From contig JAUYHD010000032.1 of NCBI GenBank assembly GCA_030690215.1, positions 1 to 47,663 of the forward strand: DNA of 47,663 nt, in the 5' to 3' direction. Position numbers and translations under genes: made by a program. The first letter of the stretch is position 1; each line of letters starts with the position of its first letter. The notes below the pieces were generated by a model. That model was given only the letters and a program-made list of their open reading frames with translations. It was not told where the DNA came from and did not search any database. Positions 1-47,663 of the stretch are shown here, piece after piece. The stretch comes from a bacterium (GTDB lineage: Bacteria > Patescibacteriota > Minisyncoccia > 1-14-0-10-42-19).

Positions 1-2
1 TT

Positions 3-131
3 TATCTTGAGGCTTGCACAAATCAAGAAGACGCCATACAGCGTGAGCGTTATCTCAAATCTACTGCGGGACGCAGATTTTTGAGGAATCGCCTGCGGGG
101 GTATTGGTCTTCTTCATTTGATGTAGCCTAA
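3..131 (+). CDS. GIY-YIG nuclease-like protein, C-terminal end (5' partial)
   Basis: The window opens inside a gene read in frame 3 that ends with TAA. The 42 visible residues include 'NQEDAIQRERYLKSTAGRRF' followed by a basic tail. This resembles the C-terminal part of small single-domain GIY-YIG (UPF0213/YhbQ-like) nucleases, which have a short E-K-x-L-K-type segment there. Its catalytic N-terminus lies outside the window, so activity cannot be judged. Such genes are common as stand-alone genes in Patescibacteria. It is only 6 bases upstream of the VirB4-like gene on the same strand but is probably functionally unrelated. Confidence 0.7.
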   Translation, partial: YLEACTNQEDAIQRERYLKSTAGRRFLRNRLRGYWSSSFDVA

Positions 132-137
132 CGGGGT

Positions 138-1946
138 ATGCTTGGCTTTGGAAAAAAGAAAGAAGAAAAGACAGATATTCTTGCCATATTCCCCGAACAG
201 ATTTATGAAACGGGTATTTTAGAGTTGCGCGATGTTATAGCGCCGTCCGCGCTTGAAATAAATTCAAATTTTGTAAAACTGGGCGAAAAATTTACGCGCA
301 CTATTTATGTGTTTTCGTATCCTCGCTTTCTTTCGGTAAACTGGTTCTCGCCCGTCATCAATCTTGACCGCGTCTTTGATGTAGCGCTTTTTATCCATCC
401 CATTGACACCGCCGAAGTCCTCCGACAGCTCCAGAAAAAAGTTGCCGAGGTACAATCGCAAATTCATATCAGAGAAGAAAAAGGATTTGTGCGCGACCCG
501 ATGCTTGATACCGCCTACGGCGACTTAGAAACGCTCCGCGACAAGCTCCAGCAAGCCCAAGAACATCTTTTTTCATTCGGGCTTTATATCACGCTCTACG
601 CGGATTCCATTGAAGAACTTAACAAAACCGAATCCGAAATTCGCTCAATCCTGGAATCCAAACTTGTCTATACAAAACCCGCGCTCTTTCGGCAAGAACA
701 GGGCCTTATTACGGTTTTTCCGTTCGGATCAGACAAGCTAGAAGTAAACTCGCGGCTCAACTCTTCTCCTCTTTCAAGTATTTTCCCGTTTGTATCATTT
801 GACCTCACTTCTAACCGGGGTATTTTATACGGCGTTAACCGCCACAATAACAGCTTGGTGCTTTTTGACCGCTATAGCTTAGAAAATTATAATTCTGTAA
901 TTTTCGGGAAAGCGGGAGGAGGAAAAAGTTACGCGACAAAACTAGAAGTGCTCCGGGCTCTTATGTTTGAGGGAGAGGTTATCGTTATTGACCCTGAACG
1001 CGAATACGAATACCTCGCCGAAACAACCGACGGACGCTACTTTAATATTTCGCTCTCTTCAAATAATCACATAAATCCATTTGACCTTCCTGTCCCCCAA
1101 GAAGACGAATCCACCGGAGAGATTTTGCGAGAGCACATCATTAACCTTGTCGGCCTCTTTCGTATTATGTTGAGCGGGCTTACTCCGCAGGAAGACGCGG
1201 TTCTTGACCAAGCAATAACAGAAACGTACGCATCCCGAGATATCACCGCGGAGTCAGACCTCACGGGAGTTGTGCCCCCCACCCTTTCTGACCTTGAATT
1301 GATACTCGCGAACATGGAAGGAGGAGAATCGCTTGCTATGCGCCTTCGAAAATATACGCAAGGCACATGGGCTGATTTTATCAACAAGCCGACCAATGTA
1401 GACATCAACAAAAAAATGGTGGTATTTTCGGTTCGGGATATGGCAGACGAACTCCGGCCGGTTGCGATTTATCTTATCGTGCATCATATCTGGAATGTCA
1501 TCCGCCGCAACCTCAAAAAACGCCTCTTGGTAGTGGATGAGGCATGGTGGATTATGAAAGAAGAAGACGGAGCGTCGTTTTTATTCGGCATTGCGAAGCG
1601 CGCCCGGAAATATTATCTGGGAGTAGCGACAGTGACCCAGGACGTAGGCGATTTTCTTCGCTCTCCCTACGGCGTCCCTATTATCACAAATTCCTCTATG
1701 CAGCTTCTGCTGAAACAGTCCCCGGCTACTATTGATATGGTACAGCAAACATTTAATCTTACTGAAGAAGAAAAATTTCTTTTATTGGAAGCCGAAGTGG
1801 GAGAAGGTATATTTTTTGCGGGGCTTAAACACGTCGCGATAAAAATAGTCGCCTCCTATACCGAAGACCAAATCATTACCTCGGATCCGGCGCAACTGCT
1901 CGCGATACGGAAAGCAAAACAAGAATTTAAAGAATCGCAATCGTAA
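138..1946 (+). CDS. virB4: VirB4/TraC-type secretion ATPase
   Basis: This 602-residue cytoplasmic ATPase belongs to the VirB4/TraC (TraG-HerA-like) family that energises type IV secretion or conjugation channels. A Walker A motif 'GKAGGGKSY' lies near residue 257 and a Walker B-like 'RLLVVDEAWW' near residue 460. The N-terminal 200 residues resemble the CagE/VirB4 N-domain and include a helical segment around residues 95-150. It is shorter than typical 800-residue VirB4 proteins. It begins a co-directional run with a membrane protein, a secreted protein and a VirB2-like pilin, which suggests a chromosomal secretion or surface-appendage apparatus rather than a conjugative plasmid: no relaxase is visible. 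The family call is strong; the substrate is unknown. Confidence 0.9.
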   Translation: MLGFGKKKEEKTDILAIFPEQIYETGILELRDVIAPSALEINSNFVKLGEKFTRTIYVFSYPRFLSVNWFSPVINLDRVFDVALFIHPIDTAEVLRQLQKKVAEVQSQIHIREEKGFVRDPMLDTAYGDLETLRDKLQQAQEHLFSFGLYITLYADSIEELNKTESEIRSILESKLVYTKPALFRQEQGLITVFPFGSDKLEVNSRLNSSPLSSIFPFVSFDLTSNRGILYGVNRHNNSLVLFDRYSLENYNSVIFGKAGGGKSYATKLEVLRALMFEGEVIVIDPEREYEYLAETTDGRYFNISLSSNNHINPFDLPVPQEDESTGEILREHIINLVGLFRIMLSGLTPQEDAVLDQAITETYASRDITAESDLTGVVPPTLSDLELILANMEGGESLAMRLRKYTQGTWADFINKPTNVDINKKMVVFSVRDMADELRPVAIYLIVHHIWNVIRRNLKKRLLVVDEAWWIMKEEDGASFLFGIAKRARKYYLGVATVTQDVGDFLRSPYGVPIITNSSMQLLLKQSPATIDMVQQTFNLTEEEKFLLLEAEVGEGIFFAGLKHVAIKIVASYTEDQIITSDPAQLLAIRKAKQEFKESQS

Positions 1947-1951
1947 TCTTC

Positions 1952-2506
1952 ATGGCAAACACACAGACAACGTCGCCTGAATATGACGAGCAAGAACGCC
2001 TAGACCCGGAAGAGACAATACGAGCGATAGAGAACATTAAAAATTCATACCCTCGTGCGATTAACTTGCTTGAGCAATTGCCTTTTTATTTTATCGCGGT
2101 GTTCGCCGATCTGGTTCTTGACATCATATTTCCATTGCTTACCGCTGTTCTTGCAGCAACGGTGATTGGGGCCCCAATCGCAGTTGCCATTGAGGTATTG
2201 GGAGATGTCATAGATGTTGGTATGGCGGGTATACTTATTATATGGGTTCTCGTAACCGCGTTTTTGGATTATGGCCATACAAAATCCCCGGCACACAAGG
2301 CAATTGTTTTCCGAAAAACAGTCATCCAAATAGCTATTATAACCGGGGGAACCGTTATAGAATTTATCCCCTTTGTGGAAATCGTCCCTTCGTGGCTCGG
2401 GTCAGTAAATCGTGTCGTTCACTACCAGCATGATGCCCGGAAAAAAGTGGAACATCTGTATAAAAAAACAATTGCAAAATTAAAAAAACAAGCGTGGCTG
2501 TCTTAA
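1952..2506 (+). CDS. Hypothetical membrane protein of the VirB4 cluster
   Basis: This 184-residue protein starts 5 bases after the virB4 stop codon, so the two are probably co-transcribed. It has a soluble acidic N-terminus (about residues 1-45), then two or three hydrophobic segments (about 48-75, 85-110 and 125-145) and a basic C-terminal tail. I recognise no named family. Its position suggests an inner-membrane component of the VirB4-dependent machine, but that is inference from context only. Confidence 0.75.
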   Translation: MANTQTTSPEYDEQERLDPEETIRAIENIKNSYPRAINLLEQLPFYFIAVFADLVLDIIFPLLTAVLAATVIGAPIAVAIEVLGDVIDVGMAGILIIWVLVTAFLDYGHTKSPAHKAIVFRKTVIQIAIITGGTVIEFIPFVEIVPSWLGSVNRVVHYQHDARKKVEHLYKKTIAKLKKQAWLS

Positions 2507-2564
2507 GGACGCCCAAGACATATCATTGATAGGATATACTCATGTGCAATACAATATATATAGA

Positions 2565-3539
2565 ATGAAATATACGATATTTTTATTATCTCTTATATAT
2601 ATCCTGGCAGGGTATGCTTATGTTTCCCGCGCCCAATCTATCACGGGGGCTTCTGCTATTATCCATACAAACCCGAAATATCCAAGCTTTGAGACGACGG
2701 TTGAAGCAACTCTAGAAACATTCAGCGCCGATCTCAAAAAATCAACCATTACATGGACCAGAAACGGTAGTGTTGGGGTACAAGGCATAGGCGTCTCTTC
2801 TTTTCGTTTTAAAACCGGTGCTATAGGAACAACCGAACGCCTCGTGGCAACCGTCAAAACGCCGGACGGCAAAGAAATAACCGCCGAAAAAAATTTTTTG
2901 CTGGGGGACGTTGACCTTTTGTGGAGGGCTGCCACCACAATACCCCCTGAATATAAAGGGAAGGCGCTCCCAAGTCCGTTTTCTTCTATCACAGTTGCCG
3001 CAATACCCCACTTTTCAAAAGGAGGAGTTGCAAGTATCGCAGGCGATCTTGTATTTGATTGGTTCGTGGGCGGTAAACGAGACGCAAACGCGTCAGGAAT
3101 CGGGAAAAGTTCATTTGAAATAATAGCAGGCGCGTCCCCCGCAATATACCAAGTATCTGTAATGGTAAGAAATGAGATAAAAAACATTTCATTTGAAAAA
3201 AGTGTTGCCATTCGGGTGTTTGAACCGGAGGTGCTACTGCATGAAGAACGCCCTCTTGAAGGACCTTTCATGGGCAAAGCGCTTTCACAAATAACGCTTA
3301 ACGCGAATGATACAAAAATATTTCGCGCAACGCCTTATTTTTTCCCGAAAGAACACGCGTCGTCTCTCGCATACGAATGGCTTTTAAATGACGAACAAAA
3401 AAACACTCCGACTCCGCATCTTTTTGGATTTTCTCCAAAAGCATCAAATAAAAACCCCGCAACGCTCGGGATAAGCATTACCAACACGGTGCACGCAATC
3501 CAAAAAGCATTAGCAAAACTTATAATCAATGTTCAATAA
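2565..3539 (+). CDS. Secreted hypothetical protein of the VirB4 cluster
   Basis: The ORF is open from 2526, but the ATG at 2565 gives a clear signal peptide (MKYTIFLLSL..., cleavage likely after 'SRAQS'), so I prefer that start. The mature part of about 300 residues is rich in beta-strand-like alternation and has repeated 'ITWTRNG'/'FDWFVGG'/'YEWLLND' segments. These look like successive Ig/PKD-like folds, each with a conserved Trp. The 3' end overlaps the next start codon by 11 bases, which implies translational coupling with the VirB2-like pilin. A periplasmic or surface structural component is likely; no enzyme motif is visible. Confidence 0.75.
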   Translation: MKYTIFLLSLIYILAGYAYVSRAQSITGASAIIHTNPKYPSFETTVEATLETFSADLKKSTITWTRNGSVGVQGIGVSSFRFKTGAIGTTERLVATVKTPDGKEITAEKNFLLGDVDLLWRAATTIPPEYKGKALPSPFSSITVAAIPHFSKGGVASIAGDLVFDWFVGGKRDANASGIGKSSFEIIAGASPAIYQVSVMVRNEIKNISFEKSVAIRVFEPEVLLHEERPLEGPFMGKALSQITLNANDTKIFRATPYFFPKEHASSLAYEWLLNDEQKNTPTPHLFGFSPKASNKNPATLGISITNTVHAIQKALAKLIINVQ

Positions 3540-4371
3540 TTTAAACAACATAAAGACTCTATTCGGGATAATTATTATCATAGCAATAGTGATTGCTCCT
3601 TTTTCATTTCTTAACGCTCAACCAACACCAAGTAAAAGTGGGAGCGAGTTTATAGAATTCCTAAACTGGCTTTTTTCAGCGCTTCTTTCGGTTGCCGCGA
3701 TCCTTGCGTTTGTCATGATAGTTATCGCGGGGTTCAAGTGGGTTGCTTCAGCAGGCAATCCCGCCGGAATTGAAGACGCAAAGGACATGATTACAAAAGC
3801 AATCCTTGGTCTTGTGCTCGCGTTTGCAGGATGGCTTATTTTAAATACGATAAACCCCGCGCTCGTCGGGGGAGGCGGGGGTGGAGGCCTTCCCGGCGGT
3901 GGGTCAAGCCCAACAGAACCGGCAGACCCTGCCGAACCGACAGATCCTTCAGACCCGACAGCCCCCGGGGACACATTGAGCGAACAAGAAGCAAGAGACA
4001 AACTTGCAGCAGCAGGAATTTCTGTGAACAAAGCGCCCTGCCCCGCAGGGGTATCTTATAAAGACGTGCCTGGCGGTTGCACGTCACTTGAAGGAATACC
4101 CGAATCAACAATAAACAGCCTTATTGCTATAAAAAAACAATGCGTCTGTTCCATTACCGTGACAGGAGGAACAGAAGCTGGCCATAAAACACACGGACCA
4201 GGGATCCCTATTGTTGACCTCTCATTTGATGAGTCGCTTGGTCGCTATCTCCACGATAACGCTTCCGCTTTAGGAATAAGCTCCATATGTACGGACGCAG
4301 CACACCAACAACAATATAGCCATGACTGCGGCTTTGTCGAAATAGAAGAGCATCTTCACGTTGTTTTTTAA
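3529..4371 (+). CDS. TrbC/VirB2-like pilin fused to a zinc-peptidase-like C-terminal domain
   Basis: Residues 1-30 form a signal peptide. Two hydrophobic segments (about 45-70 and 85-110) separated by a short loop, with 'AGNPAGIEDAKDMITKAI', match the TrbC/VirB2 pilin-like family seen in many Patescibacteria. A Gly-rich stretch and a Pro/Asp/Thr linker (about 113-150) then lead to a roughly 120-residue domain with 'GHKTHGPGIPIVDLS' and a terminal 'EEHLHVVF'. The His/Asp/His spacing resembles an M15 (VanY/hedgehog-type) metallopeptidase fold, but I cannot confirm catalysis. The fusion suggests a pilin-like anchor carrying a cell-wall-acting or structural head. Confidence 0.7.
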   Translation: MFNNLNNIKTLFGIIIIIAIVIAPFSFLNAQPTPSKSGSEFIEFLNWLFSALLSVAAILAFVMIVIAGFKWVASAGNPAGIEDAKDMITKAILGLVLAFAGWLILNTINPALVGGGGGGGLPGGGSSPTEPADPAEPTDPSDPTAPGDTLSEQEARDKLAAAGISVNKAPCPAGVSYKDVPGGCTSLEGIPESTINSLIAIKKQCVCSITVTGGTEAGHKTHGPGIPIVDLSFDESLGRYLHDNASALGISSICTDAAHQQQYSHDCGFVEIEEHLHVVF

Positions 4372-4385
4372 TCACGAACGCAATC

Positions 4386-5528
4386 ATGTCTAAACCGCTT
4401 GCCATAGGATTAATCATATTTTTTGTAGGGATAATCGCTCTCGGGATTGTTTTTATCGCATTCCGGGGCAACCCCACACTCATCACCTCTCCGCCAGATA
4501 CAGGTGGTTCTTCTTTTCCGCAATCGGGAACAAAACCCCAGATACCTGCAGCCCCGGGGACGCTTCCTTCAGAACGAGACCTCATAAAAATAACAAACGG
4601 CGCGGTGAGCGGATTTACATTGACACCCACAGGAGTGCGCTTCGTTGAAAAAGCGACGGGTCACGTCTTTGACGCGTCTCCCGATGGACAAACACAAACA
4701 AAAATATCAAATACCACCATACCAAAAACAATTAATGTCCTATGGTCGTCACATATCAACTACGCGATCATGCGCTACCGAGAAAACGAGGAAATAAAAA
4801 CAGCGTCGGCGGAATTTACCGACGCAAAAACGAACGGCGTATTGCTCCCCGCGAACATCCTTTCCTTCACACATTCACCTGACCGGTCCCGGATATTTTA
4901 TACTATCCCCGGATCAGGCGACACTGTCGGAATCGCCGCAAACATCGATAACACCTCCCAGTCCCAGATCATGCGTCTTCCGAACGCCGATTTTATCGCG
5001 CATTGGTACGGCCCGCGCGAAATTTCTTTTCTTACTCCGCCGTCTGCTTTCGCGGAAGGATTTTTATACCGCTATAATATTGATATAGGATCATTTGAAA
5101 AATTATTAGGAGGAATCCCGGGGCTTGATATTCTCTGGTCAAAAAATAAAACAAAGATCCTCTTTTCTCAAGCAAATATAGGGACAGGCAAATCAAATCT
5201 TTTCATACTTAATATAAAAACGGGAGCAACCCAGGACTTGGAGACAGAAGGGTTCGCCCAAAAATGCGCATGGAAAGACGACCTCCTCGTATACTGCGCG
5301 ATTCCTACAACAATACAAAAAGGAGCATACCCGGATGATTGGCTAAAGGGCGTTCTTTCTTTTGACGATCGTATCTGGTGGATAGATACGGACACGCTTG
5401 AAAAAACAATCGTAAAAACCCTGCCCAATATTGATATATCCGAAATACGCATAAGTGCCGAAGGAGATTATCTCTATTTCCAAAATAAAAAAGACGGAGC
5501 GCTTTGGAGCCTCCAGTTAGTTGATTAG
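4386..5528 (+). CDS. Membrane-anchored beta-propeller-like protein
   Basis: This 380-residue protein has one N-terminal membrane anchor (residues 4-27), a Pro/Ser-rich linker, then repeats of the type 'HVFDASPDGQTQTKIS', 'DILWSKNKTKILFS' and 'YLYFQNKKDGALWSLQ'. These resemble TolB/WD40-like propeller blades. It follows the pilin-like gene by 14 bases and is probably the last gene of the cluster, because a strong hairpin terminator lies 34 bases downstream. A role outside the membrane as a scaffold is inferred. Confidence 0.7.
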   Translation: MSKPLAIGLIIFFVGIIALGIVFIAFRGNPTLITSPPDTGGSSFPQSGTKPQIPAAPGTLPSERDLIKITNGAVSGFTLTPTGVRFVEKATGHVFDASPDGQTQTKISNTTIPKTINVLWSSHINYAIMRYRENEEIKTASAEFTDAKTNGVLLPANILSFTHSPDRSRIFYTIPGSGDTVGIAANIDNTSQSQIMRLPNADFIAHWYGPREISFLTPPSAFAEGFLYRYNIDIGSFEKLLGGIPGLDILWSKNKTKILFSQANIGTGKSNLFILNIKTGATQDLETEGFAQKCAWKDDLLVYCAIPTTIQKGAYPDDWLKGVLSFDDRIWWIDTDTLEKTIVKTLPNIDISEIRISAEGDYLYFQNKKDGALWSLQLVD

Positions 5529-5561
5529 TTGACTAGTTTGCTAGTTGGTTGATTTACTCGG

Positions 5562-5600
5562 TATAAAAAAATCTACTTGTTTCAAGTAGATTTTTTTATA
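5562..5600. terminator. Bidirectional hairpin terminator
   Basis: An 18-bp perfect stem (TATAAAAAAATCTACTTG with its complement) and a 3-base loop ends in a T-run on both strands. It separates the plus-strand secretion cluster from the minus-strand jag-yidC operon. The flanks carry short 'CTAGTTTG'-type repeats in inverted orientation (5530-5555 and 5625-5645). Confidence 0.9.
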
Positions 5601-5646
5601 CAACCAACAAATAAACAGACCGGGGGCTAGCAAACTAGCAAACTAT

Positions 5647-6135
5647 TTAGAGTGGTTTTATCACCACACGACGCTCTTCTCCCTCTCCCCTGCTCTCGGT
5701 TGCGATATCGGGATATTCCATGAGCGCGGTATGGATAATGCGCCTTTCAAACGGAGACATCGGCGTCATCTCAAGTTCTTTTTTGAAATAGCGAACGCGC
5801 TGAGCAGACATGCGGGCAATTTCGTATAGCTGGTCCGCTCTTTGTTTATGATAATCATTGACATCAACAATAAATTGGATTCGCTCGCTTTTGTTCTCTC
5901 CCCCGAAACCAAACTCTTTATCAACAATGCGCCGGATAATGTGATTAATCGCTTTTAGATGCGTTCCATTTTCTCCTATAAGAAGCGCTGCGTCCGGACT
6001 TTTTACGCTAAATGTAACGCTGTCCATATGCGTGACAGCATCTACGGAGACAACAATTCCCATATTTCCAATGAGCGCTGATATTTTTTGAGAAATGTTT
6101 TCTTGCATTGTGGCATCCATATGGTGTCGGCGCAA
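5647..6135 (-). CDS. jag: Jag/KhpB-type RNA-binding protein (KH + R3H)
   Basis: Residues about 45-110 form a KH-like domain with 'LIGENGTHLKAINHIIRRIV'. The C-terminal R3H domain has the 'R...H..L' pattern (FERRIIHTALMEYP). The N-terminal Jag_N domain of many homologues is missing. Jag/KhpB binds RNA and influences cell-wall growth and division in Gram-positives. It follows yidC by 7 bases in the usual yidD-yidC-jag order. Internal ATGs at codons 6 and 10 are alternative starts. Confidence 0.88.
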   Translation of the reverse strand: MRRHHMDATMQENISQKISALIGNMGIVVSVDAVTHMDSVTFSVKSPDAALLIGENGTHLKAINHIIRRIVDKEFGFGGENKSERIQFIVDVNDYHKQRADQLYEIARMSAQRVRYFKKELEMTPMSPFERRIIHTALMEYPDIATESRGEGEERRVVIKPL

Positions 6136-6142
6136 GAGAATA

Positions 6143-6877
6143 TTACTCCTTTGCTTTCGCTAATACGAAAGCTCGTTTTCTCACCACGCCTTCGTGTAGA
6201 ATAGCAAAAATATTTGATGTTGTCCAATAGAGCGCGAGTGCTGCGGGGAACCGCAACGATATCACAATAATGAAAACCGGGAATATATATTGCGCCTGCT
6301 TCATAAATCGTTTTGTTATATCTTCGGAAGCGTTTGTTGTTTTCTTTTCGGTACTGGGAGGTATGGCAAGGCGCATTTGGATAAACTGGGAAAGGCCGGC
6401 AAGAAATGCAATGACAAAGCTTGCTTTAGTAAGATTCACCAGAGAAAGAAAATGAACATTGATCATCTCAGGCAATATAACAAACGAATACAGCGTATGA
6501 GCTGAATCAGGGATAGAGTTAATAAATACGGTATAGAGAGCGATGAGCACAGGGAACTGTATAAGAAGCATAAGGCACCCGGAGAAGGGCGAAACCCCGT
6601 GCGCTTTATACAATGCCATGGTCTTTTGGGCAATCTCTTGCTGGTTATTTTTATGCGTTTCGCGTATTTTTTTTATTTCCGGCTCAATTTTTCTCATTTG
6701 TATCTGCGTTACGATAGAGCGATGCGTAAATGGAAAAATGATAAAACGCACAAGAATGGTAAGAATAATAATCGCAAGCCCGAGATCATGAAAAGGCATC
6801 TGCCCCGTCAAAAACACAAGCGCGTTGAAAAGCGGCTGAGAAAAAATCGTATGGAATAGTGAAAGGATAGTGTCCAT
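6143..6877 (-). CDS. yidC: YidC/Oxa1 membrane protein insertase
   Basis: This 244-residue protein matches the core insertase. It has a hydrophobic first segment, 'AIIILTILVRFIIFP' with the conserved Arg of the hydrophilic groove, a cytoplasmic coiled hairpin (about 65-95), and later transmembrane segments ending 'FPAALALYWTTSNIF', which is a YidC signature. The large periplasmic domain of proteobacterial YidC is absent. It inserts membrane proteins alone or with SecYEG. It lies between yidD and jag in the conserved origin-proximal operon. Confidence 0.95.
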   Translation of the reverse strand: MDTILSLFHTIFSQPLFNALVFLTGQMPFHDLGLAIIILTILVRFIIFPFTHRSIVTQIQMRKIEPEIKKIRETHKNNQQEIAQKTMALYKAHGVSPFSGCLMLLIQFPVLIALYTVFINSIPDSAHTLYSFVILPEMINVHFLSLVNLTKASFVIAFLAGLSQFIQMRLAIPPSTEKKTTNASEDITKRFMKQAQYIFPVFIIVISLRFPAALALYWTTSNIFAILHEGVVRKRAFVLAKAKE

Positions 6878-6885
6878 AAGAATAC

Positions 6886-7113
6886 CTACGGAAGCGGGTC
6901 ATAGCCCCCCTGTGAAAACGGGTGACACTTAAAAATTCGCTTTCCGGTATAATAAAGCGCTTTTAAAAATCCGTAGCGCCCAAATGCCATAAGCCCATAT
7001 TCAGAACAGGAAGGATAAAATCTGCATGACGGCGCTCGTCTTATAAATATATTTTTATCCGGGGAAATTGTTTTCTGATACAGCACAATGCCATATCGGA
7101 TAATAGTATTCAT
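6886..7113 (-). CDS. yidD: YidD membrane protein insertion efficiency factor
   Basis: This 75-residue protein has the family hallmarks 'CRFYPSCSEYG' and 'HPFSQGGYDPLP'. YidD assists YidC-dependent insertion at the membrane. It overlaps rnpA by 4 bases (ATG within the rnpA end) and precedes yidC by 8 bases, the classical rpmH-rnpA-yidD-yidC order. Confidence 0.93.
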   Translation of the reverse strand: MNTIIRYGIVLYQKTISPDKNIFIRRAPSCRFYPSCSEYGLMAFGRYGFLKALYYTGKRIFKCHPFSQGGYDPLP

Positions 7114-7463
7114 GTGTTTTTCTTTCCGGATAATAATGATTTTTTTTCTAACACGCTCCGGATGCTGTCTTCAATATCTTTTCTATGAGAAAACACCATA
7201 TGGAAAACAATAATAATATCATACCCCCTTTTTATAGAAGAGACAAAATGATAGAGCACATCCTTTGTTTGCCTGCGCAACCTATTCCGCGAAACACTTT
7301 TTTTTGCCACCTTTGAAGAGACCACAACGGCAAATCGAGGCTCGCGTATATTATTTTTTTTGCAATATAAAGAAATCCCTTTCCCTTTTTCTTTTTCCCC
7401 ATGCGCGAAAACGAGCTTTACTTCGCGTGAAGCAAGCCTATGTATTTTAGAAAGAGAGGTCAT
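7110..7463 (-). CDS. rnpA: Ribonuclease P protein component
   Basis: The ORF runs from 7568, but the extra N-terminal 35 residues come from a hairpin and repeat region. The ATG at 7463 ('MTSLSKIHRLASR') gives the family's normal length of about 117 residues. The RNR signature 'KKSVSRNRLRRQTKD' is clear. RnpA binds the RNase P RNA and helps process tRNA 5' ends. The RNA subunit gene is not in this window. Confidence 0.93.
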   Translation of the reverse strand: MTSLSKIHRLASREVKLVFAHGEKEKGKGISLYCKKNNIREPRFAVVVSSKVAKKSVSRNRLRRQTKDVLYHFVSSIKRGYDIIIVFHMVFSHRKDIEDSIRSVLEKKSLLSGKKNT

Positions 7464-7488
7464 AGTCGTTTTTATTATCTGCCCGCAA

Positions 7489-7523
7489 CTACCCGTGGCG
7501 AGCTTCGCTTGCCACGGAGGTAG
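7489..7523. repeat. Perfect-stem hairpin upstream of rnpA
   Basis: CTACC plus CGTGGCGAGC pairs with GCTTGCCACG plus GGTAG around a TTC loop. It sits just upstream of the chosen rnpA start and would form in the rpmH-rnpA transcript. No T-run follows, so RNA processing or stability is more likely than termination. Confidence 0.6.
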
Positions 7524-7525
7524 AT

Positions 7526-7651
7526 GCGGTATGCAAATAATAAACCCCCTCCTTTTGCAAAGCAACATTTCTAAAAAAATATTTTGCTGTGTGCAAGGGT
7601 GATATAGTATATCATCCCCAGATATAAAAGGAGGGGGTGGAATAACCGCAA
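7526..7651. repeat. Copy 1 of a ~120-bp intergenic repeat with GGAGGGGG arms
   Basis: The outer arms are GCGGTATGCAAATAATAAAC + CCCCTCCTTTT on the left and AAAAGGAGGGGG + TGGAATAACCGCA on the right, enclosing an AT-rich core. The same two arms recur inverted at 47539-47663 with a different core. The ends are partly inverted repeats (GCGGT...CCCCCTCC). It may be a small non-autonomous mobile or regulatory element. Confidence 0.7.
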
Positions 7652-7695
7652 GACCGCAATCAGCGCGGATACCGCACTGTTTGTGGTGCGGTTAT

Positions 7696-7836
7696 TCATT
7701 GCGCGATAATCCGCTTTCTTGCTTTCCGGCGCCTTCTTCGCATAACATTCTTGCCCGCTGTTGTGCTCTTCCGCTTAAGGAAGCCGTGAGACCGGCTTCG
7801 TTTCCTTTTTTTTGGTTGGTAGGTGCGTTTTGGCAT
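7696..7836 (-). CDS. rpmH: 50S ribosomal protein bL34
   Basis: The 46-residue reading frame from the ATG at 7836 is the standard bL34: '[19 protein letters not shown]' and a basic tail of Arg/Lys. The upstream part of the ORF track entry is not needed. The gene is divergent from dnaA, as in many bacteria. A hairpin (ACCGCAC/GTGCGGT, 7671-7692) lies immediately downstream but has no T-run on this strand, so read-through into rnpA is likely. Confidence 0.95.
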
Positions 7837-7874
7837 ATATTTTCTCACTCTACCACTAAAGTCGCTAACATACA

Positions 7875-7903
7875 ATATTAACAGCTCGTCCACAGATTGT
7901 TAA
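7875..7903 (-). promoter_or_regulatory. Predicted rpmH promoter
   Basis: On the minus strand, TTAACA and TAATAT are separated by exactly 17 bases. The inferred start near 7868 leaves a leader of about 32 bases before rpmH. Confidence 0.6.
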
Positions 7904-7934
7904 CATACGTAGTAACCTTACGAAGGTTTCTTTC

Positions 7935-7957
7935 CTCAAAATTTTGAGTGGTATAAT
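7935..7957 (+). promoter_or_regulatory. dnaA promoter with overlapping 14-bp palindrome
   Basis: A TATAAT box at 7952-7957 is preceded directly by the perfect palindrome CTCAAAATTTTGAG (7935-7948) in the place of the spacer, a likely operator. Transcription would begin near 7964, exactly at an ATG that opens a seven-codon ORF before the dnaA start. Confidence 0.55.
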
Positions 7958-8003
7958 ACTACTATGTTCGTTATTCTTTTTTATTAAAAATCCATTCTTG
8001 TTT

Positions 8004-9362
8004 ATGACAAACGAAGAGCTGTGGCAAAAAACACTTGATGAAATACAATGTGAAGTTTCAACAGCTAATTTTATTACCTGGTTCCAACACACAATCATCA
8101 CCGAACAAAAAGATCAAAATGTCACGGTCGGCGTGCCGAATGCCTTTGTGAAAGAATGGATAGAATCAAAATATCAAAAACCCATACTTAAAATCGTACG
8201 CAATTTTATACCCGACATTCGTTCTATTGAGTTTTCAATACTGCCAAAACTCTCACAAAAACAACAGCCGCTTTCTGTAGTAAAAAAACAGGTTCCTCAA
8301 GAACAACAAGAAATACAAGAGCTCTCCATAGACAGGGAGACAAATCTAAATCCGCGCTATTCGTTTGATAATTTTATCGTTGGGTCTTTTAACGAACTCG
8401 CCTACGCCGCTTCTCAAGCAATTATTAATAACCTAGGGGCGGTGTATAATCCATTCTTTGTCTATGGAGGCGTCGGATTAGGAAAAACGCACCTCTTACA
8501 AGCAATAGGAAACGAGATCCGAAAAAATAATCCTCATACAAAAGTAAAATATATATCATCTGAAAAATTCACAAATGAATTTATAACCGCAGTACAAAAC
8601 AAAGAAACAAATTATTTCAAAGAGAGATACCGCGCAATAGATCTTCTTATTATTGACGACATCCAGTTTATATCTAAAAAAGTGCAAACCCAAGAAGAAA
8701 TATTCCACACATTCAACACGTTATACGAAAACAACAAGCAAATAATCCTTTCATCAGACAGGCCGCCAAAGCTCATTGAAAACCTCGAAGAACGTCTTCG
8801 GTCGCGTTTTGAGGGGGGGATGATAGCAGATATATCAGAACCGGAATATGAAGCTCGTTTAGCAATACTCCATACAAAACGAAAAGAAAAAGACATCATT
8901 ATCACGGATGACATTCTTGAATATATAGCGGCATCCATCAAATCAAATATCAGAGAACTTGAAGGAGCATTAAATCTCATTGCGGTCCGCCTACGACTCC
9001 AAAAAAGCTCTCTTTCTCTCGCGGAAGTAAAAGACATTCTTTCTAAACACATCCAGCCCCGAAAAGTAGTCACGGCAAAACAAATTATCAACGCTGTAAG
9101 TAAATTTTACAACACACAAGAAAAATTTCTTATAGAAAAAACAAGAAGAAAAGACATAGTAAAACCAAGACAAATCGCGATGTATTTACTGAGAGAAGAT
9201 TTTAACGGATCATACCCATATATAGGACAAAAATTAGGAGGACGAGACCACACAACCGCTATTCACTCATATGAAAAAATAGCACGTGATTTGAAAAATA
9301 ATAAACAACTCCAAGAAGAATTAAAACAAATCCGTTTAAATTTTTATTATAACCAAGACTAA
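8004..9362 (+). CDS. dnaA: Chromosomal replication initiator DnaA
   Basis: The ATG at 8004 ('MTNEELWQKTLDEI') is the natural start and yields 452 residues. Domain I is followed by a short linker, then the AAA+ domain with Walker A 'GGVGLGKTHL' and Walker B 'LLIIDDIQF', and domain IV with the DnaA-box binding signature 'GGRDHTTAIHSYEKI'. DnaA opens the origin and regulates initiation. Adjacent dnaN and a 220-bp AT-rich spacer mark this as the origin region. Confidence 0.97.
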   Translation: MTNEELWQKTLDEIQCEVSTANFITWFQHTIITEQKDQNVTVGVPNAFVKEWIESKYQKPILKIVRNFIPDIRSIEFSILPKLSQKQQPLSVVKKQVPQEQQEIQELSIDRETNLNPRYSFDNFIVGSFNELAYAASQAIINNLGAVYNPFFVYGGVGLGKTHLLQAIGNEIRKNNPHTKVKYISSEKFTNEFITAVQNKETNYFKERYRAIDLLIIDDIQFISKKVQTQEEIFHTFNTLYENNKQIILSSDRPPKLIENLEERLRSRFEGGMIADISEPEYEARLAILHTKRKEKDIIITDDILEYIAASIKSNIRELEGALNLIAVRLRLQKSSLSLAEVKDILSKHIQPRKVVTAKQIINAVSKFYNTQEKFLIEKTRRKDIVKPRQIAMYLLREDFNGSYPYIGQKLGGRDHTTAIHSYEKIARDLKNNKQLQEELKQIRLNFYYNQD

Positions 9363-9582
9363 TAAAAAGGTAGTATGATGTGCACGAGTTGTGGATATAT
9401 AAAAAATAAGAAAGAAAAAAGAAAAAAATAATATATACATACACCGTACATCCACACTATCTTCCACAACCTATCAACAGAAAAATAATATAATATGTAT
9501 TATAAAACAATATATTTTACAATTTTACACAGTATACACATACCTTATTACAACTATTACTTATATATAATTATTTTTTAAT
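9363..9582. other. oriC: Candidate chromosomal replication origin (dnaA-dnaN spacer)
   Basis: This 220-bp spacer is extremely AT-rich and holds several DnaA-box-like nonamers: ATATCCACA (minus, 9390-9398), ACATCCACA (9448-9456), TCTTCCACA (9460-9468), TTTTACACA (9523-9531) and GTATACACA (9532-9540). Most differ from TTATCCACA by one or two bases. Poly-A/T tracts on both sides could be the unwinding element. No ORF is visible. Confidence 0.6.
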
Positions 9583-10680
9583 ATGAATACGTCTTGTGTA
9601 AAAGAAGACCTCCAAAAAGCACTCACTATAACAGAACGTCATATAAGTAACGAGGATAACCTTCCGTTATTAAAAGGGGTGTTTTTAGATGCGAGAGAGA
9701 ATAGATTATATATTCGTTCAACAAATCTTGATACAGGTATTGAATTATGGATACCTACAAAAACAAAACGAAAAGGAAATGTTGTTGTTCCTGTAAAAAC
9801 ATTTTCTTCTTTTTTATCTACAGTATCTGATGATCGGGTATTACTTGATGTAAAAAATGGAAATTTATTAATAACAACACCATCAACATCAACAACTATT
9901 AAAGGATATATATCTGATGACTTTCCGCCATTTCCTATTATAAAAAAACCAACATCATTAGAAATTCCTGATATTAATCTTTCAAAAGAACTTTCCGGAG
10001 TTGTTATCGCTGCTTCTTCGTCTGAAATAAAACCGGAAATATCAAGTGTTCTTTTTAGTATACAAAAAAATAATATAAAATTTGTGGCGACCGATTCATT
10101 CCGTCTTGCGGAAAAAACATTATCATTTAAACATAATCAATATCATTCACTTCTTTTTCCTTTCCGTCATATTATTGAGTTAATTAAAATTCTTGAAATA
10201 TTCCCATCTTCATTGGAGGTTGTATTTGACGCGCATCAAGTTATTTTTAACGGGAAAACATTTTCGTATTTCGCTCGCTTGCGTGACGCATCGTTTCCTC
10301 AATATGAACAAATTATTCCAACGTCGTTTTCAACCGAAGTAACGTTAAAGAAAATTAATTTTTTAAAAGCCATTCGCGGCGCGAGCGTGTTTTCCGGGCG
10401 TCTCCGAGAAGTTTGTTTTAATGTATACCCTGAAGACAATTTATTCGAGGTCGTCACAAAAAATAGCGATATAGGAGAATATGCAAACCAAATACCTTCA
10501 AAAATTACCGGGGAACGATTAAGTATAAATTTTAATTACGGATATATTATTGACGGGATAAATCAAATTATTTCTGATGATATTCTCCTGCGTTTTAATG
10601 GAGAATCAAAACCCGTACTCATCCAAAATCCCTATAACGCGAATTATATTTATTTGGCGATGCCAATGAAAAATATATAA
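9583..10680 (+). CDS. dnaN: DNA polymerase III beta sliding clamp
   Basis: This 365-residue protein has the three-domain clamp pattern: 'LKGVFLDARENRLYIRSTNLDTGI' in domain 1, 'KFVATDSFRLAEKT' in domain 2 and the terminal 'YIYLAMPMKN' (the usual 'MPMR' end). It forms the ring that tethers polymerase III. It follows the candidate origin and is closed by a strong terminator. Confidence 0.96.
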   Translation: MNTSCVKEDLQKALTITERHISNEDNLPLLKGVFLDARENRLYIRSTNLDTGIELWIPTKTKRKGNVVVPVKTFSSFLSTVSDDRVLLDVKNGNLLITTPSTSTTIKGYISDDFPPFPIIKKPTSLEIPDINLSKELSGVVIAASSSEIKPEISSVLFSIQKNNIKFVATDSFRLAEKTLSFKHNQYHSLLFPFRHIIELIKILEIFPSSLEVVFDAHQVIFNGKTFSYFARLRDASFPQYEQIIPTSFSTEVTLKKINFLKAIRGASVFSGRLREVCFNVYPEDNLFEVVTKNSDIGEYANQIPSKITGERLSINFNYGYIIDGINQIISDDILLRFNGESKPVLIQNPYNANYIYLAMPMKNI

Positions 10681-10684
10681 ACAT

Positions 10685-10717
10685 CCCCGCCGCGTCTGAC
10701 GCGGCGGGGTGCTTTTT
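10685..10717. terminator. GC-rich terminator after dnaN
   Basis: CCCCGCCGCG pairs perfectly with CGCGGCGGGG around a 5-base loop and is followed by TGCTTTTTTG on the plus strand. It ends dnaN; the convergent PBP gene stops 43 bases further on. Confidence 0.92.
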
Positions 10718-10759
10718 TGTGTGTATGCGCGGAGTATCCCGCAAGAAATGATATAATGG

Positions 10760-13351
10760 TTAATTACATTCTTGGGATTCGTCTCCCGCTCGGCATACCA
10801 GCACTGCTGTTTCTATAAACTGCGAATTCCCGACGGAGTCATATATGCGTATGAGGAGCATCGTGTCTTCATAAGCGTCCAGAAAAGGAACTTCTTTTGT
10901 TATTGTGTGAGTATTTTTATTTTGATATACCGGGACGCTCCCCAGAAAATAATTCCCTATAAAAGTATCAATGTGTTCTATCGGATATGTGCTTTGTGTT
11001 TGGACTGAAAAAGTAAATGATTGACCGGGGTATATGCGAGTTGGCGTGTTCCCAAGAAAGGATATAACCGGTTTATTTTCAGGTCTGTGGATAGTATCAA
11101 ATTCTTTTGGTATGTTGTCCGTTGTTTGTTCTTGGATATGTTGTGACTCCATCCATGTTCTTACCGGGTATTCCCATAATGTAAATTGAGAATCTCTCTC
11201 TGGGTTCTCCGGGATATTGCCCTGTGGGTTATTTTTGTCTACCCAATAAAGTATAGAGTGGATTTGAGTAATAACTTTTTGCTGTTGTAATTCTTGCGGG
11301 GTGTATTCTGTCGCCAATTTCCCTGAAATAGAATCTATGATGTAAGAATAGGACCCTCTCCACTCGCCTCGTAGTACCGGTTTCTGGATATTTTGAGGTG
11401 ACGGCTGAGTAAAACTTTCCTTTGGGAGCGTTTTAAATACCTCGGCAAAAAATGCGTTCCACAGGGGAGCCGCGATAAATCCTGCGACTTGTTTTTCCAT
11501 AGGCGTGTTATCGTTATTGCCGAACCAAACGCCCAGTGAAAAATTCGGCGTGTATCCTATGACCCATGCGTCTTTGTAATCGTTTGTTGTTCCTGTTTTT
11601 ACCGCGACTTCTCGGCCAGGGAAATGGAGAAATGACTGCGCGCCAAAAGCAGGAGTCCGCGCGGCATTATCAGAAAGCATACTGTTTATTTGGTGGGCTA
11701 TCTCGGGAGGCAGTACCTGGTTTTGAGGCGGCGTGTATTCTTCTAATATTTTTCCTTCATTTGTTTCAACTTTTAGTATTGGAACGGGGGTGTTTCGTAT
11801 GCCGTTATTCGCAAACACGGAATAAGCTCCTGTTATTTCTAATAATGTCACCTCCCCTCCTCCGAGGACCAGCGTAAGCCCGTATCTATTCGGATCGTTA
11901 AGCGTTGATATGCCGAGCGTTTGCGCGGTGGAAAGAGAACGTGTGAGTCCCGCAAGATACAACACTTTTACCGATGGTACGTTTACTGATTGCGCAAGCG
12001 CGTCTCTAAACGTGATCGGTCCCCGAAATATACTGTCGTAGTTCTTAGGAGCATAACACTCAGAATCTTCGCCATATTCATTTAATTGAATGTCTGGGTT
12101 GCAGGACGAATTGAATTCGGTGGGGAGGTCAAACACGACAGTTTCAGGCGTGTATCCTTGCATGAGCGCCGTTGCGTACACTATGGGCTTGAAAGAGGAC
12201 CCTGGCTGGCGAAGACTCAGCGGTGTGTTTACTTGCGGGTCAAAAAGACAGCTTTTCCCGGGCGTGCATCCCTCTGGTTCCGGCTCCCCCCAAAAATTTT
12301 TTGATCCAACCATAACTTGTATTGCTCCGGTTTTCGGGTCCAGCCCTATCATGCCCGCGTTAAAAACATTGAATTTTTCTTTTTCGTCTTCTACGAATTG
12401 CTTTGTAATCTCTTCCGCTTTTTGCTGAAGTTCCCAGTTGAGCGTTGTGGTAACTTTAAGCCCTCCCGTGTCAACCGTATCTCTTCCGTATTTTTCTCCG
12501 AGTACATCAAGTACGTACATGACAAAATGAGGAGCTTTTAAGCTTTCATCTGCCCGTCCTATAAATTGAACATGTTCCTGCATTGCTGATTCGGCTTCCT
12601 CCTTAGAAATAAAGCCAAGTTCGTTCATGCGCCGGAGTACCGTGTCTTTTCGTTTTTCCAATTCATCTCGGTGGAGTCCATACGGAGAATAATACGTTGG
12701 CGATTGCGGAAGAGACGTTACATACGCGGCTTGGGCAAGAGTCAGTTCTTTCGCGGGTTTCCCAAAAAACGTTTGGCTTGCGGCTTCAATGCCGTATGTT
12801 TGCCCCCCGTACGGGATTTCGTTTAAGTAGAGGTTAAGAATATCTTCTTTGCTGAGTATTCGTTCCAATTTGAGCGCAAGAATTGCTTCTTTGATTTTTC
12901 GAGTATATGTTTTTTTATTCGTGAGAAGCGCGTTTTTAATAAGTTGTTGAGTTATGGTGGATCCTCCTTGCCCCGCGACTGTTCCTGAAAGTATGTTTGT
13001 AAAAAATGCCCGGAAAATTCCTTCAACGCTTATGCCGTGATGGTTGTAAAAGTCCGAATCTTCAATAGCAACAGTGGCATTTTTTACATTGCGCGGGATG
13101 TCTTCAAACGGAATAACGGTTCGCTTTACCGAACCATGAACGTCATACAGAAGCACTTTCCCTGTATTGTCATAGATTTTTGTTGATTGCTCTATTTTTC
13201 GCTCGGTGAAAAGCGAGACATCGGGGATATCAAGCGTGATAGTCCATAGCGCAAGAGTAGCGATGCATAAAAATCCCACACCCGTGCCTATGAAAAGAAA
13301 TTGATGAGAAAATATGGCCTTTTTTAGTTTTTTTGCAATCCTTTTTTTCAT
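10760..13351 (-). CDS. Bifunctional class A penicillin-binding protein
   Basis: A membrane anchor (about residues 20-42) precedes a GT51 transglycosylase domain with 'EDSDFYNHHG' and 'GQGGSTITQQL'. The transpeptidase domain has SxxK in 'RQPGSSFKPIVY', SxN in 'AQSVNVPSV' and KTG in 'VAVKTGTTND'. A C-terminal extension of about 200 residues looks like an Ig-type beta domain. It polymerises and cross-links peptidoglycan. The ORF opens at 13402, but a TATACT box at 13387-13392 places transcription start near 13380, so the ATG at 13351 ('MKKRIAKKLKK', 863 residues) is preferred. Confidence 0.93.
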   Translation of the reverse strand: MKKRIAKKLKKAIFSHQFLFIGTGVGFLCIATLALWTITLDIPDVSLFTERKIEQSTKIYDNTGKVLLYDVHGSVKRTVIPFEDIPRNVKNATVAIEDSDFYNHHGISVEGIFRAFFTNILSGTVAGQGGSTITQQLIKNALLTNKKTYTRKIKEAILALKLERILSKEDILNLYLNEIPYGGQTYGIEAASQTFFGKPAKELTLAQAAYVTSLPQSPTYYSPYGLHRDELEKRKDTVLRRMNELGFISKEEAESAMQEHVQFIGRADESLKAPHFVMYVLDVLGEKYGRDTVDTGGLKVTTTLNWELQQKAEEITKQFVEDEKEKFNVFNAGMIGLDPKTGAIQVMVGSKNFWGEPEPEGCTPGKSCLFDPQVNTPLSLRQPGSSFKPIVYATALMQGYTPETVVFDLPTEFNSSCNPDIQLNEYGEDSECYAPKNYDSIFRGPITFRDALAQSVNVPSVKVLYLAGLTRSLSTAQTLGISTLNDPNRYGLTLVLGGGEVTLLEITGAYSVFANNGIRNTPVPILKVETNEGKILEEYTPPQNQVLPPEIAHQINSMLSDNAARTPAFGAQSFLHFPGREVAVKTGTTNDYKDAWVIGYTPNFSLGVWFGNNDNTPMEKQVAGFIAAPLWNAFFAEVFKTLPKESFTQPSPQNIQKPVLRGEWRGSYSYIIDSISGKLATEYTPQELQQQKVITQIHSILYWVDKNNPQGNIPENPERDSQFTLWEYPVRTWMESQHIQEQTTDNIPKEFDTIHRPENKPVISFLGNTPTRIYPGQSFTFSVQTQSTYPIEHIDTFIGNYFLGSVPVYQNKNTHTITKEVPFLDAYEDTMLLIRIYDSVGNSQFIETAVLVCRAGDESQECN

Positions 13352-13376
13352 TATTCTGGGGATCGTTTTTTTCTGG

Positions 13377-13392
13377 TATACTTTTAAGTATA
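13377..13392. promoter_or_regulatory. Palindromic divergent -10 region between PBP and tyrS
   Basis: The perfect palindrome TATACTTTTAAGTATA supplies a TATACT -10 hexamer on each strand, overlapping back to back. The two divergent genes would therefore compete for polymerase at one site. Confidence 0.55.
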
Positions 13393-13405
13393 TCCGACCC
13401 ATGGG

Positions 13406-14569
13406 ATGATGGGTAGTATTATGAAAGAAAAAAATAAAAAATCAAGGGGGAGTATAGCAAAGGAAATCCTTTTTTACGTTTCCGAAATTATTGATGAAAA
13501 AAGTTTTTCGAAACGGTTGAGGGGGAGCCGTTTACGGGTGAAGTTCGGCATTGACCCGACCTCGCCCGATCTGCATATAGGGCATATCATCCCCTTGCGT
13601 ATGCTTCGGCGGTTTCAGGACATGGGGCATGACGCGGTTCTTGTTATTGGGGATTTTACCGGCATGATAGGAGATCCGTCTGAAAGAGGGAATGTGCGTC
13701 AAGTTCTTACCGAGAAAGAGGTCCGGGATAATATGAAAAAATACGTTGTTCAAGCGTCGCGTATTCTTGATATAAAAAAATGCGAAATCCACTACAACGG
13801 AGAGTGGTTCTTTAAGAAGAAATTTTCTTTTTTTGCCGACATGTTTTCAAAATTTACTGTTCAGCGGGTATTAGAGCGTGATGATTTCCAAAAGAGGTTG
13901 CAGGCAGGTTCCGATATCAGCGTACTTGAGATTCTTTATCCGTTGTTCCAGGGATATGATTCTGTCGCGGTGAAGGCCGATATAGAAATAGGAGGGACAG
14001 ACCAAAAGTTTAATTTACTTATGGGAAGAAAGATGCAGCGCCGTTTTGGCATGCCGGAGCAGGATATTATTACCCTTCCTCTGCTCATAGGGACCGATGG
14101 CATAAAAAAGATGTCTAAAAGCTTTGGGAATAGTATTAATTTTTCTGATACGCCGAATGATATATTCGGCAAAGGCATGTCCATCCCAGACAATCTTTTA
14201 TCCTCCTATTATAAACTGGTTGATGAGAATTTTTCAGAAGAAAAACCCCCGATGGAATCAAAGAAGCGCCTTGCGTTTCTTCTCACGGAGCTATTGTCTG
14301 ACAAGAGAAAGGCGGAACAGGCAAAAAAATATTTTGAAGACGCGTTCCAAAAAGGGAAACCCCGAGACCTTCGGGATATCGCCGTACATTCCATGGGAGA
14401 TACGGGAAAAGCGATTGGCATGTCTCAGTCAGAGTTGCGGCGTCTCATAAAGCAGGGGGCTGTGGAATTTGAAGGAGAAAAGATTTCTTCATTTTCATTT
14501 GAATATCCGAAAGACGGCGTACTGCGTATAGGCAAAAAAACATTTTTTCAGGTGAAGAGAAAAAAATGA
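13406..14569 (+). CDS. tyrS: Tyrosyl-tRNA synthetase
   Basis: This class I synthetase has 'DLHIGHIIPL' (HIGH motif) and 'KKMSKSFGNS' (KMSKS). The specificity signatures 'VKFGIDPTSPDLH' and 'GGTDQKFNLLMGR' match the TyrRS branch common in Patescibacteria. The C-terminus (about 330-387) is an S4-like RNA-binding domain. ATG codons at 13406, 13409 and 13421 are all possible starts; none has a Shine-Dalgarno sequence. It charges tRNA-Tyr with tyrosine. Confidence 0.94.
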   Translation: MMGSIMKEKNKKSRGSIAKEILFYVSEIIDEKSFSKRLRGSRLRVKFGIDPTSPDLHIGHIIPLRMLRRFQDMGHDAVLVIGDFTGMIGDPSERGNVRQVLTEKEVRDNMKKYVVQASRILDIKKCEIHYNGEWFFKKKFSFFADMFSKFTVQRVLERDDFQKRLQAGSDISVLEILYPLFQGYDSVAVKADIEIGGTDQKFNLLMGRKMQRRFGMPEQDIITLPLLIGTDGIKKMSKSFGNSINFSDTPNDIFGKGMSIPDNLLSSYYKLVDENFSEEKPPMESKKRLAFLLTELLSDKRKAEQAKKYFEDAFQKGKPRDLRDIAVHSMGDTGKAIGMSQSELRRLIKQGAVEFEGEKISSFSFEYPKDGVLRIGKKTFFQVKRKK

Positions 14570-14607
14570 GATACCGCCAAACACGCTGCCGCGGTATCTC
14601 ATTTTTA
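14567..14607 (+). terminator. Terminator after tyrS
   Basis: TGAGATACCGC and GCGGTATCTCA form an 11-bp stem followed by a run of five Ts. The hairpin includes the tyrS stop codon. Confidence 0.85.
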
Positions 14608-14608
14608 A

Positions 14609-14708
14609 GAACCGTCGGTTCTCAACGCTCGCTTCGCTCGCTACTTTCCTCCACGGGGAACCGAACGCGGTTCCCCGACCCCCTCCGCTCTTGCGCATTC
14701 TGCGCAAG
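14609..14708. repeat. Chain of four intergenic palindromes
   Basis: In 100 bases there are AGAACCG-T-CGGTTCT, a GCTCGC-TTC-type arm pair, CGGGGAACCG-aacg-CGGTTCCCCG (14654-14677) and CTTGCGCA-ttc-TGCGCAAG (14690-14708). No ORF is supported here. The dense perfect pairing looks like accumulated small palindromic repeats rather than one folded RNA. Confidence 0.7.
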
Positions 14709-14733
14709 CAAATAAAGTCCTCTGCGAAGGCGG

Positions 14734-14775
14734 ATAAAAAATCACCGCGCTTTTTGTAGCGCGGTGATTTTTTAT
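14734..14775. terminator. Bidirectional hairpin terminator
   Basis: An 18-bp perfect stem (ATAAAAAATCACCGCGCT with its complement) and a 6-base loop ends in T-runs on both strands. It closes the minus-strand acidic ORF and blocks read-through from tyrS. Confidence 0.9.
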
Positions 14776-14778
14776 TTC

Positions 14779-14913
14779 TTATTCTTCGTCTTCCTTCAAA
14801 GAGTTTTCATCGTCATCCCCCAATTCGTCAGAGTCATCGTCCGTGTCCGTATCTATATCGCCATCCTCATCAGTTTCCTCGTCATCTTGCAAGAGAATGT
14901 CCTCGTATGCCAT
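14779..14913 (-). CDS. Small, extremely acidic protein (44 aa)
   Basis: This ORF is below the track's size limit. It reads 'MAYEDILLQDDEETDEDGD...' and ends '...DENSLKEDEE', so about half of its residues are Asp or Glu. It ends 3 bases before a strong terminator and has its own ATG, which supports it being a real gene. I know no family. It could be a disordered protein that shields or binds a basic partner, but that is speculation. Confidence 0.6.
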   Translation of the reverse strand: MAYEDILLQDDEETDEDGDIDTDTDDDSDELGDDDENSLKEDEE

Positions 14914-15031
14914 ACATGTAATAATTAATAGTGATAATTGCGACCCCAGAGGAGTGTTTTTTTGGGAAATCCCCTCCTAACATTTTTATATAGCAAGTAC
15001 CGTGTATTTTGTAAACCCTTGCAAAAATGCT

Positions 15032-15040
15032 TGTGGATAA
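15032..15040 (-). promoter_or_regulatory. Perfect DnaA box upstream of murB
   Basis: The minus strand reads TTATCCACA, the exact consensus DnaA box, 30 bases before the murB start. I saw no other exact copy in the window. Confidence 0.5.
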
Positions 15041-15069
15041 GTCTCGTATGCAGTGATATGATATTCGGT

Positions 15070-15975
15070 ATGAAGAAGATATTTCTTAGGAATATTACTC
15101 GATTCGGAGTCGGCGGGAGGGCGAATATTTTTGAGGTAAAAAAGGACGAGCGTGTCCCTTCTTTGGTAAGGCGTCTTCATGCCAGAGGCGAAAAAATGTT
15201 CGTGCTTGGCGGGGGTACAAACATTATTGCGAATGACGCGGGATATACGGGGCCAATTCTCGCGATACGAACAAAAAATATTCGGATTAAGAAAAACAGT
15301 ATACGCGCTGATGCGGGGGTGCTGCTTGAAACGCTTGTGCGTACTGCGAACAGAAAGGGGCTTGCGGGGCTTGAAACGCTTGCAGGCATTCCGGGAACGG
15401 TAGGCGGGGCGCTGTATGGGAATGCGGGCGCCTATGGGCGCGAGATACGAGAAGTCGTCCAGAGCGTTTCTGTGTTTGACGGCAAAAAAATGAGAACGCT
15501 TTCGCGGCGAGCATGCGCGTTTGGTTATCGGGAAAGTATTTTTAAGAAAAGGAGCTGGGTTATAGTATCTGCCGTATTTTTTTGTAAAAAGGAGAATGCA
15601 GAAAATCTTATACGAACATCAAAACAGATTCGCGCTATGCGTATAAAAAAATACCCGCGAACGCTTCGTTGTGCCGGGAGTATTTTTAAGAATATTTTAG
15701 TGGAGAGCAGTACAGGGAAAAAAATTTTGCCGAACATCTCTCATACAAAAATTATAAAAGGAAAAATCCCCGCGGGCGTGCTTCTTGAGGGCGTAGGCGC
15801 GAAAGGGATGAAAAAAGGAAACATACGAGTCGCCGGCCATCACGCTAATCTTATTGTAAATACGGGGGGCGGTAAGGCAAAAGACGTACTCTATATTATA
15901 GATACGTTAAAAAAACGAGTACGTAAAAAATACGGCATTACGCTTGAAGAAGAAGTACAGTATCTTGGGTTTTAA
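15070..15975 (+). CDS. murB: UDP-N-acetylenolpyruvoylglucosamine reductase
   Basis: The ATG at 15070 ('MKKIFLRNITRFGVGG') removes a non-conserved upstream extension of the ORF; a TATGAT box lies just before it. The FAD-binding signature 'FVLGGGTNIIANDAGYTG' and 'LAGIPGTVGGALYGNAGAYG' are clear, and the C-terminal domain has 'AGSIFKNI' and 'VAGHHANLIVNTGGGKA'. MurB reduces the enolpyruvyl group to make UDP-MurNAc for peptidoglycan. Length 301 is typical of the short type. Confidence 0.95.
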   Translation: MKKIFLRNITRFGVGGRANIFEVKKDERVPSLVRRLHARGEKMFVLGGGTNIIANDAGYTGPILAIRTKNIRIKKNSIRADAGVLLETLVRTANRKGLAGLETLAGIPGTVGGALYGNAGAYGREIREVVQSVSVFDGKKMRTLSRRACAFGYRESIFKKRSWVIVSAVFFCKKENAENLIRTSKQIRAMRIKKYPRTLRCAGSIFKNILVESSTGKKILPNISHTKIIKGKIPAGVLLEGVGAKGMKKGNIRVAGHHANLIVNTGGGKAKDVLYIIDTLKKRVRKKYGITLEEEVQYLGF

Positions 15976-16015
15976 TATGAAGGTTTCTCATAACTCATCA
16001 CTCATAACCCATAAC

Positions 16016-16498
16016 TTATAACTCACTGTGGTGCATTCCGGTAAGAGCAACCGCTATCGCATCTGCTTTATCGTCCGGACTGGGGGTTTCTTTTAATTGC
16101 AGCAGAAGCTTGGTCATATGCTGCATTTGTTTTTTGTCTGCCTTTCCGTATCCGCATATCGCCTGTTTAATTTGAGCAGGGGTAAATTCTTTTGTGGGGG
16201 TAGCTCCTGCTATATGCAATATCATGCCCCGGACTTCAGCGACATTCATCGCGGTTTTTTGATTGCTGTAAAAAAACAATTTCTCAATCGCAAGAAGATC
16301 GGGTGTATGCGCTTGGAACAAATCTTTCACGTGCGCTCCTATTAATTGGAGTCGTTCTTGATACGGAGTGTTTACTGATGTTTCAAAGCAGCCTGCATCA
16401 ATCAAAACATCTTTCCCGTGTTCAGAAGCAACAATCGCCCATCCTAAGCGTCCGTATCCGGGATCAATGCCGAGAACCTTTTTTGTATTATGAATCAT
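16016..16498 (-). CDS. ruvC: Holliday junction endonuclease RuvC
   Basis: This 160-residue protein carries the acidic catalytic set: Asp in 'VLGIDPGYGRLG', Glu in 'AIEKLFFY', and the late 'PSPDDKADAIAVAL'. 'NQKTAMNVAEVRGMI' is also typical. RuvC resolves Holliday junctions with RuvAB. It lies downstream of yebC on the same strand, the common yebC-ruvC order. The short gap holds 'ATTCCTAATTCCTCAT'-type direct repeats. Confidence 0.95.
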   Translation of the reverse strand: MIHNTKKVLGIDPGYGRLGWAIVASEHGKDVLIDAGCFETSVNTPYQERLQLIGAHVKDLFQAHTPDLLAIEKLFFYSNQKTAMNVAEVRGMILHIAGATPTKEFTPAQIKQAICGYGKADKKQMQHMTKLLLQLKETPSPDDKADAIAVALTGMHHSEL

Positions 16499-16542
16499 AA
16501 AGAATGAATCAGGGGAACCCCCTTATTCCTCATTCATAATTC

Positions 16543-17100
16543 CTAATTCCTCATGTATTCTTCAGAAAATTCGGCATTTGTATAGAAGCCCTGTATATCA
16601 TCATGTTCGTCCAGTTCATCAAATAAGCGCATGAGCTTATGTTCATCTTCTTCCCCTACCATAAGGGGCGTGTTCGGCTCCCATCCTTTCTCTGTTTTTA
16701 CAAAAAGAAATTGCGCGGCTCCTTTGCCCGCAAGCTTGCCATCATGTTTTGAAAGCATGTGCTTTATCTCGCTTGTGGTGCGGTTTGAATTGTCCGTGAT
16801 TGCCGAAAGAAGGATCGCTGCCCCGCCGGGCCCGTATGCCTCAAAAAGCATTTCTTCTAATTGTTCTTTATCTTTTCCTCCCGCCTTTTTTATAATGCGT
16901 TCTATATTGTCAGAAGGCATATTTGCTTCTTTTGCCTTCTGTATTGCAACGCGAAGCGCGGGGTTTGTATTTGCGTCCGGTCCTTTGTGGCGGACCGCAA
17001 CAAGTATCATACGGGCTATTTTCCCGTATGCTTTGCTTTTGTGCGCGTCGCTTGCCGCTTTTTTATGTTTTATTTGAGACCACTTAGAATGTCCGCTCAT
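16543..17100 (-). CDS. yebC: YebC/TACO1 family protein (short form)
   Basis: 'MSGHSKWSQIKHKKAASDAHK' at the start and 'EAYGPGGAAILLSAITDNSNRT' are diagnostic. The protein has 185 residues, shorter than the usual ~240; domain 2/3 is trimmed, as is frequent in Patescibacteria. Family members act as translation factors for polyproline stretches or as regulators. It overlaps the upstream PH-domain gene by 17 bases. Confidence 0.93.
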   Translation of the reverse strand: MSGHSKWSQIKHKKAASDAHKSKAYGKIARMILVAVRHKGPDANTNPALRVAIQKAKEANMPSDNIERIIKKAGGKDKEQLEEMLFEAYGPGGAAILLSAITDNSNRTTSEIKHMLSKHDGKLAGKGAAQFLFVKTEKGWEPNTPLMVGEEDEHKLMRLFDELDEHDDIQGFYTNAEFSEEYMRN

Positions 17101-17590
17101 GATTACGCGCCATTCGAATACGAATAATGCTGTCTTTCATGTCTTTTATATGCGGGAATTCATTCCCCGTGAATGTTTTTTCTCCCGCGGTGTGGATTTC
17201 TATTGTTCCATATCCGAGAAAAAGCGAAATAAAATTTGGATTATGAGTAGTGACGTCTTGTATACGGTCTATTAAAAATTCCGATACTTCACGATGAAAG
17301 ACTCCTCTATGTTCAATAGTGATGATGCGTTTTGTGGTGATTATCCATATATCAAGATAGTAATCCATCCACATGCCAAACGCGATGTTTGCCACAAAAA
17401 GAATATACAGAGAGAACAGATACACAATAAGGGGCGTGAATGTATCGGGGAAAGAGAAAAAAGGAATCACGAACAGTCCTATAAGAGGAACAAGCAAGAG
17501 AACAATAATCATCGTCATTTTTTGCGCGATGACAATCCAGTGGCGATGGACGGATTGGACGATGTTTTCTCCGGGATGAAGCGCTATCAT
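17084..17590 (-). CDS. Membrane protein with bacterial PH (bPH2, YdbS-like) domain
   Basis: The ORF opens at 17860, but the upstream 90 residues overlap ruvB and a small gene in other frames. The ATG at 17590 ('MIALHPGENIVQSVHRHW') gives 168 residues. Two transmembrane segments (about 18-40 and 48-68) are followed by 'WIITTKRIITIEHRGVFHREVSEFLIDRIQDV', the typical bPH2 beta-sheet core. Function in the family is largely unknown (membrane stress or secretion roles proposed). Starts and stops overlap neighbours, suggesting one operon from ruvB to ruvC. Confidence 0.85.
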   Translation of the reverse strand: MIALHPGENIVQSVHRHWIVIAQKMTMIIVLLLVPLIGLFVIPFFSFPDTFTPLIVYLFSLYILFVANIAFGMWMDYYLDIWIITTKRIITIEHRGVFHREVSEFLIDRIQDVTTHNPNFISLFLGYGTIEIHTAGEKTFTGNEFPHIKDMKDSIIRIRMARNHERTF

Positions 17591-17802
17591 AGAAAAGAAG
17601 AAAAAATTATATGCCACGGTACACGAAAGAACGCAATGGTGGATATAATCATGAGAAGCGTAATAATAATCCCAAACAGAACAGTAATTGATTGTTTGTG
17701 TTCTTGTTGGAATGAATATTCTTTTTTGTAGTGGAAAAGAACCCCCACAAAAGCGGATACGCCTATTAAAAGAAGAATATGGATGGCAATGGCTATATTC
17801 AT
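17587..17802 (-). CDS. Small two-helix membrane protein
   Basis: The start at 17802 overlaps the ruvB stop as ATGA, which implies translational coupling; the track's earlier start lies inside ruvB. The 71-residue product has two hydrophobic helices (about 3-22 and 37-60) joined by a charged loop. It overlaps the PH-domain gene by 4 bases. This pattern (VirB3/Pilin-adjacent 'DUF5652-like' small proteins) is common in these genomes, but I do not recognise a specific family. Confidence 0.7.
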   Translation of the reverse strand: MNIAIAIHILLLIGVSAFVGVLFHYKKEYSFQQEHKQSITVLFGIIITLLMIISTIAFFRVPWHIIFSSFL

Positions 17803-18806
17803 AAAAGTGTTTTTTGGGGCGGATTTTTTTTGAGATGATTCCATGCCGCTTCTGTCGCAAGCCGTCCTCGAGGCGTACGTTCTATAAAACCAAGACGCAG
17901 TAAATATGGTTCATATACTTCTTCTATGGTTGCAGCCTCCTCAGACGTTGCTGCCGCGAGGGTTTGCACCCCAACCGGTCCCCCGCCGAATTTTTCTATG
18001 AGGATTGCAAGTACTCGTCTGTCGGAATCTTCTAGCCCTTTTTCGTCAACCCCCAGCATGCGGAGCGTGTTTTCCGTCACTTCTTTGGTTATGCGCGTGT
18101 ATCCATGAACTTGCGCATAATCGCGGCATCGTTTTAAAAGTCGGTTTGCGACGCGCGGAGTTGCCCGCGAGCGTTTTGCGATAGCGAAAGATGCTTGGGC
18201 GTCAAGCGGAATATTGAGAATGCGTGATGAGCGCTGTATGATTTTTTGGATTTCATCTTCCGTATAATACTGAAGGCGGAACGTGCCTCCTGAAAAGCGT
18301 GAACGCAAAGGAGACGACAAAAGCGAAACGCGTGTTGTCGCGGCAATTAATGTAAATGGAGGAAGCTCAAGCTGGATTGAACGCGCGCCCGGTCCTTTTC
18401 CGATAATAATGTCAATGGTTCTATTTTCAAGCGCGGGGTATAATACCTCTTCTATTGCTTTGTTAAGCCGATGGATTTCGTCAATAAAAAGAATATCGTT
18501 TGGAGAAAGGTTGGTGAGAAGAGACGCTAAATCTCCCACGCGTTCTATCGCGGGGCCTGACGTTGTTTTTATTTGAGTATTCATTTCGCGGGCAACGAGA
18601 TACGCAAGCGTAGTTTTGCCGAGTCCCGGCGGTCCATGGAAAAATAAATGTTCTACGGGTTCGTTTCGTTCGCGCGCCGCTTTAATGAGAAGCGTGATAT
18701 TTTCTTTGATCGCGTCTTGCCCGATATATTCTTTCCATATATTCGGTCGTAATGCCGAATCGGTGAAATGATCTTCTTGTGGTTGGTCCGGTTTGTGTAA
18801 GGTCAT
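17799..18806 (-). CDS. ruvB: Holliday junction branch-migration helicase RuvB
   Basis: This 335-residue AAA+ protein has Walker A 'GPPGLGKTTLA', Walker B 'LFIDEIHRLN', sensor 'AATTRVSLLSSPLRSRF' and the C-terminal winged helix with 'GPVGVQTLAAATSEE'. It drives branch migration with RuvA. ruvA is not in the window, although ruvC is four genes downstream. Confidence 0.97.
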   Translation of the reverse strand: MTLHKPDQPQEDHFTDSALRPNIWKEYIGQDAIKENITLLIKAARERNEPVEHLFFHGPPGLGKTTLAYLVAREMNTQIKTTSGPAIERVGDLASLLTNLSPNDILFIDEIHRLNKAIEEVLYPALENRTIDIIIGKGPGARSIQLELPPFTLIAATTRVSLLSSPLRSRFSGGTFRLQYYTEDEIQKIIQRSSRILNIPLDAQASFAIAKRSRATPRVANRLLKRCRDYAQVHGYTRITKEVTENTLRMLGVDEKGLEDSDRRVLAILIEKFGGGPVGVQTLAAATSEEAATIEEVYEPYLLRLGFIERTPRGRLATEAAWNHLKKNPPQKTLL

Positions 18807-18838
18807 ACTATGGGTATCGTATAAAATTTTTTTGGTAT

Positions 18839-19002
18839 TTTAGCCAAACGGGGTTGACCCCGTTAGGCAAAATCGAATCGTCTTCCTCGCTGTATCTACC
18901 AGCAAATTTCGACAATATGCTCAACGGACCGCTGTTTCTTTAACCACATACAGTATCCGTCAGACGTAGATACAGCTTTCGATTTAGCCAAACGGGGTTG
19001 AC
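18839..19002. repeat. Imperfect ~115-bp palindrome flanked by 20-bp direct repeats
   Basis: The 20-mer TTTAGCCAAACGGGGTTGAC occurs at 18839-18858 and 18983-19002. Between them lie nested arms AAATCGAA/TTCGATTT, GCTGTATCTAC/GTAGATACAGC and ACGGA/TCCGT. The left copy also folds on itself (AACGGGG-ttga-CCCCGTT). The right copy supplies the -35 box of the RNA promoter. No ORF is supported. Confidence 0.7.
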
Positions 19003-19026
19003 AAAGCAAGGTTTTTTTGCTAGAAT
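18998..19026 (+). promoter_or_regulatory. Strong sigma-70-like promoter for the candidate RNA
   Basis: TTGACA (18998-19003) and TAGAAT (19021-19026) are separated by exactly 17 bases, the best consensus match I noticed in the window. No ORF starts downstream on this strand. Confidence 0.8.
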
Positions 19027-19032
19027 AACCAC

Positions 19033-19192
19033 GATTTATTCTGCTGAAAGAACCCCATATCCTCTAGGCAATTGTATAACTTTGTTTTGGGTATTGCACG
19101 AAGGGCATTGTGGCTCCGGCTGTGGTGTTTCTCTGTGTGTATCCTCTTACTCGCCTTGTGCGGGTATTGCCTAGAGAGTACGGGGTTTTTTA
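19033..19192 (+). ncRNA. Candidate structured small RNA, possibly 6S RNA
   Basis: A transcript from the TTGACA/TAGAAT promoter would run about 160 nt to TTTTTTATT. Its ends pair in a long helix: AACCCCATATCCTCTAGGCA (19051-) with the strand ending GGGGTT (19166-19187), 18 of 22 positions pairing. Inside lie a purine/T-rich bubble and a second helix (GCAC...AAGG with CCTT...GTGC) capped by a GC-rich loop. One long closing stem, a central bubble and an apical stem, with an own promoter and terminator, is the plan of 6S RNA, which binds RNA polymerase. Sequence alone does not prove the class. It lies between ruvB and pilB, opposite to both. Confidence 0.6.
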
Positions 19193-19217
19193 TTACTCTT
19201 GGGCGCAGCGCAGTTGT

Positions 19218-20897
19218 TCATTTTGCTCCTGCTGCTCGCTCTACTTCTTCAAGGGATGTAATTCCTTCTATTACTTTTAACATACCATCTTGGAAAAGAT
19301 TTGGAATGCGTTGCCGTTTCATCTCGTCTCGTAATTTTGCATGCGATGGCGATTCTAAAATGAGCCGTTCTACTTCGTCGTCAATCAATAAAATTTCAAA
19401 AATACCGATACGGCCCTTATAACCCGTATCATTGCACTCATTACATCCCTGCGGGTGGTACAAAGAAAATGACGATATATCCGGACGCGCCATTCCTTTC
19501 GGGAGTGTTTCAATCGCATGGGTTATTTTTGCTTTTTCTTCCGGGGTTGGCGCATCCTTTTTTTTGCACGCCTCGCAGAGCTTTCGTATAAGGCGTTGCG
19601 CCATGGACATGTTGACCGCCGGCGCGATAATGGAGGGGCGAACGCCAAGGTCAATTAAGCGAGGGATTGTTCCTGCGGCATCGTTTGTATGCAGGGTTGA
19701 GAATACTTGATGACCTGTCAATGCCGCGTGCATTGCGGTATTTGCCGTTTCCAGGTCTCGTATTTCTCCGACGAGGATAACGTCGGGGTCTTGGCGCAGG
19801 ATGGAACGAAGTCCCGTTGCAAAGCTATACCCTTTTGAGGCATCAACCTGTGTTTGATTAATGCCGATTACATGATACTCAATAGGATCTTCAATTGTTA
19901 TTACTTTTACGTCGGGTGTGTATACTTTTTTAATGAATGCATAGAGCGTTGTTGTTTTCCCGGATCCGGTAGGTCCCGTGGTAAGAATCATGCCGTTCGG
20001 TTTTTTGAGCTGGTCTTCTACGATTATTTGAAGGTCTGGCCTCATCCCGAGATTAGCAACTTCAATAGAAATCGTTTGCGGGTCAAGAATACGCATAACG
20101 ATTGATTCGCCGTATGCGCCCGGGAGAATTGATGTACGCACCTCAATATCCCTTCGTTCTTCGGGGCGGATGGTAAAACGTCCATCTTGCGGTTTTTGGT
20201 GAATGTTCAGTTTTAATTCAGAAACCAGCTTGACTCGGGAAAGAAGCAGTTTATAGACCGGGAACGGAAGCATAACAACGTCTTGGAGCATGCCATCAAG
20301 GCGCAGACGCAGACGCGCTTCTTTTTCTTGCGGTTCTACGTGGATATCGGATGCGCCGAGTTTAAGGGCGCTTGCGACTACCGCTTCTAAAATTTCAGAA
20401 ACTTTCCGCTGTTGGGTCGTATGAGTCATCGGATCAAGCGTGTCCCGAAGCGTTTTGATGTTTTCTATTTTTTCAGAAAACTCCTGCAGTCGTTCTACCG
20501 AAATATCAATAAACCCGCGTTTTGTTTCCAAAAATTCAGGAACTTCTTTGTAGCGCGACCATGCGCGTCCTAAGCTGTGTTCAGACGACAAAAAAAGCTC
20601 ATAGGAATACCCCATGTCTTTCAGCGTTGAGAGCACTTCTTTCGTTCCGTCCAAATTCGGACTTTTAATTGCGATGCGAAGCTTTTTCCCTATTTTTTGG
20701 AAAATAGCCATTTGTCCTCGACGCGCGTCTTTCTCTTTGAGTATCTGAAGTCCGTCGAGGTCTATGGTGATGCCGGAGAGATCGATATATGAGAGATCGT
20801 ATTTTCGTGCGAGGATTCGTGTCAGGTCCTCGGCTTCTCTTGTGCGAAACTCTTGTAATCGTTTCTCCTGTTCTTCTTGCAAGTCAAAGCCCGCCAT
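19218..20897 (-). CDS. pilB: Type IV pilus assembly ATPase PilB/GspE
   Basis: The ATG at 20897 ('MAGFDLQEEQEK') overlaps the upstream stop as TAATG and gives 559 residues; the longer track ORF is not needed. An N-terminal MshEN-like domain is followed by the ATPase core: Walker A 'GPTGSGKTTTLYAF', Asp box 'TIEDPIEYH', Walker B 'ILVGEIRD' and His box 'TGHQVFSTLHTND'. A tetracysteine zinc site is present ('CEAC' ... 'CNEC'). It powers pilus extension, which in these bacteria is linked to attachment and DNA uptake, so it is functionally relevant to the disrupted comM. Confidence 0.95.
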   Translation of the reverse strand: MAGFDLQEEQEKRLQEFRTREAEDLTRILARKYDLSYIDLSGITIDLDGLQILKEKDARRGQMAIFQKIGKKLRIAIKSPNLDGTKEVLSTLKDMGYSYELFLSSEHSLGRAWSRYKEVPEFLETKRGFIDISVERLQEFSEKIENIKTLRDTLDPMTHTTQQRKVSEILEAVVASALKLGASDIHVEPQEKEARLRLRLDGMLQDVVMLPFPVYKLLLSRVKLVSELKLNIHQKPQDGRFTIRPEERRDIEVRTSILPGAYGESIVMRILDPQTISIEVANLGMRPDLQIIVEDQLKKPNGMILTTGPTGSGKTTTLYAFIKKVYTPDVKVITIEDPIEYHVIGINQTQVDASKGYSFATGLRSILRQDPDVILVGEIRDLETANTAMHAALTGHQVFSTLHTNDAAGTIPRLIDLGVRPSIIAPAVNMSMAQRLIRKLCEACKKKDAPTPEEKAKITHAIETLPKGMARPDISSFSLYHPQGCNECNDTGYKGRIGIFEILLIDDEVERLILESPSHAKLRDEMKRQRIPNLFQDGMLKVIEGITSLEEVERAAGAK

Positions 20898-21994
20898 TAC
20901 ATAATTGTATCGTATTTCGCTTCTTTCAACAATTCGCGAATTTTTAATTCCGCGTGAGTGAATGAAGAAAATTGCTCGCCCCGGCATATGGGGCCCCCGC
21001 ATGAAAACGAATCAGTTTCTGCGCAGTGCGTTATAAACGCTTTGTTTTTGCTTTTTATGATGCAGGAAACATACGGGTTCCCCTCCCACAACAGAAATGA
21101 AGTTTCAACCAGAGGTACTATGCGTTCTATATATTCAAGCACATCTTTTACGGCGGGTTCTTTTTTGTCGCTTTGTATGCCGCTTTTTTGAAAATCTTTT
21201 TGCGTGAGGAATGTCCATGATGAATGTGTTGCCTCGTCAACCTGTGTGCGCGCGAGCGCGCGTCCTAAAATTTGGGCGTAGGAAAGGGTCCGCTGTTCCC
21301 CGTGTTCTCTAGTTTCGAGAGAGGCGAGCGATTCTGTGTTCGCCCCCCGCTTGAGAAGTTCGCCTGCCAAATGAAATGAACCCGCGCTTGTTTTGATGCG
21401 GAAATTATCCGTTTCACATATGAGCGAAAGATATAAAAGCGTTGCCCATTGCGTTTCTTCTTCGGGACGAAATACCGTTAATTCTGAAATGGTATATATT
21501 TTTTCTGCCATTGTTGTTTCGTTTTCAAGCAAAAACACCATCCTTTCTTTTGAAGGAAGAGATACGTGTCTCATAACTTCATTGCGAAACGAATCCTCGT
21601 ACGGGAAGAAAAAAAACGCAACGTCTACTTGGGGCAGCTCTTTTTTTACAAGAACTTCCGCGGGCTCCATGACTTCTTTCGGGGTAATGATAAAAAGCGC
21701 TTCATCTCCTTTTTCTTCGTATTGTACTTCCTTTGTTTTTTCTCTTGGGATGGAGATAATTATTTTTGACGGGATTGGCGATTTGTGCGCGGGGGGAAGA
21801 AAAGAGCCCAACTCTTCTATGTGGGTTTGGGAGAGCGGTGGGAGCGTTATTGTTTTTGATTCTTTCACTTCAAGCGAAAAACGAAGTGCTTCGCGGGCAT
21901 ATAGAATTGCGCGCCCCGCTTGCGGACGGCTTGCAACCAAAAACCGCTGGTGCGTTTCTATAAGAGAATGAATTGCTGGAGCAGGTTCGTTCAT
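20897..21994 (-). CDS. Degenerate DHH/DHHA1 (NrnA-like) protein
   Basis: The C-terminal half resembles NrnA-type phosphoesterases: 'LICETDNFRIKTSAGSFHLAGELLKRGAN' aligns in pattern with the conserved T-D-T-G-x-F-R region, followed by a DHHA1-like segment. The N-terminal half lacks the D-x-D and D-H-H metal motifs, so catalysis is doubtful. The 365-residue protein is translationally coupled to pilB. It could be a scaffold or nucleotide-sensing subunit of the pilus operon; this is inference. Confidence 0.55.
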   Translation of the reverse strand: MNEPAPAIHSLIETHQRFLVASRPQAGRAILYAREALRFSLEVKESKTITLPPLSQTHIEELGSFLPPAHKSPIPSKIIISIPREKTKEVQYEEKGDEALFIITPKEVMEPAEVLVKKELPQVDVAFFFFPYEDSFRNEVMRHVSLPSKERMVFLLENETTMAEKIYTISELTVFRPEEETQWATLLYLSLICETDNFRIKTSAGSFHLAGELLKRGANTESLASLETREHGEQRTLSYAQILGRALARTQVDEATHSSWTFLTQKDFQKSGIQSDKKEPAVKDVLEYIERIVPLVETSFLLWEGNPYVSCIIKSKNKAFITHCAETDSFSCGGPICRGEQFSSFTHAELKIRELLKEAKYDTIM

Positions 21995-22204
21995 ACAATA
22001 TATGCCTTATATATATAGGAATGATCTCTTTTTTTCAAGCAGGAAAACTCTTTTGTTGGCGATATGGAGTTCATGGGCGTTGCCTTATAGCTGGGTGACG
22101 TACGGCTGCTCCAGCAAAAGGTGCGTGATGCAGCGCATATTTTGGCGTGAATACGTGTTTGAGAAGTTCCATTTTTATGCGCAGTGCTGTATGATAAAAG
22201 TCAT

Positions 22205-22561
22205 ATGAATGAATTCAGCAATTTTCGTCAAAAATTAGAAGAAGAAAAAACGCGCCTTGAGGGCGAGCTTTCAAAAATAGCGCGTCCAAACCCGCAGGTA
22301 AAAGGAGATTGGGAGGTGTCATCCCCCGATATGAATCCCATGATTTCCGATTCAAATGAAATGGCGGATACCTTTGAGGAAATGGATAACATGGTAGGCA
22401 TTGAATACCAACTTGAGGAGCGTCTCAAAGAAGTTGTATTGGCTCTTGAGCGGATGGAGAAGGGAACATACGGGGTATGCGAGAAAGGAGGTGAACGCAT
22501 GGACCCGAAGCGCCTGGAGGCAAATCCCGCAGCGAGAACATGCATTGAACATTCTGCATGA
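22205..22561 (+). CDS. TraR/DksA-type zinc-finger-like protein
   Basis: The ATG at 22205 lies 9 bases after a TATGAT -10 box, so the mRNA is nearly leaderless; 118 residues. A helical hairpin (about 1-75) is followed by 'GTYGVCEKGGERMDPKRLEA' and 'NPAARTCIEH', the DksA/TraR finger. The second Cys of the first CxxC is Gly and the last ligand is His, so the zinc site is incomplete. Relatives bind the RNA polymerase secondary channel. Confidence 0.85.
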   Translation: MNEFSNFRQKLEEEKTRLEGELSKIARPNPQVKGDWEVSSPDMNPMISDSNEMADTFEEMDNMVGIEYQLEERLKEVVLALERMEKGTYGVCEKGGERMDPKRLEANPAARTCIEHSA

Positions 22562-22596
22562 AAGGCACCAAACCCCAGGACAAGAGCTCGCGTATT

Positions 22597-24264
22597 TTAT
22601 CCAAAGAGCTCAGCTCGCCGCTCAAAGAGAGCGGTATCTTTTTTCTTAAGCGAATTGAGAGTTGCTTTTGAGACGCCCTGCGCAATCATCTTTCCTATAT
22701 ATTTGCCGGTCGTGAAATGAGGAAGGATGACATAATGGGCGCCTAAACGATATAGTGTTTCTGCCTCAAAGTCGGTGCGTGCCCGGACGATTATCATGCC
22801 GCGCTCCTTTGTATGCTTGAAATATTGCAGCAGCGCTATATTGTCCTCAAAATCAGGATTGGTTGATATAACGACATTCGCTTTTTTTATCCCCGCCTCA
22901 TCCAGCACGAGCGTGTCCCGCATATCCCCAAATATGCAGGCAATGTTATTTTTGCGCAGGCCCTGTATTATTTCCGGGTCAAAATCTATCACCAAAAAAT
23001 TATTTTTAGGAAGTTCGGTTGCCACACTCTTTCCGGTTCGGTGAAATCCGATGAGAATGACCGGTTTTTGTTCTATGTTTGGGAGCGCTTCTTGTGTCGG
23101 GTGCAAACGTTCAAACACGCGGAGGCGCGTGCCGAATATCTTAAAGATCCGTTCCGAATGGATCATGAGATAGGACGAGAGTGTTATTGTAATGATGCCG
23201 ACCGCGGTAATGATGGCAACAGTCTCTTCGGTGATATGCCCGGTTTTCAGTCCGAGTGCCGCGAGAATGAGGCTAAATTCTGATATTTGCGCGACCGTAA
23301 CACCGGCAAAAAAACTTGTGCGCGCCCGATATCCCATGAGTCCCATAAGAACCATAACGATAAGAGGATTTCCTACGAGTACGAACAGAGATAGGAGAAT
23401 GATAGGCAATGCTAATCCGTCAAAGTTGGAAAGAGCGAGGGACGAACCGAGAATGACAAAAAAAATAAGAATAAAAAAATCCCGAAGTGATTTTATTCGG
23501 TGTGCTATCTGAAAATGTTCAGATGAGTTCGCAAGAGCAAGCCCCGCAAGAAACCCTCCTATTTCAATAGAAAGGCCGATTTTTGATACGATAGCGACGA
23601 TCAAAAATACCCACGCAAGACTTGCGATAAAAAGCAATTCCTGGGAATGAGCGATGATATCAAATATCTTCGGCATCACTTTTCTTCCGAGCCAGAGCAT
23701 CAAAAGGAAAAGTCCTATGCCTTGCGCGAGGGTAAGAAGGAGCAATCCAATCCTAAATACCCCGTCCTGGTGGACCCCCGCAAGCGCTATCAAGACGAGG
23801 ATTGCCACAAAGTCTTGTACGAGCAAAAACCCGATGCTTATTTTGCCGTAGAGGCTGTTGAGGTCTTTTTTGTCAGAAAGGATTTTGATGACAATAATAG
23901 TACTTGAAAATGTGAGAGCGATCGCAATATACAGCGAAGGCAAAAGCGCAAAGCCGAGAACGGCTGCAATCCCAAATCCGATGAGGGCTGTAAAAAGAAT
24001 TTGTCCTATACCTATGATAAGAGATGTTTTCCCGACCAGTCGGAGCGAGGTATAATTGATTTCAAGCCCGATCAAAAAAAGCAGAAACATAATTCCAAGG
24101 TCTGAAAAAAGTTGGAAAAAATCCTGATTTGTAACGTGGAAAAAGCCGAAATAGCCGATAACTGCTCCTGTCGCGAGATACGCAAGCACTAAGGGCTGGC
24201 GCAGAAGCGTTGCAAGAATGCCGAGCACGGCGACAACCACAATGACAATTGCAAGTTCAATCAT
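22597..24264 (-). CDS. Kef-type cation:proton antiporter with TrkA-N domain
   Basis: About twelve hydrophobic segments (residues 1-385) match the CPA2 Na+/H+ exchanger family, including 'FLIGLEINYTSLR' and 'GFLLVQDFVAILVL'. The C-terminal ~150 residues form a Rossmann RCK/TrkA-N domain ('PVILIGFHRTGKSV', 'FGDMRDTLVLDEAGI') that senses nucleotide or redox state. The 555-residue protein probably exports K+ or Na+ in exchange for protons. It is convergent with the TraR-like gene. Confidence 0.92.
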   Translation of the reverse strand: MIELAIVIVVVAVLGILATLLRQPLVLAYLATGAVIGYFGFFHVTNQDFFQLFSDLGIMFLLFLIGLEINYTSLRLVGKTSLIIGIGQILFTALIGFGIAAVLGFALLPSLYIAIALTFSSTIIVIKILSDKKDLNSLYGKISIGFLLVQDFVAILVLIALAGVHQDGVFRIGLLLLTLAQGIGLFLLMLWLGRKVMPKIFDIIAHSQELLFIASLAWVFLIVAIVSKIGLSIEIGGFLAGLALANSSEHFQIAHRIKSLRDFFILIFFVILGSSLALSNFDGLALPIILLSLFVLVGNPLIVMVLMGLMGYRARTSFFAGVTVAQISEFSLILAALGLKTGHITEETVAIITAVGIITITLSSYLMIHSERIFKIFGTRLRVFERLHPTQEALPNIEQKPVILIGFHRTGKSVATELPKNNFLVIDFDPEIIQGLRKNNIACIFGDMRDTLVLDEAGIKKANVVISTNPDFEDNIALLQYFKHTKERGMIIVRARTDFEAETLYRLGAHYVILPHFTTGKYIGKMIAQGVSKATLNSLKKKDTALFERRAELFG

Positions 24265-24365
24265 TAATTTAAGAATACCATAGATGCGCGCTGTGCTTGT
24301 CCCGAATATTCACAGGTGCATGTGTGTACCATAGAGAGATTCGCAGGTATAATAGAATGAATAGT

Positions 24366-24587
24366 ATGGCTACAAAAAAAACGTCTCATGAAGATATAAG
24401 AAACAATGTTGTTATTTGGCTTTCTATCGCGGGGTTTGTGTTAACCGTATTCGGATTTATATGGTTTGAATATCGTCCTATCGTTATCCGAAAGCAATGC
24501 TATGCAGGGGCGCGTCTTCCCAATTCCCCGACTTTTTTTGAGCCTCAATATAGGACGTGTCTTGCGCAAAATGGTCTTGAGATATAA
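24366..24587 (+). CDS. Small single-pass membrane protein
   Basis: A TATAAT box at 24348-24353 puts the transcription start near 24360, so the ATG at 24366 ('MATKKTSHEDIRNN') is the first usable start and the mRNA is nearly leaderless. The 73-residue product has one transmembrane helix (about 18-38) and a C-terminal part with two Cys ('KQCYAG', 'RTCLAQ') that could form a disulfide outside. No family recognised. Confidence 0.65.
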   Translation: MATKKTSHEDIRNNVVIWLSIAGFVLTVFGFIWFEYRPIVIRKQCYAGARLPNSPTFFEPQYRTCLAQNGLEI

Positions 24588-24612
24588 GTATTAGCACTAA
24601 ATTTTATCATAT

Positions 24613-24807
24613 ATGAAGGTACAAGGAGTAAATGCGATAACGATTGGCGTATGGGCGGTCATATTAGTCGGTCTTTTTTTTCTGTTCGGATTTGGGCCGA
24701 TTTTTTTCGGAGCAATGCTTGCGGTAGCACTCGTCTGGCGGTTTGTTGATAAAAAGAAAAAGGGAGAAGTGTCCAGCATATCCTCTTCTGCTCCCCCCGC
24801 CGTGTAA
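24613..24807 (+). CDS. Small two-helix membrane protein
   Basis: This 64-residue protein has two close hydrophobic stretches (about 9-28 and 30-43) and a basic then Ser/Pro-rich tail. It follows the previous small membrane gene by 25 bases and is followed by a terminator, so the two may form a unit. Function unknown. Confidence 0.6.
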   Translation: MKVQGVNAITIGVWAVILVGLFFLFGFGPIFFGAMLAVALVWRFVDKKKKGEVSSISSSAPPAV

Positions 24808-24830
24808 CTCTGGTGTGTGGAGCGACATAC

Positions 24831-24866
24831 AGACCCTCCTCGCTCATGTGAGGGGTCTTTGTTGTT
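24831..24866 (+). terminator. Terminator before comM
   Basis: AGACCCTC and GAGGGGTCT form a stem with one bulge, followed by TTGTTGTT. Confidence 0.65.
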
Positions 24867-24905
24867 CCTAAGGAAAAAATCTGATACACTACACCCATTA
24901 TTGTG

Positions 24906-24911
24906 TATAAT
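24906..24911 (+). promoter_or_regulatory. comM -10 box, leaderless start
   Basis: A perfect TATAAT ends 8 bases before the comM ATG, so the transcript would begin within a base or two of the start codon. A weak -35 (TGATAC) lies 18 bases upstream. Confidence 0.55.
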
Positions 24912-24919
24912 TTTTTGAT

Positions 24920-25882
24920 ATGTCAGTAAAAGTGTATGCGGCCCAGACGATTGGGCTTGAAGGGCAAATAATAGATGTTGAATTGGATGTATCCCAAGGT
25001 CTTCGCTCATTTACGATTGTCGGGCTTGCCGACAAGGCGGTGGATGAAGCCCGCCATAGGATTTCATACGCAATTGCGAATGTCGGGTATTACCCGCCCC
25101 ATAAGAAAAATCAAAAAGTAATTGCTTCCTTGGCGCCCGCGGATATGAAAAAAGAAGGGCCGTATTTTGATTTAGCAATAGCGGTCGCGTATCTTTTGGG
25201 TTCAAAACAAATTAGCTGCAGCCCGGAACATACGCTTTTTTTGGGAGAACTCGCGCTTGACGGGGTGCTTCGTCCGGTAAAGGGGGTGCTGCCTCTTATC
25301 AAAAAAGCAAAAGAAAAAGGATTTACGTCAGTTATTCTCCCAAAAGGAAACGGAGAGGAGGCATCTTTTGTAAAGGATATGTTTGTGTACGAAGCGCCCA
25401 CGCTTGCTGACGTTGCTGACCATCTTGCCGGAGATGTGCTGATGCCGCCATTCCAGAAAAAAGAATTTGAAGCAGAAATTCAAAATTACGATTTTGACAT
25501 GAGGGATGTTCGCGGGCAAGATGTCGCAAAGCGCGCTCTTTTAATTGCTGCTGCAGGTTCTCACAATATAGGCATGTCGGGTCCTCCCGGGACCGGCAAA
25601 ACACTTCTTGCTCGTGCCTTGCCGAGCATATTGCCTCCCCTTTCTTTTGATGAGGCGTTTGAAGTGACAACTATTCATAGCGTTGCGGGGGCGTTAAAAA
25701 ATTCTTTTCTAAGCGAGCGGCCATTTCGAAGTCCGCATCATACATCTTCGTATGTCTCCTTAGTTGGCGGCGGCGCGTTTCCAAAACCGGGAGAGATTAC
25801 ATTAGCCCACAGGGGCGTTCTATTTAGGATGGTCGGTTTGCAAAGATGCCCTTTCCGTAAGGCAGAGCAACACTTTTTATGA
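24920..25882 (+). pseudogene. comM: comM 5' part, interrupted by the integrative element
   Basis: Residues 1-302 match ComM/YifB, the Mg-chelatase-like AAA+ helicase that extends recombination during natural transformation: an N-terminal ChlI-like domain ('VGLADKAVDEARHRI'), Walker A 'GPPGTGKTLLARALPSILP', then 'HHTSSYVSLVGGG' and 'ITLAHRGVLF'. The reading frame enters the element after codon 302, in the middle of Walker B, and ends 18 foreign residues later. The protein made would lack the second half of the ATPase. The remaining 3' part is at 35106-35729, and the joined gene would be 509 residues, the normal family length. Confidence 0.95.
25811..25845. other. attL (comM/element junction)
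   Basis: comM sequence runs to TTTAG (25823-25827) and element sequence follows. The first element bases contain the arm GGTCGGTTTGCAAAG (25831-25845), which is the mirror of the arm at attR. The symmetry centre of the rebuilt attP falls between A and G of TAG, so AG is the likely 2-bp crossover. Confidence 0.85.
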
Positions 25883-26065
25883 AAATTTGCCTGTTTCGGT
25901 ATTCTTTTTTGAAGCTCGACTTGCTCCTGAAGTTTTTGAATGTCTCATCCATAGGCCACTTTTACTGGCCTCGCACCAACAAAGTTTCTGCTTCTATAAA
26001 AAGACTCGCTCGCGTGCGTACGCGAAATTATAGCGGTCTATTTGCAGTGCTGACCCAAAAAGAAA

Positions 26066-26087
26066 ACCCCGACTGTGCGTACGGGGT
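26066..26087 (-). terminator. Terminator of the DUF1508 gene
   Basis: Read on the minus strand, ACCCCG-(10-base loop)-CGGGGT is followed by TTTCTTTTT, 30 bases after the DUF1508 stop codon. Confidence 0.85.
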
Positions 26088-26116
26088 CTTCCCAACATCG
26101 CGATGTTTGCTATACT

Positions 26117-26293
26117 TTAGTTGATTTCCACTATGGTGGCGTAGCTAGCCCAATCTTTCACCTTTTGGGCTGACTGCTTCGCGGAATAGCGTGTTGTGTA
26201 TCCCTCACTGACGGCGACAATCTCGCCGTTGCTTGCCTTTAGCCGCCAGCGGTGTTGTCCTGCCTTGTCAGTGTAAACTTCGAGTTTAGACAT
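26117..26293 (-). CDS. DUF1508 (YegP-like) small protein
   Basis: This 58-residue ORF is just below the track's limit. It reads 'MSKLEVYTDKAGQHRWRLKA' then 'SNGEIVAVSEGYTTRYSAKQ', the DUF1508 repeat, here a single copy where YegP usually has two. The family's molecular role is unknown; homologues occur in many bacteria and mobile elements. It is divergent from the ImmR-like gene across the operator region and has its own terminator. Confidence 0.88.
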   Translation of the reverse strand: MSKLEVYTDKAGQHRWRLKASNGEIVAVSEGYTTRYSAKQSAQKVKDWASYATIVEIN

Positions 26294-26354
26294 CGTAGTA
26301 TTACGTTAAGCTGATAATCCAAAGTGGTTGCGCTTAAGGGTTTCTGTCACTACC

Positions 26355-26393
26355 CTTACCACAATGTTAAGTACAGTTTAACGGATAGGTAAG
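26355..26393. promoter_or_regulatory. Nested 39-bp operator upstream of the ImmR-like gene
   Basis: The arms are exactly symmetric about 26374: CTTACC-N5-GTTAA-N7-TTAAC-N5-GGTAAG. Two concentric perfect inverted repeats with equal spacing indicate a site for a dimer or tetramer repressor. It ends 3 bases before the -35 box of the ImmR-like promoter, and a further GGTAAG (26412-26417) lies in that promoter's spacer. Confidence 0.75.
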
Positions 26394-26396
26394 CCC

Positions 26397-26425
26397 TTGT
26401 CAACACAATTCGGTAAGTGTATGAT
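26397..26425 (+). promoter_or_regulatory. Promoter of the ImmR-like operon
   Basis: TTGTCA and TATGAT are separated by 17 bases. The predicted start (about 26432) coincides with the ATG, giving a leaderless mRNA. Confidence 0.75.
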
Positions 26426-26431
26426 ACCAGT

Positions 26432-26779
26432 ATGATGAATGAAGAAAACAAATATCAATTTATTGGAAAAAAGATAAGGGAAGCTCGGGAAGCATCCGGA
26501 CTTTCTCAAAGGGAACTTGCCGACAAGCTCGGCTTCGAATCCTCAACAGCTGTTTCCTATATGGAGTCAGGAGAGAGAAAGGTATCTGTGGTAGACCTTG
26601 AAAAAATATCTCAACTGCTCGACAAGGATATCCGCTTTTTTATTGGTCAGGAAGGCGAACAACTTAATGTTCGTGTTGCCTTGCGTGCCGAAACGGGACT
26701 GGACAAGAAAGACCAGGACGCGATTCTGCATATTATAGAAATGGCAAAGAAGCACACTAAAGACAATGGAACCAAATGA
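26432..26779 (+). CDS. XRE-family repressor, ImmR-like
   Basis: The track ORF starts at a GTG inside the promoter; the ATG at 26432 (or 26435) is preferred, giving 115 residues. A Cro/CI HTH occupies about residues 10-65 ('IREAREASGLSQRELADKLG'). The C-terminal half is a short helical dimer region. It overlaps the next gene, an ImmA-type protease, by 14 bases. In ICEBs1 and related phages such a pair holds the element quiescent until ImmA cleaves ImmR after DNA damage; I infer the same here. The nested operator next to its promoter suggests autoregulation. Confidence 0.85.
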   Translation: MMNEENKYQFIGKKIREAREASGLSQRELADKLGFESSTAVSYMESGERKVSVVDLEKISQLLDKDIRFFIGQEGEQLNVRVALRAETGLDKKDQDAILHIIEMAKKHTKDNGTK

Positions 26780-27290
26780 AAAAGCACGGATAGGAACAGC
26801 ACGAAACCTCGCGCGGAGTCTTATTAAGAAATGCAAGATAAAAGAAGCTCCCGTATCTTTGCGTACAATCATCAACCTTCTCAAGACAACACACGACCTT
26901 GGCGTATACCCTGCCCCAAACTTCACAGACAGACTTTCTGGCATTCTCGTAACTATTGAAGATGAGTCTGCTAATACTAGACGAAATGAGATTCACTATA
27001 ATGAGAATCATAGTTGGCACAGAAAAAGATTTTCTATTGCCCACGAAATAGGCCATCTGCTTTTTAATACCACTTGCTTGGATTCGGCAGTGTCGTCGTA
27101 CGATTCAAAATCAATAAACGAAACAGAGGCAAATCAGTTTGCGTCTGAACTGCTTATGCCACTAGGTCTGCTAAAGAGCGATTTCAAAAAAGGAGTTGAT
27201 GTAAAGTCACTTGCGTGGAAGTATATCGTTAGCCAAGAAGCTATGGGTTGGAAGTTGGCAAGCAACACATCTTTACTTACACGAATATGA
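26766..27290 (+). CDS. ImmA/IrrE-family metallopeptidase
   Basis: This 174-residue protein has the zinc motif 'AHEIGHLLF' (His93, Glu94, His97) and the downstream 'ETEANQFASELLMP' that supplies the third ligand, as in Peptidase_M78/DUF955. Family members cleave XRE repressors to trigger gene expression. It is translationally coupled to the ImmR-like gene, and its stop overlaps the next start as ATGA. Confidence 0.92.
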   Translation: MEPNEKARIGTARNLARSLIKKCKIKEAPVSLRTIINLLKTTHDLGVYPAPNFTDRLSGILVTIEDESANTRRNEIHYNENHSWHRKRFSIAHEIGHLLFNTTCLDSAVSSYDSKSINETEANQFASELLMPLGLLKSDFKKGVDVKSLAWKYIVSQEAMGWKLASNTSLLTRI

Positions 27291-27508
27291 GGTATGATTT
27301 TGAAAAAAGAGATGCTGTAAGTTGGATTCTGAATGGAATTTTTGTTTTTTTGTGGTTGTTCGTATGGAAACCAATCAGTATTCTGCTCTCTTTTTTGCAT
27401 AAGTTAACTGTTGATGTTGCAAAAAGTGTATATGGGAAAATCGTTGCAATACTAGGTGCTACGATACTCTCCTTACTCCTCATTTATTTCTCAGGACTTT
27501 TTAACTAG
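27287..27508 (+). CDS. Small membrane protein coupled to immA
   Basis: The ATG at 27287 overlaps the immA stop (ATGA); 73 residues. A basic/charged start ('MRYDFEKRDAV') is followed by two hydrophobic helices (about 12-35 and 47-70). No family recognised. A membrane protein in a repressor-protease operon might signal to the protease or act in exclusion; this is speculation. Confidence 0.65.
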   Translation: MRYDFEKRDAVSWILNGIFVFLWLFVWKPISILLSFLHKLTVDVAKSVYGKIVAILGATILSLLLIYFSGLFN

Positions 27509-27558
27509 AGGTAAAAGTTTTTATAGACCGACCTCGGCAGTGGTTGAATCACAAAAAA

Positions 27559-27771
27559 CTAGAAGTTCAGTTCGTTGTTCTCGAACATCCGCACAAACTC
27601 TTTGAGGTTCTTTTCTTCAATGTAGTATCGGCTACCAGACCGCTTCCCCGTCTTTATCGGCTTGAGAATGTGCTGGTAGTAGTCAATATACTTACGAATC
27701 GTCTTGTAGCTCGTGTGCCAGTAAATGAGATTTTGCTTCTGAATCTGCCCTAACGAATAAACCTTTTTCAT
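27559..27771 (-). CDS. Excisionase-like small helix-turn-helix protein
   Basis: The ATG at 27771 ('MKKVYSLGQIQKQNLIYW') is preferred over the earlier start; 70 residues. The sequence 'KTIRKYIDYYQHILKPI' and 'SGSRYYIEEKNLKEFVRMF' fits a MerR/excisionase-type winged helix in which a helix is followed by an 'RYYI' wing. It lies 76 bases downstream of the serine recombinase on the same strand, the place expected of a recombination directionality factor. Function inferred from position and fold. Confidence 0.65.
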   Translation of the reverse strand: MKKVYSLGQIQKQNLIYWHTSYKTIRKYIDYYQHILKPIKTGKRSGSRYYIEEKNLKEFVRMFENNELNF

Positions 27772-27847
27772 AGTTCTAAAGTGAGACGAGTGAACCCACA
27801 ATCCTTTCTCGTCCTAGTAATCAAGCTAGTAATGGTATCTATCATCT

Positions 27848-29614
27848 TCATACGAGAGTTTTTGGAACATACATGAGAGGGTTAGAGCGAAGTATTTGCG
27901 CTCGCCTCTCTGCTTCCGTCACGGTCTTGATGTTTAGCACTAACGGGAAGTAGTCATTTTCTTGCGGAACTTTCGTACCAAGTTTCACTGTCTGTACTTT
28001 CGTCGAACTTGGGAAACGGAATACCACCGATGCAAAGTCCTCACGAGCATGCAAGGTAATACGCTCGATGAATAGCCGAATGATTTCCGACTTTCCCTCG
28101 TATGAAACGGAATCTAAGTGCTCTTTGATTTGCACATACGCTTGTTGGATAGCAACTTCACGCTCCGCCTTTTCTTTCTTGGTGAGCAGGGATTGTCGCA
28201 ATCGGGACGCCTCATCGTTCAGTTTCTTTTCTTCTATTCCGTTTCCGTTGCTATGCTCTCGGTATCGAGGTTGGTCGATTTTGCCGTTGATGTAGAGTTC
28301 GTCCACCCGTTTCTGCTTCTCGTGTACCGAGGAAAGCTCCACGACTATTTGCTCAAGCCTCTCTTTGATGTTCTGTGGGTTTTCTTCCCGATATATGTAT
28401 TTCTCCAAAGGGTCAAACATATTCTTTGGATTCTTAAGGATTTCTTTCAAGCACTCCCAAACTGGCTCCAATCGATTTTCGGAGTATTGAGGACACCAAT
28501 CGCATCGTTTCGATACGCCTATCACTTTATCGTTTCGGTAAGTGCCGTGATAGTACCTGCCACCAGCAGTCGGCCACCTCTTTGTAGAGGGTTGGAATCC
28601 GCCAAACATTTTGTATCCACATTTTCCGCAATATATGACTTTGGAGTACAGGTAGCTTCTTTTTTGATTTCGTTTTGAGAACTCGCGGTTTTTGAGAAGT
28701 TGCTGTTTCGCGGCCTCGAACATTTCTTGAGTAATGATTGCAGGACATTCCATTTTTATCCATTCCTCTTTTGGTCTCAGCATTCGCTTGTCTGTGATGC
28801 TCGTGAGGTTGTTGAAAGGACGCTTATATTTTCTGTAGTAGAAAATTCCTGTGTAGGTTTCGTTGGTCAATATTCGGCCAATGGTTCTGCGATGCCAGTA
28901 GTTTAATGTCTGACGCTTTTTATATTTCGCATTATATGGTGGTGGAACTTTCATTTGGTTCATTCGTTTTTCGACTTCCCGCAAAGGAAGTTTTTCGTCG
29001 ACGACCCAACTAAAAAGTTTCTTTACGATTTTTGCTTGCTCTGGAATCACTGCGAGTTTCTTGCTCGGCTTCTCAATAAAGTATCCGTAAGTTGGAACGC
29101 CACAAACGAATTTTCCCTCTCGTGCCGCTTTAATTTTCCCCGACATAGTTCTTTCCCTTGTAGTTTCTCGTTCCGCTTCCGCAATACTTGCAAGAAGTCT
29201 GAGCAGAAGACGACCTGAAATTTCATTTGTGTTGAACGACTCGGTTGCTGACTGGAAAGAAACATCGGACGCTTTTAGAACTTCAAACGCATTGAGCAGA
29301 TGCCGTGTGCTTCTGAAGAACCTGTCCAGTCTGTAAACGAGCACGACATCGAACTTCTTGTTTTCTGCATCTTCAAAAAGCCTAGCTAACGCTGGACGAT
29401 GTTTGATGTCGAGACTGCCAGAATACCCCTCGTCCTTGTAGATGTACTCGTCTTCAAGGATGTATTCCTCGGCCTGCGACTTGCAGAACGCTTTGAGCTT
29501 TTCTTCCTGAACAGCCAAGCCGTTTCCCGACTGGACTTGCTCATCGGTTGAAACGCGAATGTAAATCGCGGCTCGAAGTTTTTTTGCGTTTGTTTGTAAG
29601 TTTTCAGTTGTCAT
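27848..29614 (-). CDS. Large serine recombinase (integrase)
   Basis: The 588-residue protein has the N-terminal resolvase domain with catalytic Ser22 in 'AAIYIRVSTDEQ', 'VVLVYRLDRFFR' and 'SIAEAERETTRERT', then the Recombinase domain, a zinc ribbon ('YCGKCGYKMFGG' with a later 'CDWC') and a coiled-coil insertion (about 420-480, Lys/Glu-rich). This is the phage-integrase type that joins attP and attB through a 2-bp core. It is the obvious agent for insertion into comM. It is coupled to a small upstream ORF by an 11-base overlap. Confidence 0.96.
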   Translation of the reverse strand: MTTENLQTNAKKLRAAIYIRVSTDEQVQSGNGLAVQEEKLKAFCKSQAEEYILEDEYIYKDEGYSGSLDIKHRPALARLFEDAENKKFDVVLVYRLDRFFRSTRHLLNAFEVLKASDVSFQSATESFNTNEISGRLLLRLLASIAEAERETTRERTMSGKIKAAREGKFVCGVPTYGYFIEKPSKKLAVIPEQAKIVKKLFSWVVDEKLPLREVEKRMNQMKVPPPYNAKYKKRQTLNYWHRRTIGRILTNETYTGIFYYRKYKRPFNNLTSITDKRMLRPKEEWIKMECPAIITQEMFEAAKQQLLKNREFSKRNQKRSYLYSKVIYCGKCGYKMFGGFQPSTKRWPTAGGRYYHGTYRNDKVIGVSKRCDWCPQYSENRLEPVWECLKEILKNPKNMFDPLEKYIYREENPQNIKERLEQIVVELSSVHEKQKRVDELYINGKIDQPRYREHSNGNGIEEKKLNDEASRLRQSLLTKKEKAEREVAIQQAYVQIKEHLDSVSYEGKSEIIRLFIERITLHAREDFASVVFRFPSSTKVQTVKLGTKVPQENDYFPLVLNIKTVTEAERRAQILRSNPLMYVPKTLV

Positions 29615-29780
29615 GCTTTTTGTTTTTGCAGAGCATCAGAAGTTTTTCTGGTGATGCTGATTCGATTTCTCGTGATTTCATTTCGACCAACTCACTGACG
29701 AGTTCTTTTCTGCTGAGTGACTCGATTTCCATAATCAGGTCTGCCAGCAAATAATCTCTAACGCTTTCTATGTCATTCAT
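29604..29780 (-). CDS. Small acidic/helical protein coupled to the recombinase
   Basis: This 58-residue ORF, below the track limit, reads 'MNDIESVRDYLLADLIMEIE' and ends '...LMLCKNKKHDN'. It overlaps the recombinase start by 11 bases in another frame, so translation is likely coupled. It is predicted to be all-helical. Similar short ORFs often precede large serine integrases; a regulatory role is possible. No family recognised. Confidence 0.65.
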   Translation of the reverse strand: MNDIESVRDYLLADLIMEIESLSRKELVSELVEMKSREIESASPEKLLMLCKNKKHDN

Positions 29781-29909
29781 GATAGTTTTTGGAAACTCTT
29801 ACCCGCCATAATGTGGCTTAAAATAAGGGTATTCCTAGTACTATCGTTATAGGTGCGTCAGCAAAGTAAAGGTAATTCCATGTATTGCCATGTTAACAAC
29901 TTGGTTTCG

Positions 29910-30683
29910 TTAAGACGCGCTTACATCAGATTTTTCCTTAGAGAGTGTCCTTTCAGGGCTGTGGGGGCCAAGAGCAAGGAATCTGGAGATTCTTTCCTCT
30001 GAATCGAAAAACCAAGCAAGAGTGCTCGTTTCTGTAATCGGCTTCCAGAATTCGTTTTCTGATGCATTTCTGATTGCGATATAGAGCTGAAAAGAATCGT
30101 ATTCGTTCAATCTGTCACGGATTTTCTCTCTGGCCTTGCGAGTCATCGGCAACTTCTTTCCAGAGAGAATGAATTGAGAATGAGCTTCATATAATCTCTT
30201 TATCACTCTTTCTATCTCTGTATCTGTAGTGTGTGTACTCACGACACTAGGGACAGGTGTACTGTCGTCACCAGTCGCTGGGGACATCAGTACACTGCTC
30301 TTGTTTCCTTTTGTCCCTTGTTCCTGGTGTATTGATGTCACTAGAGAGTATTGGTTCGTCCGACTACTTTTGACTGATGTGATATATCCCTTTTCTTCCA
30401 GAGAGCGTAACGCCCGAATGATTCCTTTCCTACTGAGTCCTGTCCCGCGATGAATCTTATGCACGCCGTGCTCGAGTTGAGTGAGACTGACCCTGTCTGA
30501 CGACCGACCAAAACCCCACATGTGTCGTAGCAGGCAATCAAGAACCTTTTGTTCCGCACCCGACAAATCATGCCAGTACATGCAGACTATGTTCGGATAG
30601 CACCAGAAGTTGCCCGGTGCTCGTTTTGAAGGGAAGCCAGGAAATCTCTGAGCAGGACTATTTGTTTCTGTTGTTTTCTTCAT
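29910..30683 (-). CDS. Phage replication protein O-like / winged-helix replication initiator
   Basis: Residues about 30-115 match the winged-helix domain of phage RepO/replisome organiser proteins ('MYWHDLSGAEQKVLDCLLRH' and 'GLSRKGIIRALRSLEEKGYI'). A Thr/Ser-rich linker (120-155) leads to a C-terminal helical part. Such proteins bind the element's origin and load helicase. It overlaps the upstream gene by 26 bases. No helicase or primase is encoded, so host enzymes would be needed. An iteron array is not obvious. Confidence 0.75.
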   Translation of the reverse strand: MKKTTETNSPAQRFPGFPSKRAPGNFWCYPNIVCMYWHDLSGAEQKVLDCLLRHMWGFGRSSDRVSLTQLEHGVHKIHRGTGLSRKGIIRALRSLEEKGYITSVKSSRTNQYSLVTSIHQEQGTKGNKSSVLMSPATGDDSTPVPSVVSTHTTDTEIERVIKRLYEAHSQFILSGKKLPMTRKAREKIRDRLNEYDSFQLYIAIRNASENEFWKPITETSTLAWFFDSEERISRFLALGPHSPERTLSKEKSDVSAS

Positions 30684-30966
30684 CTTCGAATTTCTTAAAG
30701 AACCTCGCTATTTGCTTTGTGGAGCTTCTTACATCAGGGAAGTGTTCAAACACTACCTTTACCGCTATAGCGTTCCCTTTATCGTTGCTGAACCACCTCA
30801 CCCACTTTCTTGGATGCAAGTCTGTGATTGGTTCATCGAGTTCTTTGCTGACAGTGCACGCGACATCGTAAAGCGCATCCCGAACTAACTGTTCAGATGT
30901 CGCCTCTCTGCTGTCCTTGCGGTCGCCTGCTGGGTTCATAATCATTACCGATTTAGCCCCGTTCAT
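30658..30966 (-). CDS. Hypothetical protein of the replication operon (102 aa)
   Basis: This protein overlaps both neighbours (4 bases upstream, 26 bases downstream) and so belongs to the replication operon. It contains 'DLHPRKWVRWFSNDKGNAIA' and ends with a charged tail. The 'A-K-x-V-F-E-H' and 'SSTKQIARFFKKFEDEE' parts could form a small helical DNA-associated domain. No family recognised. An internal ATG at codon 8 is an alternative start. Confidence 0.65.
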   Translation of the reverse strand: MNGAKSVMIMNPAGDRKDSREATSEQLVRDALYDVACTVSKELDEPITDLHPRKWVRWFSNDKGNAIAVKVVFEHFPDVRSSTKQIARFFKKFEDEENNRNK

Positions 30967-31301
30967 TTCCTTGGAGTTTTAGCTTTTAATTTCGGACTCT
31001 GCTTCTTTTTGTTCTTGAACCATGACGGTGTCGGCGGGGGGCAGACATCCCATGTCGTTTGGTAGTTTTTCCCACCCACTCGTGCCCATATACGGAGACC
31101 GTGTGCTGTTTTTGGATTCAGGTCAATCATTACTCCTGCGCCCTCTAACCACGGCTTTGCGTTGTAGTGATACAGTCCCCGATTACACATCTTTGCGAAC
31201 AGTTTTGTCGCAATCTCGGAGAGCATCCAATGGAGATACCTGTAGTGTACTGGGAGCATCTTTTTGAATTCGTCGTATTCCAGTTCTTTTGCTTTTAACA
31301 T
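30963..31301 (-). CDS. Hypothetical protein of the replication operon (112 aa)
   Basis: The protein has an alpha/beta-looking body ('KPWLEGAGVMIDLNPKTAHG', 'RIWARVGGKNYQTTWDVC') and a very basic tail ending 'KLKAKTPRK', which suggests nucleic-acid binding. Its first 119 bases overlap the previous ORF in another frame. Family unknown. Confidence 0.6.
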   Translation of the reverse strand: MLKAKELEYDEFKKMLPVHYRYLHWMLSEIATKLFAKMCNRGLYHYNAKPWLEGAGVMIDLNPKTAHGLRIWARVGGKNYQTTWDVCPPPTPSWFKNKKKQSPKLKAKTPRK

Positions 31302-31425
31302 TTTTGTTTTTAGCGTTATTACTGATAATCGGCTTTTCGTTCAGCAGGATATTGAACAGCGAAAACCAAGCGTGCGAGTTTGCAAGCTCAGTTTCGACCT
31401 TTTTCGCTGTGTTAGGAGTATCCAT
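31183..31425 (-). CDS. First ORF of the replication operon, with long overlap
   Basis: The ATG at 31425 ('MDTPNTAKKVETELANSHAW') lies 7 bases after the T-run of the leader terminator, so the longer track start (31536), which would run through the terminator, is rejected. The first ~43 codons look protein-like; the rest overlaps the 112-aa ORF in the +1 frame and looks like out-of-frame reading. Either the gene truly ends inside its neighbour or a +1 shift near the A-rich 'AAAAACAAAAATG' joins the two. Confidence 0.5.
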   Translation of the reverse strand: MDTPNTAKKVETELANSHAWFSLFNILLNEKPIISNNAKNKNVKSKRTGIRRIQKDAPSTLQVSPLDALRDCDKTVRKDV

Positions 31426-31431
31426 TTTGGT

Positions 31432-31602
31432 AAACGAAAAACCGCTGACGCGATACGCCAGCGGGTCTTTATGTTTCCAGTCATCTAAAAGGATGGAAAC
31501 TAAACCCTGCGCGTAACGCAGATTTAGTCGTTCCACCTCTTAGGAATATTCTCCTAGAGAGAAGCTTCTGACGACATTAATCGCCAAAACTCTAACACCT
31601 TA
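31432..31602 (-). ncRNA. Structured leader RNA with terminator upstream of the replication operon
   Basis: From the promoter at 31609-31637 the transcript runs about 170 nt before the first ORF. It can form CTCT-AGGA-type, CTAAA-CTGCG/CGCAG-TTTAG and GTTTCCA/TGGAAAC hairpins and ends in CCGCTGGCG-tatcg-CGTCAGCGG followed by TTTTTCGTTT, a rho-independent terminator. A loop TTTTAG could pair with the CTAAA arm of another hairpin, so alternative folds are possible. This looks like an attenuator, comparable in logic to countertranscript- or ligand-controlled rep leaders of plasmids. Confidence 0.65.
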
Positions 31603-31608
31603 CCGACA

Positions 31609-31637
31609 AGTATAGCAGATTTTTAGTAAAAATGCAA
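31609..31637 (-). promoter_or_regulatory. Promoter of the replication operon leader
   Basis: On the minus strand TTGCAT and TATACT are separated by exactly 17 bases. A GGTAAG (31599-31604) lies just downstream of the -10 box, the same hexamer as in the ImmR operator. Confidence 0.7.
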
Positions 31638-31727
31638 TTGGTATTATCCACCTACTCATAACAAAACATGCTTCTCGTGTGAATGTGGGGCACGACAGAG
31701 TGGTTGTGATGCCTACTCCCCCCTAAG

Positions 31728-31757
31728 CGTGATGCCCTGAGTGAGTGCAGGGCACAT
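31728..31757. other. Hairpin in the spacer before the replication operon
   Basis: TGCCCTG pairs with CAGGGCA around an 8-base loop, followed by CATTTCTTT on the plus strand. It lies just past the end of the 59-aa minus-strand gene. On the plus strand it could terminate stray transcription; on the minus strand no T-run follows. No ORF is supported between 31638 and 31827. Confidence 0.45.
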
Positions 31758-31827
31758 TTCTTTATTAAAATGTCTCCAATACAAAAACGAGTGAGATGCT
31801 CGCGGAAGCTATTGCAAGTACGACAGA

Positions 31828-32007
31828 TTATTTCTCTTGTTCTTTGTTCTTGTCGGAATCTGGAAACTCTACATTGCCATACACAGCACGATAGATGCTT
31901 ACGAGATAGTCAGCTTTCCGTTCAGCTTCTTTGTCGGAAAGCTTTTCGCCAAAGTATTTCTCGTAGAGAGTCTTGAATTTTCGCAAAGACTTTTTTGTTA
32001 ACGCCAT
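31828..32007 (-). CDS. Small charged hypothetical protein (59 aa)
   Basis: This ORF is below the track limit. It reads 'MALTKKSLRKFKTLYEKYFG' and continues with 'EKLSDKEAERKADYLVSIYR'. It is mostly helical and highly charged. It follows the membrane protein gene by 9 bases on the same strand. Similar short proteins are frequent in these bacteria and their elements; function unknown. Confidence 0.7.
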   Translation of the reverse strand: MALTKKSLRKFKTLYEKYFGEKLSDKEAERKADYLVSIYRAVYGNVEFPDSDKNKEQEK

Positions 32008-32016
32008 GTTTCTATA

Positions 32017-32529
32017 TTACTGCGCCAAAGACCGCCCGTATTCCAGTTGTTGGTCAATCTCGCTGGTTAATCTGTCGATTTCTGCCTGTGTAGCTTGTTG
32101 CTTCTCTAGATTCTTTTGTGCTTGAACAGGGTCATACACCGCCTTTCCCCCGATAGCCATGCGCTCAAGAGTCCAAGTTTCGCCCGACAGTCTCATCAGA
32201 ACAGTCCAGTCGCTTCGTATCATAGCTCCAAAGCTGTTTTGCGAATCAACATACGAATCAACTTTATAGAGTCCATTTCCGTCAGCACTCGTGTCGTAAG
32301 GAAGCACAGGAAACTTTGCAGTCGAGGGTGCTTTCAATCCCTGTTTGACGAACTCCTGTGCCTGTATATGAAGCTCGATTTCGTCTGGCGTGTAGACAGT
32401 TGGAGTTTGAGAAGATGAACTACCACCAGAGAAGAAAAACATGTAAGAAAAAGTAGCAACTATAACCACAAAAAGCATTGTGGCGATTACATTTCCGACT
32501 TTTGATTCAGGAGGTCCTCGTTTTTCCAT
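32017..32529 (-). CDS. Membrane-anchored hypothetical protein
   Basis: One N-terminal transmembrane helix (about 12-34) follows a short basic start, so the body should face outside. Residues 50-130 resemble a small domain found in phage and ICE proteins ('AQEFVKQGLKAPSTAKFP', 'WTVLMRLSGETWTLERMAIGG'), and a coiled coil closes the protein (about 137-165). Its -10 (TATAAT at about 32557) neighbours the palindromic operator. Possibly a surface or exclusion protein of the element. Confidence 0.7.
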   Translation of the reverse strand: MEKRGPPESKVGNVIATMLFVVIVATFSYMFFFSGGSSSSQTPTVYTPDEIELHIQAQEFVKQGLKAPSTAKFPVLPYDTSADGNGLYKVDSYVDSQNSFGAMIRSDWTVLMRLSGETWTLERMAIGGKAVYDPVQAQKNLEKQQATQAEIDRLTSEIDQQLEYGRSLAQ

Positions 32530-32565
32530 ACATGTAATTTGTTGTCCTTACTTTCATTATATACC

Positions 32566-32586
32566 AATATAACAAGTAGTTATATT
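32566..32586. promoter_or_regulatory. Palindromic operator (C-box-like)
   Basis: AATATAAC-AAGTA-GTTATATT is a perfect 8-bp inverted repeat with a 5-base centre, located between the divergent membrane-protein gene and the HTH regulator. It overlaps the likely polymerase sites of both, so one regulator could control both directions. Confidence 0.65.
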
Positions 32587-32612
32587 CCATATAGTTATAG
32601 AACATAGATGGT

Positions 32613-32834
32613 ATGAAGAAAACCATCTTTGATGATGACTATAAAGTTTTTGTTAAGCGACTAAAGAAAGCTCGTAGCGAATCGGGCTTAACCCAGATTC
32701 AAGCAGCAAAAAAACTTGGTTCTACTCAAGCTTATATTTCTAAAGTCGAAGACGGACAGTTGAGGGTTGATGTCACTCAACTCAAAAGATTTGCAAAAGT
32801 GTACGGCAAAAGTGTTAACTATTTCTTGAAATAG
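32613..32834 (+). CDS. C-protein-like XRE regulator of the R-M system
   Basis: This 73-residue protein is essentially one HTH domain ('VFVKRLKKARSESGLTQIQA', 'LGSTQAYISKVEDGQLRVD'). The size and position beside a restriction gene match controller (C) proteins that delay nuclease expression. It has an upstream palindrome. It is convergent with the endonuclease gene (7-base gap), unlike classical C-R operons, so it may instead control only the divergent genes. Confidence 0.7.
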   Translation: MKKTIFDDDYKVFVKRLKKARSESGLTQIQAAKKLGSTQAYISKVEDGQLRVDVTQLKRFAKVYGKSVNYFLK

Positions 32835-32841
32835 GAACTGT

Positions 32842-33600
32842 CTAGTCTCCGTTCTTGGGAGTAACGAATTCAGATATTTTATCTTTCTTGAATTTAGAAA
32901 GATACCGATGAATCACAAGATTCATATATGAGTTTTTCAGGCGAAAGGCACGAATCTCAGCGGGGGCATCGCTATAGGGTTGTTTGGTTTTTGATTTTTT
33001 GTCATTAGGATCCCTGAATGTGCCGCCGTGTTTTGGGCATAAGGTTAGAGACTGATGTTGGTGCTGGTGGATATGGTGTGCTTCACCCTTTCGAATCATT
33101 TGCAAAATGGCCTGATAGTCCGGTTCAAGCTCTGCGAGAATAGCGGGGGTCATTTCCCAAAGAAAAACATACTTAATCACATACGCAGACCGCAAGCCGT
33201 CATCGTGTACATACCAAACAAATAAAATCTTACGGTTCTTTTTATACAAGGAGGACTGAGAGAGATTTTCATTTTTACATTCCTGTATGTAGTTGATTAT
33301 GTTCAACGACAACGGTTCTTTTACCCGCAGTTTTCCATCCCTCCCCTTCTTTAGGGGACTCGTCTTTAGTTCGACACCAAGAGTAGCAAGGTCTGGTTCG
33401 GCACTGTTATTTTTACCAAGCCCAAAATATCCTTCTTCGACTACATAACCAACACTTGCTTTTGAGAGTACCCTGGAGGTCTTGTCACTTTTGCTGACCC
33501 AGTCAGCTATTTCGGACAGCGTCTTACCTTCAAGGTCTTGCCTTGCTCTTTCCTCAAGTTCCTTGGCCGTTTTAATTTTGCTTAAATCGAGTATTGCCAC
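32842..33600 (-). CDS. MutH/Sau3AI-like type II restriction endonuclease
   Basis: The start is GTG at 33600, 10 bases after a perfect TATAAT. The 252-residue protein contains 'GKTLSEIADW', 'RVLSKASVGYVVEEGYFGLG' and 'AEPDLATLGVELKTSPLKK', which match the MutH/Sau3AI fold with catalytic Asp, Glu-x-Lys. Sau3AI is about twice as long because of a second domain; this protein is nearer to MutH size. Sau3AI and MutH both recognise GATC, so GATC is the predicted target. A later 'HHIHQHQHQ' and 'C' segment is peculiar to this protein. Confidence 0.85.
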   Translation of the reverse strand: MAILDLSKIKTAKELEERARQDLEGKTLSEIADWVSKSDKTSRVLSKASVGYVVEEGYFGLGKNNSAEPDLATLGVELKTSPLKKGRDGKLRVKEPLSLNIINYIQECKNENLSQSSLYKKNRKILFVWYVHDDGLRSAYVIKYVFLWEMTPAILAELEPDYQAILQMIRKGEAHHIHQHQHQSLTLCPKHGGTFRDPNDKKSKTKQPYSDAPAEIRAFRLKNSYMNLVIHRYLSKFKKDKISEFVTPKNGD

Positions 33601-33602
33601 AG

Positions 33603-33700
33603 TACCCCGATTATAGCTGAAAAGTTGATCCTTTTCACTTTTTGTGTTCGAATGCCGTCAAACCTTGATCGAAATAGGCCATAATGTTACGATTTAAGTA
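33603..33700. promoter_or_regulatory. Divergent R/M promoter with two GATC sites
   Basis: The endonuclease -10 is TATAAT (minus, 33610-33615), with GATC (33627-33630) in its spacer. The methylase has TTGATC (33665-33670), 17 bases, then TACGAT (33688-33693), so GATC (33667-33670) is part of its -35. The sites are 40 bp apart. Both transcripts would be leaderless or nearly so. Confidence 0.7.
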
Positions 33701-34945
33701 ATGAAAAAAAATGCTTCCAAAACAATCAAAGTGGTCGAACTCTTCGCTGGCGTTGGAGGATTTCGTATTGGACTAGAGAGAGCTGGGGCGTTCAAAACTG
33801 TCTGGAGTAATCAATGGGAGCCAGCAACAAAGAAACAACATGCTTCCGAAACATACATTGCTCGTTTTGGTTCAGATGGACACTCGAATGAGGATATTGC
33901 AAAAGTAAGAGTATCTGACATACCTGACCATGAACTCTTGGTGGGCGGTTTCCCATGTCAGGATTATTCGGTCGCGAGAACATTAAGTCAGGCAACAGGC
34001 CTGCAAGGGAAAAAGGGTGTGTTGTGGTGGGAGATTCACCGTATTTTGAAAGAAAAAGGTACCAAAGCGCCTAAGTACTTGATACTTGAAAATGTGGACA
34101 GATTGCTCAAATCACCTGCCTCTCAACGAGGTCGTGATTTCGCAATAATGATTGCTTCGTTGAATGACCTCGGATACATAGTCGAGTGGCGTATCGTTAA
34201 TGCCGCAGAATATGGTATGCCACAGAGACGACGACGTATTTTTATAATGGGTTATAGAAAAGGTACTACTTTGTATAAGAAGATTAAGAAACAAAAGAAT
34301 CCTGGAGACTGGATTGCAGGGTCAGGAGTAATAACGAAAGCATTCCCAGTTGAAGAATCTATAGACTTTTCTCATTTTGAGGTCAAGGGAGATTTGGCAG
34401 AAATAAGTTCAGAGTTTAACAAAAAGAACCCAACGATTAGTCCATTCAAGACAGGAGGGATTTCAATCGAAAGAAAGGTCGTTACGGCGGAAGTGAAACC
34501 GAACTACAGAGGTAAAAGAATAACTCTTGGCGACATTTTGATTGACGAAAAAGATGTTCCAGACGACTTCTTTGTCAAAAAAAGTCACCTCCCAGATTGG
34601 AAGTATTTGAAAGGAGCAAAAAAGGAAGAGCGTAATGGGAGAGATGGTTTTAAGTTTTTTTATGTGGAGGGACCAATGGTCTTCCCAGATTCACTTGATA
34701 AGCCCTCACGGACGATTATCACAGCAGAGGGTGGGAATACGCCATCTCGATTTAAGCATGTCATTAAGACATCTTCAGGAAAGTTTCGGAGATTGACTCC
34801 CATCGAACTTGAGAGACTTTGTATGTTCCCAGACAATCACACAGTAGGACAACCAGATGTGAAGAGAGCTTTCTTTATGGGAAATGCTCTTGTAGTTGGT
34901 GTCATTGAACAACTCGGTAAGTCTCTTTTGAAAGAAGTGGATTGA
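33701..34945 (+). CDS. DNA cytosine-C5 methyltransferase (GATC predicted)
   Basis: The 414-residue enzyme has motif I 'VELFAGVGGFRIGLE', motif IV 'GGFPCQDYS' with the catalytic Cys, motif VI 'LILENVDRLL', motif VIII 'QRRRRIFIMGYR', and motifs IX-X 'RRLTPIELERLC' and 'FMGNALVVGVIEQL'. The variable target-recognition region spans about residues 185-335. It resembles M.Sau3AI-type enzymes, which methylate the cytosine in GATC. It protects DNA from the divergent nuclease. Specificity is inferred from the nuclease family and GATC depletion. Confidence 0.92.
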   Translation: MKKNASKTIKVVELFAGVGGFRIGLERAGAFKTVWSNQWEPATKKQHASETYIARFGSDGHSNEDIAKVRVSDIPDHELLVGGFPCQDYSVARTLSQATGLQGKKGVLWWEIHRILKEKGTKAPKYLILENVDRLLKSPASQRGRDFAIMIASLNDLGYIVEWRIVNAAEYGMPQRRRRIFIMGYRKGTTLYKKIKKQKNPGDWIAGSGVITKAFPVEESIDFSHFEVKGDLAEISSEFNKKNPTISPFKTGGISIERKVVTAEVKPNYRGKRITLGDILIDEKDVPDDFFVKKSHLPDWKYLKGAKKEERNGRDGFKFFYVEGPMVFPDSLDKPSRTIITAEGGNTPSRFKHVIKTSSGKFRRLTPIELERLCMFPDNHTVGQPDVKRAFFMGNALVVGVIEQLGKSLLKEVD

Positions 34946-35087
34946 GAGACTTCATCTATATTTGCTGTCCTGTTTTTTCGAGAAGAGTGTAGGCCTACCT
35001 AAAAAGGCCAATCACTACCTATTTTTTTTACCCTTATTTATGGGACAGCTATCAATTTGTTCGTACCGCTAAAACGTACTTACCTCT

Positions 35088-35120
35088 CTTTCCAAGCCGA
35101 CCTCTAGTGATGAATTCCCG
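35088..35120. other. attR (element/comM junction)
   Basis: The arm CTTTCCAAGCCGACC (35088-35102) is followed by TCTAG and then comM sequence from 35106. The arm pairs at 13 of 15 positions with the arm in attL. The 160 bp between the methylase stop and this site contain no ORF. Confidence 0.85.
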
Positions 35121-35729
35121 GAATTTGACCGGCGTATTATAGAAGCATTGCGCCAGCCATTGGAAGACGGGTATATTACGGTTGCGCGAGCGCGAGGCGT
35201 GATGCAATTCCCCGCGCGTTTTATGCTCGTTGCCGCTATGAATCCGTGCCCCTGCGGATATTTTGGTTCAAAAATAAAAGAATGTGTCTGCCCCGTATCT
35301 TCCCTTTTTCGTTACCAACGAAAAATTTCGGGGCCTATCGTAGATCGTATTGATGTCTGGATTGATGTGGGCGAAATCCCTCATGAAAAATTAGATGAAA
35401 AAGACCCAAAAGCAGTTTCTTCTGCAGATATGAGAGAACAAGTAATTGCGGCGCGTACGACGCAGATGGATCGATTTAAACATAATAAGAAAAAAATATT
35501 TACAAATAGCGAAATGAATGTGCGTGATCTTGATACGTATGTTCCGCTTTCGTCGGGCGTAAAAGCCGTTCTTGTGCAGGCGGCAGGGCGTCTTCGCCTT
35601 TCTGCGCGCGCCTATCATCGCGTTATCAAAATTGCGCGTACGATCGCGGATCTCGCGGGGAGCAACGACATCCAGAAAAATCATGTTATGGAAGCGCTTC
35701 AGTATCGGCCGAAAGAAAAATCTCTCTAA
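35106..35729 (+). pseudogene. comM: comM 3' part, separated by the element
   Basis: Codons continue in frame from the 5' part: AGT-GAT-GAA gives 'SDEFPEFDRRIIEALRQPLE', completing Walker B, followed by 'VAAMNPCPCGYFGS' (sensor and Cys pair), 'ISGPIVDRIDVWIDV' and a C-terminal helical domain ('RLSARAYHRVIKIARTIADL'). It has no start codon of its own that would make sense; the TTG at 35148 in the track is not a gene start. It is intact with no internal stops, which indicates recent or reversible insertion. Confidence 0.95.
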
Positions 35730-35778
35730 TCAATGCACCATACATTCTTTTTCGTATTGTTTTACAGCAACGATCTGT

Positions 35779-35812
35779 AACATTCTAACATTCTGCAGAA
35801 TGTTAGAATGTT
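35779..35812. repeat. 34-bp perfect palindrome made of doubled octamers
   Basis: The sequence is AACATTCT twice, GC, then AGAATGTT twice: a perfect palindrome that is also two direct repeats. It lies 50 bases after comM. It could form a hairpin in RNA, but no T-run follows directly, so an operator or a recombination relic is as likely. Confidence 0.8.
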
Positions 35813-35989
35813 GTTTGAAGGCGGGACCATAAGTCGGGGAAAATGGCTCTGAAGCCCAGCATTGGGTGGCATGGGGCAGAATTCTATTCCAAACTGCAAC
35901 ATTTTTCTTTTTGATTGGATACTTCATAAGACGTAGAATAGTTTAATCTTTTGCGCGGTCGGTTGTTTAATAGTCTGGCCGTTTTTTGT

Positions 35990-36013
35990 ATATTAAACAC
36001 TCGGTGTTTAATA
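35990..36013. other. Hairpin in the comM-to-band-7 spacer
   Basis: TATTAAACAC-tcg-GTGTTTAATA is a perfect 10-bp hairpin followed by A7, not T. The 400-bp spacer otherwise holds no convincing ORF (the 65-aa minus-strand ORF overlaps the palindrome and is rejected). Confidence 0.5.
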
Positions 36014-36031
36014 AAAAAACGTCCCGCTTTC

Positions 36032-36060
36032 AGGGGAAGGGCAACCCCTTGTTTTTTTTA
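36032..36060 (+). terminator. Terminator before the band-7 operon
   Basis: AGGGG and CCCCT form a short stem around GAAGGGCAA, followed by TGTTTTTTTTATTTTTT on the plus strand. Confidence 0.7.
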
Positions 36061-36068
36061 TTTTTTAA

Positions 36069-36127
36069 TGGTATAATCACTCTTATAAAAATCCTTGAAA
36101 ATTAAATAAAAATTCACCAAAAGGAGG
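36069..36127 (+). promoter_or_regulatory. Extended -10 promoter and strong Shine-Dalgarno
   Basis: TGGTATAAT (36069-36077) is an extended -10 box. AAGGAGG (36121-36127) lies 7 bases before the ATG at 36135. This is one of few genes in the window with an obvious Shine-Dalgarno sequence. Confidence 0.75.
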
Positions 36128-36134
36128 TTATGCA

Positions 36135-37163
36135 ATGGACATATTCCTTATCATTAAGGGCATCATAAGGATGCTGGAAGCGGCCTATGGGTTTGTTCGT
36201 CCGTATGTTTCTTTTGACGTAACGAGTATTGTGCTACTTGTTGTTGTTTCTTTGGCTGTGATTATCCTCTTTCTGCTCTTTCAGAAGAAAAATGGCGACA
36301 GCCAGAGGGCAATATCTAAAGTTAGAGCATGGCGATTCATGCCGATTGCGGTAAAGCTACTCATCGTTTTATATGCTGTAGCTTTCCTCGGTGCGCTGTA
36401 CTTTCATGAATGGCTTCTAGCCGTTTCTATGGTCGCTTTCGCTTGTTTTCCGGCATACATCTGCTGGTTTGAGACAATAGAAAGTCCGGATGTCGGCGCG
36501 CTCTATTTTTGGGGCGACCTTAAGGGCTCGGTTGGTCCTGGCTTTTTTGTTTGTTTTGATTTCATTTGTTATGTGAGGAAAAGTAGCCGTGAATTTCTTA
36601 TCTTCGAAGTTGAAGACGAAGAGCTATATGTGAAATCAAAAAGCTCTCTGACCGATATCGCTGTAGGCATCCAGGTAACGATTGAGCGCGGTTCGAGTTA
36701 TGAAGACCTGGAGAAAGACCAACAGCTCCGGTTTCCTAACACGCCAGAGGGTATGCAGGCGCTGACAAGGGTTTTCAGAAACACATCTTTGAGTGAAGTA
36801 AAAACAGACCTTGGGAAGGATACTGTTCGTAATATCATCATAGACCAGGGCGGGAAAGAACAGCTGATACTCGAAAAAATAGAGAAAAAAATATCTTCTC
36901 TTTATGGCTGGCACTGCCGGGCAGTTGAACTGTATAACACCAAGGGCAGTAAACAGGTGCAAGCTGAAGGAAAAAAATTGCTGGGCGGAGGCGATGCTCA
37001 TGCTCTTAAGCAATTAGCTGAAAGCGTAAAAGGCTCTTCGCTAGGAGAAGCCGCTGCTATGATGAGTCCGTATATCGGAACAGCTCTCGGGCAGGCCGCC
37101 GGTAAGAAATTATTTAGTACTGGCAAGAAACCGCAGAAAAAGGAGGAGCATAACAATGACTGA
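36135..37163 (+). CDS. SPFH/band-7-like membrane protein
   Basis: Three hydrophobic segments (about 28-50, 73-92 and 96-112) precede a soluble region that resembles a band-7/SPFH domain ('VGPGFFVCFDFICYVRKSSR', then 'DIAVGIQVTIERG') and a helical stretch with 'EQLILEKIEKKISSLYGWHC'. The C-terminus is Gly/Ala/Lys-rich. SPFH proteins form membrane rings that organise proteases or membrane domains. The gene overlaps its partner by 8 bases. Confidence 0.75.
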   Translation: MDIFLIIKGIIRMLEAAYGFVRPYVSFDVTSIVLLVVVSLAVIILFLLFQKKNGDSQRAISKVRAWRFMPIAVKLLIVLYAVAFLGALYFHEWLLAVSMVAFACFPAYICWFETIESPDVGALYFWGDLKGSVGPGFFVCFDFICYVRKSSREFLIFEVEDEELYVKSKSSLTDIAVGIQVTIERGSSYEDLEKDQQLRFPNTPEGMQALTRVFRNTSLSEVKTDLGKDTVRNIIIDQGGKEQLILEKIEKKISSLYGWHCRAVELYNTKGSKQVQAEGKKLLGGGDAHALKQLAESVKGSSLGEAAAMMSPYIGTALGQAAGKKLFSTGKKPQKKEEHNND

Positions 37164-38028
37164 CACAAACACAAGTCCTCGTCGTCGCAACCCCAAAGTT
37201 CTTCTGCTTGGTATTCCGCTTGTGCTCGGTATCATGGTTTTTGTTTTCTTTTTGGGAGGATCCTTTGATGGCATTTTTTCTTTCTTGCCGCATGCGTATG
37301 CTCCTGTGTTGAAAAAGGTGCTCGTCATTGCTCTTGGGTTCTGTGCGCTTGTGTTCCTTATCTTTTTTATAAGAAAGGATAAAGACATTCGCCAATCAAT
37401 GGGAGCAATTTTGACGACTGTTATATCTCTTGTTGGAGGCGGTGTTGCCGGATACTACCTCTACTCTCTTTTTGAGAGCACGGTTGGTATTCAGCAGGGC
37501 ATTGAGCTTAAGATTTTTTTTACGGCTCTTACGGCGTTTCCTATAACAGTGCTTCTTACGAGAATTATCGGCGGCATATCAAGAGAGCAACAGGGAGGTG
37601 TCACGCAATTTCTCATTCTTTGCGTTATTCTCATTGCGATATTCGCAATGAGCTCATGCGTAAAAAAATGGTCCCACGAAGAAGAGACTGCTGAAAAAGA
37701 ATCGCTGTACCTTACCATTGTCGCGCCTACGGAAGGATCTTCGTTCCCGGTGGGAACGCCTATCCGTATTGTTTGGGAGAGCAATGTGCCTAAGCAAAAA
37801 ATAGAGATTCAATGGTGCGGCAAGTCAATCGGGTGCCGAAAGGAAGATTGGCATTATGTTCTTATGCTTCGCAACGGAGACAACGGAGGGGAATTTGTTT
37901 GGTCTCCCCCTCAAAGTTTACGAGGAGACGTTTCTATCTTTGTGGGGATGCTTGTCCCGCAGAGATTCCAAGAAGAATTTGGTTCCGTTTGGGTGCTAGA
38001 AGCTCGAACAAAAATTCAAATTCAATAA
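37156..38028 (+). CDS. Membrane protein with Ig-like (Kre9/KNH-type) surface domain
   Basis: Four to five hydrophobic helices (about 15-35, 50-70, 80-105, 115-135 and 145-165) are followed by a C-terminal ~110-residue domain beginning 'LTIVAPTEGSSFPVGTPIRI', which is the pattern of Kre9/KNH-like Ig folds. The Cys pair in 'IQWCGKSIGCRKEDW' may form a disulfide. It is co-translated with the band-7 gene, so a membrane complex of the two is likely. Closed by a strong terminator. Confidence 0.7.
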   Translation: MTDTNTSPRRRNPKVLLLGIPLVLGIMVFVFFLGGSFDGIFSFLPHAYAPVLKKVLVIALGFCALVFLIFFIRKDKDIRQSMGAILTTVISLVGGGVAGYYLYSLFESTVGIQQGIELKIFFTALTAFPITVLLTRIIGGISREQQGGVTQFLILCVILIAIFAMSSCVKKWSHEEETAEKESLYLTIVAPTEGSSFPVGTPIRIVWESNVPKQKIEIQWCGKSIGCRKEDWHYVLMLRNGDNGGEFVWSPPQSLRGDVSIFVGMLVPQRFQEEFGSVWVLEARTKIQIQ

Positions 38029-38032
38029 ATCA

Positions 38033-38074
38033 AAGCCCTGCCAGGAAGAAATTCTTGACAGGGCTTCTTTTTTT
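38033..38074 (+). terminator. Terminator of the band-7 operon
   Basis: AAGCCCTG and CAGGGCTT form a stem extended by internal CA/TG pairs, followed by CTTTTTTTG. Confidence 0.9.
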
Positions 38075-38126
38075 GTGTGGAGTATGGTATTTTGAGGTAA
38101 GTCCTTATGATTTTTTATATTTTTAT

Positions 38127-38180
38127 GCGCCCGTAGCTCAATTGGATAGAGTGTCTGGCGGAGTTTATCCCGCTTAAAGC
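38127..38180 (+). pseudogene. Truncated 5' half of an Arg-type tRNA
   Basis: GCGCCCGTAGCTCAATTGGA and the D-arm continue to 'GAGTGTCTGGC', very like the 5' half of the adjacent tRNA, but the sequence then runs into a CCCGC-TTAAA-GCG hairpin and no T-arm or acceptor partner follows. It abuts tRNA-Arg(TCG) exactly. Confidence 0.75.
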
Positions 38181-38254
38181 GTCCCCGTAGCTCAATTGGA
38201 TAGAGTGTTTGGCTTCGAACCAAAAGGTTGGGGGTTCGAGTCCCTCCGGGGACG
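38181..38254 (+). tRNA. tRNA-Arg (anticodon TCG)
   Basis: The acceptor GTCCCCG pairs with CGGGGAC. The D-arm is GCTC...GAGT. The anticodon arm TTTGG-CTTCGAA-CCAAA has anticodon TCG. The T-arm is GGGGG-TTCGAGT-CCCTC, and the discriminator is G. CCA is not encoded, consistent with the CCA-adding enzyme downstream. Confidence 0.95.
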
Positions 38255-38470
38255 CTTTGTGCGGGAGACCAAGAAGTTGGGGGTTCGCCAGGTCATCCGA
38301 CCTGGCGCCCAGTCGAATGACTGGGCGAGTCCCTCCGGGGACGCTTTGTGCGGGAAACCAAAAAGTTGGGGGTTTTCCCGATTTGTCCAAAATTTTTAAC
38401 GAAGTAAAAAAAATTTTGGCAACAAATCGCAATCCAGTCGAATGACTGGGCGAGTCCCTCCGGGCGTACT
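38255..38470 (+). repeat. Two 3'-half copies of tRNA-Arg interrupted by hairpins in the T-loop
   Basis: After the intact tRNA, the stretch from the anticodon 3' stem through GGGGGTT recurs twice (from about 38269 and 38356). In each copy the T-loop is split. The first insert is CCAGGTC-atcc-GACCTGG plus CCCAGTC-gaat-GACTGGG (38288-38325). The second is a ~20-bp hairpin (38380-38428) plus CCAGTC-gaat-GACTGG. After each insert the T-arm resumes as CGAGTCCCTCCGG. Confidence 0.85.
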
Positions 38471-38496
38471 ACGGAGGAAGAAAAATTTTTAATCAT

Positions 38497-39081
38497 ATGC
38501 AGAAAAGAGTTTTTATAATTCACATGTGGGATAGCCACCCCAAAGATGGATGGTATCCTTGGTTGCAAAAGGAGCTTGAAGGCAAGGGTTTCCAAGTTCA
38601 GGTTCCGGCTATGCCGGAGCCAGCCAAGCCAAATATAGAGAATTGGGTTTCGCGCCTCGCAAAAATAGTCGGCAATGTTGATGAGAATACTTTTTTCGTT
38701 GGCCATAGTGTTGGTTGCCAAACTATCCTTCGATATTTTGAAAATTTACCTGCCGATAAAAAAGTTGGTGGCGCGGTTTTCGTGGCTGGCTGGCTTAAAC
38801 TCGTGAACTTGGAAACCGAGGAAGAAAAAGAAATTGCGAAACCGTGGTTGGAAACTCCGATTGATTTCAACAATATTAAACAACATACTACTAAATTTGT
38901 TGCTATCTTCTCTGATAATGATCAATGGGTTTCTATTGATAACAAAGCTTTGTTTGAACAGAAATTAGGGGCAAAAACAATTATTGAAAACCAAAAGGGC
39001 CATATCAGTGGAGATGAAGGAATTGCTGAATTACCAAGCGCCCTAGAGTCAATAGTGAGTTTTTCTGACTTAAACTTATGA
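38497..39081 (+). CDS. RBBP9/YdeN-type alpha/beta serine hydrolase
   Basis: This 194-residue protein matches the RBBP9/YdeN family: 'VFIIHMWDSHPKDGWYPWLQ', the nucleophile elbow 'FFVGHSVGCQTILRYF', the acid in 'AIFSDNDQWVS' and a terminal 'KGHISGDEG' with the catalytic His. Substrates of bacterial members are unknown. GGAGGAAG (about 38474-38481) lies 15 bases upstream as a possible but distant ribosome site. It overlaps the next gene by 4 bases. Confidence 0.88.
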   Translation: MQKRVFIIHMWDSHPKDGWYPWLQKELEGKGFQVQVPAMPEPAKPNIENWVSRLAKIVGNVDENTFFVGHSVGCQTILRYFENLPADKKVGGAVFVAGWLKLVNLETEEEKEIAKPWLETPIDFNNIKQHTTKFVAIFSDNDQWVSIDNKALFEQKLGAKTIIENQKGHISGDEGIAELPSALESIVSFSDLNL

Positions 39082-39581
39082 GTTTCAAATATGTTTGGAA
39101 AAATAAAGAAGCAAATTTTGGTAAGCCGCTGAAGTACCAAGTAAGGGGAGGCGTCCACGTTGCTTTCGAGATAATTTTGAAGTGGAATGGAAAATATATT
39201 GCTCTGAGGCGGCAAAGTGTCCCCGGGCATGAAGCGCCGCCGCACGCTAAAAAATATCCAAATGGACTTCTTTATTTTTGCCATAATTTGATTCGATATG
39301 GCGAGTCGGTAGAGCAATGCGTAAAGCGCATTGTAAAAGCTCAAGCCGGTGTTAGTGTAAAATCGTATACGGTTGTAGATATCGAGTCGTCTGTTCAAAA
39401 GAAAGACGATCAGTGGGCTATCGTTCCCCTTGTCGTGGTTGAACTGAGCGCCAAGCCAAAAATCGGAAGTTTTGGTAACCGAATAGTCGAAGTGGTAGAG
39501 TTTACTAAGAAAAATGTTCCGACGAATTTTGCTTGGTGGTCTCAAGGCGAAGTCAGGCATTTTTTGAAGAGATTTGATTAA
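39078..39581 (+). CDS. NUDIX-fold protein with degenerate catalytic box
   Basis: The fold pattern fits NUDIX ('VHVAFEIILKWNGKYIALRR', then 'YFCHNLIRYGESVEQCVKRI'). The NUDIX box should read G-x5-E-x7-R-E-x2-E-E-x-G; here the R-E-x2-E-E part is 'KRIVKAQAG', lacking the metal-binding Glu residues. The 167-residue protein probably binds rather than hydrolyses a nucleotide. It is coupled to the hydrolase gene by an ATGA overlap. Confidence 0.65.
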   Translation: MSFKYVWKNKEANFGKPLKYQVRGGVHVAFEIILKWNGKYIALRRQSVPGHEAPPHAKKYPNGLLYFCHNLIRYGESVEQCVKRIVKAQAGVSVKSYTVVDIESSVQKKDDQWAIVPLVVVELSAKPKIGSFGNRIVEVVEFTKKNVPTNFAWWSQGEVRHFLKRFD

Positions 39582-39595
39582 GAATTCGTCGGAGA

Positions 39596-39749
39596 TCCTC
39601 GATTCCGCATAAAGCGGAATCGGGACTCAACAGGCATAGTTATATTGTCCCCGTAGTCCCGACATCCTATTTTATATAAAATAAAGAAGTCGAGGATCCT
39701 CGATTTCGCTTAAAGCGAAATCGGGACTCAGTGGACATATTTCTGTTGT
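39596..39749 (+). repeat. Tandem hairpin units upstream of tRNA-Arg(CCG)
   Basis: Two related units begin TCCTCGATT: CGATTCCGC-ataaa-GCGGAATCG (39600-39622) and CGATTTCGC-ttaaa-GCGAAATCG (39701-39723). Each is followed by GGGACTCA, a variable stretch and TGTCCCYGTAG, the first bases of a tRNA. In the first unit the tRNA start breaks off after GTCCCCGTAG; in the second it continues as the intact tRNA. Confidence 0.8.
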
Positions 39750-39821
39750 GTCCCTGTAGCTCAATGGATAGAGCGTAGGCCTCCGAAGCCTAAGATCGAG
39801 GTCCGATTCCTCGTAGGGACA
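39750..39821 (+). tRNA. tRNA-Arg (anticodon CCG)
   Basis: The acceptor GTCCCTG pairs with TAGGGAC (one G-U pair). The D-arm is GCTC...GAGC. The anticodon arm is TAGGC-CTCCGAA-GCCTA, with anticodon CCG. The T-arm is GAGGT-CCGATTC-CTCGT-like with wobble. No CCA is encoded. It lies 14 bases before the CCA-adding enzyme gene. Confidence 0.93.
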
Positions 39822-39835
39822 TCTATAAGTGATAT

Positions 39836-41359
39836 ATGGAATTTTCTATTCCAAAAGAAATACAACAGATATCCCGCGCTCTTCATAAGGCGGGGTTTGA
39901 AAGTTATCTCGTGGGCGGTTGTGTCCGCGATCTTTTGCGTAAGTCCCTTCATGGTGAGCCTGTCAAACCAAAAGATTGGGATGTCGCGACGAATGCTACG
40001 CCCGAAGAGATACAGAAAGTCTTCTCGGAAAGTATCTACGAAAACAACTTCGGCACGGTAGGGGTAAAAACCGGCTCTGAAGACCAGACACTCGCTATCG
40101 TGGAAATAACCCCATATCGGATAGAGACAACGTACAGCGACAAACGTCATCCCGATGAAGTAAAATTCGCAAAAAAACTGGACGACGATTTGGGGCGCAG
40201 GGACTTTACGATCAACGCGCTTGCCTTACAGCTCAAAGCTCAAAGTGCAAAGCGAAAAACTGCAGATCAAAGCAAAAAAGAAAGTGCCTATGAAATCATT
40301 GATTTGTTTGGCGGGCAGGATGACCTAAGAAGAAAGATCATTTGCGCGGTGGGCAACGCAGAGGATCGTTTTGAAGAAGACGCGCTTCGCATGCTTCGTG
40401 CGGTTCGTTTTTCCGCCCAGCTCGGTTTTTCTATTGAGGAAAAAACAAAAAAGGCGCTTGCAGAAAAATCCCAACTTCTTTCGCATATTTCGGGGGAACG
40501 CATACGCGATGAATTTTCAAAAATTATTATGTCTTCCGTCCCCGATCGTGCCATTGAAAACATGCGGGGGCTTGGATTGTTGCAGTATGTCATACCCGAA
40601 ATTGCAGAGGGGTGGCAGATTGGCCAAAACAAGCATCATATTTATACAGTATGGGAGCATAGTCTGCGTGCGCTTATGCACGCGGTAGAAAATGACTGGC
40701 CGCTTAAAGTGCGCCTTGCCGCGTTATTGCATGATGTGGGAAAGCCACGCACAAAACGAGGAGAAGGAACGGATTCTACATTTTATGGGCATGATGTTGT
40801 TGGCGCGAAGATGGCGCGCGAAGCATTAACGCGTCTTCATTATCCCAAAAAAATGATTGACGATATTTATTTGCTGGTGAGGTGGCATTTATTTTTTTCC
40901 GATACCGAATTGGTTACGCTGTCTGCGGTGCGCCGTATTGTTCGCAATGTCGGGCAGGATAATATAGAAGATTTATTGAAAGTGCGCTATTGTGACAGAA
41001 TTGGAATGGGCAGGCCGAAAGAGCGTCCGTATCGGCTCCGCAAGTATGAGTCAATGATTGAGGAGGCGCTTCGTTCTCCCCTTTCTGTATCCCAGCTTGC
41101 GGTACGCGGTGATGATGTAATGAAGATATGCGCTATAGATGGAGGCCCGCGCATTGGTTTTATTCTCCATATTTTATTGGAGGAGGTGCTTGATGATCCT
41201 TTGCGAAACGAGAAAGTATATCAGGAAAAGAAAGTTAAGGAGTTATGCGCGCTGTCTGACGCTGAATTGCAAAAAATAGGAGGTGAAGCAAAAAAACGAA
41301 AAGAAGAAGAGGAAGAAAAAGAAGTCAAAGAAATACGAAAAAAATATTTTGTGGAGTAA
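39836..41359 (+). CDS. cca: CCA-adding tRNA nucleotidyltransferase with HD domain
   Basis: The 507-residue class II nucleotidyltransferase has 'YLVGGCVRDLLR', the DxD motif in 'KPKDWDVATNA', 'DLGRRDFTINALAL' and 'ALRMLRAVRFSAQLGFSIEE'. An HD domain follows ('VWEHSLRALMH', 'AALLHDVGKPRTK'). The C-terminus is a Lys/Glu-rich coiled tail. It adds or repairs the 3' CCA of tRNAs, needed here because none of the tRNA genes encodes CCA. A Lys/Ser-rich insertion (about 133-148) after 'ALQLKAQ' is unusual. Confidence 0.95.
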   Translation: MEFSIPKEIQQISRALHKAGFESYLVGGCVRDLLRKSLHGEPVKPKDWDVATNATPEEIQKVFSESIYENNFGTVGVKTGSEDQTLAIVEITPYRIETTYSDKRHPDEVKFAKKLDDDLGRRDFTINALALQLKAQSAKRKTADQSKKESAYEIIDLFGGQDDLRRKIICAVGNAEDRFEEDALRMLRAVRFSAQLGFSIEEKTKKALAEKSQLLSHISGERIRDEFSKIIMSSVPDRAIENMRGLGLLQYVIPEIAEGWQIGQNKHHIYTVWEHSLRALMHAVENDWPLKVRLAALLHDVGKPRTKRGEGTDSTFYGHDVVGAKMAREALTRLHYPKKMIDDIYLLVRWHLFFSDTELVTLSAVRRIVRNVGQDNIEDLLKVRYCDRIGMGRPKERPYRLRKYESMIEEALRSPLSVSQLAVRGDDVMKICAIDGGPRIGFILHILLEEVLDDPLRNEKVYQEKKVKELCALSDAELQKIGGEAKKRKEEEEEKEVKEIRKKYFVE

Positions 41360-41437
41360 ATCTTGTTAAGGCGGGGTTTGCGAAATCTCGCCGAATCCGC
41401 CAGCTGGCGGAGAAGGCAGATGCTTCATGGTATAAAA

Positions 41438-41470
41438 CGGGCTGTAGTATACCGGTAGTACCCACGCACT
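41438..41470 (+). pseudogene. Detached 5' half of a second tRNA-Pro
   Basis: CGGGCTGTAGTATACCGGTA followed by GTACCCACGCACT matches the 5' half of the intact tRNA-Pro below but has its own acceptor CGGGCTG. It breaks off at the anticodon loop and runs into a GCACTAAA-tcaaag-TTTAGTGC hairpin. Its acceptor partner CAGCCCG is found at 41649-41655. Confidence 0.8.
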
Positions 41471-41509
41471 AAATCAAAGTTTAGTGCGGGGCAGGCGCAG
41501 GCTTTTTAT

Positions 41510-41616
41510 CCCGCACCAAATTTGCCGGGACATAGTATACCGGTAGTACGCACCCTTCGGGAGGGTGTAGACTGGGTTCGATTCCCAGTGTCCCGATTCG
41601 AAAATTTTGGTGCGGG
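41510..41616. repeat. Inverted repeat framing tRNA-Pro(CGG)
   Basis: CCCGCACCAAA (41510-41520) and TTTGGTGCGGG (41606-41616) flank the intact tRNA-Pro at near-equal distance. Confidence 0.8.
41526..41596 (+). tRNA. tRNA-Pro (anticodon CGG)
   Basis: The acceptor CGGGACA pairs with TGTCCCG. The anticodon arm is CACCC-TTCGGGA-GGGTG with anticodon CGG. The T-arm is CTGGG-TTCGATT-CCCAG and the discriminator is A. No CCA is encoded. Confidence 0.93.
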
Positions 41617-41621
41617 GCGGG

Positions 41622-41656
41622 AGTGTGTAGACTGGGTTCGATTCCCAGCAGCCCGA
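41622..41656 (+). pseudogene. Detached 3' half of a second tRNA-Pro
   Basis: AGTGTGTAGACTGGG, TTCGATTCCCAG and CAGCCCGA form an anticodon 3' stem, T-arm and acceptor 3' strand. They complement the 5' half at 41438-41470 (CGGGCTG with CAGCCCG; GCACT with AGTGT). The two halves are separated by about 150 bp that include a whole tRNA-Pro. Confidence 0.8.
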
Positions 41657-41660
41657 TTGT

Positions 41661-41693
41661 AAAACAAAAACCGCCATCAGCGGTTTTTGTTTT
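41661..41693. terminator. Bidirectional hairpin terminator after the tRNA-Pro region
   Basis: AAAACAAAAACCGC-catca-GCGGTTTTTGTTTT is a perfect 14-bp stem with T-rich 3' arms on both strands. Confidence 0.85.
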
Positions 41694-41704
41694 GTACACG
41701 CATT

Positions 41705-41839
41705 GCTGGGAATCGAAGGATATTCTAAAAAATAAACTGCTTTATTTTTTAGAAATCCGGGCTCTGAAGGAGGAGAGAGCCTGTTCCGCTATAGCGGAAC
41801 GCTGCGAACGATGGGTAAAGAGGATTCCCAGCGGCCCGA
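41705..41839. repeat. Mosaic of tRNA-Pro fragments and hairpins
   Basis: This stretch holds an inverted T-arm fragment (GCTGGGAATCGAA, 41705-41717), TTCTAAAAAATAAA-ctgc-TTTATTTTTTAGAA (41723-41754), GGCTCT/AGAGCC, the palindrome GTTCCGCTATAGCGGAAC (41783-41800) and another tRNA 3' end (GATTCCCAGCGGCCCGA, 41823-41839). No complete tRNA or ORF is present. Confidence 0.75.
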
Positions 41840-41843
41840 TAGT

Positions 41844-41878
41844 AAAACAAAAAACACTCCCAGAGTGTTTTTTGTTTT
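41844..41878. terminator. Bidirectional hairpin terminator
   Basis: AAAACAAAAAACACTC-cca-GAGTGTTTTTTGTTTT is a perfect 16-bp stem. It follows the last tRNA fragment with the same spacing as the previous terminator and ends the convergent CHRD-like gene. Confidence 0.88.
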
Positions 41879-41892
41879 GAGGTCTCTGCTTT

Positions 41893-42399
41893 TTATTCTT
41901 CTATCAGCGCTTCTTCCGGCAGTGGTATCGGGCCCGTATCAAGCATGTTTCCGCATGCTACCCATTCGCTGAGATTGTCCGGAGAGTCGTGAAGGTTTAT
42001 CGCAAACGACACTCCTTCGGATACGAGGTCAAAGAACGAAACATCAATGTGTGTTTCCGACAGTCCGTTCTCTACCGGAGAGAGCGGATATACGACAGCG
42101 CCTAAATCAGCACATGTCCCGGAATGAATGTGTGCGGGGCGTACGGCGCCTTCTTCCAGGTCGGTTATCATAAGCGTTATCTCCGTGTTTGTTTCTGTTC
42201 CTACAAGAAACGCGGTTCCCGCGACATTTGAACCGTTGAGTTCGTATAACGCAGTTTCATGCGTTCGGAAATCTGTCCTCAATTCTTCAAGAGACGGTCC
42301 CGTGTCCTTTTTGATGTATGTATCATACAGCACTCCCGCAACGATGATGGCAGCGATGATGAGAACAATAACGAGTGTGTTTCCGGATATTTTTTGCAT
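41893..42399 (-). CDS. Membrane-anchored CHRD-like protein
   Basis: An N-terminal anchor or signal (residues 9-27) precedes a ~120-residue extracytoplasmic domain with 'GSNVAGTAFLVGTETNTEIT', 'RPAHIHSGTCADLGAVVYPL' and a late 'NLHDSPDNLSEWVACGNM'. The His-x-His-x-Gly-x-Cys pattern is typical of CHRD domains and also recalls Cu/Zn superoxide dismutases. The two Cys could form a disulfide, which fits the nearby VKOR. Substrate unknown. Confidence 0.75.
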   Translation of the reverse strand: MQKISGNTLVIVLIIAAIIVAGVLYDTYIKKDTGPSLEELRTDFRTHETALYELNGSNVAGTAFLVGTETNTEITLMITDLEEGAVRPAHIHSGTCADLGAVVYPLSPVENGLSETHIDVSFFDLVSEGVSFAINLHDSPDNLSEWVACGNMLDTGPIPLPEEALIEE

Positions 42400-42460
42400 A
42401 CGTATAAAGATAAAAAACGGATAATAATTCTATTACGTATAGTATACTGCGGATATCTGT

Positions 42461-42952
42461 TTATTGAGAAGTGGTGCCCGACCGGCGAAATTCCGCTCTA
42501 TCCCCCGTCGTTATGCCGTGCGTTTCGGCAAAGCCCGCCTGCACCTCAAGAACGTATTGAACCGGTTCGTCTGGCGCGTATTGATTTGGGAACGTGTCGG
42601 GCGATATATTTTCTTGCACGTGCGCAATGGTAAGGTTTTCGTCTATCCAGATAATATCCAGAGGGAATTTCATGTTTCTCATCCAGAATGCGTGATAACC
42701 GGGTTGTTCAAATATAAAAAACATTCCTTCGTTTTCTCCCAGTGCTTCTCTTCCTCCAAGGCCGAGTGCGCGTTTTTCGCTTGTGTCGGCTATCTCTACC
42801 GAAATAGCCGTGTCTCGTATGGTGATAGTTGCTGTTTGGCGCATTGACCCCCTATCTTCTTTGCGAAGCAGTATAAAAAAAACAAAAATAACACTTGCGA
42901 TAAGAAGAAAAGCAAAAAAAAGCTCTTTGTTTATTTTGCTCTTGTTTGCCAT
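42461..42952 (-). CDS. DUF192 family protein, membrane-anchored
   Basis: The ATG at 42952 ('MANKSKINKELFFAFLL') is preferred; the upstream ORF part overlaps the DoxX gene. One transmembrane helix (about 10-30) is followed by the DUF192 beta-barrel: 'ADTSEKRALGLGGREALGEN', 'GMFFIFEQPGYHAFWMRNMK' and 'PLDIIWIDENLTIAHV'. Function of the family is unknown. Length 163. Confidence 0.9.
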   Translation of the reverse strand: MANKSKINKELFFAFLLIASVIFVFFILLRKEDRGSMRQTATITIRDTAISVEIADTSEKRALGLGGREALGENEGMFFIFEQPGYHAFWMRNMKFPLDIIWIDENLTIAHVQENISPDTFPNQYAPDEPVQYVLEVQAGFAETHGITTGDRAEFRRSGTTSQ

Positions 42953-43290
42953 GATACAAGGGCGAGCGCTACAAGTCCGCCCAAAAGCCCAATGTCGCGG
43001 ACCGTCACCGCGGTAATGCCTGAAGTAATGAGGACGACCGCAAGATGCAGAGCGCCTGCGGTCCCCGAAATCCACACAAAGACATCAACAAGAAGCAAAA
43101 GGCCGATCAGAACATCAACTGCCGCTGTTGCAAGCATAATATCTTTTAAGGGAAGAGGCAGAAGGTTTTGCACCCACGGCTCTACAAACCCGCCCCATGC
43201 CTCTGGGCTCTGAAAAATAAGAATGCCTATCCAGACAAATGTGATGCCGATAGCGACTCGTAGTATATGGTATGATGCGTCTTTTTTCAT
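42931..43290 (-). CDS. DoxX-like membrane protein
   Basis: This 119-residue protein has four transmembrane segments and the DoxX start pattern 'LRVAIGITFVWIGILIFQSP'. Family members take part in redox or quinone-linked membrane processes. It overlaps the DUF192 gene by 22 bases and follows VKOR by 8 bases, so the three form one operon with a redox theme. Confidence 0.8.
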   Translation of the reverse strand: MKKDASYHILRVAIGITFVWIGILIFQSPEAWGGFVEPWVQNLLPLPLKDIMLATAAVDVLIGLLLLVDVFVWISGTAGALHLAVVLITSGITAVTVRDIGLLGGLVALALVSWQTRAK

Positions 43291-43298
43291 AGGTGTAT

Positions 43299-43715
43299 TT
43301 ATATAATAAGATCATTGATAAGAACAATGAATGCCATAGCGAAGATGGTGAATGACGACATAAGGCACCAAAAACACCACGCGCGGATTATTTTCCACTG
43401 AAGAAAAATAAAAAAGCACGAAAGCCCCACTCCTGCAAAAATAGCAATTTTTGCGACAAGAATCCAGAACGCAATTGGCGGTATGCCTATTACCAAAAAT
43501 GCCGTAATGCATGAGATAAAAATGTAGAATAAAAACCCTGCCGTATCATTATGAATAAAGACGAATATGTGGTTGTACTTGCTTGATAGGACTTTTACGC
43601 AGTCCTCCCCTATCACGCACACCGGTCGTTTTGTTTCTTTCCTTTTTTGTATGAGATACGCAGTTTCACTGATTCCTATCGCGGCGAGCGTAAAAAGAAG
43701 AGCTAGTGCTGTCAT
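43299..43715 (-). CDS. VKOR family thiol-oxidation protein
   Basis: The ATG at 43715 ('MTALALLFTLAAIGISETAY') is preferred over the longer ORF, which overlaps the glycosyltransferase. Four helices carry 'CVIGEDCVKVLSSKYNHIFV' (loop Cys pair) and the active-site 'WCFWCLMSSF' CxxC. VKOR reoxidises a DsbA-like partner using quinone, so disulfides can form outside the membrane. The partner is not in this window. Length 138. Confidence 0.9.
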   Translation of the reverse strand: MTALALLFTLAAIGISETAYLIQKRKETKRPVCVIGEDCVKVLSSKYNHIFVFIHNDTAGFLFYIFISCITAFLVIGIPPIAFWILVAKIAIFAGVGLSCFFIFLQWKIIRAWCFWCLMSSFTIFAMAFIVLINDLII

Positions 43716-43722
43716 GTATGTA

Positions 43723-44925
43723 TTATAATATGGTTTGGCGCGACTTTTGCTGCCGTCGTACGACCCGGAACGTTTTCGCTTGTTGTGTGATGTGTTTTTC
43801 TGATGATTCGTGGGCCATATCAAGCACTTCGCGATAATAGGTAAGGAAGCGCGCAAAGAACAAGACGCGCAATCCCGCCAGATCTTTTTCCGAAAAGTTC
43901 TTTTTTCGGTGGAGCATGGTATACACTATTTCTGCCCAATCCCGCGCGGGCACGCGGAAGGTCTCGTTTGGCAAGAGGTGATGAGAAAGATAATTGATAA
44001 GCGCTTTGTTGCAAACGGACGACAAATACCGTTTATGTTTTCTGAAATCTTCAATAAGCATTTCTTTTCGGTGCTTGTAATCGAACCCCACTTCAGGCGT
44101 GTGCAATTTTTGCGCTTGGTCGGCGATAACAGGTATGCGTTTTTGCTGTATACGCGGCATATCCCACGCTTTTTTGTAGTAACGGAGTTGTCCTAAAAGC
44201 GAATTGGCCACCTGCAAAAACATGGCGTCTAATTTTGGCCCAGAAGGCTTGTGTTCCTTTATACCGAGAAAAACTTGCGTCATGCGCAGGCGATTGATGA
44301 TCCCCTGTATGACAAAATAAATATCTACGCCGTAGAGATACGCGGTATCGTTCCACTTTTGCAGGAGCATAACGTTGATGGCGTTTCGCGATAAAGCTGT
44401 TTCTCCTCCGATTGGCTGGCGGATATTTGCATTGAGAAAGCCATACATGACGGGAAAAACAAGTATATTTGTTATTGAGCCGTCATATTCATTGCGCAAA
44501 AAAATAGGGAGCACCTGGTCGTGTCCTTTTATGATTGGAGAGATGAGTTTTTTGACCCACAAGGGAGAGGCGCTTTTTACATCTCCATCAACAAAGCCAA
44601 TTGCGATTGCGTTTGTTTTCTGCGCGTATTCAAGCGCCATCTGCATATTGTATCCCTTTCCTTTTACTTTTCTTTCGTAGTGTTTTTTTGAAGAGAGGTA
44701 TTTTTTTCTGCTTTTTGTGGCGGTCCGAAGAAATGCTTCTTTTGTGTTGTCAGGAGAATCGTTGTCGGCATTAATAATTAGGGTATCGTATGAGCGAAAA
44801 TACTTTTGGAGTCCTTTGTCTATAACAGTTGTTATGTTTCTGATATTGTCCGCTTCGTTATATGTGGGTATTGCGAATATAATGAGTCCCTTTCTTTTCT
44901 TAGTTGTGCGACGTGTTGGTTTCAT
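43723..44925 (-). CDS. Family 2-like glycosyltransferase
   Basis: A GT-A fold is indicated by 'LIIFAIPTYNEADNIRNITT', 'TLIINADNDSPDNTKEAF' and the metal motif 'GFVDGDVKSASPLWVKKLI', followed by 'RQPIGGETALSRNAI'. The C-terminal ~160 residues are helical and basic and have no transmembrane helix, so the enzyme is cytoplasmic or peripheral. Its pattern suits the mannosylglycerate/glucosylglycerate-synthase type, but the sugar and acceptor cannot be read from sequence. It ends 8 bases before VKOR. Confidence 0.82.
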   Translation of the reverse strand: MKPTRRTTKKRKGLIIFAIPTYNEADNIRNITTVIDKGLQKYFRSYDTLIINADNDSPDNTKEAFLRTATKSRKKYLSSKKHYERKVKGKGYNMQMALEYAQKTNAIAIGFVDGDVKSASPLWVKKLISPIIKGHDQVLPIFLRNEYDGSITNILVFPVMYGFLNANIRQPIGGETALSRNAINVMLLQKWNDTAYLYGVDIYFVIQGIINRLRMTQVFLGIKEHKPSGPKLDAMFLQVANSLLGQLRYYKKAWDMPRIQQKRIPVIADQAQKLHTPEVGFDYKHRKEMLIEDFRKHKRYLSSVCNKALINYLSHHLLPNETFRVPARDWAEIVYTMLHRKKNFSEKDLAGLRVLFFARFLTYYREVLDMAHESSEKHITQQAKTFRVVRRQQKSRQTIL

Positions 44926-45165
44926 AATTATTCTATATGTCTACTATATCACGGTGTTTGTTTGTAGTTGATATTTTTATCTGCCCGCAAAACATTTTGG
45001 GGCTTGCTTTTACACTAGTGAATAGTGGTGTGAGTGTGCAAGACGAGCGGGAGTTGTCGCGGGTGTAAACTCTGTTAGAAATATCCTCAATTAGGGGAAG
45101 AGATATCTTGTAGCGCAAAATTTTTTAGGCAGTAATTTTTAACGGGGTGAGTGCGGTGCGATTGT
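44926..45165. other. 240-bp spacer upstream of the glycosyltransferase operon
   Basis: No convincing ORF is present. On the minus strand a TATAGT at about 44946 could be the operon's -10 box. Small stems occur (CACTA-gtgaa-TAGTG; GATATC with a GATATT-like arm around 45083-45110), so a leader RNA or short repeat is possible but not established. Confidence 0.4.
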
Positions 45166-47475
45166 TCATTTTTCTATCAATCCAAATCGCTCTTTTATAT
45201 AATCAATGAATGGTTGAGTAAGTCCTCGGTGCCCCTTCGTAATGAGGAGCGGTTTTTTAATATGCTTTGCTATGAATTCAGGAATATTGCCGATGCGTAT
45301 TTCTCCAAAAAGCGTTTCGCGTGATCCGCCCATGACGGTCAGGTCATGTTTTTCGCTTTCTTCAAGGATTGCCGAAGCAATAGATCTGCGTTCTATTGCT
45401 TCGAATGTATAGGGAATATCTTCCGGCAGTTTTATTTTGCTTTTTATATTAAATTCAAGGATGTGTTCCCATTGTTTGTATGCGGATGTTTGCGTAAATC
45501 CCTTTGGCAATACCGTAAATATATGCACGGTGCTTCCATATTCTTTTGCAATCGCCGACACCACTTTTCCGGTAAAGCGCAAAAACGGACTTGCAAAACG
45601 GTAATCGGTTGCAAGAAGAATGGTGTGCGGTTTGTCCCCCGGTATATGCGCCATGTCTTTTGCGACAATAAGATCGCACTCCGCTTTTCGCAACACCGGG
45701 TCTATTTTACTTCCGAATGTTGTTCGTTCCGAATGCACATATCCGTCCCAGTTCAAAATAAGAATATCGCAGTGTTCTTCCCGCACCGTGGTGAGTATTG
45801 TATTAACGACGCTTTTGCTTGAAAGGACATATGTATGGGTGTCAATGCTTGCGTCTTTGTGTTCGGCGTTAAAAACAGCAACTGTATCGGGTATTCTATC
45901 AACCATATTTTTTTGGTGGGTGACACTTTTTCCGTTTGATTTGACGATTGTTGCGCTGATAAGTTCTGCCTGCCAGTGTGTTGCAATCATTGCCGAAAAT
46001 CGGGTGAGTGTCGTAATTTCTTCGGATGTTGCCGACTCTTCTATGGGAAGGAAAACGCGATGTGCTTTTTTGGGGCCGAGCCGAGAAGTCTTTTCATATA
46101 CTATTTCATTTTCAAATTCTTCTTCACGCTGATGGCGGGTATAAGCAAAATAATTAATCATGCCTAAAAGAATCCAGATAATAGCGACCACCCATGCCGC
46201 AGAGATGATAAAGGCCATGGCAACGGCAAGTATGATGTACGTTCCGATTGCGATAATCGTTGTTATTGGGTAGCCGATGATTCTATAGTTCCATGCGATA
46301 TGGGGATTTTTTTTGCGTATGGCAATGCCCGCGATATTCAGCTGGAGAAAGAGAATGATAAAAAGCAAACTTGCCGCGGCCCCAACAGAGATGAGCGGAA
46401 GCGCTATAACCATAACAGCGATGAGTGCGACAGATACGATAATAGCGCGGTCCGGCGTAAGGTTTTTAACATGTATCGCCGACAAGCTATGAAGGATGCT
46501 TCTATCGCGGGCAAGAGAGAACGCAAGTCGGCTTGATGAAAAAATGGTGGCGTTGAGTGCGGCAAGATTTGCAAGAATCCCCCCAATTATCATGATCGCA
46601 AGCCCCATAGGCATGAATGAACGCGCGCTTTCAATAATTGCGCCTTCCCCCAGTTCTTGAAGCGGACCGTTTAATAACATAACAAGCGCAATAAGCACAT
46701 ATATAATGCTCACTATGCCCCACGCTCCGAAAAGAGATGTTTTTAAGCTTTTCGGGTCTTTTATTTCTTCTCCGCTTTGCGCTTGTATTTCAGAACCCTC
46801 AAATGCGATATAAAAAAGGGCGGAAGCGGATATAATTCCTAAAAGCCCCAAACCCCAAAAATCTGAAAAAGGCACGTCCCAAGAAGAAGGGTTTGTTGCG
46901 TCTGATGCGATAAAGCCGTTTGCAATAAAAAGTCCAAGGATAACAAGAAGGACAATAACAATGAACGCTCCTGCTTGCTGGCTTCCTTTGTTGCTTTTCC
47001 AATTAAGCAACCCGAATAGAACAAGAAAAAAGAGGGCGAATATTTTTGAGAACGCGGCTTCAGAAATTGCTGGCGGGAGTGGTATGCCAAGCACGAGTGT
47101 AAGGAAATACGCAAAATAAAATCCTCCAGAAAGCGCATACAAGCCGCTTGCAGCACTATTTGCAAGCCACGATATCCAGCCGGCAATAAATCCCTGAAAG
47201 TCTCCAAGTCCGAATTTCACCCATCGGTTCCCGCCTCCTGCCTCGGGTAGGGTGGTCGCAAGCGAAGCGTACATTTGAAGGTTAAGAAACGCAAGGAGCG
47301 CATTAAGCCCCAATGCGATGATAATTGCCGGCCCCGCGAGTGCAATTGCCGGTCCTAAAAGAGTGAACACTCCCCCTCCGAGCAGCGCTCCCACTCCTAA
47401 CAAGAGCACCATTAGTGCCCCCACATTTTTCGCGAGTTTTGGTTGTTCCTGTTGTACTTCTTGTTTTGTACGCAT
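45166..47475 (-). CDS. APC-family amino acid transporter with C-terminal Usp domains
   Basis: Twelve hydrophobic segments (residues 15-445) fit the APC superfamily, with 'VGALLGGGVFTLLGPAIALA' in helix 1 and 'LFYIAFEGSEIQAQSGEEIK' in helix 6. After a charged linker, residues about 465-765 form two universal-stress-protein-like domains; the second has 'GDKPHTILLATDYRFASPFL' and a terminal 'DLTVMGGSRETLFGEIRIGN' close to the Usp ATP-binding pattern. The fusion suggests uptake gated by ATP or stress. Length 769. Confidence 0.92.
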   Translation of the reverse strand: MRTKQEVQQEQPKLAKNVGALMVLLLGVGALLGGGVFTLLGPAIALAGPAIIIALGLNALLAFLNLQMYASLATTLPEAGGGNRWVKFGLGDFQGFIAGWISWLANSAASGLYALSGGFYFAYFLTLVLGIPLPPAISEAAFSKIFALFFLVLFGLLNWKSNKGSQQAGAFIVIVLLVILGLFIANGFIASDATNPSSWDVPFSDFWGLGLLGIISASALFYIAFEGSEIQAQSGEEIKDPKSLKTSLFGAWGIVSIIYVLIALVMLLNGPLQELGEGAIIESARSFMPMGLAIMIIGGILANLAALNATIFSSSRLAFSLARDRSILHSLSAIHVKNLTPDRAIIVSVALIAVMVIALPLISVGAAASLLFIILFLQLNIAGIAIRKKNPHIAWNYRIIGYPITTIIAIGTYIILAVAMAFIISAAWVVAIIWILLGMINYFAYTRHQREEEFENEIVYEKTSRLGPKKAHRVFLPIEESATSEEITTLTRFSAMIATHWQAELISATIVKSNGKSVTHQKNMVDRIPDTVAVFNAEHKDASIDTHTYVLSSKSVVNTILTTVREEHCDILILNWDGYVHSERTTFGSKIDPVLRKAECDLIVAKDMAHIPGDKPHTILLATDYRFASPFLRFTGKVVSAIAKEYGSTVHIFTVLPKGFTQTSAYKQWEHILEFNIKSKIKLPEDIPYTFEAIERRSIASAILEESEKHDLTVMGGSRETLFGEIRIGNIPEFIAKHIKKPLLITKGHRGLTQPFIDYIKERFGLIEK

Positions 47476-47538
47476 ATGTTAAAAATGAATGACCGCATCC
47501 CACTTTTCAGAAAAATAAAATCAGTGAAGAGCGGGATT

Positions 47539-47663
47539 TTGCGGTTATTCCACCCCCTCCTTTTTGTAATAAAATTATTATAAAAAATACGTTAGTATCT
47601 TAAAAGTCATATGCCATATCATTAAAATAAATAAAAGGAGGGGGTTTATTATCTGCAAACCGC
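47539..47663. repeat. Copy 2 of the ~120-bp GGAGGGGG repeat (inverted, may continue past the end)
   Basis: TTGCGGTTATTCCACCCCCT + CCTTTT (47539-47564) and AAAAGGAGGGGG + TTTATTATCTGCAAACCGC (to 47663) are the reverse complement of the arms of copy 1, with one to two mismatches. The ~65-bp core is AT-rich and differs from copy 1 except for a short TGATAT...ATAT palindrome. It lies just upstream of the transporter gene. Confidence 0.7.

What the first reader, a model, noticed from the sequence alone, without database searches (positions are those of the whole stretch)
38255..38470. tRNA-Arg 3' halves repeatedly interrupted by hairpins at the T-loop
Two tandem copies of the 3' half of tRNA-Arg(TCG) are split at the same T-loop position, each by perfect hairpins that include CCAGTC-gaat-GACTGG. 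Same-point insertion of palindromes into tRNA copies suggests a mechanism, such as a small palindromic element targeting T-arms or replication slippage at the cruciform. I know of no described element with this habit, apart from general similarity to Rickettsia palindromic elements.
Basis: seen in the sequence. Interest (0 to 1): 0.72.

Follow-up and report, generated by a model that had tools for sequence, protein, structure and literature searches.

The report
Hairpin elements nesting inside tRNA genes
In a group of tiny bacteria (Patescibacteria), small mobile-looking DNA hairpins land inside tRNA and 5S rRNA genes, and some carry a complete spare copy of the gene they break, so broken genes end up wrapped around their replacements like Russian dolls.

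Summary
At 38127-38467 a complete tRNA-Arg(TCG) sits inside a broken older tRNA-Arg(TCG). The older 5' half lies upstream, and two 3' halves, each split in the T-loop by hairpins, lie downstream. A sister species has the older gene intact with matching upstream flank (an empty site). Hairpin family F1 (double hairpin, tip GTC-ATYC-GAC) occurs in 41 of 324 Paceibacteria genomes; 21 of 29 loci checked by script (25 by eye) sit exactly at the T-loop junction TTC^GA (null 0.1%). A second family, F2, TTCCCG-hairpin-GCAAT-[second hairpin]-CGGGA, inserts without target duplication after about TTG. In tRNAs it mostly falls inside the anticodon, and its second hairpin often holds a whole tRNA of the same isoacceptor. 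One case is a 5S rRNA inside a 5S rRNA. Computed removal restores intact tRNAs with the cargo's anticodon. Outer and inner copies always share a strand (0 opposite among 190 tRNAs scanned). Best reading: small double-hairpin mobile elements that home to loops of structural-RNA genes, with gene-replacing cargo. The enzyme is unknown; neither Y1 transposases nor reverse transcriptases track with them. No description was found in the papers searched.

The parts
38127..38159 (+). 5' half of the outer (resident) tRNA-Arg(TCG), GCGCCCG..., broken in the anticodon arm
   Evidence: the uninterrupted ortholog GCGCCCG...CGGGCGC with matching upstream flank is in sister genome G002
38168..38179 (+). left arm TCCCGCTTAAAG of the cassette around the inner tRNA
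   Evidence: same arms around tRNAs in 8 genomes, reversed control 0
38181..38255 (+). inner, complete tRNA-Arg(TCG)
   Evidence: ARAGORN; Rfam 70.1 bits
38255..38266 (+). right arm CTTTGTGCGGGA of the cassette (first base shared with the tRNA 3' end)
38267..38344 (+). first 3' half of tRNA-Arg, split in the T-loop
38287..38326 (+). F1 double-hairpin insert (GCCAGGTC-ATCC-GACCTGGC + GCCCAGTC-GAAT-GACTGGGC) exactly between TTC and GA of the T-loop
38344..38355 (+). second CTTTGTGCGGGA arm, repeated
38356..38467 (+). second 3' half, split in the T-loop; its end CGGGCGT pairs with the outer 5' half GCGCCCG
38375..38437 (+). F2 hairpin (TTCCCGATTTG...CAAATCGCAATCC)
   Evidence: 62.2 bits
38434..38449 (+). 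second hairpin CCAGTC-GAAT-GACTGG of the composite insert
39647..39656 (+). 5' start of another tRNA-Arg(CCG) allele (GTCCCCGTAG), continued at 39727-39735 (CTCAGTGGA) after a hairpin insert
   Evidence: matches the uninterrupted start in G002 and in the inner tRNA of L071
39657..39726 (+). F3 palindromic insert TCCCG...CGGGA in the D-arm of that remnant
41438..41468 (+). 5' half of the outer tRNA-Pro (CGGGCTG...)
41526..41596 (+). inner complete tRNA-Pro(CGG)
41618..41656 (+). 3' half of the outer tRNA-Pro (...CAGCCCGA), pairing with CGGGCTG

Best explanation
The hairpins belong to families of very small mobile DNA elements, each two adjacent hairpins with short conserved unpaired ends and no gene. 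They insert precisely, without target duplication, into loops of structural-RNA genes: F1 at TTC^GA of the T-loop, F2 after about TTG, which in tRNAs mostly falls inside the anticodon (34^35 or 35^36). Many F2 copies carry, in the loop of their second hairpin, a complete tRNA of the same isoacceptor (once a 5S rRNA) on the same strand as the gene they break. The resident gene becomes a broken shell and the cargo replaces it; repeats of this give Russian-doll loci such as 38127-38467. Shown: nesting, conserved ends across families, precise junctions, empty sites, strand agreement. Inferred: that the elements move as DNA, that an enzyme acting in trans recognises the folded strand and a short target, and that selection keeps only insertions supplying a working same-strand copy of the gene.
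For: Empty site: the outer Arg-TCG is intact in G002 with matching upstream flank. Outer shells match the sister's gene better than the inner copy does for Ser-GCT (40/40 vs 32) and Cys (39/39 vs 25). The pattern CCCGCNNAAAGN{71,100}TTTGTGCGGGA hits 8 of 383 genomes, control 0; all 8 enclose a complete tRNA, Arg, Val x4 or Ser x3. The F2 pattern gives 23 hits in 18 of 383 genomes, control 0, about 20 in or beside tRNA genes, most with a tRNA starting 6-23 bp away. Removing TTCCCG...CGGGA restores tRNAs with the cargo's anticodon for two Val loci and a Ser-GCT locus; Ser-GGA folds too but with a four-base anticodon call. Breaks cluster at 34^35, 35^36 and C56. Target -3..-1: T 25/36, T 35/36, G 23/36. 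5S rRNA inside 5S rRNA. F1 in 41/324 genomes, 21/29 loci at TTC^GA by script, null 0.1%. Stems covary. No opposite-strand outer halves among 190 tRNAs. Double-hairpin fold with the tRNA in the second loop, z -8.2.
Against: No enzyme was identified: Y1 transposases have no match in 7 of 23 element-bearing genomes and reverse transcriptases none in 10 of 23. No excision, circle or recent transposition was observed; genomes are one per species. No match in viral contigs, phages or plasmids. F2 targets are not strictly TTG (Val uses TTA). Cargo-less copies are known (L236, L265), so the order of cargo gain and insertion is unknown. Three of 23 F2 and about three of 29 F1 sites lie outside RNA genes. 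Many loci carry several overlapping inserts, and their junctions cannot all be resolved.
Confidence: 0.72

Rival explanations
1. Homing or allele replacement by recombination. Resident RNA genes are cut by a nuclease or taken over from imported DNA, and nested alleles spread by gene conversion between related species; the hairpins are passengers or repair scars.
For: Cargo alleles match genes of relatives: the inner Arg-TCG resembles G001, the inner Arg-CCG of L071 resembles G002. Outer and inner are always on the same strand. ORFs that by my own reading resemble GIY-YIG or HNH endonucleases lie beside tRNA-Lys and tRNA-Leu (not profile-searched).
Against: Conversion does not create a gene nested between fixed ends TTCCCG...CGGGA. 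The same ends carry Arg, Val, Ser and 5S cargo in unrelated families. A cargo-less element sits at the same site (L236).
Confidence: 0.2
2. Local replication errors (template switching or slippage at cruciforms) create the hairpins and partial copies in place.
For: Perfect palindromes with covarying arms and few G-U pairs fit arm-to-arm correction.
Against: The same element sequences recur in many genomes and families at the same tRNA positions, and the nested gene is a different allele from the shell.
Confidence: 0.06
3. The shells are functional RNA: split or trans-spliced tRNA halves, or a maintained RNA scaffold around the tRNA.
For: Outer acceptor stems still pair and hairpins covary.
Against: The window's outer halves have lost the anticodon. 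F2 sits on the sense strand in some genes and the antisense strand in others. Sister species G002 lacks the Arg shell.
Confidence: 0.07
4. Conventional integrative elements using a tyrosine recombinase at tRNA loops, now eroded.
For: Anticodon loop and T-loop are classical tRNA integration sites (own knowledge). A further family, F5, leaves a repeated tRNA 3' end like attL/attR, in tandem at Ile and Met of G010.
Against: F1 and F2 leave no direct repeat and no gene, and removing F2 restores the target exactly.
Confidence: 0.12
5. Assembly artefact.
For: Metagenome-assembled contigs.
Against: Seen in dozens of independent genomes, including a one-contig genome (G058) and a nine-contig one (G091), and in the named record JACQLG010000054.1.
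Confidence: 0.02

Closest known systems
Double-hairpin and repetitive hairpin-forming elements of fungal and sponge mitochondria (PMC2800124 and references there)
   Same: Gene-free, short, one or two hairpins, sequence-diverse stems, scattered insertion including within RNA genes
   Different: Here there are precise recurrent sites in tRNA loops, defined unpaired ends, and complete tRNA or 5S genes as cargo
Rickettsia palindromic elements (RPE; own knowledge)
   Same: Small palindromes inserted inside genes of a reduced bacterial genome
   Different: RPEs are about 100-150 bp and mostly in protein genes; no cargo and no anticodon or T-loop homing that I know of
REP/REPIN with RAYT (Y1 HUH) transposases
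   Same: Hairpins in inverted pairs, no target duplication, structure-based recognition, short target sequence
   Different: The RAYT at C15 of this genome has different palindromes (GTGCAAGACC...GGTCTTGCAC), and several element-rich genomes show no Y1 match
Tycheposons and other tRNA-targeting integrative elements (described in PMC10872708)
   Same: Mobile elements tied to tRNA genes and carrying tRNA sequence
   Different: Those are 4-200 kb with recombinase genes and a tRNA at the border; these are about 60-160 bp, gene-free apart from the RNA, and sit inside the target gene
Group I introns in bacterial tRNA anticodon loops
   Same: Insertion site in the anticodon
   Different: No group I model hit in the nested window locus; the broken gene is replaced, not spliced

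Membership tests
REP/REPIN-RAYT (IS200/IS605-like, Y1) | Y1 transposase in the same genome | tested here: not met
   No PF01797 match in G010, G012, G040, G076, G091, G287, G300, which carry the elements
REP/REPIN-RAYT (IS200/IS605-like, Y1) | The resident transposase is flanked by the same palindromes | tested here: not met
   The C15 RAYT of G000 is flanked by GTGCAAGACC palindromes; the C11 copy shows no F1/F2-like palindrome
REP/REPIN-RAYT (IS200/IS605-like, Y1) | No target duplication, short target sequence on one strand | tested here: met
   Precise junctions; T at -2 in 35/36, TTG preference
Mitochondrial double-hairpin elements | Two adjacent hairpins, no coding capacity | tested here: met
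Mitochondrial double-hairpin elements | Sequence relationship | not tested
   no mitochondrial set compared
Rickettsia palindromic elements | Sequence relationship | not tested
   no RPE sequence compared
Rickettsia palindromic elements | In-frame insertion in protein genes | tested here: inconclusive
   most sites examined are in RNA genes; reading frames at the few other sites were not checked
tRNA group I intron | Group I catalytic core in the insert | tested here: not met
   cmscan of 38050-38520 with relaxed threshold: no intron hit
Tyrosine-recombinase integrative element | Direct repeat of the crossover at both ends | tested here: not met
   F2 junctions carry none; F5 elements do repeat the tRNA 3' end
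Retroelement | Reverse transcriptase in the genome | tested here: not met
   PF00078 without match in 10 of 23 element-bearing genomes, among them G000, G010, G012, G035, G058, G091

The most novel reading that the evidence does not exclude
A new class of minimal mobile element (about 60 bp plus cargo, no protein gene) that homes to loops of essential structural-RNA genes and survives there by carrying a working copy of the very gene it destroys, so that tRNA and 5S rRNA genes of a whole bacterial class are serially replaced by foreign alleles.
Probability: 0.45. Interest if true: 0.95.

Novelty: new variant of a known kind. Interest (0 to 1): 0.86.

Why it matters
If right, essential single-copy RNA genes, usually treated as stable and vertically inherited, are being swapped by tiny selfish DNA in one of the largest bacterial radiations. 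That bears on tRNA evolution, on 5S and tRNA annotation in metagenome bins, and on how gene-free elements move. It also gives a natural system with empty sites, fixed junctions and covarying stems in which the unknown recombination enzyme can be sought.

Tried and rejected
RAYT/Y1 as the resident mover and reverse transcriptase: not universal. Rfam: no family beyond tRNA at gathering threshold for the window, and only weak chance-level hits at relaxed threshold. Viral, phage and plasmid sources: no match. A guide-target pairing idea (GCAAT with ATTG) was dropped because the motif does not change where the target does (TTA at Val). Literature searches found no description of nested tRNA genes of this kind. 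An automatic T-loop test failed to align four F1 loci with shorter or extra hairpins (L298, L301, L303, L304); by eye they are T-arms. A first regular expression for F2 target sites was written wrongly and returned nothing; it was corrected.

Full report
What is there. The window lies in a 1.02-Mb, 96%-complete Paceibacteria genome close to Ca. Niyogibacteria (75% identity of the CCA-adding enzyme to JACQLG010000054.1). The finding is confirmed: after the complete tRNA-Arg(TCG) at 38181-38255 come two 3' halves, each opened in the T-loop by hairpins. The complete tRNA, with flanking arms TCCCGCTTAAAG / CTTTGTGCGGGA, therefore sits inside an older tRNA-Arg gene. In sister genome G002 that older gene is uninterrupted, with matching upstream flank: an empty site. 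The second tRNA-Arg, Arg(CCG), and tRNA-Pro in the window show related remnants.

Extent. Of 43 tRNA genes examined in this genome, 18 are flanked by partial copies of their own kind; reversed-flank control 0. In G010 it is 16 of 46, in G002 5 of 44. Over 190 tRNAs of all loci, 5' halves lie upstream and 3' halves downstream on the same strand, never on the opposite strand. Where a sister gene is available the shell is often the resident type and the inner gene a different allele: Ser-GCT 40/40 vs 32, Cys 39/39 vs 25. At Cys, G002 shows allele A around B while G000 shows B around A.

Family F1. The T-loop insert is two perfect 8-bp hairpins with inverse tips (GTC-ATYC-GAC, GTC-GRAT-GAC). In nine copies of this genome all hairpin cells pair, and seven hairpin pairs have changed on both sides. 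The model finds it in 41 of 324 genomes. In 29 loci read, the junction is TTC^GA of a T-arm in 21 by script, against 0.1% at random positions, and in 25 by eye.

Family F2. TTCCCG-hairpin-GCAATCC-[second hairpin]-GGA: 23 strict hits in 18 of 383 genomes, control 0, about 20 of them in or beside tRNA genes, and further hits outside the class. The second hairpin may be bare (L236, L265) or hold a tRNA. The independent pattern of its inner arms hits 8 genomes and each hit encloses a tRNA (Arg, Val, Ser); the pattern's spacing suits a tRNA but its letters contain none. The target has T at -2 in 35 of 36 and prefers TTG. In tRNAs the cut falls mostly between 34 and 35 or 35 and 36. Deleting the element in silico restores tRNAs with the cargo's anticodon. 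Folding gives a double hairpin whose second stem continues into the cloverleaf (z -8.2). In this genome one F2 copy carries a complete 5S rRNA inside a broken 5S rRNA, so the rule is not limited to tRNA.

How it most likely works. The precise junctions, short target and structure-plus-motif recognition resemble single-strand transposition of non-autonomous elements. F2 lies on the sense strand in some genes and the antisense strand in others, which speaks against an RNA-level insertion. Because the broken genes are essential, survivors are those in which the cargo supplies the same RNA; co-orientation is expected if the cargo uses the resident promoter. These last steps are inferred. The mover is unknown: Y1 and reverse transcriptase are each missing from several element-bearing genomes, and G000's C15 RAYT has its own different palindromes.

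Comparison. In anatomy the elements work like mitochondrial double-hairpin elements and REPIN/PATE-type hairpins, but fail tested features of the RAYT system, group I introns and integrase elements. Tycheposons share the tie to tRNA but are 4-200 kb with a recombinase (PMC10872708). No paper found describes gene-in-gene nesting of this kind.

Limits. One genome per species, metagenome assemblies, no expression data, no observed movement. The R1 and R2 models were built from hits, so their counts are not independent of the seed loci, although the genomes are. Several loci have overlapping inserts that cannot be ordered.

Noticed in passing
window 41704-41842; L046, L048, L056; many G010 loci: A further structured element (F5): after a terminator, a reverse complement of the T-stem, GAAGGG-hairpin-CCC, a GGAGGA-type segment, then a repeated tRNA 3' end from the T-loop; tandem copies at Ile and Met in G010 resemble attL/attR.
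   Followed up: partly
G010 loci L180, L186, L190, L191, L195, L196: Another double-hairpin family (F4), GGGC-hairpin-GCGGGCRRCTACAATGTTTC...GCCCAGGA, in D-loops, variable arms and anticodon loops of broken tRNAs.
   Followed up: partly
L071, L281, L041, L292: A third cassette type with ends GCCCCCACACC...GGTGTGGGGG(TGAA), or TTGCCC...GGGTGAA, also encloses tRNAs (Arg, Gln, Gly, Pro).
   Followed up: no
L046 (G000 C17): tRNA-Trp locus with four nested 5' halves and 3' pieces in mirrored order (A B C A B* A C B A).
   Followed up: partly
L271:888-993 and L271:1578-1683: 5S rRNA nested in 5S rRNA; upstream, a weak group I intron hit (29 bits, under its cut-off) next to the 23S 3' part.
   Followed up: partly
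L047, L051, L050: ORFs that look like GIY-YIG and HNH endonucleases directly beside tRNA-Lys and tRNA-Leu genes.
   Followed up: no
L255 (G555): About 920-bp tandem repeats carrying F2 variants TTCCCGTTTTGTC...ACAAAACGCAATCC, away from tRNA genes.
   Followed up: no
L138 / L270 (G000 C15): RAYT-type Y1 transposase with its own GTGCAAGACC...GGTCTTGCAC palindromes.
   Followed up: yes
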